This document shows positions 1 through 64,000 of a stretch of 64,000 nt of DNA, piece by piece (positions within the stretch are counted from its first letter, which is position 1; the number at the start of each line of letters is the position of its first letter). The stretch lies in the NCBI RefSeq assembly GCF_000746525.1, contig NZ_CP009048.1, positions 776,001-840,000 on the forward strand, given 5' to 3'. Made by a program: the position numbers and the translations under genes. This stretch comes from Pseudomonas alkylphenolica (GTDB taxonomy: Bacteria; Pseudomonadota; Gammaproteobacteria; Pseudomonadales; Pseudomonadaceae). Below the pieces are notes generated by a model. The model ran no database searches and was not told where the DNA came from. It worked only from the letters and a program-made list of their open reading frames with translations.

Positions 1-613
1 TTTCGCCCAGGCCGAGGTTGTCGAGCTCTTCGAGCTGGTAGCTGAGCAATTGATGTTGCGCCCGCTGCTCGTCGCCGGAGTTGGACAGGCGCTCCAGCTC
101 CTGGCGGGTCTGGCGCCAGCGCTGGGCGGCCAGTTGCACCTGGCGGGCCAGGTCGGTGGCACCGGCGTACTCGTCAAGCAGGCGGCGGTGGGTATCGGAC
201 TTCAGCAGCGACTGGTGCTCGTGCTGGCTGTGGATATCTATGAGCAGCTCGCCGAGGGCCTTGAGGTCGCCGAGCGGGCAGGGCGTGCCGTTGATGTAGC
301 CGCGGCTGCGGCCTTCGGCGGTGATCACTCGGCGCAGGATGCATGGGCCGTCGTTGTCCAGGTCGCGCTCGGCCAACCAGGTGCGGGCCTCGGGAATGTC
401 TGCCAGATCGAAGGTGGCGAGGATGTCGGCCTTGTCGGCGCCTGGACGCACCACGCCACTGTCGGCACGGTCACCCAGAGTCAGGCCCAGGGCGTCGAGC
501 ATGATCGATTTGCCGGCCCCGGTTTCACCGGTAATGACGCTCATCCCGCGGGCGAGCTCGAGGTCCAGGTGTTCGACGATGGCATAGTTGTGTACGGACA
601 GGTGCACCAGCAT
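1..613 (-). CDS. recN: DNA repair protein RecN, N-terminal part (cut by the window edge)
   Basis: The reverse strand reads from ATG at 613 as MLVHLSVHNYAIVEHLDLEL, then a Walker A motif (GETGAGKS), the start of an SMC-like ATPase. RecN acts at double-strand breaks during recombinational repair. Only about 204 N-terminal residues are present; the coiled coil and Walker B half lie beyond position 1. A LexA box sits 25 bp upstream, so SOS control is expected. Frame, motif and the grpE-dnaK neighbourhood make the call secure. Confidence 0.95.
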   Translation of the reverse strand, partial: MLVHLSVHNYAIVEHLDLELARGMSVITGETGAGKSIMLDALGLTLGDRADSGVVRPGADKADILATFDLADIPEARTWLAERDLDNDGPCILRRVITAEGRSRGYINGTPCPLGDLKALGELLIDIHSQHEHQSLLKSDTHRRLLDEYAGATDLARQVQLAAQRWRQTRQELERLSNSGDEQRAQHQLLSYQLEELDNLGLGE

Positions 614-637
614 TGGGGCGGCTCCCAGGCGTTAAGT

Positions 638-653
638 CTGGTTATTTATACAG
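638..653 (-). promoter_or_regulatory. LexA (SOS) box upstream of recN
   Basis: The sequence CTGGTTATTTATACAG matches the gamma-proteobacterial LexA consensus CTG-N10-CAG with an AT-rich centre. It lies 25 bp upstream of the recN start, where LexA would block transcription until DNA damage. Repression is inferred from the site and from recN being a classical SOS gene. Confidence 0.85.
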
Positions 654-761
654 TGTTTTCAAATCCTCTGACAATGCTGCCGTTTAGTTCAATTTGGTTA
701 TCAGGGCGCGGTTCTGATTGCGATGGGTTATGAGCGAATGCGCGTGAGCTGTTTCGTAGCC

Positions 762-790
762 CTTGAACCTGGGTTTTGCGACCCCATATA
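762..790 (+). promoter_or_regulatory. Sigma-32 heat-shock promoter of grpE
   Basis: A -35 box CTTGAA (762-767, preceded by CC) and a -10 box CCCCATATA (782-790) are separated by 14 bp, close to the sigma-32 (RpoH) consensus. Transcription would start near 796-798, giving a leader of about 47 nt before grpE. Confidence 0.88.
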
Positions 791-843
791 GGCGGCAGAA
801 GCGCGAGTAATGCTCGCAGACCTTATTCGAGAGGAGAGATTTT

Positions 844-1398
844 ATGGCTGACGAACAGCTGGATGAACAGAATCTGAACGCCGAAGCGACTGGCGACCAA
901 GACCTGAGCGCCCGCGTACAGGTGCTCGAAGAGCAGCTGGCGGCGGCCCAGGATCAATCCCTGCGCACCGCCGCCGACCTGCAGAACGTGCGCCGTCGCG
1001 CCGAGCAGGACGTAGAGAAGGCGCACAAGTTCGCCCTGGAAAAATTCGCCGGTGACCTGCTGCCGGTCATCGACAGCCTCGAGCGTGGCCTGGAGCTGTC
1101 CAGCGCCGAGGACGAGAACATTCGCCCGATGCGCGAAGGTATCGAGCTGACCCTGAAAATGTTCCACGACACCCTCAAGCGCTACAACCTCGAGGCGATC
1201 GACCCGCACGGCGAACCCTTCAATGCCGAGCACCACCAGGCCATGGCCATGCAGGAAAGCGCCGAGGTTGAGCCCAACAGCGTGCTCAAGGTGTTCCAGA
1301 AGGGCTATCAGCTCAACGGCCGTCTGCTGCGCCCGGCCATGGTCGTGGTCAGCAAGGCCCCGGCAGCGGTTTCGCCGTCGATTGACGAGCAGGCTTGA
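844..1398 (+). CDS. grpE: Nucleotide exchange factor GrpE
   Basis: The 184-residue protein has a charged, glutamine-rich N-terminal region predicted as a long coiled coil, then the conserved GrpE core ([20 protein letters not shown], and a C-terminal segment with [21 protein letters not shown]). GrpE releases ADP from DnaK and so resets the chaperone cycle in the cytoplasm. The start at 844 follows a GAGGAGAG ribosome binding site. It is first in a grpE-dnaK-dnaJ chaperone set and has its own sigma-32 promoter. Confidence 0.97.
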
Positions 1399-1422
1399 AA
1401 TCGTTTCTGGCGCCCCCATCTA
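1394..1422 (+). promoter_or_regulatory. Second sigma-32 promoter, driving dnaK
   Basis: CTTGAA (1394-1399, overlapping the grpE stop codon) and CCCCATCTA (1414-1422) are spaced by 14 bp, the same geometry as the grpE heat-shock promoter. It would let dnaK be induced apart from grpE read-through. Confidence 0.82.
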
Positions 1423-1499
1423 GGTGTCAAGCATTCAAGTATTACCGCAGTTAGCCACCACTGCTGCGGCAACCAAATTCAAGTTTCGGGAGAGTTAAC

Positions 1500-3416
1500 A
1501 TGGGTAAAATCATCGGTATCGACCTGGGGACCACCAACTCCTGTGTCTCCATTCTGGAAAACGGCAGCGCCAAGGTTATCGAGAACGCTGAAGGCGCGCG
1601 TACCACGCCGTCGATCATCGCTTATGCCAACGATGGCGAGATCCTGGTTGGCCAGTCGGCCAAGCGTCAGGCTGTCACCAACCCGCACAACACCCTGTAC
1701 GCGGTAAAGCGTCTGATCGGCCGTCGCTTCGATGAAGACGTCGTGCAGAAAGACATCCAGATGGTTCCGTACAAGATTGTCAAAGCGGACAACAGCGACG
1801 CCTGGGTTGAAGTGAACGGCCAGAAAATGGCACCGCCACAAATCTCGGCTGAAATCCTGAAAAAGATGAAGAAAACCGCCGAAGACTACCTCGGCGAGCC
1901 AGTGACCGAGGCGGTCATCACCGTTCCGGCCTACTTCAACGACAGCCAGCGTCAGGCCACCAAGGATGCCGGTCGCATCGCCGGTCTGGACGTAAAACGT
2001 ATCATCAACGAACCAACCGCGGCTGCGCTGGCGTACGGTATGGACAAGGCCAAAGGCGACCACACCGTGATCGTTTATGACCTGGGTGGTGGTACATTCG
2101 ACGTTTCGGTAATTGAAATCGCCGAAGTCGATGGCGAGCACCAGTTCGAAGTGTTGGCCACCAACGGTGACACTTTCCTCGGTGGTGAAGACTTCGATAT
2201 TCGCCTGATCGACTACCTCGTCGACGAGTTCAAGAAAGAAAGCGGCATGAACCTCAAAGGTGACCCGCTGGCGATGCAGCGTCTGAAAGAAGCCGCTGAA
2301 AAAGCCAAGATCGAGCTGTCCTCGAGCCAGCAGACCGACGTCAACCTGCCGTACATCACTGCAGATGCCACCGGTCCTAAGCACCTGAACGTGAAGATCT
2401 CCCGCGCCAAGCTGGAGTCGCTGGTCGAAGACCTGGTTCAGCGCACTATCGAGCCTTGCCGCATTGCGATGAAAGACGCCGGTATCGACGTCAGCAAGAT
2501 CGACGACGTGATCCTGGTCGGCGGTCAGACCCGTATGCCGCTGGTACAGAAAGCGGTTACCGATTTCTTCGGTAAAGAAGCGCGTAAAGACGTCAACCCT
2601 GACGAAGCTGTTGCCATGGGTGCTGCTATCCAGGGTGCGGTACTGGCCGGTGACGTCAAAGACGTACTGCTGCTGGACGTCAGCCCGCTGACCCTGGGTA
2701 TCGAAACCATGGGTGGCGTGATGACTGCGCTGATCGAGAAGAACACCACTATCCCGACCAAAAAGTCGCAGGTGTTCTCGACTGCCGATGACAACCAGAG
2801 CGCCGTGACCATTCACGTGCTGCAAGGTGAGCGTAAGCAGGCTGCGCAGAACAAGTCCCTGGGCAAGTTCGACCTGGCCGAGATTCCACCAGCACCACGT
2901 GGTGTGCCACAGATCGAAGTAACCTTCGACATCGACGCCAACGGCATCCTGCACGTAGGCGCCAAAGACAAGGCTACTGGCAAGACTCAGTCGATCGTGA
3001 TCAAGGCCAACTCCGGTCTGTCTGATGAAGAAATTCAGCAGATGATCCGCGACGCCGAAGCGAACTCGGAAGAAGACCGCAAGTTCGAAGAACTGGCCGC
3101 TGCCCGCAACCAGGGTGATGCACTGGTTCACTCGACTCGCAAGATGGTCGCTGACGCCGGTGACAAGGTCACTGCTGAAGAGAAGACTGCGATCGAAGCT
3201 GCCGTGGTTGCCCTGGAAGCCGCTATCAAAGGCGACGACAAGGCTGCCATCGACGCCAAGGTCGAAGAGCTGTCGAAAGTTTCGGCTCCAGTTGCTCAGA
3301 AGATGTACGCCGAGCAGCAGGCCGAGCAGCCACAGGCTGGCGCACAGCAGGCTGAAGAAGCCAAGCACGACGACGTCGTTGATGCTGAGTTCGAAGAAGT
3401 TAAAGACAACAAGTAA
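1500..3416 (+). CDS. dnaK: Hsp70 chaperone DnaK
   Basis: The 638-residue protein is a full-length Hsp70. It opens with the ATPase phosphate-1 motif ([12 protein letters not shown]) and contains the phosphate-2 loop [12 protein letters not shown], the adenosine motif [14 protein letters not shown], a hydrophobic interdomain linker ([13 protein letters not shown]) and a substrate-binding domain with lid. It ends in the conserved acidic tail [14 protein letters not shown]. It binds exposed hydrophobic peptides with DnaJ and GrpE. The start is preceded by GGGAG. A sigma-32 promoter lies about 80 bp upstream. Confidence 0.99.
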
Positions 3417-3476
3417 TTGCTACAGGTTGTCGGCCGGTTGACTGCTTTCTAGTGGTTGGCTGGTAGGATGTCGCCG

Positions 3477-3496
3477 CGCGGGGGCTTGCTCCCGCG
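3477..3496 (+). repeat. Hairpin between dnaK and dnaJ, possibly a diverged REP unit
   Basis: CGCGGGGGC and GCTCCCGCG flank a TT loop and pair along 9 bp with one G-T. The sequence resembles half of the REP units found elsewhere in this window but has diverged. It could also stabilise the dnaK 3' end or attenuate read-through into dnaJ. There is no T tract, so it is not a classic terminator. Confidence 0.45.
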
Positions 3497-3626
3497 TTGG
3501 CGTGTCTGCAATACCCGAATTTTTACAGTATCTGTCAGGCCTCCTGGAGGGGGTTGAGGCAGCTGCTGGCGGCACAGCGCGGAATGCGCAGAGGTTTGCC
3601 GAACGTCCTCAAGAGTGCAAAGACTT

Positions 3627-4751
3627 ATGGCAAAGCGTGACTATTACGAAGTTCTGGGAGTTGAGCGCGGCTCCAGTGAAGCGGACCTGAAGAAGGCCTA
3701 TCGCCGTCTGGCGATGAAGCATCACCCGGACCGTAACCCTGATGACAAAGCGTCGGAAGAGAAATTCAAGGAGGCCAACGAGGCTTACGAAGTGCTCTCC
3801 GATGCCAGCAAGCGCGCGGCCTATGACCAGTATGGTCATGCCGGTGTCGACCCGAGCATGGGTGGTGGTGGTGCCGGCTTTGGCGGTGCGAACTTTTCCG
3901 ATATTTTCGGTGACGTGTTCAGCGATTTCTTCGGTGGCGGCCGTGGTGGCTCGCGCGGTGGTGCCCAGCGTGGCAGCGACCTGCGCTACACCCTGGAGCT
4001 GAACCTGGAAGAGGCGGTGCGTGGTACCACGGTCAATATCCGTGTGCCGACACTGGTCAACTGCGAGCCGTGTGATGGCTCCGGCGCCAAGAAAGGCTCG
4101 TCGCCTTCGACCTGCCCGACCTGCGGTGGTATTGGTCAGGTGCGCATGCAGCAGGGCTTCTTCTCGGTCCAGCAGACCTGCCCGCGTTGCCATGGCCAGG
4201 GCAAGATCATTACTGATCCGTGCGGTTCCTGTCACGGCGAAGGGCGTGTCGAAGAGTACAAGACCCTTTCGGTCAAGGTGCCGGCCGGTGTCGATACGGG
4301 CGATCGCATTCGTCTGTCCGGTGAAGGTGAGGCCGGTTCTCATGGTGGTCCGACCGGTGACCTGTACGTTGTGATCAACGTGCGCGAACACCCGATCTTC
4401 CAGCGTGACGGCAAGCACCTGTACTGCGAAGTACCGATCAGCTACACCGATGCTGCCCTGGGTGGCGAGCTGGAAGTGCCGACCCTTGATGGCCGGGTCA
4501 AGCTGAAGATTCCGGAAGGTACCCAGACCGGCAAGCAGTTCCGTCTGCGTGGTAAGGGTGTGGCGCCGGTTCGTGGTGGTGGCGCTGGCGACCTGATGTG
4601 CCGCGTCGCAGTCGAAACACCGGTCAACCTCAGTCGTCGCCAGCGTGAGCTGCTCGAAGAGCTGCGCGATTCGCTGGAAGGCGACAGTTCCCATTCGCCG
4701 AAAGCCAATGGCTGGTTCGAAGGCGTAAAGCGCTTCTTCGGCGACTTGTAA
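3627..4751 (+). CDS. dnaJ: Co-chaperone DnaJ (Hsp40)
   Basis: The 374-residue protein has an N-terminal J domain with the HPD motif at residues 33-35, a Gly/Phe-rich linker (about 70-120), four CxxCxGxG zinc-binding repeats ([32 protein letters not shown]) and C-terminal substrate-binding domains. It is a type I DnaJ that delivers substrates to DnaK and stimulates its ATPase. An in-frame GTG lies four codons upstream, but ATG 3627 gives the standard [11 protein letters not shown] start and follows AAGAG at a workable distance. Confidence 0.98.
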
Positions 4752-4761
4752 GAAGGAATAG

Positions 4762-5568
<807 letters not shown>

Positions 5569-5596
5569 TCGGTTCTGCTGAGAGGGGTAATTGCCT

Positions 5597-5666
5597 GTGG
5601 GAGCGGGCTTGCCCCGCGATTGCAGTTAGCCAGTTGCAACGCTTCGCGGGGCAAGCCCGCTCCCAC
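5597..5666. repeat. REP doublet (REPIN), copy 1, dapB-carA
   Basis: Two perfectly complementary 23-nt arms (5597-5619 and 5644-5666; core GGGAGCGGGCTTGCCCCGCG) flank a 24-nt loop. Three near-identical copies of the same 70-bp length occur at 27632, 47075 and 51584. These are the palindromic REP pairs typical of the P. putida group, mobilised in trans by RAYT transposases. No RAYT gene is in this window. Confidence 0.93.
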
Positions 5667-5776
5667 TGTCGCATTCCTGAGCTTTTCAGGCACATCAGTG
5701 GTAGACCAAAAAAGCGTTTTTCTGTAAGCTACAGCTTTAGTGTGTCCACTAAAAGCGCGCAGATAATTCGATTAAG

Positions 5777-5815
5777 AAAGCGGGGTGACGTGTCTATACG
5801 TCATTCCGCTTTTTT
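5777..5815 (+). terminator. Terminator or attenuator in the carA leader
   Basis: AAAGCGG..TGACGT pairs with ACGTCA..CCGCTTT around a short loop (GTCTAT) and is followed by a T run, the form of an intrinsic terminator. It ends 45 bp before the carA start. It may end the dnaJ-dapB transcript, or act as an attenuator inside the carAB leader if the carA promoter is further upstream. The sequence alone does not decide. Confidence 0.7.
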
Positions 5816-5860
5816 GCAACCTGCGATCGCCCCTTCAGGCTTGATTTACGGGAGGTCTTC

Positions 5861-6997
5861 TTGACTAAGCCAGCCATACTCGCCCTTGCCGATGGCAGCA
5901 TTTTTCGCGGTGAAGCCATTGGAGCCGACGGACAAACCGTTGGTGAGGTGGTGTTTAACACCGCAATGACCGGCTATCAGGAAATCCTGACTGACCCTTC
6001 CTATGCGCAGCAAATCGTTACCCTGACTTACCCGCACATCGGCAACACCGGTACCACGCCGGAAGACGCCGAGTCCGACCGCGTCTGGTCGGCCGGTCTG
6101 GTGATTCGCGACCTGCCACTAATCGCGAGCAACTGGCGCAACAAGCAGTCGCTGCCTGACTACCTCAAAGCCAATAACGTGGTAGCGATCGCCGGTATCG
6201 ACACGCGTCGTCTGACGCGCATCCTGCGTGAGAAGGGCGCGCAGAACGGTTGCATCCTGGCCGGCGACAACATCAGCGAAGAGGCTGCAATCGCCGCCGC
6301 TCGCGGTTTTCCTGGCCTCAAGGGCATGGACCTGGCAAAAGTTGTCAGCACCAAGTCCAGCTACGAATGGCGCTCCAGCGTCTGGGAGCTGAAAACCGAC
6401 AGCCACGCGACCATCGATGCCGCCGAGCTGCCGTACCACGTGGTTGCCTACGACTACGGCGTCAAGCTGAACATCCTGCGCATGCTGGTCGCCCGCGGCT
6501 GCCGCCTGACCGTGGTGCCGGCGCAAACCCCGGCCAGCGAAGTCCTGGCGCTCAACCCGGATGGCGTGTTCCTGTCCAACGGCCCTGGTGATCCGGAGCC
6601 ATGCGACTACGCGATCCAGGCGATCAAGGACATCCTCGAAACCGAAATCCCGGTATTCGGTATCTGCCTGGGTCACCAGCTGCTGGCCCTGGCCTCCGGT
6701 GCCAAGACCGTGAAAATGGGTCATGGTCACCACGGTGCCAACCACCCGGTCCAGGACCTGGATACCGGCGTGGTGATGATCACCAGCCAGAACCACGGTT
6801 TCGCGGTTGATGAGGCCACCCTGCCGGGCAACGTCCGCGCCATCCACAAGTCGCTGTTCGACGGTACCCTGCAGGGTATCGAGCGCACCGACAAGAGCGC
6901 GTTCAGCTTCCAGGGTCACCCTGAAGCCAGCCCGGGCCCGACTGACGTCGCGCCTCTGTTCGACCGTTTCATCGATGCCATGGCCAAGCGCCGCTGA
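5861..6997 (+). CDS. carA: Carbamoyl-phosphate synthase small subunit CarA (glutamine amidotransferase)
   Basis: The 378-residue protein has the N-terminal CPSase small-chain domain and a C-terminal class I glutamine amidotransferase domain. The nucleophile elbow FGICLGHQ places the catalytic Cys at residue 269, with the HPE triad part in [11 protein letters not shown]. It supplies ammonia to CarB for arginine and pyrimidine synthesis. The start is TTG at 5861, behind a strong GGGAGG; no ATG or GTG would give the correct [13 protein letters not shown]-terminus. Confidence 0.97.
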
Positions 6998-7100
6998 GCA
7001 CCTGCGAGAAGGCCCTGAACCGGTGCAAGCCGCGTTCAGGTGCTGTCCCAAGATTGTTCAAAGCGGCTTGCCGACTGACCTGCGGAATTGAGTGATACCC

Positions 7101-10318
<3,218 letters not shown>

Positions 10319-10322
<4 letters not shown>

Positions 10323-10801
10323 GCATTACCAAGTACCCGATGACCGTCCAGGGCGCTCGCGCCCTGGAGGAAGAGCACCTTTTCCTGAGCAAGACCGAGC
10401 GTCCGCGCCTGAGCCAGGCCATTGGTGAAGCCCGCGAGCTGGGCGATCTCAAGGAAAACGCCGAGTACCACGCTGCCCGTGAAGAGCAGGGTATGGTCGA
10501 GGCGCGTATTCGCGATATCGAAGGCCGTCTGCAGAACTCGGTGGTGATCGACGTCACCACCATCGCCCACACCGGCAAAGTGATTTTCGGTACCACCGTG
10601 GACCTGGAAAACACCGAGACCGGCGATCAGGTGACTTACCAGATCGTGGGTGAGGACGAAGCGGACGTGAAGCAGGGCAAGCTCTCGGTCGGTGCTCCGA
10701 TCGCCCGGGCCATCATTGGCAAGGAAGAGGGTGATACCGTGGTGATCAAAACGCCAAGCGGTACGGTCGAGTACGAGATTGTCGAAGTCAAACACATCTG
10801 A
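10319..10801 (+). CDS. greA: Transcript cleavage factor GreA
   Basis: The 160-residue protein has an N-terminal antiparallel coiled coil ([33 protein letters not shown]) carrying the acidic tip used to trigger RNA cleavage by backtracked RNA polymerase, and a C-terminal FKBP-like domain ([25 protein letters not shown]). Its ATG overlaps the carB stop by 4 bases, implying translational coupling to carB. Confidence 0.97.
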
Positions 10802-11225
10802 CCGTCGCCGGGGCTTTGCAGCCGCCCCGGCAATCTGGCAACTGACCCAGGTGTTCTGGGTCGGTGGCCTGTGGATGCTGCATTTCGGTCTGCTGCCGGC
10901 GTTGGGCCAGATTGGCCTGGCGCCGCTGTTGATCGAGGATATTGGTAGCCTGATGGCATCGTTGCTGGTGGCGTTTGCGGCATTTTGCGCAGGCGTGCAG
11001 GCACTGGTGCTGATGCAGGCACAGGGCCTGGCCAGTCTGTGGCGGGACATGCGGGGGCAGTTGTTGTCGATGGCAATGCTGGCGTGCGTGGTGTATTTCG
11101 CCTTGCGCGTGGGCATGCCGGGGGAATTGCGCTGGCAGCTGTTCTGCTACCTGGTGTTGGGTCTTACCGGCTTGCTGCTGGTCATGCAGCCGGTGCCGGG
11201 CAGGGCGCGCAGGGCGCGCCACTGA
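10779..11225 (+). CDS. DUF4149 family membrane protein
   Basis: The 148-residue product has about four hydrophobic helices and begins near IWQLTQVFWVGGLWMLHFG, a pattern I associate with the DUF4149 family of unknown function. The only usual upstream start in this frame is TTG 10779, inside greA. GTG 10851 would remove part of the first helix, so the TTG is preferred, though its ribosome site is weak. Overlap with greA suggests co-expression. The function is unknown. Confidence 0.72.
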   Translation: MSKSNTSDRRRGFAAAPAIWQLTQVFWVGGLWMLHFGLLPALGQIGLAPLLIEDIGSLMASLLVAFAAFCAGVQALVLMQAQGLASLWRDMRGQLLSMAMLACVVYFALRVGMPGELRWQLFCYLVLGLTGLLLVMQPVPGRARRARH

Positions 11226-11237
11226 CCGCGGCGAACA

Positions 11238-11546
11238 TCACTTGTAGCGATGGATGTTCGACAGCTGCTTGTTCGGCTGTGGGTTGCGGCGATAGATCAG
11301 TGCCTTTTTGCCGATGGTCTGTACCAGCTCGGCGCGACCGGCTTTGCACAGTGCGGCGATTGCGGCGGCACGTTCTTCCCGATCTTCCGAACGAATCTCG
11401 ACCTTGATCAGTTCGTGATCGGCCAGAGCGCGTTCGAGTTCGGCGATAACGCCCTCAGTCAGCCCGTTGCCTGCCACAATCAGAACTGGTTTCAGGTCGT
11501 GGCCAATGGATTTGTACTGTTTCTTCTGCTCGTTATTGAGCGGCAT
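11238..11546 (-). CDS. yhbY: YhbY-type CRM-domain RNA-binding protein
   Basis: The 102-residue protein is a single CRS1-YhbY (CRM) domain: MPLNNEQKKQYKSIGHDLKP, the GxxG-type loop VAGNGLTEGVI and the later segment LVQTIGKKALIYRRN. In E. coli the family member associates with pre-50S ribosomal particles. It is transcribed away from rlmE, another 50S maturation gene, with about 100 bp between them. Confidence 0.93.
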   Translation of the reverse strand: MPLNNEQKKQYKSIGHDLKPVLIVAGNGLTEGVIAELERALADHELIKVEIRSEDREERAAAIAALCKAGRAELVQTIGKKALIYRRNPQPNKQLSNIHRYK

Positions 11547-11570
11547 AATCTGACCCTTGTGTCTGATTCT

Positions 11571-11592
11571 GTAAAAATGGCGGCCATTTTAC
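11571..11592. promoter_or_regulatory. Near-palindrome in the yhbY-rlmE divergent promoter region
   Basis: A 22-bp near-perfect dyad centred on GGCGGCC with flanking AAAAT/ATTTT lies 25 bp upstream of yhbY and 56 bp upstream of rlmE. Its position between divergent genes suits an operator, but I do not recognise a regulator for it. Confidence 0.35.
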
Positions 11593-11647
11593 CCGAGGGC
11601 CCGTGGATCCGCCCAGTTAATCACGACCCTAATCATCGAGGTGCCCA

Positions 11648-12271
11648 GTGGCGCGTTCCAAGACAAGCCTTGGCTGGCTGAAAGAACACTTCAACGATCC
11701 TTATGTCAAAAAGGCGCAAAAGGATGGTTACCGCTCGCGAGCGAGCTACAAATTGCTGGAAATTCAGGAAAAGTACCGGATTATCCGCCCTGGTATGAGC
11801 GTAGTCGATCTCGGTGCTGCACCGGGTGGCTGGTCGCAGGTGACCAGTCGTCTGATCGGCGGTCAGGGCCGCCTGATTGCCTCGGACATCCTGGAAATGG
11901 ACAGTATTCCGGACGTTACCTTTGTCCAGGGTGACTTCACTCAGGACGAAGTGCTGGAGCAGATCCTTGCGGCGGTAGGTAATTCACATGTAGACCTTGT
12001 GATTTCCGATATGGCCCCCAATATGAGTGGTACGCCTGCTGTGGATATCCCCAAGTCCATGTTCCTGTGTGAACTGGCCCTTGATCTGGCGACCCGGGTA
12101 CTCAAGCCGGGTGGGGATTTCCTGATCAAGATTTTCCAGGGCGAAGGCTTTGACGTATATCTGAAGGACGCTCGTCAGAAATTCGACAAGGTTCAGATGA
12201 TCAAGCCTGACTCTTCGCGGGATCGCTCCCGCGAGCAGTACTTGCTGGCGAGGGGTTATCGCGGCGAGTAA
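11648..12271 (+). CDS. rlmE: 23S rRNA 2'-O-ribose methyltransferase RlmE (FtsJ/RrmJ)
   Basis: The 207-residue protein carries the FtsJ fold: [15 protein letters not shown] with the first catalytic Lys, the SAM motif [25 protein letters not shown] with the catalytic Asp, and [13 protein letters not shown]. coli RlmE methylates U2552 of 23S rRNA, a late step in 50S assembly. The GTG start at 11648 follows GAGG by 6 bases. It is followed by ftsH, the usual bacterial order. Confidence 0.96.
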
Positions 12272-12474
12272 GGCTTCAGGCCGGTGACTTTCAGGGTGCT
12301 CGATAGTTATTTCCAATCGGCTGTCCTGCCTGACCTGGATGAACATCGTGTAGTCTAGGTTTCACAAAGGGTTACAGACGGCGCCTGCAGATGTGTAGGT
12401 TATGTAGTAAGTTAGGCCGGTGAATATCATGCGAGGCACGGCTGCGCCGTCAGCCGGCTTCAGAGGGTAGCTAA

Positions 12475-14382
12475 TTGAACGATATGGCAAAGAACTTGAT
12501 CCTGTGGTTGATCATCGCGGCTGTCCTGGTGACAGTGATGAACAACTTCTCCAGCCCGAATGAGCCACAGACCCTCAACTATTCCGACTTCATTCAGCAG
12601 GTCAAGGATGGCAAGGTCGAGCGCGTAGCGGTCGATGGCTATGTCATCACCGGCAAGCGTACCGATGGCGACAGCTTCAAGACCATCCGTCCGGCCATCC
12701 AGGACAACGGCCTGATCGGTGATCTGGTCGACAACCATGTCGTGGTCGAGGGCAAGCAGCCTGAGCAACAGTCCATCTGGACCCAACTGCTGGTCGCCAG
12801 CTTCCCGATCCTGGTGATCATTGCCGTATTCATGTTCTTCATGCGCCAGATGCAAGGTGGTGCAGGCGGCAAGGGCGGGCCGATGAGCTTCGGCAAGAGC
12901 AAGGCGCGTCTGCTATCCGAAGACCAGGTCAAGACTACGCTGGCCGATGTCGCAGGTTGCGACGAAGCCAAGGAAGAGGTTGGCGAACTGGTAGAGTTCC
13001 TGCGCGATCCAGGCAAGTTCCAGCGCCTGGGTGGCCGCATTCCCCGTGGCGTGCTGATGGTCGGCCCGCCGGGTACCGGTAAAACCTTGCTGGCCAAGGC
13101 CATTGCCGGTGAAGCCAAGGTTCCGTTCTTCACCATCTCCGGTTCCGACTTCGTCGAAATGTTCGTCGGTGTCGGCGCCAGCCGTGTTCGCGACATGTTC
13201 GAGCAGGCCAAGAAACACGCACCGTGCATCATCTTCATCGACGAAATCGACGCCGTTGGTCGCCATCGTGGCGCCGGCATGGGTGGCGGTCACGACGAGC
13301 GCGAGCAGACCCTCAACCAGTTGCTGGTGGAGATGGATGGTTTCGAGATGAATGACGGCATCATCGTCATTGCCGCGACCAACCGTCCTGATGTGCTCGA
13401 CCCGGCGCTGCTGCGTCCTGGCCGCTTCGACCGTCAGGTCGTGGTCGGTCTGCCGGACATTCGCGGTCGTGAGCAGATCCTCAAGGTGCACATGCGCAAA
13501 GTGCCGGTCGGCGACAACGTCAACCCGGCAGTCATCGCTCGTGGTACCCCTGGTTTCTCCGGTGCCGACCTTGCCAACCTGGTCAACGAAGCCTCGCTGT
13601 TTGCTGCCCGTGGCGGTAAGCGCGTCGTCGAGATGAAAGAGTTCGAGCTGGCCAAAGACAAGATCATGATGGGCGCCGAGCGCAAAACCATGGTCATGTC
13701 CGAGAAAGAGAAGCGCAATACGGCTTATCACGAAGCGGGTCATGCCATCGTTGGTCGCGTCGTGCCTGAGCATGATCCGGTCTACAAGGTGTCGATCATT
13801 CCGCGTGGTCGCGCCCTGGGCGTCACCATGTTCCTTCCTGAGGAAGATCGTTACAGCCTGTCCAAACGTGCCTTGATCAGCCAGATCTGCTCGCTGTACG
13901 GCGGCCGTATCGCCGAGGAAATGACCCTTGGTTTCGACGGTGTGACTACCGGTGCTTCCAATGACATCATGCGTGCCAGCCAGATTGCCCGGAACATGGT
14001 CACCAAATGGGGCCTGTCGGAAAAACTCGGGCCGCTGATGTATGCCGAAGAAGAAGGTGAAGTCTTCCTGGGTCGCAGCGCCGGCTCCCAGCATGCCAGC
14101 GTCTCGGGCGAAACGGCCAAGCTGATCGACTCCGAGGTGCGCAGCATCATCGATCAGTGCTATGCCACCGCCAAGCAGATCCTTACGGATAACCGTGACA
14201 AGCTCGACGCTATGGCTGATGCGCTGATGAAGTACGAGACCATTGATGCCGAGCAGATCGACGACATCATGGCTGGCCGTACCCCGCGCGAGCCGCGTGA
14301 CTGGGAAGATGGCTCGGGTACGCCTGCACCGCAGAGTGATCGCCCGGAATCGCCGATTGGCGGCCCGGCGGCGCAAATCTAA
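12475..14382 (+). CDS. ftsH: ATP-dependent zinc metalloprotease FtsH
   Basis: The 635-residue inner-membrane protein has two N-terminal transmembrane helices (about 7-25 and 100-122) flanking a periplasmic domain, an AAA+ module with Walker A GPPGTGKT and Walker [12 protein letters not shown], and the zinc protease motif HEAGH. It degrades misfolded membrane proteins and regulators such as sigma-32 and LpxC in E. coli. TTG 12475 is spaced 7 bases from AGAGGG. ATG 12484 is the alternative and would shorten the protein by three residues. Confidence 0.97.
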
Positions 14383-14390
14383 GGGCTTTT

Positions 14391-15242
14391 ATGACGTCAA
14401 AGCAGTACCCAACCCGGTTGCCTTGCGGCAACCGGGTTCTTGATTTGTCCCGTGCCCATGTCATGGGTATTCTCAATATCACCCCCGATTCCTTCTCCGA
14501 TGGCGGTCGTTTCACCCAGCGTGATGCGGCATTGCGTCATGCCGAGGCGATGGTGGCTGCCGGTGCGACCCTGGTCGATGTCGGTGGCGAGTCCACTCGT
14601 CCTGGGGCTCGAGCGGTGTCTGCGCTTGAAGAACTGGAGCGCGTTGCCCCGATCGTCGAAGCCATCAATCGTGAACTCGATGTGATCATCTCGGTTGATA
14701 CCTCGACGCCAGCGGTCATCCGTGAGTCGGCCAGGCTCGGTGCAGGGCTGATCAACGATGTGCGTTCGCTCAGCCGTGACGGTGCTCTGGATGCTGCTGC
14801 CGCTACCGGTTTGCCAGTGTGTCTGATGCATATGCGCGGCGAGCCGGGTGACATGCAGGACAATCCGCATTACCAGGATGTCACGGCCGAGGTAGCGAGC
14901 TATCTTGAAGAGCGAATGGCGGCTTGCGCGGCCGTCGGCATCGACGCCGGGCGGATCATCCTCGATCCGGGCTTCGGCTTTGCCAAGACGCTGGAGCACA
15001 ACCTTAGCCTGTTCAAACACATGGAAGCACTTTATCAGCTGGGGCGTCCCTTGCTGGTGGGCGTTTCGCGCAAGAGCATGATCGGCCTGGCCCTTGGTCG
15101 TCCGGTCGGAGAACGGCTCTATGGCAGCCTTGCCCTGGCTGCGCTGGCGATGACCAAGGGTGCGAGCATCCTGCGTGTTCACGATGTCGCCGAAACCGCC
15201 GATGTAGTGCGGATGATTGCAGCGGTTCAAACCGCCGAATAA
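14391..15242 (+). CDS. folP: Dihydropteroate synthase FolP
   Basis: The 283-residue TIM-barrel enzyme has the signatures [29 protein letters not shown] and [14 protein letters not shown]. It joins p-aminobenzoate to the pterin diphosphate in folate synthesis and is the sulfonamide target. It follows ftsH by 8 bp, behind AAGGG. A perfect 12-bp hairpin lies within its first 16 codons. Confidence 0.98.
14411..14438 (+). other. Perfect 12-bp hairpin in the first codons of folP
   Basis: AACCCGGTTGCC and GGCAACCGGGTT flank the loop TTGC, followed by CTTGATTTGT. The form resembles an intrinsic terminator but lies in codons 7-16 of folP, 29 bp after the ftsH stop. It could reduce folP-glmM expression relative to ftsH or control ribosome access. 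Confidence 0.6.
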
Positions 15243-15258
15243 GCGTGATGGAGCATCT

Positions 15259-16599
15259 ATGAGCAGAAAATATTTTGGTACCGACGGTATCCGTGGCCGT
15301 GTCGGCGAATACCCCATTACCCCTGACTTTATGCTCAAGCTCGGCTGGGCCGCGGGCATGGCCTTTCGCAAGATGGGCGCTTGCCGGGTGCTGGTGGGCA
15401 AGGATACCCGCATTTCCGGGTACATGTTCGAATCGGCCCTGGAGGCTGGCTTGTCCGCCGCTGGCGCTGATGTGATGTTGCTCGGGCCGATGCCGACCCC
15501 AGCCATCGCCTACCTGACCCGGACCTTCCATGCCGAGGCGGGTATCGTTATCAGTGCCTCGCACAATCCACATGATGACAACGGTATCAAGTTCTTCTCC
15601 GGTCAAGGCACCAAGTTGCCTGACGAAGTCGAGCTGATGATCGAAGAGTTGCTCGATCAGCCAATGACGGTGGTCGAGTCGAGCAAGCTGGGCAAGGTGT
15701 CGAGAATCAACGATGCTGCCGGGCGCTATATCGAATTCTGCAAAAGCAGTGTGCCGACCAGCACCGATTTTGCCGGCCTCAAACTGGTGGTCGATTGCGC
15801 TCACGGCGCTACCTACAAGGTCGCGCCAAGCGTGTTTCGCGAGCTGGGTGCTGATGTCACGGTGCTTTCGGCACAGCCAGACGGCCTGAACATCAACGAA
15901 AACTGTGGTTCGACCCATATCGAATCGCTGCAGGCGGCGGTTCTGGTTGGTCATGCTGACCTGGGTATTGCCTTCGATGGCGATGGCGACCGGGTATTGA
16001 TGGTCGACCATACCGGTGCGGTCGTCGATGGTGATGAGTTGCTGTTCATCATCGCCCGTGACCTGCAGGAGCGCGGCAAGCTGCAGGGTGGGGTGGTTGG
16101 CACGCTGATGAGCAATCTGGGCCTGGAGCTGGCGCTCAAGGACCTTGATATCCCCTTTGTGCGTGCCAAGGTCGGCGACCGCTATGTGATGGCTGAGTTG
16201 CTCGAGCGCGAATGGATCATTGGCGGCGAGAACTCCGGGCATGTGGTGTGCTTCAACCACACCACTACGGGGGATGCGATTATCGCTGCGCTGCAGGTGC
16301 TGATGGCCCTCAAGCGTCGCGACGAGACCCTTGCCCAGTCCCGTCAGGCCTTGCGCAAGTGCCCGCAGGTGCTGATCAATGTGCGTTTCGGTGCCAGCAA
16401 GGTCGACCCGCTGGAGCATCCGGCAGTGAAAGAAGCGTCTGCCCGGGTAACCGAAGAAATGGCCGGGCGTGGCCGCGTGTTGCTGCGCAAGTCCGGAACA
16501 GAGCCATTGGTGCGGGTAATGGTCGAAGGCGACGACGAAAGTCAGGTTCGCGCACACGCCGAAACCCTGGCAAAGCTGGTAAGTGAAGTTTGCGTTTGA
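15259..16599 (+). CDS. glmM: Phosphoglucosamine mutase GlmM
   Basis: The 446-residue protein has the phosphoserine loop [16 protein letters not shown], the metal-binding DGDGDR motif and the sugar-binding GGENSGHV. It converts glucosamine-6-phosphate to glucosamine-1-phosphate for peptidoglycan and LPS precursors. ATG 15259 follows GATGGAG and gives the standard [13 protein letters not shown] start. An in-frame start 42 bp upstream lies inside folP and is unlikely. Confidence 0.98.
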
Positions 16600-16665
16600 A
16601 ATACGCTTGCCAGCAGTGATTTGGTTGGGTAACATCTGCGCCCACTTTGACCGACGAGGTACAGC

Positions 16666-17421
16666 ATGCGTCGCCCTATGGTAGCTGGTAACTGGAAGAT
16701 GCACGGTACCCGCGCCAGCGTCGCTGAGCTGATCAATGGCTTGAGTAATCAGGCCTTGCCGAGCGGTGTTGAGGTCGCGGTGTTTCCTTCCTCGCTGTTC
16801 ATCAATCAGGTGATTGATGGGTTGCAGGGTAAGTCGATCGCCGTTGGCGCTCAGAATTCTGCGGTACAGCCTGAACAAGGCGCGCTGACCGGTGAAATTG
16901 CACCGAGCCAGCTGGCTGAGGCAGGTTGCGAGCTGGTACTGATTGGGCACTCCGAACGCCGCCAGATCATTGGCGAGAACGACGAAGTCCTCAACCGTAA
17001 GTTCGCTGCGGCACAGGCTTGCGGTTTGAAGCCGGTGCTCTGTGTAGGGGAAACCCTCGAAGAGCGCGAAGCAGGTAAAACGCTTGAGATTGTCGGGCGT
17101 CAGCTGGACAGCGTCATCGAAGCGTTCGGTGTTGATGTCTTCGCCAGTGCGGTGATTGCTTATGAGCCTGTATGGGCCATCGGTACAGGGCTGACAGCCT
17201 CGCCACAGCAGGCTCAGGATGTGCATAAGGCCATTCGCGAGCAACTGGCGGCAAAGAACCCGGAAGTCGCGAAGAATGTGCGGCTTCTATACGGCGGCAG
17301 CGTGAAGGCGGCCAATGCGGCTGAACTGTTCGGCATGCCGGATATCGATGGGGGCCTGATTGGTGGGGCTTCTCTGAACGCAGACGAATTCGGTGCAATT
17401 TGTCGCGCCGCAGGAAACTGA
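16666..17421 (+). CDS. tpiA: Triosephosphate isomerase TpiA
   Basis: The 251-residue TIM barrel has the substrate-binding Lys in GNWKMHG, the electrophilic His in IGHSERR, the catalytic Glu in [11 protein letters not shown] and the phosphate loop LYGGSVK. It interconverts dihydroxyacetone phosphate and glyceraldehyde-3-phosphate. It lies between glmM and secG on the same strand, 3 bp ahead of secG. Confidence 0.98.
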
Positions 17422-17424
17422 AAA

Positions 17425-17811
17425 ATGCTGGAAACAGTGATCGTTGTTTTGCATCTGATGGGCGCACTGGGTTTGGTAGTGCTGGTGTTGCTGCAACAGG
17501 GTAAAGGTGCGGAAGCGGGTGCATCTTTCGGCGCAGGTGCTTCAAATACTGTGTTCGGAAGCCAAGGTTCTGCTACCTTTCTGAGTAAGTTTACTGCTAT
17601 ACTAGCTGCCTCTTTCTTCTTAACTGCTCTTGGGTTAGGATACTTTGCTAAAGAGAAAGCTCATGAGCTGACTCAGGTAGGGTTGCCAGATCCAGCGGTA
17701 CTTGAAGTGAAGCAGCAAAAGCCGGCAACAGATGATGTACCGGTGCTCCAGGAGCAGAAGAGCGAAGCCACTAACACTGGCGATGTTCCTCCCGCTCAAG
17801 AGCAGAAGTAA
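17425..17811 (+). CDS. secG: Preprotein translocase subunit SecG
   Basis: The 128-residue protein has two transmembrane helices (about 1-20 and 50-72) around the conserved loop [25 protein letters not shown]. It is the small accessory subunit of SecYEG. The C-terminal 50 residues are a polar, Glu/Gln-rich extension containing two similar VPxxQEQK blocks, which vary in this family. The start lies 3 bp after tpiA. Confidence 0.96.
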
Positions 17812-17830
17812 CGGGTTTCAAAGTAGTATT

Positions 17831-17916
17831 GCCGAGGTGGTGGAATTGGTAGACACGCAACCTTGAGGTGGTTGTGCCCATAGGGTGTAGGGGTTCGAGT
17901 CCCCTTCTCGGTACCA
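17831..17916 (+). tRNA. tRNA-Leu (GAG)
   Basis: The 86-nt cloverleaf begins GCCGAGGTGG, has a long variable arm and the T-loop GGTTCGAGTCC, and ends with encoded CCA. The anticodon stem CAACC/GGTTG encloses TTGAGGT, giving anticodon GAG at 17865-17867. It reads CUC/CUU leucine codons. It lies between secG and the initiator tRNA. Confidence 0.97.
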
Positions 17917-17929
17917 ATTGAAACAAGAC

Positions 17930-17952
17930 AGCCCGCTACAGCGGGCTTTCTT
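17930..17952 (+). terminator. Terminator after tRNA-Leu
   Basis: AGCCCGC and GCGGGCT enclose TACA, followed by TTCTTGT. It lies 13 bp after the tRNA-Leu CCA end and probably ends or processes that transcript. Confidence 0.7.
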
Positions 17953-18013
17953 GTAGGTGGAGGTTAGATTGACCCTAACAGGGTTCGGTCGTATACTTTC
18001 GCCCCAGCTTTGT

Positions 18014-18090
<77 letters not shown>

Positions 18091-18100
18091 GTTTCAGCGG

Positions 18101-18125
18101 AGCCCCTTTTGCAGGGGCTTTTTCT
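18101..18125 (+). terminator. Terminator after the initiator tRNA
   Basis: AGCCCC and GGGGCT enclose TTTTGCA, followed by TTTTTC. It lies 10 bp after the tRNA and upstream of rimP, so read-through or a later promoter is needed for the rimP-nusA-infB genes. Confidence 0.8.
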
Positions 18126-18168
18126 TGGCTGAACAGTCATAACGCCGGTATTCAACGGCGTATCAGGG

Positions 18169-18190
18169 ATGGGCGCTTCGCCCATTTTTT
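18169..18190 (+). terminator. Second terminator/attenuator in the rimP leader
   Basis: ATGGGCG and CGCCCAT enclose CTT and are followed by T6, a compact intrinsic terminator ending 30 bp before the rimP start. A further small dyad ACGCCG/CGGCGT lies just upstream (about 18142-18160). Together with the terminator at 18101 this makes a stacked leader, where NusA-dependent control would be plausible by analogy with E. coli. Confidence 0.72.
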
Positions 18191-18219
18191 ATTTGCATAG
18201 CATGCACGAGGGGGTTCAG

Positions 18220-18678
18220 GTGTCGAGCAAGCTAGAACAGTTGCAGGCCTTGTTGGCCCCGGTGGTCGAGGCTCTTGGCTATCAATGCTGGGGGATCGAA
18301 TTCATCTCTCAAGGCAAACATTCGGTACTGCGTATCTATATCGATAAAGAGGATGGAATCCTGGTTGATGACTGCGCGATTGTCAGTCGTCAGGTCAGCG
18401 GTGTTCTCGATGTCGAAGATCCGATCAGTTCTGAGTACACCCTTGAAGTGTCCTCTCCTGGCATGGAACGCCCGCTGTTCACTTTGGAACAGTTTGCTTC
18501 GCATGCCGGCGAACAAGTGAAGATCAAGCTGCGTACGCCCTTTGAAGGTCGTCGTAACTTTCAGGGCCTTCTCCGTGGCGTGGAGGAGCAGGATGTGGTT
18601 GTCCAGGTAGACAACAACGAATTCCTGTTGCCGATCGATTCGATCGACAAGGCCAACATTATTCCCAGTTTTGACTGA
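18220..18678 (+). CDS. rimP: Ribosome maturation factor RimP
   Basis: The 152-residue protein starts at GTG 18220, 5 bases after GAGGGGG, reading (M)[21 protein letters not shown]. It has the RimP core [24 protein letters not shown] and [13 protein letters not shown]. RimP helps mature the 30S subunit. Longer in-frame starts exist at 18169 and 18202, but the first overlaps a terminator hairpin. It heads the nusA-infB-rbfA group. Confidence 0.95.
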
Positions 18679-18737
18679 GACGTGCCGGATCCCGCGGACC
18701 GCGCGGATCCAATGGCTTGCGAAAGGCGAGGCGTACG

Positions 18738-20219
18738 ATGAGCAAAGAAGTACTGCTGGTTGTTGAGTCGGTATCCAACGAAAAGGGCGTACCGGCCGGC
18801 GTAATTTTTGAAGCGCTGGAAGTGGCTCTGGCCACTGCAACCAAAAAACGTTTTGACGACGAAGTTGACCTGCGTGTGGAAATCAATCGCCACACCGGTA
18901 GCTACGAAACCTTCCGTCGCTGGACTGTCGTCGAAGAGAAAGATCTGGACGATCCAGCGATCGAAGTGTGGCCGGCGAAGATTCAGGAGACTCATCCTGA
19001 AGCCAAAGTCGGTGACGTGATCGAAGAAAAGATCGAGTCGATCGAGTTCGGCCGTATTGCCGCCCAGACCGCCAAGCAAGTCATTGTCCAGAAGGTCCGT
19101 GAAGCCGAGCGCGCTCAGGTTGTAGATGCTTACCGCGAGCGTCTGGGCGAGATCATCTCCGGTACCGTCAAGAAGGTCACCCGTGACAATGTCATCGTTG
19201 ACCTGGGCAACAACGCCGAAGCGTTGCTGGCCCGTGAAGACATCATCTCTCGCGAGACTTTCCGTGTCGGTGTGCGCCTGCGCGCCCTGCTCAAGGAAAT
19301 CCGCACCGAGAACCGCGGCCCGCAGCTGATCCTGTCGCGTACCGCGCCACAGATGCTGATCGAACTGTTCCGCATCGAAGTGCCGGAAATCGCCGAGGGC
19401 CTGATCGAAGTCATGGCCGCGTCCCGTGATCCGGGTTCGCGCGCCAAAATCGCCGTACGCTCCAAGGACAAACGCATTGACCCGCAAGGTGCCTGTATCG
19501 GCATGCGCGGTTCGCGTGTCCAGGCTGTGTCCGGTGAACTGGGCGGCGAACGTGTGGATATCGTCCTCTGGGACGACAACCCTGCACAGTTCGTCATCAA
19601 CGCAATGTCGCCGGCTGAAGTCGCGGCGATCATCGTCGATGAAGATGCCCACGCCATGGACATCGCCGTGGGTGCCGACAACCTGGCCCAGGCAATTGGC
19701 CGTGGTGGCCAGAACGTGCGTCTTGCCAGCCAGTTGACCGGCTGGACCCTGAACGTGATGACCGAATCGGACATCCAGGCCAAGCAGCAAGCTGAAACCG
19801 GTGACATCCTGCGCAACTTCATCGACGAGCTGGAAGTCGACGAAGAGCTGGCACAGGTGCTGGTCGATGAAGGCTTCACCAGCCTGGAAGAGATTGCCTA
19901 CGTACCGTTGGAAGAAATGCTCAACATCGACGGCTTTGACGAAGACATCGTCAATGAGCTTCGTGCTCGCGCCAAGGATCGTTTGTTGACCAAAGCCATC
20001 GCTACTGAGGAAAAGCTGGCAGACGCCCATCCGGCCGAAGACCTGCTCTCGCTTGAGGGTATGGACAAGGATTTGGCGATGGAACTGGCGGTGCGCGGCG
20101 TAGTTACCCGCGAAGACCTGGCCGAGCAGTCGATTGACGACCTGCTCGACATCGACGGCATCGACCAAGAGCGTGCCGGCAAGTTGATCATGGCCGCCCG
20201 AGCCCACTGGTTCGAGTAA
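18738..20219 (+). CDS. nusA: Transcription termination/antitermination factor NusA
   Basis: The 493-residue protein has the RNA-polymerase-binding N-terminal domain, an S1 domain ([18 protein letters not shown]), two KH domains (second with [12 protein letters not shown]) and two C-terminal acidic helical repeats (about 365-490), as in E. coli NusA. It modulates pausing, intrinsic termination and rRNA antitermination. Start ATG 18738 gives [17 protein letters not shown]. Confidence 0.98.
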
Positions 20220-20246
20220 TTAGGCGCGGCCTGAGGAGAGAAGTGC

Positions 20247-22751
20247 ATGACGCAAGTCACGGTGAAAGAATTGGCCCAAGAGGTCGCTGCACCGGTAGAG
20301 CGCCTGCTGCAGCAGATGCGTGAGGCAGGTCTGCCGCACACCGACGCCGGTCAGGTAGTGACCGACAATGAGAAGCAGGCTCTGCTGGCTCATTTGAAGA
20401 GCAGCCACAAGGCGAAGGTGGAAGAGCCGCGCAAGATCACCTTGCAGCGCAAGACCACCAGCACCCTGCGTGTTGCCGGTAGCAAGAGCATCAGCGTAGA
20501 AGTACGCAAGAAGAAAGTATTCGTTCAGCGCAGCCCGGAAGAAATCCAGGCCGAGCAGAAGCGCGAGCTGGAAGAGCGCCGTGCAGCCGAAAACGCTGCC
20601 CGTGAGAAGGCCGACGCCGAAGCACGTCAGCGTGCCGAGGAAGAAAACCGTCGCCAGCCAGCTGCCGCACCTGCTGCCGCTGCCGCAGCCCCGGTTGCCC
20701 AGGCTCCGGCCCCGGTGATCGAGACTGCCGACGTCGCTCCGGCGCCGGTTGCCGAGCGCAAGAAAGACGACGTGCGTCGCAACGACAAGTCGCGTGACGA
20801 CGATCGTCGTGGTGGCGAGCGCCGTAACGAAGCGCCACGCGTTTCGGTCAAGGTCAAGGAAAAGGAAAAGGCGCCAACGCCGCGTGCCGCTCCGCGTACC
20901 ACCGACGAAGAAAGCGATGGCTTCCGTCGTGGTGGCCGTGGCAAGGGCAAGCCGAAGAAGCGCAATGCCCATGGTTTCCAGAGCCCGACCGGTCCGGTTA
21001 TCCGTGACGTGCAGATCGGCGAGACCATCACTGTTTCCGATCTGGCCAACCAGATGTCCGTCAAGGGCGCTGAAGTGGTCAAGTTCATGTTCAAGCTGGG
21101 CACTCCGGTGACCATCAACCAGGTGCTCGATCAGGAGACCGCTCAGCTGGTCGCCGAAGAGCTGGGCCACAAGGTCACCCTGATCAGCGACACTGCCCTG
21201 GAAGACTCCCTGGCCGAATCGCTGAAGTTTGAAGGTGAGACCGAGACCCGTGCACCGGTCGTGACCGTAATGGGCCACGTTGACCACGGTAAGACCTCGC
21301 TGCTCGACTACATCCGTCGTGCCAAGGTAGCTGCTGGCGAAGCCGGTGGTATTACCCAGCACATCGGTGCCTACCACGTGGAAACCGACCGCGGTATGGT
21401 CACCTTCCTCGATACCCCAGGTCACGCCGCGTTTACCGCCATGCGTGCCCGTGGTGCCAAGGCTACCGACATCGTGATCCTGGTGGTCGCGGCGGACGAC
21501 GGTGTGATGCCGCAAACCCGTGAAGCCGTTCAGCATGCCAAGGCTGCTGGCGTTCCACTGGTTGTTGCCGTGAACAAGATCGACAAGCCAGGTGCCGACC
21601 TCGATCGCATCCGTAACGAGCTGTCCGTCGAAGGCGTTACCTCCGAGGACTGGGGTGGAGACACGCCGTTCGTCAAGGTTTCCGCGAAGATGGGTACCGG
21701 TGTCGACGAATTGCTCGAAGCCGTTCTGCTGCAAGCCGAGATCCTCGAGCTCAAGGCCACTCCATCGGCCCCGGGCCGTGGTGTAGTCGTCGAGTCGCGT
21801 CTGGACAAGGGCCGCGGCCCGGTGGCTACTGTGCTGGTTCAGGACGGTACCCTGCGTCAGGGCGATATGGTCCTGTGCGGTTCGAACTATGGCCGTGTAC
21901 GGGCCATGCTCGACGAAAACGGCAAGCCTGTTAAGGAAGCCGGCCCGGCAATCCCGGTCGAGATCCTCGGCCTGGACGGCACCCCGGATGCGGGTGACGA
22001 GCTGTCGGTAGTGGCTGACGAGAAGAAAGCCCGTGAAGTCGCGCTGTTCCGTCAAGGCAAGTTCCGCGAAGTCAAACTGGCTCGCGCACATGCCGGCAAA
22101 CTCGAAAACATCTTCGAGAACATGGGCCAGGAAGAGAAGAAGACCCTCAACATCGTACTCAAGTCCGATGTACGTGGTTCTCTCGAGGCCCTGCAGGGCT
22201 CCCTGAGCGGCCTGGGCAACGACGAAGTACAGGTTCGTGTGATCGGTGGCGGTGTCGGTGGTATCACCGAGAGCGACGCCAACCTGGCCCTGGCTTCCAA
22301 TGCAGTACTGTTCGGCTTCAACGTGCGTGCCGATGCTGGCGCGCGCAAGATCGTCGAGCAGGAAGGTCTGGATATGCGTTACTACAACGTGATCTACGAC
22401 ATCATTGAAGACGTCAAGAAAGCCCTGACCGGTATGCTCGGCAGCGATGTTCGCGAGAACATCCTGGGTATCGCCGAAGTGCGTGATGTGTTCCGTTCGC
22501 CGAAATTCGGCGCCATCGCTGGCTGTATGGTCACCGAGGGTGTGGTCTACCGCAACCGTCCGATCCGCGTACTGCGCGAAGACGTGGTGATCTTCGAAGG
22601 CGAGCTGGAATCGCTGCGTCGCTTCAAGGACGATGCGTCCGAAGTGCGTGCCGGCATGGAATGCGGTATCGGCGTGAAGAGCTACAACGACGTCAAAGTC
22701 GGCGACAAGATCGAAGTCTTCGAGAAAGTCCAAGTGGCTCGTACGCTCTAA
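20247..22751 (+). CDS. infB: Translation initiation factor IF-2
   Basis: The 834-residue protein has an N-terminal IF2N region, a long low-complexity Lys/Arg/Glu/Ala-rich linker (about 50-260), then the G domain with [17 protein letters not shown] and NKIDKPG, followed by beta-barrel domains and the C2 domain that binds fMet-tRNA ([21 protein letters not shown]). It places initiator tRNA on the 30S subunit. Internal starts giving shorter isoforms are known in E. coli and were not resolved here. Confidence 0.98.
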
Positions 22752-22812
22752 GCATCGAGCATGGGAAGCGCGAAATGCCCGTCGCAAGGCGGTCGCCAGC
22801 GCCTCTGAACGC

Positions 22813-22847
22813 AACGCCCGGTCAGGCTCAAGCCTGGTCGGGCGTTT
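22813..22847 (+). terminator. Hairpin in the infB-rbfA gap
   Basis: AACGCCCG pairs with CGGGCGTT around an inner GGCTcaAGCC stem, followed by a short T-rich stretch. It may be a partial terminator or an RNA processing site between infB and rbfA. Confidence 0.55.
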
Positions 22848-22872
22848 GCCGCTTTAGTTACAGGTAGCAAAA

Positions 22873-23271
22873 ATGGCCAAAGAATATAGCCGTACCCAAC
22901 GCATTGGCGATCAGATGCAGCGTGAACTCGCGCAACTGATTCGTCGCGAAGTCAAAGATCCACGCGTGGGTCTTGTGACCATCACTGCCGTCGACGTCAG
23001 TCGCGATGTCGGCCACGCCAAGGTGTATATCACCGTGATGGGCCAGGACAGCGCTGAAGACATCAAGCAAAGCCTTAAAGTGCTCAATTCCGCCGCAGGC
23101 TTTCTGCGCATGCAATTGGGCAAGGAAATGAAGCTGCGCAGTGTGCCGCAGCTGCATTTCCACTACGACGAGAGCGTGACGCGTGGCGCCCACCTGTCGG
23201 CGCTGATCGAGCGTGCTGTTGCCGAAGACAGTCAGCACCAGGCCGCCGATACCCCGGACACCAAGGAGTAA
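22873..23271 (+). CDS. rbfA: Ribosome-binding factor A (RbfA)
   Basis: The 132-residue protein has the single KH-type fold of Rbf[28 protein letters not shown], a central [21 protein letters not shown], and [21 protein letters not shown]. It assists late 16S rRNA maturation. Its start follows CAGGTAGC, and it is 3 bp upstream of truB. Confidence 0.97.
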
Positions 23272-23274
23272 GCG

Positions 23275-24192
23275 GTGGCCCAGGTCAAACGTATTCGTCG
23301 TAACGTCAGTGGCATCATCCTGCTCGACAAGCCGTTGGGGTTTACCTCCAACGCTGCGCTGCAGAAGGTCCGCTGGCTGCTCAATGCCGAGAAGGCCGGT
23401 CACACCGGCAGTCTCGACCCGCTGGCCAGTGGCGTGCTGCCGCTGTGCTTCGGTGAGGCCACCAAGTTTTCCCAGTACCTGCTCGATTCCGACAAAGGTT
23501 ACGAGACGGTCATGCAACTGGGGCAGACCACCACCACCGGCGATGCCGAGGGTGAAGTGCTGAAAACCCGCGAAGTGACCGTTGGTCGCGCCGATGTTGA
23601 AGCCGTTCTGCCACAATTTCGTGGTGAAATCAGTCAGATACCACCGATGTACTCGGCCCTCAAGCGCGACGGACAGCCGCTGTACAAGCTCGCCCGTGCA
23701 GGTGAAGTAGTGGAGCGCGAGGCGCGTTCTGTTACTATTAACCGCTTGGAGTTGCTCGAGTGCGAAGGCACCCGCGTTCGACTGTCGGTTGGCTGCAGCA
23801 AAGGCACCTACATCCGCACCCTGGTCGAAGATATCGGCGAGATGCTCGGTTGTGGCGCCTATGTCGCCGAACTGCGTCGCACGCACGCCGGGCCATTTGA
23901 ACTGGCGCAGACCGTGACCCTCGAGGAACTCGAAGCGGTTCACGCCGAAGGTGGCAACGAAGCGGTTGATCGCTTCCTGATGCCCTCGGACAGCGGCCTG
24001 CAAGACTGGCCTCTGCTGCAGTTTTCCGAGCACAGTGCTTTCTACTGGCTGCACGGTCAGCCGGTCAGAGCCCCCGACGCGCCGAAGTTCGGCATGGTCC
24101 GGGTACAGGATCACAACGGTCGTTTCATCGGTATCGGTGAAGTGAGCGAAGACGGGCGCATCGCGCCGCGTCGACTGATTCGGTCAGAATGA
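23275..24192 (+). CDS. truB: tRNA pseudouridine-55 synthase TruB
   Basis: The 305-residue protein has [17 protein letters not shown] with the catalytic Asp at residue 48, and the later motif [13 protein letters not shown]. It makes pseudouridine 55 in the T loop of tRNAs. The start is GTG 23275 behind AAGGAG. It is co-directional with rbfA and rpsO. Confidence 0.97.
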
Positions 24193-24281
24193 TCGAAACC
24201 TTCAGTGTCGGGCCCCGGTCCGGTACTGGTGGCAAAGAGGATGGCTGTCAATAGGCACGGTTACGCCTCACTTTATGAATA

Positions 24282-24326
24282 CAGGGATTTGTCCCTGGCC
24301 TATTGGAAACCGTTTGTTCGGTTTCC
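24282..24326 (+). promoter_or_regulatory. Two leader hairpins upstream of rpsO
   Basis: CAGGGA-TTTG-TCCCTG (24282-24297) and GGAAACC-GTTTGTTC-GGTTTCC (24305-24326) are perfect small stem-loops, the second ending 19 bp before the rpsO ATG and next to the GGAGA ribosome site. S15 represses its own mRNA through leader structures in several bacteria. A similar role here is inference. Confidence 0.55.
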
Positions 24327-24345
24327 CTTGATTTGGAGAAGCCAG

Positions 24346-24615
24346 ATGGCACTCAGCGTTGAAGAAAAAGCAAAGATCGTTGGCGAATACCAGCAAGCCG
24401 CCGGTGACACCGGTAGCCCAGAAGTGCAAGTTGCACTGCTGACCGCCAACATCAACAAGCTGCAAGGCCACTTCAAGGCCAACGGCAAAGACCACCACTC
24501 CCGTCGTGGTCTGATCCGCATGGTTAACCAGCGTCGTAAGCTGCTGGACTACCTGAAGGGCAAAGACACCACTCGTTACAGCGCCCTGATCGGTCGCCTG
24601 GGTCTGCGTCGCTAA
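24346..24615 (+). CDS. rpsO: 30S ribosomal protein S15
   Basis: The 89-residue protein is full-length S15 ([20 protein letters not shown], then [24 protein letters not shown]), a primary binder of the 16S central domain. ATG 24346 follows TTGGAGAAGC. Longer in-frame extensions upstream cover the hairpin leader and are not translated in known S15 proteins. It is followed by pnp, as in E. coli. Confidence 0.98.
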
Positions 24616-24706
24616 TAGCGGCCTGGCCAGTGGTGTGCACGGCGTGCTGCATTCATTGCTTCCAGTGCCTGGCATTGGGAGCGATGAGCACGCCGCGCGT
24701 ATCTAT

Positions 24707-24768
24707 GAGGTTGGCTGTCTGTCTCGCCTGAGCGGTTTTCCGCAAGGGCAGGGCAGGCTCCCAACCTC
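24707..24768 (+). promoter_or_regulatory. Long stem-loop in the pnp leader
   Basis: GAGGTTGG (24707-24714) is the exact complement of CCAACCTC (24761-24768), with an inner partly paired CTG/CAG region and an apical GCGG-TTTT-CCGC. It lies in the 250-bp rpsO-pnp gap. E. coli pnp has an RNase III-cut leader stem-loop used for PNPase autoregulation. This is a positional counterpart, with no proof of processing. Confidence 0.5.
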
Positions 24769-24865
24769 TAGTTTTATCTGGACTGCCGACAGGGCCGATT
24801 CCCTGTGCTGCCCAAGAATTCGCAAGAACCAGTTCCCCCAGAGCCACTGAAGAAGGTAGGAAACC

Positions 24866-26971
24866 GTGAACCCGGTAATCAAGAAATTCCAGTTCGGTCA
24901 ATCGACCGTTACCCTCGAGACGGGCCGTATTGCTCGTCAAGCGTCCGGCGCCGTATTGGTCACCGTCGACAACGATGTCACCGTACTGGTGACCGTGGTC
25001 GGTGCCAAACAGGCCGATCCAGGCAAAGGCTTCTTCCCCCTGTCCGTTCACTATCAGGAAAAGACCTACGCCGCCGGCAAGATCCCTGGTGGTTTCTTCA
25101 AGCGTGAAGGTCGTCCTTCCGAGAAAGAAACCCTGACCTCGCGTCTGATCGACCGTCCGATCCGTCCGCTGTTCCCAGAAGGCTTCATGAACGAAGTGCA
25201 GGTTGTCTGCACCGTCGTTTCCACCAGCAAGAAGACCGATCCGGACATCGCTGCGATGATCGGTACCTCGGCTGCCCTGGCAATCTCCGGCATTCCATTC
25301 GAAGGCCCGATCGGTGCCGCGCGCGTTGCTTTCCACGAAAGCACCGGCTACCTGCTGAACCCGACTTACGAGCAACTGGCTGCCTCGAGCCTGGACATGG
25401 TCGTTGCTGGTACTTCCGACGCCGTTCTGATGGTTGAATCGGAAGCCAAAGAGCTGACCGAAGACCAGATGCTGGGCGCGGTACTGTTCGCCCACGACGA
25501 ATTCCAGGCTGTTATCCAGGCTGTCAAAGAGCTGGCTGCCGAAGCTGCCAAGCCGACCTGGGACTGGACTGCCAAGGCTGAGAACACTTCCCTGTTGAGC
25601 GCCATTCGCGCTGAACTGGGCGAAGCGGTTTCCCAGGCTTACACCATCACCGTTAAGGCCGACCGTTACGCTCGCCTGGGCGAACTGCGCGATCAGGCGA
25701 TTGCCAAGTTCTCCGGTGAAGAAGGTCAGCCATCGGCCGGCGAAGTCAAAGAAATCTTCGGCGAAATCGAATACCGCACCGTTCGCGAAAACATCGTTAA
25801 CGGCAAGCCACGTATCGACGGCCGCGACACCAAGACTGTTCGTCCGCTGAACATCGAAGTCGGCGTTCTGCCGAAGACTCACGGTTCGGCGCTGTTCACC
25901 CGTGGCGAAACCCAGGCCCTGGTCGTTGCGACCCTGGGTACTGCGCGTGACGCCCAGCTGCTGGACACCCTCGAAGGCGAGAAGAAAGACCCCTTCATGC
26001 TGCACTACAACTTCCCGCCGTTCTCGGTAGGCGAGTGTGGTCGCATGGGCGGTGCTGGGCGTCGTGAAATCGGTCACGGCCGTCTGGCCCGTCGTTCGGT
26101 CCAGGCCATGCTGCCTGCCGCTGACGTGTTCCCGTACACCATCCGCGTGGTATCGGAAATCACCGAATCGAACGGCTCCAGCTCCATGGCTTCGGTCTGC
26201 GGTGCTTCCCTGGCCCTGATGGACGCCGGTGTGCCGATGAAGGCTCCGGTTGCCGGTATCGCCATGGGTCTGGTTAAAGAAGGCGAGAAGTTCGCTGTCC
26301 TGACCGACATCCTCGGTGACGAAGACCACCTGGGCGACATGGACTTCAAAGTAGCCGGTACCGCCAAAGGTGTTACCGCGCTGCAGATGGACATCAAGAT
26401 CAACGGCATCACCGAAGAGATCATGGAAATCGCCCTGGGCCAGGCCCTGGAAGCGCGCCTGAACATCCTCGGTCAGATGAACCAGATCATCGGTCAGTCG
26501 CGTAGCGAGTTGTCGGAAAATGCTCCGACCATGATCGCCATGAAGATCGACACCGACAAGATCCGTGACGTCATCGGTAAAGGTGGCGCGACCATTCGTG
26601 CCATCTGCGAAGAAACCAAGGCTTCGATCGATATCGAAGACGACGGCTCGATCAAGATCTTCGGTGAAACCAAAGACGCCGCTGAAGCTGCTCGTCAGCG
26701 CGTTCTGAGCATCACTGCAGAAGCTGAAATCGGCAAGATCTACGTTGGTAAGGTCGAGCGCATCGTTGACTTCGGTGCCTTCGTCAACATCCTGCCAGGC
26801 AAGGACGGTCTGGTTCACATCTCCATGCTGAGCGATGCTCGCGTTGAGAAAGTGACCGACATCCTGAAAGAAGGTCAGGAAGTTGAAGTACTGGTACTGG
26901 ACGTGGACAACCGCGGTCGTATCAAGCTGTCGATCAAGGACGTTGCCGCTGCCAAGGCATCCGGCGTCTAA
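24866..26971 (+). CDS. pnp: Polynucleotide phosphorylase (PNPase)
   Basis: The 701-residue protein has two RNase PH-like domains ([26 protein letters not shown] in the first; [23 protein letters not shown] in the second), a KH domain ([21 protein letters not shown]) and a C-terminal S1 domain ([26 protein letters not shown]). It degrades mRNA 3' to 5' with phosphate, partly within the degradosome. The GTG start follows GGTAGGAAACC. Confidence 0.98.
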
Positions 26972-26987
26972 GAACGTAGCGTAAAGA

Positions 26988-27013
26988 AAAGGACCCTTCG
27001 GGGTCCTTTTTTT
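26988..27013 (+). terminator. Terminator after pnp
   Basis: AAAGGACCC and GGGTCCTTT enclose TTCG and run into a T tract. It is a strong intrinsic terminator 16 bp after the pnp stop and ends the rpsO-pnp transcript. Confidence 0.95.
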
Positions 27014-27147
27014 ATGCCTGTGGCAATTGTCTTGCGGACTTGCATCTTGCATGCAGGATTCTGCCGAGGCTTGCAAATTGCACGATTGCGGTTTTTTCGT
27101 CTAACTCTAAACGACTGATTTATAAGGAAATAATCAATTAGAAAAGC

Positions 27148-27163
27148 TGGCATAGACCCTGCA
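27148..27163 (+). promoter_or_regulatory. Candidate sigma-54 promoter upstream of the BON-domain gene
   Basis: TGGCATAGACCCTGCA keeps the invariant GG (-24) and GC (-12) of the RpoN consensus TGGCAC-N5-TTGCA with the right spacing. The upstream 100 bp holds several TTGCA-like repeats (27031-27090) that could bind an enhancer-binding protein. Transcription would start near 27174, leaving a leader of about 55 nt. Confidence 0.65.
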
Positions 27164-27229
27164 ACGGTAGTCATACCCCTGCTGCCAGGACTTACGGCGC
27201 AGACTTTTCGAAAAACAGGAGTGTCTCGT

Positions 27230-27580
27230 ATGAAGAAGTTCGCTATTGCTGCCGCTACTGCCACCGCCCTGACTCTGACCCTGGCTAACGCGGCATTTGC
27301 CCAACAGCCTGCCCAGGCTCCGCTGACTGTTGCTGCCGGTGAAATGGACAAGGCAACAGAAGCGACCAAAGACACCTGGATCACCACCAAGGTCAAATCC
27401 GACCTGATGACCGAGAAAGGTATTCCAGGCACAGACATCAAGGTAGAAACCAATAAAGGTGTGGTTTCCCTGTCTTCCGATACTGCGCTGACCAAGTCGC
27501 AGAAAGACACGGCGGTCATGATCACCAAGAAGATCGATGGCGTTAAGGCGGTTTCGGCTGATGGCCTGAAAACCGACTGA
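27230..27580 (+). CDS. Secreted BON-domain protein (OsmY-like)
   Basis: The 116-residue protein has a Sec signal peptide (hydrophobic core after MKKFAIAAAT, cleavage after AFA at residue 24) and one BON domain (ATKDTWITTKVKSDLMTEKG, then VKVETNKGVVSLSSD-like segments and VDGVKAV). BON domains are thought to bind phospholipid surfaces, so a periplasmic envelope-stress role is plausible but unproven. ATG 27230 follows AGGAG by 8 bases. It is monocistronic between two terminators, with a likely RpoN promoter. Confidence 0.88.
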   Translation: MKKFAIAAATATALTLTLANAAFAQQPAQAPLTVAAGEMDKATEATKDTWITTKVKSDLMTEKGIPGTDIKVETNKGVVSLSSDTALTKSQKDTAVMITKKIDGVKAVSADGLKTD

Positions 27581-27591
27581 CCTGCGTAAAC

Positions 27592-27626
27592 AAAAGCCCC
27601 GGCACAGGTTGCCGGGGCTTTTGTTT
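27592..27626 (+). terminator. Terminator after the BON-domain gene
   Basis: AAAAGCCCCGGC and GCCGGGGCTTTT enclose ACAGGTT, followed by GTTT. The symmetric A and T flanks mean it could work on both strands. It is 11 bp after the stop codon. Confidence 0.92.
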
Positions 27627-27631
27627 GAACG

Positions 27632-27701
27632 GTGGGAGCGGGCTTGCCCCGCGATGCAATGTGACTGGCAGTCTACAATCGCGGGGCAAGCCCGCTCCCA
27701 C
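27632..27701. repeat. REP doublet (REPIN), copy 2
   Basis: The same two 23-nt complementary arms and 24-nt spacer as at 5597, total 70 bp. It lies between the convergent ends of the BON-domain gene and the DUF748 gene, 7 bp from the latter's stop. Confidence 0.93.
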
Positions 27702-27708
27702 CGTTCGG

Positions 27709-30651
27709 TTACTCAGCATCCAGATGCAGCGGCGTGATTACCCGCCCATCTGCTTCCGCCTGGCCGAGGCTGGCATCAATGAAGTACACCCTATCGTCCT
27801 CCAGCTTGCCCTTGTCGACCAGGTAGTCCTTGATACTGCTGGCCCGGGCCTGACCCAGCTGGCGCAGCAGTAGAGCGCTCTCGCCCCAGGACTTGAGCAC
27901 TGCATCGCGCAACTGAGTGGTGCGCTGCTCGCGGTCCAGCTGCTCCCATTCGGCCGGCGGCTGCTGCTTCATGCGGGTGCGATAGATCCCTTCAAGCATC
28001 GCCGGTTTGTCACCATCCGGGACCTTCAGGTCGGAAGCCTGGGCTGGCACCTTGTCACCGCGACGCTGGAGGATCTTGTAGTAGGTACTCTGGTACTCAC
28101 GCTCCAGACGTTGCTGGGCAATCAACGGTCCATCGCTGCTTTGCGCGCTGGTACCTTCGATCTCCAGACGCAGGGCAGGGCGTTCCTTGAGTGCCGCCGC
28201 CAGCTTGTCGAGGGCGCTCTTGGCATCAGGTGCCAGATCGCTGGAACCGGCGGCAAAGGCGACGCTGCCCAGGTCCTGGGCATCGCCACCGGTGATCAGG
28301 CCACCGATGAACTTGAATGGCGCCTGGGCGGCGCGCAGCACCAGGTTGCGCAGAGTCTGCCAGACGATCGGCATGACGCTGAACTGGGGATCGTTCAGGT
28401 CGCCGGTCACCGGCAATTCGATGGAGATCTTGCCTTCGGTGTCCTTGAGCAAGGCCACTGCCAGGCGAATCGGCAGATCCACCGCATCCGGGCTTTCGAC
28501 CTTCTCACCCAGCTGCAACTGCTCGACCACCACTTTGTTCTCGGCTTTGAGCTTGCCCTGGGTGATGACGTAGTGCAGGTCGATGTTCAGCCGGCCCTTG
28601 CGGATGCGAAAGCCGGCGAACTTGCCTGAATAAGGCGTCAGGGTGGTCAGCTCGACGCGTTTGAAGCTGGTGGCGATGTCCAGGCTGGCCATCGGGTCGA
28701 AAGGGTTCAGCGCGCCCTTGATGGTCACGGGTGCGTAGCGATCGACCTTGCCCTTGATATCGACCTTGGCCGGCTTGGGCTGGCGGTTGTCGATGGTGCC
28801 AATCTGGCCGTTGAGTTGCTGGATGGCGGTGGCGAAGTTGGGGGTCAGGCTGAAGTCGGCAAAGTTCGCCGAGCCATCGTTGATGTCGATTGCACCGATG
28901 CGGATGCCCAACGGCTTGTCGCTGCTGGCCGGCGCCTTGGATTTCGCCTGGGTACTGGTTGGCGCGGTGGTCGGCTGCGGGATCAGCAGGTCGTCGACGT
29001 TGGTGGTGCGGTCTTCGTTGATCATGAAGCGCGCATAAGGCTGCTTCAGGCTGACCTTGCCGATGCTCAATGCATCACCGTGACGGTAGGACAGCCCGTC
29101 AAGGTTGAGCTGTTGCCATTTGACGAAGTCGCGATCCTTGATGGTGTCCAGGGTATGCAACTGGTTGACCTGCGCCTTGCCGTCAATGCTGAAGGCCAGC
29201 GGATCAACGTTGCTGAGGTTGACGTTGAGGTCACTGCCAAGCATGCCGCTGCGCAGCTCCAGACGGATGTACGGCGTGATGTAGGCCTGGGCGATGCGCA
29301 AGTCGATGTCCTGGGTGCTGACCTTGAGCTTGGCGGTAACAGGCGCCAGGTTGACTTCACCGGCAGCCTGCAACTTGCCTTGCTTGCCCACGCCGGTATC
29401 GAGCTTGAGGGTGAAAGGCGACTGGTTGAGGCTGTCGAAGTTCTGCAGGTCGAGGTTCAACGGGCCCACATCCAGCGCCACCGGTTGCTTCTGCGAACGA
29501 TCGGCCAGGTGCACCTGGTAGTTGCGCAGTTGCACATCCTTGAGCAGCACCTGCCAGGGCTTGCCTGGCTCGGCAGGGGTCGCTTGCGCCTGGTTATCAG
29601 GTTCGGCAGCGGCAGGTTCGGCTTTCTCCTTCGGCGTGGCCTTGGCCGGCTGGCTGGCGAACAGCTTTTGCCAGTCGAGTTGGCCATCGGCTTCCAGCGC
29701 GGCCCAGGTTTCCAGCTTCTCACTGCGGATCTTGCCTACGGTTACCAGTTGTTTGGCGAGATCTACAGACGTTTCACTGACATCCAGGCGTGCCAGACGC
29801 GCCAGTGGGCGACCATCCGGCGCCTTGATGGCAAAGGGTGCGATGCTCACCGAGGTATTGTCGAGCAGCAGCTCGGTTTCCTTGGACAGGTTCAGTTTGT
29901 AGTGGGTGTCGAGACTGATGACGCCTTCTTCCAGTACCAGCGGCACGGCATCGCGGACGTAGGGCCAGAAGGCTTTCATCTTACCGTCGGTGACTTTCAA
30001 CGTACCTTCGGAAGCGATGGGCACAAGGCTGAAGGACCCGCTCCAGTCGATGCGGCCACCGTGCGGTCCGACCGCCACCAGGGTCATGTCGGAGCTGTCT
30101 TCAGGCAGGGTGCTGAGGTTCTTCAGTTCCAGGTTCATCGAATCGTAGAGGAACTCGATGGGTTCGCTGGGCCGCAAGTCCTCGAAGTGCAGGAGGCCTT
30201 CGACGAGCTTGATGCTGTCGATGCGCAGCGGGAACGGGTCACTGGGTGGCGCTTCGGGTTTCGCTTCGCTGGGCGGAAGTTTGAACAGCTGTGCGAGGTT
30301 CAGTTTTCCATCCTTGGCGAACAGCAATTCGGTATGCGGCTTTTCCAGCTCGACGCCCGCCAGGTGCAGGGCACCGGTCCACAGGCTGTCGAGTTCAAGG
30401 TTGGCGTACAGGCGTTCAAAGCCGACCTGTTTCTTGTCCGGCTCGCCAATCTGCAGGCCCCAGAGAGTCAGCTCAAGACTGAAGGGGTTGAGCTCGATGC
30501 GCTGCAAGTGCGCAGGCACCGTGGCGTAGTTGGCCAATTGCTGGTTGGCGATACGCAGGGCAACCCCTGGGAGAATCAGAAAGCCAAGCAGGCTGTACAG
30601 GGCCAAAGCGGCCAACATGGCGCCGAGGGCGCGTTTCAATCCTTTGGGCAT
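27709..30651 (-). CDS. DUF748 / AsmA-like large envelope protein
   Basis: The 980-residue protein has an N-terminal transmembrane helix (about 7-29) and a long periplasmic part with repeated beta-rich LDL/LNL blocks. The middle includes an Ala/Pro/Glu-rich linker, and the C-terminal part has an OmpA-like stretch (ALDKLAAALKERPALRLEIEGTSA). This matches the DUF748 family, which I relate to AsmA-type envelope proteins proposed in lipid transport or outer membrane homeostasis. An alternative start is GTG 30696. The function is not established. Confidence 0.8.
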   Translation of the reverse strand: MPKGLKRALGAMLAALALYSLLGFLILPGVALRIANQQLANYATVPAHLQRIELNPFSLELTLWGLQIGEPDKKQVGFERLYANLELDSLWTGALHLAGVELEKPHTELLFAKDGKLNLAQLFKLPPSEAKPEAPPSDPFPLRIDSIKLVEGLLHFEDLRPSEPIEFLYDSMNLELKNLSTLPEDSSDMTLVAVGPHGGRIDWSGSFSLVPIASEGTLKVTDGKMKAFWPYVRDAVPLVLEEGVISLDTHYKLNLSKETELLLDNTSVSIAPFAIKAPDGRPLARLARLDVSETSVDLAKQLVTVGKIRSEKLETWAALEADGQLDWQKLFASQPAKATPKEKAEPAAAEPDNQAQATPAEPGKPWQVLLKDVQLRNYQVHLADRSQKQPVALDVGPLNLDLQNFDSLNQSPFTLKLDTGVGKQGKLQAAGEVNLAPVTAKLKVSTQDIDLRIAQAYITPYIRLELRSGMLGSDLNVNLSNVDPLAFSIDGKAQVNQLHTLDTIKDRDFVKWQQLNLDGLSYRHGDALSIGKVSLKQPYARFMINEDRTTNVDDLLIPQPTTAPTSTQAKSKAPASSDKPLGIRIGAIDINDGSANFADFSLTPNFATAIQQLNGQIGTIDNRQPKPAKVDIKGKVDRYAPVTIKGALNPFDPMASLDIATSFKRVELTTLTPYSGKFAGFRIRKGRLNIDLHYVITQGKLKAENKVVVEQLQLGEKVESPDAVDLPIRLAVALLKDTEGKISIELPVTGDLNDPQFSVMPIVWQTLRNLVLRAAQAPFKFIGGLITGGDAQDLGSVAFAAGSSDLAPDAKSALDKLAAALKERPALRLEIEGTSAQSSDGPLIAQQRLEREYQSTYYKILQRRGDKVPAQASDLKVPDGDKPAMLEGIYRTRMKQQPPAEWEQLDREQRTTQLRDAVLKSWGESALLLRQLGQARASSIKDYLVDKGKLEDDRVYFIDASLGQAEADGRVITPLHLDAE

Positions 30652-30689
30652 GTGCGGCGTCGTCTGTCTGGAACGGGAGTGCTTGGAGT

Positions 30690-30735
30690 ATGGCACGTAA
30701 AATCGGTTCCGAAGATAGCTCGGAAGTTACCGGTT
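30690..30735 (-). terminator. Weak terminator-like hairpin after the methyltransferase gene
   Basis: On the minus strand TTCCGA and TCGGAA, extended by CGGT/ACCG with a bulge, form a hairpin followed by ATTTTA. It sits just past the stop of the methyltransferase and upstream of the DUF748 gene. Confidence 0.45.
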
Positions 30736-30742
30736 TTTTGTT

Positions 30743-31759
30743 TTAAAGCTGAAGAATCAAGGTCTTCAGCGGTGGTTGCTGGTCCTGCGACGGAAAGTCA
30801 CTGGCCGGTTTAAGTACCTGGCAGTCGCGTACCGGGCGCCCGGCTTTTTCCGCGCAGCGCAGTACTTGTTCGCGCCAGTCGTCGAGGCTGACCTTGGCCA
30901 GGTTGTTACAGCAGATCAGTACGCCGTCTTCGGCGGTGCTGAGCAGGGCCGGTTTGAGCAGGCTCTGGTAGTCGCGCAGTAAATCGACGGTGCCGAAGGC
31001 GCTCTTGGCCCAGGCCGGCGGGTCGAGAAACACCAGATCGAACTGGCGCTGCTCCAGGCGCGGGTACGCTGGCAGCTTGTGACCGCGGCGCTGACTGATC
31101 GGCAAACCGGCGAACTGGCGGATCGCCGGAAAGTAATCGGACTGGATGAAGCTCATCGGCACCAGCCCCGGGTTGAGCGCCGCGTTCTCCTTGCCCACTG
31201 CCAGGTTGCCTTCGGCGAAGTCCAGGTTACACACCTCACGGGCGCCACCTGCTGCCGCGCTAAGGCCGACACCACAGGTGTAGGCGAACAGGTTCAGCAC
31301 ACGCTTACCGGCACTGTGTTGCTTGACCCAGCCGCGGGCGTTGCGCAGGTCGAGGAACAGCAGTGGGTCTTGGCCGGCATGGCGGCCACGGACACGGTAG
31401 TTCAGCCCCCACTCATGACCGACATGGTCGGCCAGGGCCGCTTCGCTGGCCTGGTAAACCGGGTCACGGCGGTCGATGCGGCTGTTGCCCTGGGAGCGGT
31501 CGTTGTAGACCAGCAGCAGCTCAAGGCCAAGCTGCGCCTCAACCATGGCGTGCAGTTCAAGCAAGGCGCTGCTCTCAAGCGTCTGATGGAAACTCTGCAC
31601 CAGCAGTTGCGGGCCATAGCGGTCAACGGTCAGGCCGCTGGCGCCTTCCTGACTGCCATGGAACAGGCGGTAGCAGTCAGTGCCCTGGGCATGCAGTTCG
31701 GCGATTAGGCCCTGGCGGGCGTCGAGGGCGGCGCGCAGCGCCTGATTCAAGAGGGACAT
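30743..31759 (-). CDS. RlmI-like class I SAM-dependent rRNA methyltransferase
   Basis: The 338-residue protein has a SAM-binding Rossmann domain: VLNLFAYTCGVGLSAAAGG (motif I), VCNLDFAEGNLAVGKENAALN, and the catalytic-type FDLVFLDPPAWAKS (motif IV). The architecture matches the RlmI/RlmK family of 23S rRNA methyltransferases. The N-terminal part is a shorter EEHEI-like region (SGLTVDRYGPQLLVQ) without an obvious PUA domain. The exact target nucleotide cannot be told. ATG follows AAGG. Confidence 0.82.
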   Translation of the reverse strand: MSLLNQALRAALDARQGLIAELHAQGTDCYRLFHGSQEGASGLTVDRYGPQLLVQSFHQTLESSALLELHAMVEAQLGLELLLVYNDRSQGNSRIDRRDPVYQASEAALADHVGHEWGLNYRVRGRHAGQDPLLFLDLRNARGWVKQHSAGKRVLNLFAYTCGVGLSAAAGGAREVCNLDFAEGNLAVGKENAALNPGLVPMSFIQSDYFPAIRQFAGLPISQRRGHKLPAYPRLEQRQFDLVFLDPPAWAKSAFGTVDLLRDYQSLLKPALLSTAEDGVLICCNNLAKVSLDDWREQVLRCAEKAGRPVRDCQVLKPASDFPSQDQQPPLKTLILQL

Positions 31760-31806
31760 GCACGTGGCCTTGGTTTGCGGACGTGCAGTTTATCAGTTCA
31801 CGCCAG

Positions 31807-31831
31807 GGGAGGGGCCGTTGCAGCCCCTCCC
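31807..31831 (-). terminator. GC-rich hairpin after the thiolase gene
   Basis: GGGAGGGGC and GCCCCTCCC flank a 7-nt loop just beyond the thiolase stop. There is no T tract, so it may protect the 3' end rather than terminate on its own. Confidence 0.42.
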
Positions 31832-31838
31832 GCTGTTA

Positions 31839-33017
31839 TCAGCGTTCGATCGCCAGGGCTACACCCTGGCCGCCGCCGATGCACAAGGTGGCCAGGCCTT
31901 TGCTGGCATCACGCTTGATCATCTCGTGCAACAGGGTCACCAGCACCCGGCAACCCGAAGCACCGATCGGGTGGCCCAGGGCAATGGCGCCGCCGTTGAC
32001 GTTGACCTTGCTGGCGTCCCAACCCAGCTCCTTGCCTACCGACAGGGCCTGGGCGGCAAAGGCTTCGTTGGCTTCGATCAGGTCCAGGTCGGCCAGATCC
32101 CAGCCGGCCTTTTCCAGGCAGCGGCGGGTGGCGCTGACCGGGCCGATGCCCATGATCGCAGGGTCGACGCCGGCATTGGCGTAGGCCTTGATCCGCGCCA
32201 GGATCGGCAGACCCAGTTGCTGGGCCTTGGCTGCACTCATCAGCATCACGGCGGCGGCACCGTCGTTGAGCGACGAAGCGTTACCGGCAGTGACGGTGCC
32301 GTCTTTCTTGAAGGCCGGCTTGAGCTTGCCCAGCGATTCGGCGGTAGTGCCGGCACGTGGTTGTTCGTCAGTGGCGAAGGCAACCGGATCGCCCTTGCGC
32401 TGAGGAATCAGGATCGGGGTGATTTCGTCGACGAAGCGTCGGGCTTCGATGGCGGCAGCAGCTTTTTGCTGGGAGGCGGCGGCGAAGGCATCCTGGTCTT
32501 CACGGCTGATGCCGTACTTTTCCACCAGGTTCTCGGCGGTGATGCCCATGTGGTAGTCGTTGAAGGCATCCCACAGACCGTCGCTGATCATGCTGTCGAT
32601 CAGGGTGCTGTGGCCCATGCGCAAACCGGTACGGGCGCCGGGCATGACGTAGTTGGCCAGGCTCATGTTTTCCTGGCCGCCGGCGATGATCACTTCGGCG
32701 TCGCCGCAGCGGATGGCCTGGGTTGCCAGGTGCAGGGCCTTGAGGCCGGAGCCGCAGACTTTGTTCAGGGTCATGGCCGGTACCGCGTGGGGCAGGCCGG
32801 CCTTGATCGCGGCCTGGCGCGCAGGGTTTTGCCCGGCACCAGCGGTCAGCACCTGGCCGAGGATCACTTCATCGACCAGCTCGGCATCGATGCCGGTCAG
32901 GGTCAGCAGTTGGCGAATCACCGCAGCGCCGAGGTCAACGGCGGGAATGGCGGCCAGCGCTCCTTGGTAGCTACCGACAGCGGTTCGGGTGGCGGCAACG
33001 ATAACAACATCTTGCAT
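31839..33017 (-). CDS. Acetyl-CoA acetyltransferase (thiolase)
   Basis: The 392-residue thiolase has the acyl-enzyme Cys at residue 88 in [29 protein letters not shown] near the C-terminus with the active-site His and second Cys, and an AAA-type [12 protein letters not shown] block. It condenses or cleaves acetoacetyl-CoA. It could serve acetoacetate breakdown, fatty-acid ends or PHB-type metabolism; AtoB/PhaA-like is the nearest description. Start ATG 33017 ([15 protein letters not shown]) is standard; an upstream in-frame start adds an unconserved tail. Confidence 0.92.
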
Positions 33018-33142
33018 GGCGCGGGTCCTCACTATTATTCGATTTGGCGTCAGAACAGCACAGGCCCCTGCGGGGCCTTGATCAACCGTCATGGTGGCAT
33101 AGATGCTCGGGAAATCGCTAATGGCGAACCGCTCGGTCGCCT

Positions 33143-34012
33143 TCAGTGAATACCCATGCGCCGCCGCGCTCGATGCGCCGAGCCGTCACGCATGGCCCAG
33201 CGCAGCACCGGGGCTGTGCTGTTGATACCCAGGCGAATAAGGCGCCGTTGCAAGGAATGTTGCTGCAGGTCCAGCATGGCGCTGGCCCAATCAGGCAGCA
33301 AATCGATACCCGCGCGCAACATCAGGCTACCCACCGGCTTGGCCAGACGGCTGGGCGCGGGGGCATCGAGCAATACCTGCACCACTTCCTGGCTTCGTTC
33401 ATCGGCGTACAACTGTGGACGCATGGCCTGCAGGTAATCCGTTACCTGTTGACGCGAGCGTGGTACATCCCGGGCCCCCAGGCGTTCGGCGATCAGGGCG
33501 ATTTCGGCGTAGTAGGCATCCTGTTCGGCGTGGGGCAGGTTCGGATTGCGGTAACGCAGGTGGGCGGCAAGAAAGCTGCTGACCTCGGCCACATGCACCC
33601 AGGTCAACAGCTCTGGGTCGCTGGCTGCATAGGGGCGCCCATCGGCAGCGCTACCGACGACCTGTAGATGGATGGTGCGGACTTTCTCGATCAGCCAGTT
33701 GGCATCGCCGGTGGCACCGAAGGTGGTGCCGGAGATGAACTGGCTGGTGCGGCGCAGGCGTCCGAGCAGATCCTGGCGAAAATTGGAGTGATCCCAGACC
33801 CCAGCCAGGGCCAGCGGATGCAGCAGTTGCAGGAGCAGAGCACTGATACCGCCCACCAGCATGCTCGGGAAGTCGCCGTGTACACGCCAGCTGATGCTGT
33901 CCGGGCCGAACAGGCCGGGGTCGCCCTTAGGGTTTTCCAGGTCAAGCTGCCCCAGGGACAAGCCGGTCAGGCTCATCACCTGGGTTTCGATACGGCGGCG
34001 AATCGCTTCCAT
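33143..34012 (-). CDS. MpaB-like oxygenase family protein (DUF2236)
   Basis: The 289-residue protein begins [17 protein letters not shown] and carries DUF2236 features: the helix [40 protein letters not shown], and [16 protein letters not shown] with His residues that could bind haem. Related family members include the Lcp rubber oxygenase and the fungal enzyme MpaB, but no substrate can be inferred here. The start follows AAGG. It sits between a thiolase and acetyl-CoA synthetase, all on the same strand. Confidence 0.75.
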
Positions 34013-34051
34013 GGTTACCTTGCGTGCGAGGCAGCCATGACCGGCTGCCGG

Positions 34052-35986
<1,935 letters not shown>

Positions 35987-36031
35987 GGCGGGGTCCTGTC
36001 CTGATTGTTTTTGTCAGGACAGTGTAGCCGC

Positions 36032-36063
36032 TACCCCTGGCTGTGTTCGTTCAGCCAGGGGTA
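36032..36063 (-). terminator. Hairpin after pgi
   Basis: TACCCCTGGCTG and CAGCCAGGGGTA form a perfect 12-bp stem around an 8-nt loop, 11 bp past the pgi stop. It lacks a long U tract but is the obvious end of the minus-strand pgi transcript. Confidence 0.6.
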
Positions 36064-36073
36064 ACACGGGCGA

Positions 36074-37738
36074 TCAACCGCGGTGGCGGCTGCGGAAGAA
36101 GTTGATCAGGCCCTGGGTCGACGCGTCTTCGGCAGCTTCTTCGATACCACCGGTCAGGCGCTGATAGACACCCTTGCCGAGCTCTTTGCCCAGCTCCACG
36201 CCCCACTGGTCGAAGGCGTTGATACCCCAGATCACGCTCTGCACGAACACTTTGTGCTCGTACATCGCCACCAGCGCGCCGAGACGGCGTGGACTGATGC
36301 GCTCGACCACCAGGGTGTTGCTCGGACGGTTGCCCGGGATCACCTTGTGGGGTGCCAGCTTCTGGATATCGGCTTCGCTCATGCCCTTGTCGCGCAGCTC
36401 GGCTTCGGCCTCGCTACGGGTCTTGCCGAGCATCAGCGCCTGGCTCTGCGACAGGCAGTTGGCGTACAGCCATTGATGGTGGTCGGCAACCGGATTGAAG
36501 CTGACTACCGGAACGATGAAGTCGGCCGGGATCAGTTGGGTGCCCTGGTGCAGCAACTGGTGGTAGGCATGCTGGCCGTTGCAGCCGACGCCACCCCAGA
36601 TCACCGGACCGGTGTCATGGTTGACCGGTGTGCCATCCTGGCGAACGCTCTTGCCGTTGGACTCCATGTCCAGTTGCTGCAGGTGCTTGGTGATGTTACG
36701 CAGGTAGTGATCGTACGGCAGGATCGCGTGGCTCTGTGCACCCCAGAAGTTACCGTACCAGACACCCAGCAGAGCCAGCAGCACCGGCATGTTCTGCTCG
36801 AACGGGGCGTTCTGGAAGTGCTGGTCCATGGTGTAGGCGCCGGACAGCAGCTCTTTGAAGTTGGCGGTGCCAATGGCCAGGGCAATCGGCAGACCAATGG
36901 CTGACCACAGCGAGTAACGACCGCCGACCCAGTCCCACATCGGGAAGATGTTTTCTTCGCGGATGCCGAAGGCCACAGCGGCGGCCTTGTTGCTCGACAC
37001 GGCGATGAAGTGCTTGTACAGCTCGGCTTCCGAGCCGCCCTGGGCCAGGTACCAGGCGCGAGCGGCCTGGGCGTTCTTCAGGGTTTCCAGGGTATTGAAG
37101 GATTTCGAGGAAACGATGAACAGGGTGGTTTCAGCGCGCAGTTTGGCCGACAGTTCGTGGAACTCGCTGCCGTCGATATTGGCCAGGTAATGGCAGCGCA
37201 CGCCGCGCTGGGCGTAGGGCAGCAGCGCCTCGGAGACCAGTTCAGGGCCGAGGAACGAGCCACCGATACCGATGTTGACCACGTCAGTGATCGGCTTCTC
37301 GCTGTAGCCGCGCCACAGGCCGTCATGGATGCGGCCGACCAGCTCGGTGACCTGGTTGAGGACTTTGTGCACTTCAGGCATCACGTTGACACCGTTGACA
37401 CTCAATTTGTCGCCTACTGGCCGGCGCAGTGCGGTGTGCAAGGCCGGGCGGCCTTCGGAGGCGTTGAGAATTTCGCCGGCGAACAGTGCCTTGATTGCCT
37501 CTTGCAGGTCGACTTCATTGGCCAGATTGACCAGCAAGTCACGGCTTTGGCCGTTGATCAGGTTCTTCGAATAGTCGAGAAACAGTCCGCAGGTGCTCAG
37601 GGAAAACTGTTCGAAGCGCTTTGGCTCGGCATTGAATGCCTCGCGCATGCTGAAGTCCTGCATGGCTTCGCGGTGTTGCTGGAGCGCCTGCCAGGCGGGC
37701 AGAGCGGTGACATCATGGGGGGTGCGGTAGTAAGCCAT
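36074..37738 (-). CDS. pgi: Glucose-6-phosphate isomerase
   Basis: The 554-residue protein has the PGI signatures: [36 protein letters not shown], and near the C-terminus [18 protein letters not shown] with the catalytic Lys region. It interconverts glucose-6-phosphate and fructose-6-phosphate. In pseudomonads it serves mainly a recycling Entner-Doudoroff loop. The start at 37738 ([14 protein letters not shown]) is standard, while a start 39 bp upstream adds a non-conserved stretch. Confidence 0.97.
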
Positions 37739-37801
37739 CGCTGCAGGTTTCCTTATTACGTGAACTGCCTTGGACACTGAAACCAGCGCCCCGTTTGCAG
37801 G

Positions 37802-37824
37802 CTGATGCCAATTATAGGCATCAG
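37802..37824 (-). promoter_or_regulatory. Dyad with embedded TATAAT between panC and pgi
   Basis: CTGATGCC and GGCATCAG enclose a 7-bp AT-rich loop. On the minus strand the loop contains TATAAT, a good -10 element about 70 bp upstream of pgi. The same element might be a panC-side terminator on the other strand. The promoter reading is preferred but not proven. Confidence 0.45.
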
Positions 37825-37861
37825 CCCGGGTTACAGGGAGTGGGCTCGGCGGGCGACCTTG

Positions 37862-38719
37862 TTACTTGTCGTCGAGATTCAGATGCAGGTTGTCGATCAG
37901 GCGGGTGGCACCGAGGTAGGCGGCGGCCAGGATCACCACATCGCGGTCTTCGGCGGTTGCCGGACGCAGGCTAAGGGCCTGGCGGATTTCCAGGTAGTCA
38001 GGACGCAAACCGGCGTTTTGCAGCTGTTGCTGACCGTTGGCGATCAAGGCCGGATAGTCGCGTTCACCCTGTTCGATGGCCGCAGCCATCTGGCTCAGCA
38101 GTCGATACAGCGCTGGCGCGATGGCACGTTGTTCTTCGTTCAGATAACCGTTGCGAGAGGACAGCGCCAGGCCATCCTCGGCACGCACGGTCGGTTCGCC
38201 AATGATCTGGATCGGCATGTTCAGATCGCGCACCAGGGCGCGGATCACCGCCAACTGCTGGAAGTCTTTCTGACCGAACACGGCCAGATCCGGCTGGACC
38301 ATATTGAACAGCTTGCTGACCACGGTCGCCACACCTTCAAAATGGCCTGGACGGCTGGCGCCACACAGTCCGTCGGACAGCTGTGCAACGTTGACGCGGG
38401 TCTGGCCGTCCATACCGTCGGGATACATCTCCTCGACACTGGGGGCGAACAGCAGGTGGCACCCGGCCTGGAGCAGTTTCTCCTGGTCGGCAGCGAGAGT
38501 TCGCGGGTACTTGTCGAGGTCTTCGCTGGGGCCGAACTGCAGCGGGTTGACGAAGATACTCGCAACGACGAAATCGACGCGCTGTGCGGCCTTGGTCACC
38601 AGTGCGGCGTGGCCGCTGTGCAGGTTGCCCATGGTCGGTACGAAACCGATGCGTTTGCCTTCACTGCGTGCCCGCGCCACAGCGGCGCGCAATTCGCGGA
38701 CGGTCTTGACTGTATTCAT
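37862..38719 (-). CDS. panC: Pantothenate synthetase PanC
   Basis: The 285-residue protein has the signatures [41 protein letters not shown], and [12 protein letters not shown]. It ligates pantoate and beta-alanine in coenzyme A synthesis. Its ATG overlaps the panB stop by 4 bases (ATGA), showing translational coupling. A longer reading upstream runs through panB in another frame and is rejected. Confidence 0.98.
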
Positions 38720-39516
38720 GCACTGAACCCGTGTTCGCTGCCTGGGAAGCTGACGTCCTTGACGGCTGTTACGTAAGCCTTGAGCGCACCCTGGATATCG
38801 CTCTGGCCGACCATGAAGTTTTTCACAAACTTCGGTACGCGTCCGGTCAGCGACAAGCCGAGCATATCGTGCAGCACCAGTACCTGGCCATCGGTCGCAC
38901 TGCCGGCACCGATACCGATCACCGGGATGCTCACCGCCTGGGTGATTTCCGCGGCCAGTTCGCTGGGTACGCATTCGAGCAGCAGCATCGCCGCACCAGC
39001 CTGCTCCAGGGCAATGGCGTCGGCACGCATCTGCCGCGCCTGGTTTTCCTGGCGGCCCTGGACCTTGTAGCCGCCGAGGATGTTCACGGTCTGCGGGGTC
39101 AGGCCCATATGCGCGCAAACCGGAACGCCACGTTCGGCCAGAAGGCGGATGGTATCCGCGAGCCAGGCGGCGCCCTCGACTTTGACCATGTGCGCGCCCG
39201 CTTGCATCAGGGCGCCGCTGTTGGCGAAAGCCTGCTCAATGGTGGCACAGGCCATGAACGGCAAGTCAGCGAGGATCAATGCGCCTTCGTTGCCCCGTTT
39301 GACGCAGGCGGTGTGATAAGCCATCTCGGCGTTGGTCACCGGCAAGGTACTGTCATGACCCTGCAGGACCATGCCCAGCGAGTCTCCGACCAGCAGGATT
39401 TCCACGCCGGCACGGCTGGCAGCCTGGGCGAAGGTTGCGTCGTAGCAGGTCAGCATGGCTATTTTCTCACCCTTGGCCTTGAGGCTCTGCAGGGTGGTCA
39501 GGGTTACATCTGGCAT
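38716..39516 (-). CDS. panB: Ketopantoate hydroxymethyltransferase PanB
   Basis: The 266-residue protein has the TIM-barrel signatures [37 protein letters not shown], and [21 protein letters not shown]. It makes ketopantoate from 2-oxoisovalerate, the first committed step to pantothenate. It is followed directly by panC. Its substrate is also an intermediate of the ilv branch encoded later in the window. Confidence 0.98.
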
Positions 39517-39578
39517 GAAAAGGAATCCTCATTCAGGCGCTGTGAAAAACGACTGCGTACAACGCGTGTATTCATCTT

Positions 39579-39628
39579 CTGGAACAGCACATCATCGATC
39601 GTGGTGTTTTAATTGCGACCTGTTCCAG
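39579..39628. promoter_or_regulatory. Spaced inverted repeat upstream of panB
   Basis: CTGGAACA (39579-39586) and TGTTCCAG (39621-39628) are exact complements separated by 34 bp in the 251-bp gap between panB and folK. They may be two half-sites of an operator or the arms of a larger hairpin. I recognise no regulator. The rest of the gap shows no gene. Confidence 0.3.
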
Positions 39629-39767
39629 GCCTATATACGCCTTTTTTCGGCGCACAGGCGCCGTCGGACGCCTATAGTCGTGAGGGAGGGGGCTGAAGTC
39701 AATTACCCTGTTACCGCATTGTTACGAATGCACTGTTACAGGCGTAACCGTATGGGGGAACGCCCGG

Positions 39768-40244
39768 TTACAGGCGTTCCAGGCCGACGAACGGGCAATC
39801 TGCCAGCAGTTTGGCAAGGCTGCGCTGGTCGGCCAGCAGGAAGTCGGCCGGGACCAGTTCGGCCAGCGGGTAAAGGACGAACGGTCGCGCCTGCATGTGG
39901 TAATGCGGGACTTTCAGGCGCGGGATGTCGATCAGATGATCGCCGTACAGCAGGATATCCAGGTCCAGGGTGCGCGGGCCCCAGCGCTCCTTGCGCTCAC
40001 GGCCCTGGGCGGTTTCGATCGCTTGCAGGCTGTCGAGCAGGTCCAGAGGCGCCAACGCAGTGTCCAGGGCGGCTACGGCATTGGTGTAGCGAGGCTGGCC
40101 GGGTGACAGCGATTCGCTGCTGTAGAAAGCAGAGGTTGCTGCCAGCGATGTGTCGGGCAACTCACGCAGCGCATCAATAGCACTGCGCAGTTGTTCCTGC
40201 GGTTCATCCAGATTACTGCCCAGGCCGATGTACACGCGTTCCAT
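39768..40244 (-). CDS. folK: 2-amino-4-hydroxy-6-hydroxymethyldihydropteridine pyrophosphokinase FolK
   Basis: The 158-residue protein has [32 protein letters not shown], and KERWGPRTLDLDILLYGD, the HPPK signature with catalytic Arg and Asp. It prepares the pterin substrate for FolP. It starts 2 bp after the pcnB stop and is probably translated from a pcnB-folK transcript. Confidence 0.97.
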   Translation of the reverse strand: MERVYIGLGSNLDEPQEQLRSAIDALRELPDTSLAATSAFYSSESLSPGQPRYTNAVAALDTALAPLDLLDSLQAIETAQGRERKERWGPRTLDLDILLYGDHLIDIPRLKVPHYHMQARPFVLYPLAELVPADFLLADQRSLAKLLADCPFVGLERL

Positions 40245-40246
40245 GC

Positions 40247-41635
40247 TTATTCGCCTGCGCCGCCATCGGCACGCTTGCGTTTGCTCGGGCTGCGCTTGCG
40301 TTTGCGCGGGCCGGCAGAGGCGCCTTCATCGCGGCTGCCCAGGTCACGGATCATGTCGCGCCGCTCGCTGTCGTTGCTGTCCTGATAGTCGGTCCACCAT
40401 TGGCCCAGGCCATCGGTTTCCTCACCTGCGCTTTCACGCAGTAGCAGGAAGTCGTAACCGGCACGGAAGCGCGGGTTGTCGAGCAGCAGGTCGGCACGCT
40501 TGCCGCTGCGGCGTGGCAGGCGCTCCTGCATGTCCCAGATCTCGCGGATCGGCAGGGTGAAGCGTTTCGGGATCGCGATGCGCTGGCACTGTTCGCTGAT
40601 CAGCTCGTGGGCGGCTTCGTTCATCGCCGGAATTGGCGGCATGCCACGGCTTTGCAGGCGCAGAGCACGACCCGGCAGGGCCGGCCAGAGCAGCGCGGCA
40701 AACAGGAACGCAGGGGTTACCGGTTTGCCCTGCTTGATGCGCAGGTCGGTGTTGATCAACGCCTGGCTGATCAGGGTATGGGTGTAGGTCGGGTGTTCTT
40801 CCAGGGCTTCGGCACTGGCCGGGAACAGCGGATCGAACAACTGCAGGTCGACGAGCATTTCGAAGGTGTCGGCGGCATGCCCGGAGAGGAACAGCTTGAG
40901 TGTTTCCTCGAACAGGCGGGCAGACGGGATCTCGCGCAGCATCGATGCCAGCTGGCGAATCGGCTGCACCGTGTGCTTCTCGATGCCGAAGTTCAGCTTG
41001 GCGGCGAAACGCACGGCGCGCAGCATCCGTACCGGGTCTTCCTGGTAACGCTGGGTCGGGTCACCGATCAGGCGGATCAAACGATTGCGGATGTCGTGTA
41101 CGCCATTGGCGTAGTCGAGGATGCGCTCGCTGACCGGATCGTAGTACAGGGCGTTGATGGTGAAGTCGCGGCGCTGCGCGTCTTCTTCCAGGGTGCCGTA
41201 GACATTGTCACGCAGAATGCGCCCGCTCTCGTTACGCGACGAGGTGTGGCTGTCTTCTGCTTCGCTTTCCGGGTGGTTGGCGCGGAAGGTGGCGACTTCG
41301 ATGATTTCACGACCGAAATGGATGTGAACCAGCTTGAAACGGCGGCCGATGATGCGCGCATTGCGAAATTCGGCACGGACTTGTTCGGGGGTGGCGCTGG
41401 TGGCGACATCGAAGTCCTTGGGGGTGATACCCAGGAGTTGGTCGCGCACGCAGCCACCGACCAGGTAGGCCTGGTAGCCAGCATTTTGCAGGCGCTCAAC
41501 GATACTCACCGCATGACGACTGAATTGGCCACGTTGCAGCGAGTGTTGACCGCTATTGATCACTTCAGGCGTGGTGCGCTTGTGGTGCGGGCCACGTACG
41601 GGAGGACGGAACGACTGGAACAGCTTCTTCAGCAT
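40247..41635 (-). CDS. pcnB: Poly(A) polymerase I
   Basis: The 462-residue protein has a nucleotidyltransferase core: YLVGGCVRDQLLG, KDFDVATSATPEQVR (metal-binding Asp pair), RRFKLVHIHFG, DFTINALYYDP and RMLRAVRFAAKL. The C-terminus is a basic tail rich in Arg/Lys/Ser. It polyadenylates RNA to aid decay. The start MLKKLFQSFRPP at 41635 is standard for the genus, while a longer reading upstream adds unconserved residues. It lies next to crcZ. Confidence 0.96.
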   Translation of the reverse strand: MLKKLFQSFRPPVRGPHHKRTTPEVINSGQHSLQRGQFSRHAVSIVERLQNAGYQAYLVGGCVRDQLLGITPKDFDVATSATPEQVRAEFRNARIIGRRFKLVHIHFGREIIEVATFRANHPESEAEDSHTSSRNESGRILRDNVYGTLEEDAQRRDFTINALYYDPVSERILDYANGVHDIRNRLIRLIGDPTQRYQEDPVRMLRAVRFAAKLNFGIEKHTVQPIRQLASMLREIPSARLFEETLKLFLSGHAADTFEMLVDLQLFDPLFPASAEALEEHPTYTHTLISQALINTDLRIKQGKPVTPAFLFAALLWPALPGRALRLQSRGMPPIPAMNEAAHELISEQCQRIAIPKRFTLPIREIWDMQERLPRRSGKRADLLLDNPRFRAGYDFLLLRESAGEETDGLGQWWTDYQDSNDSERRDMIRDLGSRDEGASAGPRKRKRSPSKRKRADGGAGE

Positions 41636-41761
41636 GGGATGCACTGTTTGAAGGAATGTTCGGCCAAAAACGAAGAATGGCCGCATGATGGGCGGGGATT
41701 CTAGCATTTACTGGGCGGATGGTGTAGGCGCTAGCAAAGCGGGGGGTGATGCGGAGGGGAG

Positions 41762-41788
41762 AAACTACAAGGGGAGCCGAAGCTCCCC
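41762..41788 (-). terminator. Terminator of crcZ
   Basis: On the minus strand GGGGAGC and GCTCCCC enclose TTCG, followed by TTGTAGTTT. It closes an RNA about 370 nt long from the predicted start near 42133. Confidence 0.88.
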
Positions 41789-42133
41789 AAGAAAGTAGTT
41801 GCGTGCTCTTATTGTTTTTTTGCCGGGCTTCTTGTTTTTGTTGAGTGCCCTATCCACAAAACGCAAAGCTTGTGGACGATCTCCCTAACCGGGATTCAAG
41901 AGCAAACGGATTGCTTTGGTCGCTGAGGTTGCAATGATCATGCGATCCAACCAGTTCAGGCCCTGCTTGAGTGCAGTTTTTGTTGTTCTCTGCCTGGTTG
42001 TGGGGCAAGCCCCAAATACAACTCCTCTCCAAAAGAATCAGTTAGCTGCGCCTCCGCCGTCTTGTTCTTATTGTGCGTGAGCCGATTCGTCTTATTTTTA
42101 TTGTCTTTTGCAGTGCTTGTTATTGTTCTTGTA
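41763..42133 (-). ncRNA. crcZ: CrcZ small RNA (Hfq/Crc sponge)
   Basis: No protein fits this 704-bp gap between pcnB and cbrB. On the minus strand it contains six A-rich AAnAAnAA-type motifs (plus-strand positions 41809, 41829, 41977, 42062, 42092, 42117), the sites bound by Hfq with Crc. A -24/-12 promoter lies at 42144-42159 and a terminator at 41762-41788, giving about 370 nt, near the known P. putida CrcZ size. CrcZ titrates Hfq/Crc and lifts catabolite repression under CbrAB control. The cbrB-crcZ-pcnB order is the known location. Confidence 0.93.
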
Positions 42134-42143
42134 CCAAACATAT

Positions 42144-42159
42144 AGCAGGTGCCGTGCCA
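42144..42159 (-). promoter_or_regulatory. Sigma-54 promoter of crcZ
   Basis: The minus strand reads TGGCACGGCACCTGCT, matching TGGCAC-N5-TTGCT at all invariant positions (GG at -24, GC at -12). Transcription would start about 12 bp downstream, near 42133. Confidence 0.92.
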
Positions 42160-42218
42160 ACTTTTGCAAACCCCAGTAAAACAAGGGCTTGGAGCGATTT
42201 CACCGTGTCGTTGGGGCG

Positions 42219-42258
42219 AAAAAAAACCGGGGCTTCGTTACCGTAAGCCCCGGTTTTT
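42219..42258 (-). terminator. Terminator of cbrB
   Basis: ACCGGGGCTT and AAGCCCCGGT form a perfect 10-bp stem around a 9-nt loop. On the minus strand it is followed by a T8 run, so it ends the cbrAB transcript before crcZ begins. T5 on the other flank allows some bidirectional function. Confidence 0.9.
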
Positions 42259-42283
42259 GTTACGAGATTGTGGCGAGGTAACA
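42258..42283. promoter_or_regulatory. CbrB-type upstream activating site for crcZ
   Basis: TGTTAC-N14-GTAACA is an exact inverted repeat, matching my recollection of the CbrB recognition pattern. It lies about 100-125 bp upstream of the -24 element, a normal enhancer distance. A further half-site TGTTAC is at 42303-42308. The first arm begins at the edge of the cbrB terminator. Confidence 0.75.
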
Positions 42284-42339
42284 GTTTTTTCACATTTGTC
42301 TGTGTTACCCCTTAGCACCTCGCTGACAGCTGAAAGGGA

Positions 42340-43779
42340 TCAGCTATCGCTGGTGGCACCGCTCTTGCGCCGCGGGATGCCCAGGCGCTGGCGACGTTCC
42401 CACAGGCACTTGCGACTGACCCCGAGTTTGCGTGCCAGCTCGGTCTCGGTCATGTGGTCCTGATGTTCGAGGACGAAGTGCTGGAAGTAGTCTTCCAGGG
42501 ACAGGTCTTCGGTTGGCTCGTGGCTGGTATTGTTGGCTGCACTGCCATTGCCGGACAGGCTGGCGAACGGCTCGTCGTCTTCCAGGTCGCTCAGCTCGAT
42601 ATCGATGCCCAGCAGGTCGGCAGAGATTTCCGGGCTCTCGCAGAGAATCACCGCACGCTCAACGGCGTTTTCCAGCTCACGGACGTTACCCGGCCAGGAG
42701 TAATGACGGATGGCCTGTTCGGCATCGTGGCCGAAGCGCAGGTCGTTACGGCCGACACGCGCGCTTTGGCGGGCGAGGAAGGCATTGGCGATTTCGTTGA
42801 CGTCGGCGCCGCGCTCGCGCAGGGCAGGCAGCTTGAGGGCGATAACGTGCAGACGGTAATAAAGGTCTTCGCGGAACTGGCCGATCTTGGCCAGGTTTTT
42901 CAGGTCGCGGTGGGTCGCAGCGATCAGGCGCACATCGACCTTTTGTGACTGCACCGACCCGACTCGGCGGATTTCGCCTTCCTGAAGCACCCGCAGTAGG
43001 CGAGCCTGGGCTTCCAGCGGCAATTCACCGATTTCGTCGAGGAACAGGGTGCCGCCGTCGGCAGCTTCGACCAGGCCGGCGCGACCGGCGCTGGCACCGG
43101 TGAAGGCGCCTTTCTCATGGCCGAACAGTTCCGACTCGATCAGGGTTTCCGGAATGGCCGCACAGTTCACCGAGATCATCGGTGCCTTGGCGCGGCGCGA
43201 GAGGTTGTGCAGGGCGCGGGCAACCAGCTCTTTACCGGTCCCCGACTCGCCCTGGATCAGCACATTCGAGTCAGTCGGGGCGACCTTGCGGATCTTGCCG
43301 TACAGGTCTTGCATCGGCGGGCAGGAGCCAATGATGCCGATCTCGCCATTGGCGGCATTGCTGCTGCCTTTGTCGGCGATGCCGGTCTTGCCGTTACCGC
43401 GTGCTTCGGCAGGCGCGGCTGGCGCGTTCTGGCGGTCACGCAGGATGCGCGCCACGGCCTGGAGCATTTCGTCATGATCGAAAGGCTTGGCGATGTAGTC
43501 CACCGCGCCCATTTTCATCGAATCGACGGCCGAGCGCAGGCTCGCGTAGCTGGTCATGATCAGCACCGGTGTGCCCTGGCCGAGCTTGATCAGTTCGGTA
43601 CCCGGGGCGCCGGGCAGGCGCAGGTCACTGACAATCAGGTCGAAGGTGGCAATGCTGAAGCGCTCCTGTGCTTCCTGCACCGATCCGGCTTCGCTGACCT
43701 GATACTGGTTCCGTTCCAGTAGTCGACGCAGTGCCGAGCGGATGATGGTTTCGTCTTCGACGATCAGAATATGCGGCAT
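42340..43779 (-). CDS. cbrB: Sigma-54-dependent response regulator CbrB
   Basis: The 479-residue NtrC-family protein has a receiver domain with phospho-acceptor Asp52 ([10 protein letters not shown]), a linker, a AAA+ domain (GESGTGKE Walker A, EKGAFTGA for sigma-54 contact, [12 protein letters not shown]alker B) and a C-terminal Fis-type helix-turn-helix ([25 protein letters not shown]). It activates crcZ and other carbon/nitrogen genes. It lies 22 bp downstream of cbrA on the same strand. Confidence 0.98.
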
Positions 43780-43801
43780 TGATTCAATTCTCTCGACGGT
43801 C

Positions 43802-46750
43802 TCAGTTCACAGCGGACGTCGCTACGACATGGCGCGGCAGGGTGACTCGGATCCGAGTGCCACGCTGGCTCTGGGTATCGGCCGGGCTGTCGATGGTGAT
43901 TTGTCCATAATGCTCTTCCACGATGGAATAGACCAGAGCAAGCCCCAGTCCGGTACCTTCGCCCGGGTCCTTGGTAGTGAAGAAGGGTTCGAACAGACGA
44001 TCCATGATGTTTTTCGGAATACCGCTGCCTTCGTCCTCGACGATCAGGTCAACGGTATGCTCGCTCGCTTCACTCTTGACCCGCACGGCACTGCCGGGCG
44101 GTGAGGCATCGCGGGCGTTGGACAGCAAGTTGATCAGGACCTGGGCCAGGCGTTGCGGGTCGCCATCGACCCAGTGCTCGGGGTCGCACAGGTTGAAGAA
44201 CTGTACTTCGAAATTGCGCCGGTTCAAGGCCAGCAGACCGATGGCGTCCTGCGCCACTTCGGCCAGGCATACGGGCTCGTCGCTGTGCTGATGGCTGCCG
44301 GCGTGGGCAAAGCTCATCAGTGACTGAACGATGCGGGAAATGCGTTTGGTCTGCTCAAGGATCTGGCTACTCAACTCGGTGATCTCGCCATCTTCTTCAC
44401 GCTCTTCGCGCAGGTTCTGCGCCAGGCAAGCGATGCCAGTGACCGGGTTGCCGATCTCGTGGGCCACCCCGGCCGCCAGGCGACCGATACTGGCCAGGCG
44501 TTCGGAGTGCACCAGTTTGTCTTCCAGAGCCTGGGTCTCGGTGAGGTCTTCGACCAGCACCACCAGGCCACTGTTGCCCGGCGCCAGGGGCTCGTCAATG
44601 GCGGCCTTGTGCAGGTTCAGCCAGCGGGTCTGGCCGTCCAGGCCCAGGCGCTGCTTGTGCAGGTGTTCATCGGGGATGTTGGTGAAGCCCAGCAGCAGGC
44701 CACGCCAAGGTTCGCTGATGGTGGTCAGGCGTGAACCGACCACACGCTTGGCGGGAATGCCGGTGAGCTCTTCCATGGCCTTGTTCCACATCAGGATCTC
44801 CTGATCCTTGGCCAGCGAGCAGACACCCATGGGCAGCTCCTGCAGGGTCTGGCGATGGTAGCGGCGCAGGGCATCGAGCTCGGCGGCAAGGCCGGTGAGG
44901 CGCGAGTGGTAGTCTTCCAGGCGACTTTCGATGAAGTGGATGTCTTCGGTAACGTAGTTTTCGTTACCCGACTTGTAAGGAAGGAAGGTCTCGACCATGT
45001 CCTGAGCCACACTCGGCCCCATCAGCCCCGACAGGTTGGCTTCGATACGGTCGCGCAGGCGGCGCAAGGCGTAGGGGCGGCGTTCGTCGAAAGGCAGGTA
45101 GAGATCACGCAGGGCCTGTTCGACTTCCTTCTGTGCGGCCTTTGCCCCTAGTGGCTTGGCCAGTTGCGTGGCGAACTCCTGCGGCGAGGCGGCATGCAGT
45201 TCGCGGCGTTGCGGACGGCGCACGTTATCCACTGCGCAGGCTTCGGCGGCGCTGACTTCTTCACTGCTGGCGTTGGTGAACAGCGAAATCAGGGTGAACA
45301 GCAACACGTTAGCCGCCAGCGAGGCAATGGCCGCCATGTGCCAGCTGGTGTCGTCGAGCACATAGATCATGTTCAGCAACGGGATGTAGAAGCCCTGCAG
45401 GTTGCCCACCAGTGGCAGCAACATGGTCACCATCCACACCAGGATCCCGGCCAGCAAACCGGCGATGAAGCCGCGACGGTTGGCGGTCGGCCAGTACAGT
45501 ACCGAGAGTACGCCCGGCAGGAACTGCAGGGTGGCGACAAAGGCGACGATGCCGAGGTTGGCCAGGTCCTGCTGGCTCTGCAGGGTCAGGTAGAAGCCGA
45601 AGCCGGCGGCGATGATCGCAACGATCAGCGCGCGGCGGGTCCATTTCAGCCAGCGATAGATATTACCCTCGGCCGGAGGCTGGTACAGCGGCAGTACCAG
45701 GTGGTTCAGGGCCATGCCCGAGAGGGCGAGGGTGGTAACGATGATCAAGCCGCTGGAGGCTGACAGCCCACCCACATAAGCGAGTAGTGCCAGCGCCTGG
45801 TTGTTGGCGGCGATCCCCAGGCCCAGGGTGAAGTATTCCGGGCTGGTGCTGGCGCCCATCTTCAAGCCCGCCCAGAGGATCAAAGGCACAGCCAGGCTCA
45901 TCAGCAGCAGGAACAGTGGCAAGCCCCAACTGGCGCTGACCAGCGAGCGCGGGTTGAGGTTCTCGGTGAAGGCCATGTGGTACATGTGCGGCATGACGAT
46001 GGCCGAGGCGAAGAACACCAGCAGCAGGGTCCGCCATGGGCCTTCCTGCAATGGCGTGTGCAGGGCGGCCAGGGCAGTCTGGTTCTGCAGCAGCCAGACT
46101 TCCAGCTGATGTGGCCCGCCGAATACCCCGTACAGCGCGTACAGGCCAATGCCGCCCAGGGCCAGCAGCTTGATCACCGACTCAAAGGCAATGGCGAACA
46201 CCAGGCCTTCGTGTTTTTCCCGGGTAGCGATATGCCGGGAGCCGAAAAAGATGGTGAACAAGGTAATCAAGGCACAGAAGGCCATGGCCACCCGCGCTTT
46301 GACCGGTTCGCCGGTGAGGATGCTGATCGAGTCGGCCACCGCCTGGATCTGCAGGGCCAGCAACGGCAGGACGCCGATCAGCATGAATACCGTGGTCAGT
46401 GCCCCGGCCCAGGTGCTGCGAAAGCGGAAAGCGATGAGGTCGGCCAGTGACGACAGCTGATAGGTACGAGTGATCTTCAGGATCGGGTAAAGCAGTACCG
46501 GCGCCAGCAGGAAGGCCCCGGAAACCCCCAGGTAACAGGCCAGAAAGCCGTACCCGTACTGGTAGGCCAGGCCGACTGAGCCGTAAAACGCCCAGGCACT
46601 GGCATAGACACCCAGCGACAGGGTGTAGGTCAGGGGGTGGCGAATGATTGCGCGCGGGATCATGCCGCGTTCGCTGATCCAGGCCACGCCGAACAGCACC
46701 AGCAGGTAGGCGGCGCTGATCAGGATCATCTGGGTCAGGCTAAAGCTCAT
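43802..46750 (-). CDS. cbrA: Transporter-linked sensor histidine kinase CbrA
   Basis: The 982-residue protein begins with a large sodium/solute symporter-like (SLC5) domain of about 13 helices, then a linker, a PAS domain (about 625-740), a HisKA domain with the phospho-acceptor in [13 protein letters not shown], and an ATPase with DEGSGIPKN and [12 protein letters not shown]. It senses carbon/nitrogen balance and phosphorylates CbrB. ATG 46750 ([12 protein letters not shown]) overlaps the small upstream ORF by 11 bases; starts at 46756 or 46759 are possible. Confidence 0.95.
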
Positions 46751-46916
46751 CGGCATCACGTTGGCTCTGCAGGATAAAGGTCACGACGATCAGGATCAGC
46801 CAGAGCAGGTAAGGGCGATACCAGGCTCCGGTTGGCTCGATCCACCAGTCCATGATGGCCGGGGAGAACAGATAGATCCCCACGACCAGAAGCAGGACCA
46901 AACGATAGATATACAT
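46740..46916 (-). CDS. cbrX: Small membrane protein overlapping cbrA (CbrX-like)
   Basis: The 58-residue ORF has a start at 46916 preceded by GAGG with 5-bp spacing, and reads MYIYRLVLLLVVGIYLFSPAIMDWW, then a second hydrophobic stretch (LLWLILIVVTFIL), suggesting two membrane helices. Its stop is inside the first codons of cbrA, so the genes are probably translationally coupled. I recall a cbrX described at this place in P. putida, and use the symbol on that basis. Its molecular function is unknown to me. Confidence 0.75.
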   Translation of the reverse strand: MYIYRLVLLLVVGIYLFSPAIMDWWIEPTGAWYRPYLLWLILIVVTFILQSQRDADEL

Positions 46917-47074
46917 GCTGGCCTCAAAGGTTAGGGCGCTGCGGCTTGGACTTATTATTGGCGCAAATGGCTGCGGCGATGGTAACGGATGGGCTGACGG
47001 CTGCAAACGACCTTGAGCAATTTAGCCAAAGATTTGAATTTATTGGGCTTTGTTGGTGTAACAGGCTTGGCTAG

Positions 47075-47144
47075 GTGGGAGCGGGCTTGCCCCGCGATTG
47101 CGGTTTGTCAGTCGCATCATGTCGCGGGGCAAGCCCGCTCCCAC
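47075..47144. repeat. REP doublet (REPIN), copy 3, between gluQ and cbrX
   Basis: The same 70-bp paired-arm structure as at 5597. It lies 4 bp beyond the gluQ stop codon and about 158 bp upstream of the cbrX start. Confidence 0.93.
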
Positions 47145-47148
47145 CCGA

Positions 47149-48042
47149 TCAGTGAAGGTCCGCTTCAGGCACGCTCAGGCGACGAGGGATGGCGTCAGGG
47201 GTCCAGTGTAAAGCAGCGTGCGCCAGCACTTCGGCCGGGGAGCCTTGCGTCATGCTGGCATCGGTGGTTTGTCCCAGGGCGCGCAGGGCTCGCAGCAGCA
47301 GTGGCGTGGCTTGCTCGGCGGGTAACGGCGCGGAACGGTAACTCTTGCCCAGCTTATGGCCATCAGGCTGGGTAATCAGCGGCACATGTAGATAACGCGG
47401 TTGCGACAGCCCCAGCAGTTCCTGCAGGTAAAGCTGGCGCGGGGTGTTATCCAGCAGATCGGCGCCGCGTACGATGTCGGTCACACCTTGCCAGGCATCG
47501 TCCAGCACCACCGCCAGCTGATACGCATAGAGCCCGTCGCGACGACGGATGACGAAATCACCTACCTCACGGCCCAGGTGTTGTTCGAAAGGGCCCTGGA
47601 CACGGTCTTCGAAACGATAGGTCAGCTCCGGCACGCGCAGGCGGATGGCGGCGTCCTGCTGGGCATGGCCGGCATTGCGGCACAGACCGGGGTAAATGCC
47701 GTTGTAACCTTCCAGTTGCTTGCGCGAACAGGTACAGGCATAAGCCAGACCTTGGCGGAACAGACGCTCGACGACTTCGGCGTAGGCTTCATGGCGCTGG
47801 CTCTGGTAGACCACCTCGCCATCCCACTCCAGGCCGTAGCTTTCCAGGGTGTGCAGGATTGCCGCTTGAGCGCCGGGGGCTTCGCGGGGAGGGTCGATAT
47901 CTTCCATGCGCAGCAGCCACTGGCCGCCAACCGCGCGGGCATCAAGCCAGGAGGCGAGCGCAGCGACCAACGAACCGAAGTGCAGGAATCCGCTTGGGGT
48001 GGGAGCGAAACGCCCGATGTAGCGAGGGTTGTTCATACTCAT
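47149..48042 (-). CDS. gluQ: Glutamyl-Q tRNA(Asp) synthetase GluQRS
   Basis: The 297-residue protein is a shortened glutamyl-tRNA synthetase paralogue. It has the class I HIGH-type motif PTPSGFLHFGSL, zinc-type Cys residues in CTCSRKQLEGYNGIYPGLC, and KLGKS in place of KMSKS, without an anticodon-binding domain. It attaches glutamate to queuosine of tRNA(Asp). Alternative starts are 48045 (TTG) and 48036; none has a clear ribosome site. It follows dksA, as in many gamma-proteobacteria. Confidence 0.93.
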   Translation of the reverse strand: MSMNNPRYIGRFAPTPSGFLHFGSLVAALASWLDARAVGGQWLLRMEDIDPPREAPGAQAAILHTLESYGLEWDGEVVYQSQRHEAYAEVVERLFRQGLAYACTCSRKQLEGYNGIYPGLCRNAGHAQQDAAIRLRVPELTYRFEDRVQGPFEQHLGREVGDFVIRRRDGLYAYQLAVVLDDAWQGVTDIVRGADLLDNTPRQLYLQELLGLSQPRYLHVPLITQPDGHKLGKSYRSAPLPAEQATPLLLRALRALGQTTDASMTQGSPAEVLAHAALHWTPDAIPRRLSVPEADLH

Positions 48043-48082
48043 CAATGCAGGTACTGGGCAATCGTCGCAGCCATAAATGAAG

Positions 48083-48103
48083 CGGGGCGCCTTGAGCGCC
48101 CCG
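48083..48103 (-). terminator. Hairpin after dksA
   Basis: CGGGGCGC and GCGCCCCG enclose a 5-nt loop in the 72-bp dksA-gluQ gap. The minus-strand side is T-poor, so it may be a weak terminator that lets some transcription reach gluQ. Confidence 0.6.
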
Positions 48104-48114
48104 TTCTGGTCAGA

Positions 48115-48558
48115 TCAGGCTTTGCCGACCTGTTTTTCCTTGATTTCCGCCAGCGTCTTGCAGTCGTAGCACAGGTCTGCAGTCGGACGGGCCTCCAGGC
48201 GACGAATACCGATTTCCACGCCGCAGCTTTCGCACCAGCCGTACTCCTCGTCTTCGATCAGTTGCAAGGTTTTGTCGATTTTCTTGATCAGCTTGCGTTC
48301 GCGGTCGCGATTACGCAGCTCCAGGGCGAACTCTTCTTCCTGGCTGGCGCGATCGGCCGGGTCAGGGAAGTTGGCTGCCTCGTCTTTCATGTGGTCCACA
48401 GTCGCGTCCACGCCTTGCATCAGCTCCAGTTTCCATTTCTGCAGGAGCTTGGTGAAGTGCGCGCGCATGGGGACACCCATGTACTCCTCACCCTTGGTTT
48501 CTTTATAGGGTTCGAAGCCGCGAACGAGTTGACTTTGTTGCTTTTCTTGGGTGGACAT
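48115..48558 (-). CDS. dksA: RNA polymerase-binding transcription factor DksA
   Basis: The 147-residue protein has the coiled coil whose tip enters the RNA polymerase secondary channel (residues about 30-110) and a four-Cys zinc finger (CESCGVEIGIRRLEARPT then CYDC). DksA works with ppGpp to repress rRNA promoters and activate amino acid genes. ATG 48558 (MSTQEKQQSQ) is chosen; a longer reading has no homology and no ribosome site. Confidence 0.97.
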   Translation of the reverse strand: MSTQEKQQSQLVRGFEPYKETKGEEYMGVPMRAHFTKLLQKWKLELMQGVDATVDHMKDEAANFPDPADRASQEEEFALELRNRDRERKLIKKIDKTLQLIEDEEYGWCESCGVEIGIRRLEARPTADLCYDCKTLAEIKEKQVGKA

Positions 48559-48768
48559 GAATAGACCGCCTCTCACTCTTCTAATCCATTGCGCAGGCTG
48601 CTCCATCTCCGGCGCCCGCCGGCCCTGCGACTGCGAGCCGCCGAACTTACCAGATCGAATCGGGGCGCGCTACTCCCGGTGTCTTCGTGGTTGACAGCAG
48701 GTTTAGCCACACGTTCGCTTCAGCACCCGGGTAGAATCATCATTCTAGACCTATTTGAGAGAAGGTTG

Positions 48769-49941
48769 ATGGCCCAGTCCTACAGTGCGCGCAGCCGCGC
48801 CATAGAACCGTTCCACGTCATGGCCCTGCTGGCCCGCGCCAACGAGCTGCAAGCCAGCGGCCGTGATGTGATTCACCTGGAAATCGGCGAGCCGGACTTC
48901 ACCACCGCCGCGCCGATCGTCGAGGCTGGCCAGGCTGCCCTGGCCGCCGGGCATACCCGCTACACCGCGGCGCGAGGTGTGCCGGCGCTGCGTGAGGCGA
49001 TTGCCGGTTTTTACCAGCAGCGCTATGGCCTGAGCATCGACCCCGAACGAATCCTCATCACGCCGGGCGGCTCCGGTGCCTTGCTGCTGGCCAGCAGTTT
49101 GCTGGTGGATCCGGGCAAGCACTGGCTGCTGGCGGATCCGGGCTACCCGTGCAACCGGCACTTTTTGCGTTTGGTCGAAGGTGGCGCGCAGCTGGTACCG
49201 GTAGGCCCCGAGGTCAACTATCAACTGACCGCTGACCTGGTTGAGCGCTATTGGGATCAGGACACCGTCGGCGCACTGGTGGCGTCGCCGGCCAACCCGA
49301 CCGGCACCGTGCTTGAGCGTAGCGAGTTGGCCAGCCTGTCGGCGGCAACCCGCGCTCACAATGGGCATCTGGTGGTCGATGAGATCTACCACGGGCTGAC
49401 CTACGGCATGGATGCAGCCAGCGTTCTGGAAGTCGATGACCATGCCTTCGTCCTGAACAGCTTTTCCAAATATTTCGGGATGACCGGTTGGCGTCTCGGC
49501 TGGCTGGTGGCGCCACCGGCAGCGGTCAGAGACCTGGAAAAACTGGCACAGAATCTCTACATCAGCGCCCCGAGCATGGCTCAACAGGCTGCTCTGGCCT
49601 GTTTCCAGCCACAGACGCTGGCGATTCTGGAAGAGCGTCGTGCCGAATTCGGCCGTCGTCGTGACTTCCTGTTGCCAGCTCTGCGTGAGCTGGGCTTCAA
49701 GATTGCCGTCGAGCCGCAGGGGGCTTTTTATCTATACGCCGATATCAGCGCTTTTGGCGGTGATGCCTTTGCGTTCTGCCAGCATTTCCTCGAAACCGAG
49801 CATGTTGCCTTCACGCCGGGCCTGGACTTCGGTCGCTATCAGGCCGGGCATCACGTGCGGTTTGCCTACACCCAGAGCCTTCCACGCCTGCAGGAAGCGG
49901 TGGAGCGGATTGCCCGGGGTCTGCGGAGCTGGCAAGGCTGA
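48769..49941 (+). CDS. PLP-dependent class I/II aminotransferase
   Basis: The 390-residue fold-type I enzyme has the PLP-Lys in [18 protein letters not shown], the N-terminal [11 protein letters not shown] and the [11 protein letters not shown]sn. It resembles aspartate/aromatic-type aminotransferases, but the substrate cannot be fixed. Start ATG 48769 follows GAGAGAAGG; upstream in-frame starts cross a probable promoter between dksA and this gene. Its stop overlaps the sfsA start (TGATG). Confidence 0.88.
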
Positions 49942-50654
49942 TGCGTTTTTCTCCAGCACTGGAAACTGCGCGACTGCTGCGTCGCTACAAGCGCTTTCTG
50001 GCCGATATCGAACTGGCCAGTGGCGAACAGATCACCATTCATTGTCCCAATACAGGCTCGATGCTCAATTGCATGGTCGAAGGGGGGCAGGTCTGGTTCA
50101 GTCGTTCCAATGATCCCAAACGCAAGTTGCCTGGCACCTGGGAAATCAGTGAGACGCCACAAGGGCGTCTGGCCTGTGTGAATACCGGGCGGGCCAATGC
50201 GCTGGTCGAGGAAGCCCTGCACGCCGGAATCATCAGCGAACTGGCAGGTTTTACCGGGCTCAGGCGCGAAGTGGCCTACGGCGAGGAGCGTAGCCGGGTG
50301 GACTTTCGCCTGGAGTTTGCCGATGGGCCGGCTTATGTCGAGGTCAAGAGCGTGACCCTGGGTTTTGAAGGTTCAGCCATTGCGGCTTTCCCCGATGCGG
50401 TCACCCAGCGGGGCGCCAAGCACCTGCGCGAACTGGCGGCGCTGGCTCGCCAGGGTGTGCGGGCGGTGCAACTGTACTGCGTGAATCTCAGCGCTATCGA
50501 AGCCGTGCGGCCAGCCGAGGAAATCGATGCGGCCTACGCGCAAGCGTTGCGCGCCGCAGTGGCCGATGGCGTCGAGGTTCTGGCCTATGGTACGCGCGTC
50601 GATGGCGAGCAGATCTACATCGACCGGGCTTTGCCGGTACTGCTTACGCCATGA
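49941..50654 (+). CDS. sfsA: Sugar fermentation stimulation protein SfsA
   Basis: The 237-residue protein has SfsA features: [35 protein letters not shown] and the nuclease-like VEVKSVTLG, consistent with a PD-(D/E)XK-like fold. Its role in E. coli (maltose-gene effect, DNA binding) is only loosely defined. The start overlaps the stop of the aminotransferase by 1 base, implying co-translation. Confidence 0.93.
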
Positions 50655-50961
50655 GCCAGATGCCCTGGCTGTCTTCAAGGCAGTCCAGGGCGGTCAGTTG
50701 CTCTCCGGCGCAGGGGCCGGCCACGCATTCCCCGGACTCGATCAGAAACAGGGCGCCATGCCGGCCACAGGCGATCAGGCTGGCGCTGCTGTCGAGAAAC
50801 TGATCGGGCTCCCAGTTCAGCGGGATGCCGCGGTGCGGGCAGCGGTTGCGGTACAGGTAGACCCGGCCTGCGCGGCGCACGGCAAACACGGCGGTATCGT
50901 CAACGCTGAAGCCACGACTGCGGCCTTCGTCTAATTGGTCGGATAAGCAGAGAAAATGCAT
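50644..50961 (-). CDS. Rieske [2Fe-2S] domain protein
   Basis: The 105-residue protein has the two Rieske cluster motifs CPHRG (C-x-H) and CGRH (C-x2-H), spaced as in small soluble ferredoxin-type Rieske proteins, which transfer electrons. It overlaps the 3' end of sfsA by 11 bp, convergently. No partner oxygenase or reductase is adjacent. A PrrF-type small RNA lies upstream on the same strand. Confidence 0.88.
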
Positions 50962-51021
50962 AGCAGGGAGTTACCTGGAGTCACTGTTGGTTTGACGCTA
51001 TCAAACGATACCAACTCCGGG

Positions 51022-51050
51022 CAAAAAAAAGACCCGGCAAAGAGCCGGGT
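51022..51050 (-). terminator. Terminator of the PrrF-type RNA
   Basis: On the minus strand GACCCGGCT and GCCGGGTC-type arms (ACCCGGC/GCCGGGT) enclose a short loop and are followed by a T8 run. Confidence 0.92.
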
Positions 51051-51137
51051 CAATAACCGTGATTAGCCTGATGAGGAGATAATCTGAGAGTCCGAACCAG
51101 GGGCTTTCAGGTTATCCAACCAGTCTCGCGACCAGTT
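51023..51137 (-). ncRNA. prrF: PrrF-type iron-responsive small RNA
   Basis: On the minus strand a transcript starting at about 51137 (AACTGGTCGCGAGACTGG) and ending at the terminator at 51022-51050 is about 115 nt. The central core CAGATTATCTCCTCATCAGG is the hallmark of PrrF antisense sequences. PrrF represses iron-containing proteins when iron is low, the functional analogue of RyhB. The promoter and Fur box fit. Copy number and gene number (prrF1 or prrF2) cannot be told from one locus. Confidence 0.93.
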
Positions 51138-51139
51138 GC

Positions 51140-51171
51140 GATAATCATAACGATTCTCATTACGCTGTCAA
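51140..51171 (-). promoter_or_regulatory. Fur-regulated promoter of the PrrF-type RNA
   Basis: On the minus strand TTGACA (51166-51171) and TATGAT (51144-51149) are spaced by 16 bp. GAGAATCGTTATGATTATC (51140-51158) overlaps the -10 box and matches the 19-bp Fur consensus at about 15 positions. Fe-Fur would block transcription. Confidence 0.9.
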
Positions 51172-51190
51172 CCGCCGCTACTCAATATTC

Positions 51191-51463
51191 TCAATTATTT
51201 TTCTGAACGGGTTTGGCATCGAGTTGCTGGTTCAGGGCTTCCTTGCGGTCGGCCGGAATGTCATTCCAGTGCACGTCGAGCAAGGCGCCTTCAATCGCGT
51301 AGAGCAATACCTTCGAGGCCCGGAAACCACGGGTGCGCACCGCCTTGTAGGCGTTTACCGCACCCAGCCGGCGCAGATCCGAAGCACTGTGGATGCCGAC
51401 CGCATGCAGCCACTGCGCGGAAGTCTTGCCAAGGTTTTTCAGATGCTGGAGTTCATCGTTCAT
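51191..51463 (-). CDS. TfoX/Sxy C-terminal-domain protein
   Basis: The 90-residue protein matches the TfoX C-terminal domain: LKNLGKTSAQWLHAVGIHSASDLRRLGAVNAYKAVR, a helix-hairpin-like fold. The N-terminal TfoX domain is absent, so a full competence-regulator role is doubtful. ATG 51463 is preferred over TTG 51466 because AAGGAGG lies at better spacing. Confidence 0.85.
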   Translation of the reverse strand: MNDELQHLKNLGKTSAQWLHAVGIHSASDLRRLGAVNAYKAVRTRGFRASKVLLYAIEGALLDVHWNDIPADRKEALNQQLDAKPVQKNN

Positions 51464-51583
51464 CAAGCCTCCTTGCGACGGCTGAACGGGTCTTGTGGAG
51501 GAATCGCTGGCAGGTCAATGAGCAGTGTAGCGGCACTTGGGAAATACGCGGCGTTTTGCCATCGAAGCTGGAAAACGGTCTCT

Positions 51584-51653
51584 GTGGGAGCGGGCTTGCC
51601 CCGCGATTGCGGTGTATCAGTCAAATCGCATCGCGGGGCAAGCCCGCTCCCAC
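51584..51653. repeat. REP doublet (REPIN), copy 4
   Basis: The same 70-bp paired-arm structure as at 5597. It lies between the TfoX-domain gene and the pentapeptide-repeat gene, 18 bp from the latter's stop codon. Confidence 0.93.
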
Positions 51654-51671
51654 TGACGATGCCCGAAACTA

Positions 51672-52016
51672 TCAGCGGGTGCGATAGCGCAGTCGAGTAC
51701 CGAAATTGACCGACATGAGAATTTCGTCGGCGCTCAGTTCACTGGGGAAGTAGGTACCGGAGATCTGTGCATGGGCCAGGCTTGCGCCTTCGAGCCCATT
51801 GTGGCGCAGGTCGAGGCCGCGCAAATCGGCGGCGCGGAAGTAGGCATCGGTAAAATCGATTCCGCTGGTGTCCAGCTCCCGCAGGTCGAGGCCGCGGAAA
51901 TCGCCACCGCGAAAGTCGATACTGACGTCCCTGGGTTTTTCGCGGTTGAAGCTGGCGATCTGTTCGTCATGCACCAGCGCATACAGTGCGCTGTCCAGTT
52001 GCCGTGGCTGATTCAT
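51672..52016 (-). CDS. Pentapeptide-repeat protein
   Basis: The 114-residue protein has repeated A/D-x-L/F-R-x units from about residue 33 (FRGGDFRGLDLRELDTSG, then FRAADLRGLDLR, LEGASLAHAQI), predicted to form a short right-handed beta-helix of about three coils. Some family members mimic DNA, but no function is known here. The start follows AAGGAGG-type sequence. Confidence 0.85.
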   Translation of the reverse strand: MNQPRQLDSALYALVHDEQIASFNREKPRDVSIDFRGGDFRGLDLRELDTSGIDFTDAYFRAADLRGLDLRHNGLEGASLAHAQISGTYFPSELSADEILMSVNFGTRLRYRTR

Positions 52017-52121
52017 GAAGGCGCCTCCTTGTTTGCACTTAGGGTGATACTATAGTGCCATCATGGCGGAGGCGCCGGAGATCAGGCGTGAAGTGTCGAC
52101 TGCTTCACGTCCTGAGGCATA

Positions 52122-53684
52122 TCAGAGCCCGGGAAGGCGCTGACGGATCTGCTTGACCAGCAGATCGAGGCTGCCGCTCTCGTTGGTTTCGACGCGCTTG
52201 CTTTGCAGCAGTTCTTCGCTAGTCAGTGGCTCACGACTGGCCAGTTGGGCTTCGACCACTTCCAGCGTTGCATCGGAAGGATCATTTTTGTCGGCCTGAC
52301 GCTGTGCCAGCCAGCTGGCGATAACCGCTTGTGGGGCATTGCAGTCGAGGATCAGGAAAGGCACCCCGGTCTCGCTGGCAACGCCGGCCGCCGCCTGGCG
52401 CTGAGCCTGCTTGAGGTAGGTGGCGTCAATGACCACCGGGAAACCGGCACGCAGGATGGTTTCGGCCAGATTGTGCAGGCGGGCATAGGTGGCCTGGCTG
52501 GCATCGTTGTTATAGATACCTTGCTGCAGCTGACCGGCATCGCCTGCCTGCTGCTCGCCGAACATACGCTTGCGCTCTACATCCGAGCGCAAACGGATCG
52601 CCCCCAGGGCATCGACCAGGCGCATCGCCACATGGCTCTTGCCCACTGCGGAAACACCGTGGGTGATGGCCAGGAAGCGCGAAGGAATGGCGCTGTAGCT
52701 TTCGGCCAGGTTGGCATAGTTGCGGTAGGTGCGCAGGGTGGTGGCACGCTGCACGGCATCGGCATTGGCCGGCATGCTGAACAGGGCGACCTTGGCCCGG
52801 ACCAGGGCGCGGTAAGCTTTGTAGAAGTTCAGCAGTTCAAGGCCTGCATAGTCGCCGGTCAGTTCCAGGTACTGGCTGATGAAGCGCCGAGACAGCGACT
52901 TCAGGCCACGGTCTTCAAGGTCCATGGCCAGGAACGCAGTGTCGGCGTAGACGTCGGTCAGGCGGAAGGGCTCGTTGAATTCGATGCAGTCGAAGATGAC
53001 GACCTTGCCGTCGATCAGGGTGGCGTTGCCCAGGTGGATGTCACCATGGCACTCACGAATGAAGCCTTCGGCCTTGCGTGCCTCGAGCAGGCCGTGAAGG
53101 CGCTTGAAGCTGTCCTGGGCCCAGGCCTGCAGGGCATCGAGTTGCTGCAGGTCGGCCTTGTCGCTGAGGAACGGGCGAATCTGCTCGAAGTTCTGTTCCA
53201 CCGGCACCATGACGCTGTCCGGGGTACCCAGCGGATGCTCCACCGAGACCTTGGGTGCCTGCAGGTGGAACTCGGCGATTTGCCGGGCCATCTGGTCGAT
53301 GTGCTCGGCGGTCAGCTCACCGTTGGCTTGCAGGGTGCTGAGCATCTGGTTCTGCGGGAACTGGCGCATTTTCAGCGCGTATTCGATCGCTTCGCCTTCG
53401 CCACCCAGTTGCGGCGCTTCGGCGCTACCGGTGATCGGCAGTACGTCCAGGTACAGGCCTTCGGTCAGGCGCTGGTTCAGGCGCAGCTCTTCGTTGCAGA
53501 AGTGCTTGCGTGCGGACAGTTCGGTGAAATCGAGGAAGCCGAAATTCATCGGCTTCTTGATCTTGTAGGCATAGTCGCCAGTCAGCAGTACCCAGGAGAT
53601 ATGGGTCTCGATGAGCTGAAACTCCTTCACCGGGTGAGGGAACAGGGCGGGGTTCTGCAGCGCGGTGATCAAGGCTTGGCTCAC
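52122..53684 (-). CDS. APH-like kinase fused to a P-loop ATPase
   Basis: The 520-residue protein joins an aminoglycoside-phosphotransferase-like N-terminal half (about 1-320), with CHGDIHLGNATLIDG (catalytic loop) and IFDCIEFNE (metal Asp), to a C-terminal P-loop NTPase (about 335-515) with Walker A GVSAVGKSH and VIDATYLK. Fusions of this form occur in many bacteria without a clear role. The first half is a predicted small-molecule kinase rather than a resistance gene. Confidence 0.82.
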   Translation of the reverse strand: MSQALITALQNPALFPHPVKEFQLIETHISWVLLTGDYAYKIKKPMNFGFLDFTELSARKHFCNEELRLNQRLTEGLYLDVLPITGSAEAPQLGGEGEAIEYALKMRQFPQNQMLSTLQANGELTAEHIDQMARQIAEFHLQAPKVSVEHPLGTPDSVMVPVEQNFEQIRPFLSDKADLQQLDALQAWAQDSFKRLHGLLEARKAEGFIRECHGDIHLGNATLIDGKVVIFDCIEFNEPFRLTDVYADTAFLAMDLEDRGLKSLSRRFISQYLELTGDYAGLELLNFYKAYRALVRAKVALFSMPANADAVQRATTLRTYRNYANLAESYSAIPSRFLAITHGVSAVGKSHVAMRLVDALGAIRLRSDVERKRMFGEQQAGDAGQLQQGIYNNDASQATYARLHNLAETILRAGFPVVIDATYLKQAQRQAAAGVASETGVPFLILDCNAPQAVIASWLAQRQADKNDPSDATLEVVEAQLASREPLTSEELLQSKRVETNESGSLDLLVKQIRQRLPGL

Positions 53685-53788
53685 GGGCGATCCTTCTGGG
53701 TCTTGGTGATTTCGAGTGGGCCATTATGGCGGTAAGCGAGGCTGCTGCAAACCGCCGGAGGGCGCCTGTCGAGGATCAATAAAGTGCG

Positions 53789-53794
53789 TATAAT
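53789..53794 (+). promoter_or_regulatory. -10 element very close to the mrcB start
   Basis: A perfect TATAAT ends 8 bp before the mrcB ATG (53803). No ribosome binding site lies in the leader. If used, transcription would begin at or within 2 bases of the ATG. The -35 region is weak (CTGTCG near 53766). Confidence 0.5.
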
Positions 53795-53802
53795 CCGCCG
53801 CC

Positions 53803-56124
53803 ATGACTCGTACCCGATCCCCCCGTACCGCTAAAAAACGCCCGTCTGGCCGCTCGCGCGCCTGGCTGGGCTGGGCCATCAAGCTCAGCCTGGTTGGCCT
53901 TGTGGTGCTGGCCGGCTTTGCCATTTACCTCGATGCTGTGGTCCAGGAGAAGTTCTCCGGCAAGCGCTGGACCATCCCGGCCAAGGTGTATGCCCGACCG
54001 CTGGAGCTGTTCGTCGGGCAGAAACTGAGCAAAAACGACTTCCTCATCGAACTCGATGCCCTGGGCTATCGCCGTGAAAGCGTTGCCAACGGCCCGGGCG
54101 CCGCTGCGGTCAGCGGCAATACCGTCGACCTCAATACCCGTGGCTTCCAGTTCTATGAAGGCATGGAGCAGGCGCAAGCGGTGCGTGTGCGTTTCTCCGG
54201 CGACTATGTGGCGGGTTTGAGTGGCATCAATGGTTCCAAGCTCGATGTGGTTCGCTTGGAGCCGCTGATGATCGGCGGGCTGTACCCGAAGAACCTGGAA
54301 GACCGCATCCTGATCAAACTCGATCAGGTGCCGCCGTACCTGCTGGAAACCCTGGTGGCCGTGGAAGACCGCGACTTCTACAGTCACTTTGGCGTATCGC
54401 CGAAGTCGATTGCCCGTGCGGTCTGGGTCAACACTTCGTCGGGTGCCATGCGTCAGGGCGGCAGTACCCTGACCCAGCAGCTGGTCAAAAACTTCTACCT
54501 GACCAACGAGCGTAGCCTCAGTCGTAAGCTGACCGAGGCCATGATGGCCTTGCTGCTGGAACTGCACTACGACAAGCGCGAGATCCTTGAGGCTTACCTC
54601 AACGAGGTATTCGTCGGTCAGGATGGTCAACGTGCGGTGCACGGTTTTGGCCTGGCCAGCCAGTTCTTCTTCAGCCAGCCGCTGTCGGAACTGAAGCTGC
54701 ATCAGGTGGCGCTGCTGGTGGGCATGGTCAAGGGACCGTCTTACTACAATCCGCGGCGTTACCCGGACCGCGCCACCGTGCGCCGTAACCTGGTACTGGA
54801 CCTGTTGGCCGAGCAGGGCGTGGCCACGCCAGAAGCGGTTGCCGCGGCGAAGAAAATGCCGCTGGGCGTGACCAAGCGCGGCAGCCTGGCCGACAGCTCG
54901 TTCCCCGGTTTCCTTGATCTGGTCAAACGTCAGTTGCGTCAGGACTACCGTGACGAAGACTTGACCGAAGAAGGCCTGCGTATCTTCACCAGCTTTGACC
55001 CGATCCTGCAGATGAAATCCGAATCGGCCATGTCCGAGACCTTCAAGCGCCTGGCCGGACGCAAAGGTGCTGACGAGGTCGAGGCGGCGATGGTGGTGAC
55101 CAACCCTGAAACCGGTGAGGTACAGGCGTTGATCGGCAGCCGTCAGGCAGGATTTGCCGGTTTCAACCGAGCGATTGACGCCGTGCGGCCGATCGGCTCG
55201 CTGGTCAAGCCGGCGGTCTACCTGACGGCGCTGGAAAAGCCGAGCCAATACACCCTGACCAGTTGGGTGCAGGACGAACCGTTCTCGGTCAAAGGTGGCG
55301 ATGGCCAGGTTTGGCGGCCGCAGAACTATGACCGCCGCTCCCATGGCACCGTTTATCTGTACCAGGGCCTGGCCAACTCCTACAACCTGTCGACGGCCAA
55401 GCTCGGCCTGGAACTGGGCGTGCCGAATGTGCTCAAAACCATTGGGCGCCTGGGTGTGAATGTCGATTGGCCGGCCTTCCCGTCGATGCTGCTGGGTGCC
55501 GGCGGGATGTCGCCGATGCAGGTTGCGACTATGTACCAGACCCTGGCCAACGGTGGTTTCAATACGCCAATGCGCGGCATCCGCAGTGTACTGACCGCCG
55601 AGGGCGAACCGCTCAAGCGTTATCCGTTCCAGATCCAGCAGAGCTTCGATCCGGGGGCGATCTATCTGGTCCAGAACGCCATGCAGCGGGTGATGCGCGA
55701 AGGCACCGGCCGCTCGGTCTACAGTGTATTGCCAAGTTCGTTGAACCTGGCGGGCAAGACCGGTACCAGTAACGATTCGCGTGACAGCTGGTTCGCAGGT
55801 TTCAGCCAGGATCTGCTGGCGGTGGTCTGGCTCGGTCGGGACGATAATGGCAAGACGCCGTTCACCGGTGCCACCGGTGCCCTGCAGGTCTGGACCAGTT
55901 TCATGCGCAAGGCCGACCCGTTGCCGCTGGACATGCCGCTGCCTGACAACGTGGTCCAGGCCTGGATTGATCCACACTCCGGGCAGGGCTCCGACAGCAG
56001 TTGCCCGGGCGCAGTACAGATGCCGTATATTCGCGGCAGTGAGCCGCCTGCCGGCGCCGCCTGTGGCGGCACGCAGGATCCCGCCGAGTCCGTCATGGAC
56101 TGGGTCAAGGGCTGGATGAATTAA
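53803..56124 (+). CDS. mrcB: Penicillin-binding protein 1B
   Basis: The 773-residue bifunctional protein has a basic cytoplasmic tail, one membrane helix (about 26-48), a UvrB-like region, a GT51 glycosyltransferase (catalytic Glu in VAVEDRDFYSHFG; QGGSTLTQQLVKNFYLT) and a transpeptidase domain (SxxK in PIGSLVKP, SYN, and KTGTSND). It polymerises and cross-links peptidoglycan. A TATAAT and no ribosome site lie directly upstream. Confidence 0.97.
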   Translation: MTRTRSPRTAKKRPSGRSRAWLGWAIKLSLVGLVVLAGFAIYLDAVVQEKFSGKRWTIPAKVYARPLELFVGQKLSKNDFLIELDALGYRRESVANGPGAAAVSGNTVDLNTRGFQFYEGMEQAQAVRVRFSGDYVAGLSGINGSKLDVVRLEPLMIGGLYPKNLEDRILIKLDQVPPYLLETLVAVEDRDFYSHFGVSPKSIARAVWVNTSSGAMRQGGSTLTQQLVKNFYLTNERSLSRKLTEAMMALLLELHYDKREILEAYLNEVFVGQDGQRAVHGFGLASQFFFSQPLSELKLHQVALLVGMVKGPSYYNPRRYPDRATVRRNLVLDLLAEQGVATPEAVAAAKKMPLGVTKRGSLADSSFPGFLDLVKRQLRQDYRDEDLTEEGLRIFTSFDPILQMKSESAMSETFKRLAGRKGADEVEAAMVVTNPETGEVQALIGSRQAGFAGFNRAIDAVRPIGSLVKPAVYLTALEKPSQYTLTSWVQDEPFSVKGGDGQVWRPQNYDRRSHGTVYLYQGLANSYNLSTAKLGLELGVPNVLKTIGRLGVNVDWPAFPSMLLGAGGMSPMQVATMYQTLANGGFNTPMRGIRSVLTAEGEPLKRYPFQIQQSFDPGAIYLVQNAMQRVMREGTGRSVYSVLPSSLNLAGKTGTSNDSRDSWFAGFSQDLLAVVWLGRDDNGKTPFTGATGALQVWTSFMRKADPLPLDMPLPDNVVQAWIDPHSGQGSDSSCPGAVQMPYIRGSEPPAGAACGGTQDPAESVMDWVKGWMN

Positions 56125-56140
56125 GCAAAGAGGGTGTGAA

Positions 56141-56896
56141 GTGAACAAGTGGTGGTTTCCTGCCTTGACGGCACTGGCTTTGCTCAACGGTTGCGCCAAC
56201 GTTCAGCGTGGCTCGATTCCCGTGGTCGACTCGAGCACGCGTGTGTCCAATAGCGAACGGGTCACGGCCAGCCGTGGTGCCCAGGTCAACACCGGTACTC
56301 GTCAGGCCCAGGCCGTGCCGCAGGACTCCGGTGTCACCGTGATGGTCCCGCAGGGCGCGGGTGCGGCACCGATCCAGACGTTCCCGGCTTCGACGGCGTC
56401 TGCGCCGATCAGCACCGGCCCGATTACACCGGGGCCAAGCAGTTCGGTGCCCTTCGATAGCGGTTCGACCAATGCCGGCAGCTACACCATGCCGAGCACT
56501 AGCGCTCCGAGCGCGCCTAGCGGCATCCCGCGCAGCGGCGCGGTCAGTGGTGGCCTGTCGGCTGACGAACAGCTCGACGGCCCAGTGCTGGCGCTGCTGA
56601 CCACTGCCCAGCAACAGCAGGGCAGCGGTGATTACAACGGTGCCTCGTCGAGCCTGGAGCGTGCCCAGCGTATTGCCCCGCGCGAGCCGCAGGTGCTTTA
56701 CCGCCTGGCCCAGGTGCGCCTGGCTCAGGGCGATGCAGCGCAATCGGAACAGCTTGCCCGCCGTGCGCTGACCTATGCCAACGGCCGTCCTGACCTGCAA
56801 GCAGGCCTGTGGGGCATCATTGCCCAGGCACGCGAGAAGCAGGGCGACTCGGCAGGTGCAGCGCTGGCGCGGCAGAAAGCCCAGGTCAACCTGTAA
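56141..56896 (+). CDS. TPR-containing lipoprotein near mrcB
   Basis: The 251-residue protein has a lipoprotein signal with Cys18 (ALALLNGC), then a Ser/Thr/Pro/Gly-rich low-complexity segment (about 60-140) and C-terminal TPR-like helices (GDYNGASSSLERAQRIAPREPQVLYRLAQV). The GTG start follows AAAGAGG. Position directly downstream of mrcB suggests a role in activating PBP1B, as LpoB-type lipoproteins do, but it is not obviously homologous to LpoB. Confidence 0.8.
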   Translation: MNKWWFPALTALALLNGCANVQRGSIPVVDSSTRVSNSERVTASRGAQVNTGTRQAQAVPQDSGVTVMVPQGAGAAPIQTFPASTASAPISTGPITPGPSSSVPFDSGSTNAGSYTMPSTSAPSAPSGIPRSGAVSGGLSADEQLDGPVLALLTTAQQQQGSGDYNGASSSLERAQRIAPREPQVLYRLAQVRLAQGDAAQSEQLARRALTYANGRPDLQAGLWGIIAQAREKQGDSAGAALARQKAQVNL

Positions 56897-57225
56897 TGGA
56901 CCCGCGCATTCTGGATATCGCCGATCACTTGTTGCTGATCGAGCACGAGCTGCACGCCCAGGGTTGGTGGAGTGAGACCGCGCCCAGTGCCCAGGCACTG
57001 GCCAGCACTGTGCCTTTTGCTGTCGACAGCATGAACTTCGATCAGTGGCTGCAGTGGATTTTCCTGCCGAAAATGAAAGAGATTCTCGAGAAGGGCCTGG
57101 CGCTGCCAAGCGCCTCCGGGATCCTGGTCATGGCTGAAACGGTTTATGCCGATCGCCCGGAGCAAAGCCGCGAGCTACGCAGGCTGCTTGCAGAGTTTGA
57201 CCAATTGATCAGTCCATCTGCCTGA
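56896..57225 (+). CDS. YqcC family protein (DUF446)
   Basis: The 109-residue, mostly helical protein matches YqcC: LLIEHELHAQGWWSETAPSAQALASTVPFAVDSMNFDQWLQWIFLPKM. The function is unknown. Its ATG overlaps the lipoprotein stop (TAATG), so the two are translationally coupled. Confidence 0.88.
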   Translation: MDPRILDIADHLLLIEHELHAQGWWSETAPSAQALASTVPFAVDSMNFDQWLQWIFLPKMKEILEKGLALPSASGILVMAETVYADRPEQSRELRRLLAEFDQLISPSA

Positions 57226-57647
57226 ATTTCCCTCTTTTCACCCTTGGAGCCACAGTTTGTGGCTCTTTTTGTTTGTAATGTTGGTTTTTCTGCTGCTGTC
57301 GCTAGCATTAGTGGTGGCTGTAGTTCGTCCTTGCGCTAAATTGGCAATAATTTTTCTTGACTTGCGCGCGCCGAAAAAGAAGAATCCAGATTCCGCTGTA
57401 GAGGGACTGCCAGAAGCAGACCCGCTAAGCAGATCATGAGGCGCACACCCGCGCCGACCTGTTACACCCCGCAACGCGTTACCTCGCGCTGGGTGGGAAA
57501 ACCCCGCAACACTTTGGGGCGCTCCCAATACTTGCTCAGTCAGTGCTGACGTAGTCGGCGATTCCGTCGCTCATGCTCTGCTTGGCAGTAAACCTATTAA
57601 GACCCGTCCACCGTGGGCGGTATTCTGGCGTTTTAGAGGTGAACAAC
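57226..57647 (+). other. ilvI leader region with a hydrophobic small ORF
   Basis: This 422-bp gap starts with a terminator at 57247-57270. An ORF from 57257 (TTG, GGAG 7 bp upstream) or 57278 (ATG) runs to 57439. It reads MWLFLFVMLVFLLLSLALVVAVV and is rich in Leu/Val/Ile, followed by a basic then acidic tail. It could be a small membrane protein or a leader peptide for the ilv operon, but no attenuator terminator is visible before ilvI. The rest (57440-57647) shows no other gene. Confidence 0.25.
57247..57270 (+). terminator. Terminator after the mrcB-lipoprotein-yqcC genes
   Basis: GAGCCACA and TGTGGCTC flank a 3-nt loop, followed by T5, 21 bp after the yqcC-like stop codon. Confidence 0.88.
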
Positions 57648-59372
57648 GTGGAGCTTTTATCTGGCGCTGAGATGGTCGTCCGCTTTTTGCGTGACGAAGG
57701 CGTTAAGCACATCTACGGGTACCCTGGTGGTGCTCTCCTGCATGTTTACGATGCCCTGTTCAAAGAACCGGAAGTAAGCCACATCCTGGTTCGTCACGAG
57801 CAGGCGGCTACCCATATGGCGGACGGTTACGCCCGTGCCACCGGCAAGGCCGGCGTGGTACTGGTAACCTCCGGTCCGGGCGCAACCAATGCCATTACCG
57901 GTATTGCCACTGCGTACATGGACTCCATTCCGATGGTTATCCTTTCCGGCCAGGTGCCTAGCACCATGGTGGGTACCGATGCCTTCCAGGAAACCGACAT
58001 GATCGGTATTTCCCGGCCGATCGTGAAGCACAGCTTCATGATCAAACATGCATCGGAAATCCCGGAAGTCCTGAAAAAAGCCTTCTACCTGGCGCAGTCC
58101 GGTCGTCCGGGTCCGGTGGTGGTCGATATCCCGAAAGACATGACCAACCCGGCGGAAAAGTTCGAATACGTCTACCCGAAAAAGGTCAAGCTTCGCTCTT
58201 ACAGCCCGGCTGTCCGTGGTCACTCGGGGCAGATCCGCAAAGCAGCTGAAATGCTCCTGGCTGCCAAGCGTCCTGTGGTCTACGCCGGTGGCGGCGTGAT
58301 CCTCGGTGGCGGCTCGGCTGCCCTGACCGAGATCGCGCAGATGCTCAATCTGCCAGTCACCAATACCCTGATGGGGTTGGGTGGCTATCCGGGTACCGAT
58401 CGCCAGTTCCTCGGCATGCTCGGTATGCACGGCAGCTACACTGCCAACCTGGCCATGCACCACGCCGATGTGATTTTCGCCGTCGGTGCGCGCTTTGACG
58501 ACCGTGTGGTCAACGGTCCGGCCAAGTTCTGCCCGAACGCCAAGGTTATCCACATCGATATCGATCCGGCGTCGATCTCCAAGACCATCAAGGCCGACGT
58601 GCCGATTGTTGGTCCGGTCGAGAGCGTCCTGACCGAAATGGTTGCGACCCTGCGCGAAATCGGCGAGCAGCCGGAAAAAGCTGCGATGGATGCCTGGTGG
58701 AAGCAGATCGAAGAGTGGCGCGGTGACCGTGACATGTTCCCTTATGACAAGGGCGACGGTAACGTCATCAAGCCGCAGACCGTGATCGAGACCCTCTGCG
58801 AAGTGACCAAGGGCGATGCCTTCATCACTTCCGATGTGGGTCAGCACCAGATGTTCGCGGCGCAGTACTACCGCTTCAACAAACCCAATCGCTGGATCAA
58901 CTCCGGTGGTCTGGGCACCATGGGCTTCGGTTTCCCGGCGGCCATGGGCGTCAAGCTGAACTTCCCGGACCAGGACGTTGCCTGCGTCACCGGCGAGGGC
59001 AGCATCCAGATGAACATTCAGGAGCTGTCGACCTGCCTGCAGTACGACCTGCCGGTGAAAATCGTCAACCTGAACAACGGTGTATTGGGTATGGTCCGCC
59101 AGTGGCAGGACATGGCCTACAACAGCCGTCACTCGCACTCCTATATGGAATCGCTGCCTGACTTCGTCAAGCTGGCTGAAGCCTATGGTCACGTGGGCAT
59201 CCGCATCACCAGCCTGAAGGACCTCAAGCCCAAGCTCGAAGAAGCGTTCGCGATGAAAGACCGCCTGGTGTTCATTGATATCCAGGTCGACAACAGCGAA
59301 CACGTCTACCCGATGCAGATCAAAGACGGCTCTATGCGCGACATGTGGCTGAGCAAGACGGAGCGTACCTAA
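57648..59372 (+). CDS. ilvI: Acetolactate synthase large subunit
   Basis: The 574-residue protein is a thiamine diphosphate enzyme: [16 protein letters not shown] (catalytic Glu follows in [16 protein letters not shown]), FAD-binding middle domain, and [15 protein letters not shown] with NLNN for ThDP-Mg binding (Glu in place of the common Asp in the GDG motif). It makes acetolactate or acetohydroxybutyrate. GTG 57648 follows AGAGGTG and gives (M)[13 protein letters not shown]; longer upstream readings are not conserved. Confidence 0.97.
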
Positions 59373-59374
59373 TC

Positions 59375-59866
59375 ATGCGGCACATTATTTCCCTGCTGTT
59401 GGAAAACGAACCCGGTGCCTTGTCTCGCGTGGTTGGTCTGTTCTCGCAGCGTAACTACAACATCGAAAGCCTGACCGTAGCTCCGACTGAAGACCCGACC
59501 CTGTCGCGTCTGACGTTGACCACGGTCGGTCATGATGAGGTGATCGAGCAGATCACCAAAAACCTGAACAAGCTGGTTGAAGTCGTCAAGCTGGTCGACC
59601 TCTCGGAAAGCGCGCACATCGAACGTGAACTGATGCTGGTCAAGATCAAGGCCACGGGCGCACAGCGTGCCGAGATCAAACGCACCACCGATATCTATCG
59701 TGGGCAGATCGTCGATGTCAGCAGCAGCGTCTACACCGTGCAGCTGACTGGCGCCAGCGACAAGCTTGACAGCTTCATTCAGGCCATCGGTACCGCGTCC
59801 ATTCTCGAAACAGTGCGCAGCGGCGTTACCGGCATTGCCCGTGGCGACAAAGTGCTCAGCATCTAA
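59375..59866 (+). CDS. ilvH: Acetolactate synthase small (regulatory) subunit
   Basis: The 163-residue protein begins MRHIISLLLENEPGALSRVVGLFSQRNYNIESL, an ACT domain that binds valine for feedback control of IlvI, followed by a C-terminal ACT-like half. It begins 2 bp after the ilvI stop codon, so the two are translated together. Confidence 0.98.
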   Translation: MRHIISLLLENEPGALSRVVGLFSQRNYNIESLTVAPTEDPTLSRLTLTTVGHDEVIEQITKNLNKLVEVVKLVDLSESAHIERELMLVKIKATGAQRAEIKRTTDIYRGQIVDVSSSVYTVQLTGASDKLDSFIQAIGTASILETVRSGVTGIARGDKVLSI

Positions 59867-60934
<1,068 letters not shown>

Positions 60935-60952
60935 GTCTGTCTCGATGCGATG

Positions 60953-60978
60953 AAAACGCGGCTTCGGCCGCGTTTTTT
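60953..60978 (+). terminator. Terminator after ilvC
   Basis: AAAACGCGGC and GCCGCGTTTT enclose TTCG and continue into T6. It ends the ilvIHC transcript 18 bp after ilvC. Confidence 0.95.
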
Positions 60979-61080
60979 CGTTTAGGCGGTCAGCTTCTGG
61001 TATAAAGCTTCATCGTCTGTCGGCGAACCCTCGTCGCAGACCTCTGTCGAAACTTTCCACACCGTTGCAAGGTAATGTCC

Positions 61081-61938
61081 ATGAGCGAACGTCCCGAAGA
61101 GCCGAACAAGGCCTCTGACGCCGAAAGCCTGCTACCGATCGATGAGCATGTTGAAGAAGGGCATGACGCCGAAGGACGCAAGGTTCGGCATCGCGGTATC
61201 TATCTGCTGCCCAACCTGTTCACCACCGCGAACCTGTTCGCCGGTTTCTATTCCATCATCAATTCCATGAGTGCCCAGGCTGCCCTGAGTGCTGGCGATC
61301 CGCGTGAAGCGAGCAAGTACTTCGCATTTGCCGCCATTGCCATTTTTGTCGCGATGGTGCTCGACGGCCTCGATGGCCGTGTTGCACGTATGACCAACAC
61401 CCAAAGCGCCTTCGGTGCCGAGTACGACTCGCTGTCGGACATGGTTGCCTTTGGTGTGGCGCCTGCGTTGTTGGCGTTCGGCTGGGCCCTGGGTGACATG
61501 GGCAAGGTCGGCTGGATGGTCGCCTTCATCTATGTCGCTGGCGCTGCTTTGCGTCTGGCGCGCTTTAACACCCAGGTCGGCACGGCCGACAAACGCTACT
61601 TCATCGGTCTGGCCAGCCCGGCAGCGGCGGGCGTGGTGGCCGGTACCGTCTGGGCCTTCAGTGACTATGGTATCCAGGGTTCGAAGCTTTCGTTCCTGGT
61701 GGCGTTGCTGGTGGCCGCGGCGGGCATGCTGATGGTCAGCAACATCAAGTACAACAGCTTCAAGGAGCTGGATCTCAAAGGGCGCGTGCCGTTCGTAGCG
61801 ATCCTCGCCGTAGTGCTGGTGTTCGCGGTAGTCTTCAGTGATCCACCACGCATTCTGCTGCTGGTGTTCCTCGGCTATGCGGCCTCCGGTCCTGTGCAAT
61901 ACCTGTTGCGCATGCGTCGGCGTAAAAACGTCGAGTGA
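61081..61938 (+). CDS. pssA: CDP-diacylglycerol-serine O-phosphatidyltransferase
   Basis: The 285-residue inner-membrane protein has about seven helices and the CDP-alcohol phosphotransferase motif D-G-x2-A-R-x8-G-x3-D-x3-D (DGLDGRVARMTNTQS, then G-AEY-D-SLS-D). It makes phosphatidylserine, the precursor of phosphatidylethanolamine. The N-terminal 40 residues are polar and acidic. ATG 61081 is 8 bases after AAGG; ATG 61075 is the alternative. Confidence 0.95.
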   Translation: MSERPEEPNKASDAESLLPIDEHVEEGHDAEGRKVRHRGIYLLPNLFTTANLFAGFYSIINSMSAQAALSAGDPREASKYFAFAAIAIFVAMVLDGLDGRVARMTNTQSAFGAEYDSLSDMVAFGVAPALLAFGWALGDMGKVGWMVAFIYVAGAALRLARFNTQVGTADKRYFIGLASPAAAGVVAGTVWAFSDYGIQGSKLSFLVALLVAAAGMLMVSNIKYNSFKELDLKGRVPFVAILAVVLVFAVVFSDPPRILLLVFLGYAASGPVQYLLRMRRRKNVE

Positions 61939-62000
61939 TGTAATTTCGCTCGGGCTCCGTAGTCTACTGGTGCATCAGTCCCCAGTTCTACGGAGCCATC

Positions 62001-63014
62001 ATGCTCATCAAGCTGTCCAAAGCCTCCGATTGCCGCGAAGCGGACGTCACTCCAGAATCCCTGTATGTCTCGCGCCGTGCCTTGCTCGGCGGTACGGCGG
62101 CCACATTGGCGGTTTGCGCACTGCCTCGATGGGCCGGCGCGGCTGAAATGTCGCGCTATACCGATGTCGAGGCGGGCGCGGCGCCAGCCTGGTTCAGTGA
62201 CAAACTGTCGGCGACCCGCTGGCAGGCAGTTACTGCGCCGGGGGAGGCGATCACCCCCTATAAAGACGCCACCCACTACAACAACTTCTATGAGTTCGGC
62301 ACCGACAAGGGCGATCCGGCGGCCAATGCCGGCAGCCTGAAGACCGAACCCTGGACGGTGGTGATTGACGGCGAGGTGGGCAAGCCCGGGCGCTATGCGC
62401 TGGAAGACTTCATGCAGCCTTATCAGCTGGAGGAGCGTATCTATCGCCTGCGTTGCGTCGAGGCCTGGTCCATGGTCATTCCCTGGCTTGGTTTTCCACT
62501 GTCGACTCTGCTCAAGCAGGTAGAGCCAACCTCGAAGGCGCGCTTTATTCGCTTCGAAACACTGCAGGATCCCAAGAGTATGCCGGGGCAGCGCTCCAGC
62601 TTCGCCCTTATCGACTGGCCTTATGTAGAGGGCTTGCGTCTGGATGAGGCGATGAATCCTTTGGCGATTCTGGCCGTTGGCATGTATGGGCGCGAGTTGC
62701 CCAATCAGAATGGTGCGCCGTTACGTTTGGTGGTGCCTTGGAAGTACGGCTTCAAGAGCATCAAGTCGATTGTGCGTATCAGCCTGGTTGCGGAGCAGCC
62801 GCGTACTACCTGGCAGGTCATCGCGCCCGAAGAATATGGCTTCTATGCCAACGTCAATCCCGAGGTTGATCACCCACGCTGGACCCAGGCCCGGGAGCGA
62901 CGCCTACCCAGCGGGCTGTTCAGTCCCAATGTGCGTCCTACCCAGATGTTCAATGGCTACGCCGAGGAAGTAGCGGGGCTTTATAGCGGGCTTGATCTAC
63001 GGAAGAACTATTGA
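62001..63014 (+). CDS. msrP: Periplasmic methionine sulfoxide reductase, catalytic subunit MsrP
   Basis: The 337-residue protein has a twin-arginine signal ([16 protein letters not shown]) and a sulfite-oxidase-type Mo-pterin fold with the ligand Cys in [15 protein letters not shown]. With MsrQ it repairs oxidised Met residues in periplasmic proteins. The start follows CGGAG. Its stop overlaps the msrQ start by 1 base. Confidence 0.96.
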
Positions 63015-63634
63015 TGCGCTATCCATTGTTTCGACTTGGCATCTTTGTCCTGGCCAGTATCTGGCCGCTGTGGTGGCTGTATGAGGCGGCCATGAATGCG
63101 CTGGGGCCGGATCCTGGCAAGATTCTGGTCGACCGGTTGGGGTTGGGCGCGCTGATCTTTCTGCTGATCACCCTGAGCATGACGCCGCTGCAGCGTTTGA
63201 CCGGTTGGGCGGGGTGGATCGTTTCGCGCCGGCAGCTAGGGCTGTGGTGCTTTGCTTATATAGTGCTGCACATGACCTCGTATATGGTCTTCGTGCTGGG
63301 GTTGGACTGGGGGCAGCTGGGTGTGGAGCTGAGCAAGCGGCCGTACATCATCGTCGGGGCTTTGGGCTTTGTTGGATTGCTGGCTTTGGCCGTAACTTCC
63401 AATCGCTACAGTCAGCGACGTCTGGGGGCGCGTTGGAAGAAGCTTCATAAGTTGGTCTATGTGATTCTTGCCTTGGGTTTGTTGCACTTTCTTTGGGTCG
63501 TGCGGGCCGATCTTAAGGAGTGGGCTGTTTATGCGGGCATTGGAGCCTTTCTGCTGGCGCTGCGTATTCCGCTGTTTGCCAAGCGAATTCCACGCCTTGC
63601 GGGTCGAAAAACAGCTTCTGCAACAAAAGCTTAA
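63014..63634 (+). CDS. msrQ: Haem-binding membrane subunit MsrQ
   Basis: The 206-residue protein has about six helices and a ferric-reductase-like core with His residues in [10 protein letters not shown] and [19 protein letters not shown] that bind haem b. It passes electrons from the quinone pool to MsrP. ATG 63014 overlaps the msrP stop (TGATG). Confidence 0.95.
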
Positions 63635-63642
63635 ATAAGTCC

Positions 63643-63670
63643 TTGACGTGCCTGTGGATCTCTCTATAAT
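63643..63670 (+). promoter_or_regulatory. rRNA operon promoter P1
   Basis: TTGACG (63643-63648) and TATAAT (63665-63670) are spaced by 16 bp, followed by a GC-rich discriminator. It is the first of three promoters ahead of the rRNA operon. Confidence 0.82.
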
Positions 63671-63786
63671 TCGCCCCACTTCCGGCGCAGTCGGAACGGA
63701 AAACTCCTTGAGATTCAACGAGTTAGATGTTCCAAGTAATGCAGGAAGGGCTTCGATCGAAAGATCGACAGCGGTGAAAAAGGTGG

Positions 63787-63814
63787 TTGACAGCGGATTG
63801 AAACGCTGTAGAAT
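63787..63814 (+). promoter_or_regulatory. rRNA operon promoter P2
   Basis: TTGACA and TAGAAT are spaced by 16 bp with a GC-rich region after -10. Confidence 0.83.
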
Positions 63815-63896
63815 TCGCCTCCCGCTGACGAGAGATCGCAGCGAGTTAAGCGGTTGAAGTTGAAAGAGAAATTCTGAAAAACTTCAAAATAAACGC

Positions 63897-63924
63897 TTGA
63901 CAGGCTCTGAGGAAAGCGTAGAAT
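63897..63924 (+). promoter_or_regulatory. rRNA operon promoter P3
   Basis: TTGACA and TAGAAT are spaced by 16 bp, followed by GCGCGCC, the discriminator type sensitive to ppGpp and DksA. It is the promoter nearest the 16S gene. Confidence 0.85.
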
Positions 63925-63958
63925 GCGCGCCTCGGTTGAAGCGAAAGACTTCAGCCAC

Positions 63959-63970
63959 CGCTCTTTAACA
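63959..63970 (+). promoter_or_regulatory. rRNA antitermination boxA
   Basis: CGCTCTTTAACA closely matches the boxA consensus TGCTCTTTAACA, where NusB/S10 and NusA assemble to protect rRNA transcription. The following bases are the usual 16S leader; the 16S gene should begin beyond 64000. Confidence 0.88.
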
Positions 63971-64000
63971 ATCGAATCAAGCAATTCGTGTGGGTGCTTG

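Follow-up and report, generated by a model that had tools for sequence, protein, structure and literature searches.

What raises questions about the short space between cbrB and pcnB is how an RNA of catabolite control, the sites of its presumed activator and the 3' end of the activator's own gene fit into it, and whether such an arrangement belongs to Pseudomonas alone. The window, i.e. the whole 64 kb stretch of DNA analysed here, very probably holds the switch by which CbrB and CrcZ relieve carbon-catabolite repression in a Pseudomonas; that it comes from a Pseudomonas, and that family f1 of our order-wide scan corresponds to Pseudomonadaceae, we infer from the Rfam families found and from the contig search, where the closest named match to its CbrB was Pseudomonas fildesensis (90%). 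Domain and family searches of the window gave the minus-strand gene order cbrA-cbrB-crcZ-pcnB, with crcZ lying between cbrB and pcnB on the same strand as both:

43802-46759, minus strand: cbrA-like sensor kinase gene, a 985 aa ORF with HisKA, HATPase_c and PAS domains, adjoining cbrB
42340-43779, minus strand: cbrB, sigma-54 activator gene, a 479 aa ORF with Response_reg and Sigma54_activat domains, 5' of crcZ
41762-42133, minus strand: crcZ RNA, predicted at about 370 nt; the Rfam model extends to 41734
40247-41707, minus strand: pcnB, given as the longest ORF (the true start may be further in); TIGR01942, 638.6 bits, cut-off 305.65

The name cbrB is the one suggested by context, domains and gene order, and cbrA the one suggested by context, domains and the published gene order (PMC8871633); the NCBIfam rows shown, which place CbrB with NtrC-type or other activators and CbrA with other kinases, are all under cut-off. 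The window's genome also has a crc gene adjoining pyrE, whose 259 aa product matches the Catabolite repression control protein 4jg3 (E 2.9e-160) and has as its best hit 2myi (E 9.3e-173), labelled Exodeoxyribonuclease III.

Decisive for the family was the covariance search, in which the Rfam CrcZ model (RF01675) matched 42132-41734 on the minus strand over its full length, with 354 bits against a cut-off of 95 and an E value of 8e-99. This match and the gene order agree with a preliminary description of the DNA, which had proposed a CbrB-CrcZ control unit at this position. Judged by its sequence, CrcZ of the window is nothing unusual, a textbook case of an established family. CrcZ is above cut-off in 149/149 genomes of the genus, and all 149 have a CbrB match at E<=1e-170. 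Other Rfam matches in the window are PrrF, an iron-responsive sRNA, at 51171-51023 on the minus strand (156.9 bits), and a ribosomal S15 leader at 24296-24402 on the plus strand (53.3 bits). The parts of the CrcZ unit, and their order, can be read directly from the DNA:

42144-42159, minus strand: sigma-54 promoter TGGCACGGCACCTGCT, exact motif
42117-42130, minus strand: putative A-rich Hfq/Crc motif cluster 1 (this and the next five from the AAnAAnAA scan)
42092-42102, minus strand: putative A-rich Hfq/Crc motif cluster 2
42062-42072, minus strand: putative A-rich Hfq/Crc motif cluster 3
41977-41987, minus strand: putative A-rich Hfq/Crc motif cluster 4
41829-41842, minus strand: putative A-rich Hfq/Crc motif cluster 5
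41809-41819, minus strand: putative A-rich Hfq/Crc motif cluster 6
41771-41788, minus strand: crcZ terminator hairpin GGGGAGCTTCGGCTCCCC, from the terminator scan, within the Rfam CrcZ match

The promoter sequence TGGCAC-N5-CTGCT at 42159-42144 is the sole exact match in the window. With up to one mismatch the motif is no rarer there than chance (11 seen, 7.19 expected), so that we rejected it as significant in itself and the promoter call rests on its position and its conservation; in Pseudomonas, each of the 60 intervals retrieved satisfies the strict unit test defined below. AAnAAnAA occurs 35 times in the window against 12.05 expected, a number reached in 0 of 100 shuffles, and 14 of these matches group into the six minus-strand clusters within crcZ that had been noticed before, all on the RNA's own strand. 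The TTCG-loop hairpin is likewise present; by the scan alone it is not above chance (two terminator-like sites in the window, 2.0 in shuffles), and the fold of the whole RNA (z -2.36) adds nothing.

Read in the direction of crcZ, the CbrB consensus in the literature is TGTTAC-N12-14-GTAACA-N15-19-GTAACA, with subsites named F1-R1-R2 (PMC8871633); in P. putida crcZ the R2 subsite reads GTAACg, and its substitution cut crcZ transcription most (PMC6296734). The window has the following candidates:

42303-42308, minus strand: extra half-site GTAACA, R-type, upstream of F1; GTAAC stands at equal spacing in 26/61 Pseudomonas intervals
42278-42283, minus strand: putative CbrB subsite F1, TGTTAC, after the published consensus (PMC8871633)
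42258-42263, minus strand: putative CbrB subsite R1, GTAACA, directly next to the A-tract of the cbrB terminator stem
42236-42241, minus strand: putative CbrB subsite R2, GTAACG, within the cbrB terminator loop

The sites listed in the preliminary description were all present where it had placed them, with TGTTAC-N14-GTAACA exactly at 42258-42283 and unique in the 64 kb at up to one mismatch (0.01 expected), but the list was incomplete, R2 (GTAACG, 42241-42236) having been overlooked. The resulting spacing, F1-N14-R1-N16-R2, falls within the published range, and the half-site at 42303 was rejected as the third published subsite because R2 is better in both sequence and spacing. We compared 61 Pseudomonas intervals, i.e. 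the window and 60 hand-picked along the ranking out of 149 downstream intervals: F1-R1-R2 is exact at the scanned spacings in 58 of them (the exceptions being L257, L261 and L262), and R1-N15/16-GTAAC[GA] is found in 61/61. We found no difference between the window's RNA and the known CrcZ RNAs of P. aeruginosa, P. putida and A. vinelandii, with which it shares family, cbrB-pcnB locus, promoter type, F1-R1-R2 enhancer, A-rich Hfq motifs and terminator.

The position of R2 brings in the end of the upstream gene:

42219-42253, minus strand: predicted cbrB terminator, with stem 42253-42245 / 42235-42227, loop 42244-42236 and T8 tract 42226-42219

Read 5' to 3' on the minus strand, the cbrB stop codon (42340) is followed by the enhancer (half-sites 42308-42236), the cbrB terminator (stem 42253-42227) and the sigma-54 promoter (42159-42144). 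The terminator stem CCGGGGCTT / AAGCCCCGG encloses a nine-base loop, ACGGTAACG, which contains R2, and is followed by T8, while R1 stops where the A-tract pairing with the terminator T-tract starts. The segment 42262-42218 folds at -25.8 kcal/mol (z -6.26), the program pairing two bases within the loop as well; the terminator scan, with a loop limit of 8, left this hairpin out of its output because the loop is 9. Enhancer and cbrB terminator would share one stretch, in which the same bases would serve the DNA as protein-binding sites (R1, R2) and the transcript as a terminator. It had been proposed that the enhancer abuts the terminator and that read-through could pass across the crcZ control region. 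The two do abut or overlap, but the enhancer lies upstream of the terminator, inside the transcribed 3' end of cbrB, and therefore each full cbrB transcript crosses all subsites without read-through; read-through, an idea already published, is needed only for reaching the sigma-54 promoter.

Whether this overlap matters is a question on which we find the scales about level, since it could arise merely from the shortness of the gap, with neither element affecting the other. Among the 61 Pseudomonas intervals, R2 lies in the loop of a GC-rich hairpin centred on it in 41, and a T-run of at least five follows in 40 of those 41; the remaining 20 keep R2 without the hairpin, so that sharing is unneeded for CrcZ control, a point in favour of mere crowding. 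Outside Pseudomonadaceae, among the rows compared, only L199 pairs well around the -80 site (at least 10 pairs with at least 4 G-C), which also favours it. Against it, the changes in the stem keep pairing: in the 41 relatives with the hairpin (40 distinct), 89.8% of stem cells are paired versus 85.2% with the 3' letters shuffled and 63.7 / 69.6% with the stem slid by one column, and 32 cells are altered on both sides versus 15.7 in shuffles. In the same 41 relatives, the pairs with two-sided change and the further pair types were no higher than in shuffles (196/500 and 143/500 as high, respectively), and the conservation of the stem could come partly from constraint on the flanks of a protein site. 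R2 within the cbrB terminator loop may already be shown in Hernandez-Arranz 2016, Abdou 2011 and Garcia-Maurino 2013. In the accessible text of PMC6296734, PMC8871633, PMC6292655 and PMC8395346 it is not described, and the word 'terminator' appears there 0 times, once for another gene, in reagent names and in other matters, respectively; subscription literature may show it.

CbrAB has been called unique to Pseudomonadaceae and described in Pseudomonas and Azotobacter only (PMC8871633, a review), and exclusive of the Pseudomonads (PMC6296734). The contig search with the window's CbrB gave a small number of close records amid numerous unrelated proteins of the NtrC type, and only the first nine loci (L003-L011) were taken. 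Gilvimarinus agarilyticus, G. gilvus, Litchfieldella anticariensis, a Cellvibrionaceae MAG and Halomonas maura (L007-L011) have CbrB orthologues of 62-66% identity, CbrA-like kinases of 43-51% identity upstream of them and, in the cbrB-pcnB gap, a TGGCAC/T promoter accompanied by half-sites of the TGTTAC/GTAACA type and by clusters of A-rich triplets. In the NCBI taxonomy, Gilvimarinus agarilyticus belongs to Cellvibrionales, and the species of Litchfieldella and Halomonas belong to Oceanospirillales; the order scanned here is that of GTDB, and CbrB was found in 203 of its 293 genomes at E<=1e-150.

The strict unit test asks for three things: a promoter of the form TGGCA[CT]-N6-TGC, two or more half-sites between 60 and 150 bases upstream of it, and two or more copies of AAnAAnAA within the 600 bases that follow. 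It was passed by 77/90 intervals (seven of the 90 are Pseudomonadaceae, six of these passing), versus 0/90 opposite strands and 0/1800 dinucleotide shuffles, and by 7 of 20 further intervals. Outside Pseudomonadaceae, 78/103 intervals downstream of cbrB carry the unit, including Gilvimarinus, Litchfieldella and Halomonas, this sample (17 loci of the order scan, 60 hand-chosen across families, 20 new and six named) containing close relatives, such as L138, apparently of one species with L007, and covering families unevenly. Where pcnB was found downstream, 67/76 of these intervals pass, and the test is passed at least once in 33/40 families other than that of the window. By contrast, in other orders of the class 0/14 loci had a unit within 1.5 kb downstream of the CbrB-like gene (57-64% identity; one had 739 bases).

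Measured from the promoter, the positions of 217 half-sites in distinct units outside the family showed a period of 10.9 with R of 0.66, a value inflated by kinship among genomes, versus at most 0.25 in 1000 trials with uniform random positions; the half-sites cluster near -80, -89, -102, -112, -123 and -134. Such a period is as predicted by binding on one DNA face, as proposed for CbrB in P. putida (PMC6296734).

The A-rich intervals outside Pseudomonadaceae might instead be pcnB leaders or other A-rich RNAs with no role as Hfq decoys, which we regard as unlikely. Under stricter filters the RF01675 cut-off is reached in just 15 of the 293 order genomes, 12 in f1 and three in f2 (101.4-110.8 bits, cut-off 95) and in no other family of the order, so that the f2 units belong formally to RF01675, unlike most others; at E<=0.001 the model is found in 60/293. 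Furthermore, a hairpin rule places a terminator between unit and pcnB in just 48/72 intervals. What speaks against leaders is the co-occurrence of A-rich clusters with a promoter and helically phased CbrB half-sites in those 78 intervals and in none of the shuffles, together with four genomes of family f8 that have the parts together away from cbrB. In this family, 0/7 cbrB loci examined had a unit within 1.5 kb; the four genomes (L301-L304) have a weak Rfam CrcZ match elsewhere, with a promoter of the CrcZ kind and A-rich motifs in 4/4 and at least two half-sites in 3/4, and we therefore rejected the idea that f8 simply has no unit. In G297 (L305), other genes, by eye like a ferredoxin/bacterioferritin pair, stand between cbrB and the unit. 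Tandem pairs of CrcZ-like units occur downstream of cbrB in seven intervals (L159, L160, L179, L193, L201, L202 and L267). L142 has 24 AAnAAnAA in the 900 bases past its promoter, the highest in its table, and none on the other strand.

Failures of the test were of several kinds. Among the 90 intervals they were L004, L006, L126, L128, L133, L149, L151-L153, L182, L194, L195 and L197, and among the 20 further ones there were 13. L006, L126, L128 and L268 run out at or close to the end of a contig; L149, L182, L194, L195, L197 and L280 have the parts present and failed the rule; L282 and L283 look degraded. No unit was found downstream of cbrB in L004, L276, L279, L281, L284 and L285, L281 and L285 having merely 38 and 130 bases ahead of pcnB.

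Crc, the partner of Hfq, has a relative at E<=1e-30 in 241/293 order genomes; among the rows listed outside f1, these relatives have 39-53% identity and are indistinguishable from relatives of exonuclease III, e.g. 2jc5 (7.1e-58). In family f28, 10/11 genomes have no Crc match or one at <=30% identity. Hfq, which was searched in 14 genomes other than the window's, is present in 11/11 f28 genomes. Nine of the ten f28 genomes with no recognisable Crc carry the unit (L127, L129, L131, L132, L134, L137, L139, L178 and L305), and in the tenth (L126) the interval ends at the contig end. These f28 units may be Hfq sponges that act without Crc. Two f26 genomes, G174 and G212, have a Crc-like protein of about 45% identity and no CbrB at E<=1e-150.

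Within the genus, the 3' end of cbrB carries a further Rfam match:

42228-42288, minus strand: match to Rfam P36 (RF01679), spanning F1, R1, R2 and the cbrB terminator; score 38.9, cut-off 36

With a score above cut-off, P36 could be a separate small RNA at 42288-42228, but we hold this to be improbable: P36 was found at E<=0.001 in 69 of 99 genus genomes (59 above cut-off), and 69/69 of these matches lie on the cbrB strand, 33-132 nt downstream of cbrB, so that no position independent of another gene's terminator was seen, and a 3'-end fragment of cbrB would account for a signal. By position, P36 would most simply be the cbrB terminator together with its CbrB sites. P31, a candidate Pseudomonas sRNA that Rfam places at 5861-5780 on the minus strand (110.1 bits), may likewise be part of another transcript. 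Still less probable is that CrcZ here derives mainly from cbrB read-through and processing, like the functional basal CrcZ* that arises from cbrB-crcZ co-transcripts in P. putida and A. vinelandii (PMC6292655, PMC8395346), since a strong predicted terminator intervenes and a complete putative CbrB/sigma-54 promoter is present.

A CbrB-driven promoter is the reading we retain for the window, with CbrB binding, activation and Hfq titration presumed to proceed as shown experimentally for P. putida, P. aeruginosa and A. vinelandii. Under carbon limitation, CbrB would bind F1, R1 and R2 on one DNA face and contact the sigma-54 polymerase at 42159-42144, and the promoter would fire an untranslated RNA of about 370 nt, whose six A-rich clusters would take up the distal face of Hfq, together with Crc, so that repressed mRNAs are released. 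Each full cbrB transcript would meanwhile sweep polymerase over the enhancer and halt at the last subsite, a passage that may affect CbrB occupancy. The second RF01675 copy in the genome, at 3798382-3798771 on the plus strand, is probably CrcY: it resembles the CrcY / CrcX paralogues in its promoter half-sites (TGTTAC at -122 and GTAACA at -87 relative to its own promoter) and in its six motifs, and differs from the window's unit in lying away from cbrB, with no terminator-enhancer sharing seen there by eye. Decoy RNAs of RsmA/RsmN have been compared with CrcZ (PMC8395346). RsmY and RsmZ are RNAs of this kind. The decoy principle of a repeated protein-binding motif is the same in both systems, whereas the protein and the motif differ.

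Taken over the order, we consider it fairly probable that the CbrB-CrcZ unit is ancestral to the Pseudomonadales of GTDB, as a CbrB-switched Hfq sponge that can vary in sequence, length and motif number, duplicate in tandem or relocate, and act without Crc, and that a later step in Pseudomonas and near relatives fused the enhancer with the cbrB terminator, leaving one site on which transcription of cbrB and binding of CbrB meet and may interfere. For the units outside Pseudomonadaceae, a decoy function is suggested by their motifs. We found no report of such RNAs for CrcZ with Halomonas, both being mentioned separately in the available part of PMC9049629, nor for CrcZ with Marinobacter, Cellvibrio or Oceanospirillales, in a literature that included few subscription papers. 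Transcripts of cbrAB have been reported from seawater (PMC5073097), an earlier case of cbrAB annotation in marine samples.

If these units are expressed, the CbrB-driven Hfq decoy mechanism extends to Cellvibrionales, Halomonadaceae and other families, and the species with no recognisable Crc would allow asking what Hfq titration alone does. A sequence-based RNA model misses such sponges because promoter and enhancer are conserved and the RNA body much less so. In Pseudomonas, the Rfam entry P36 may need a new label, and the stretch shared by terminator and enhancer lends itself to testing whether polymerase and activator conflict.
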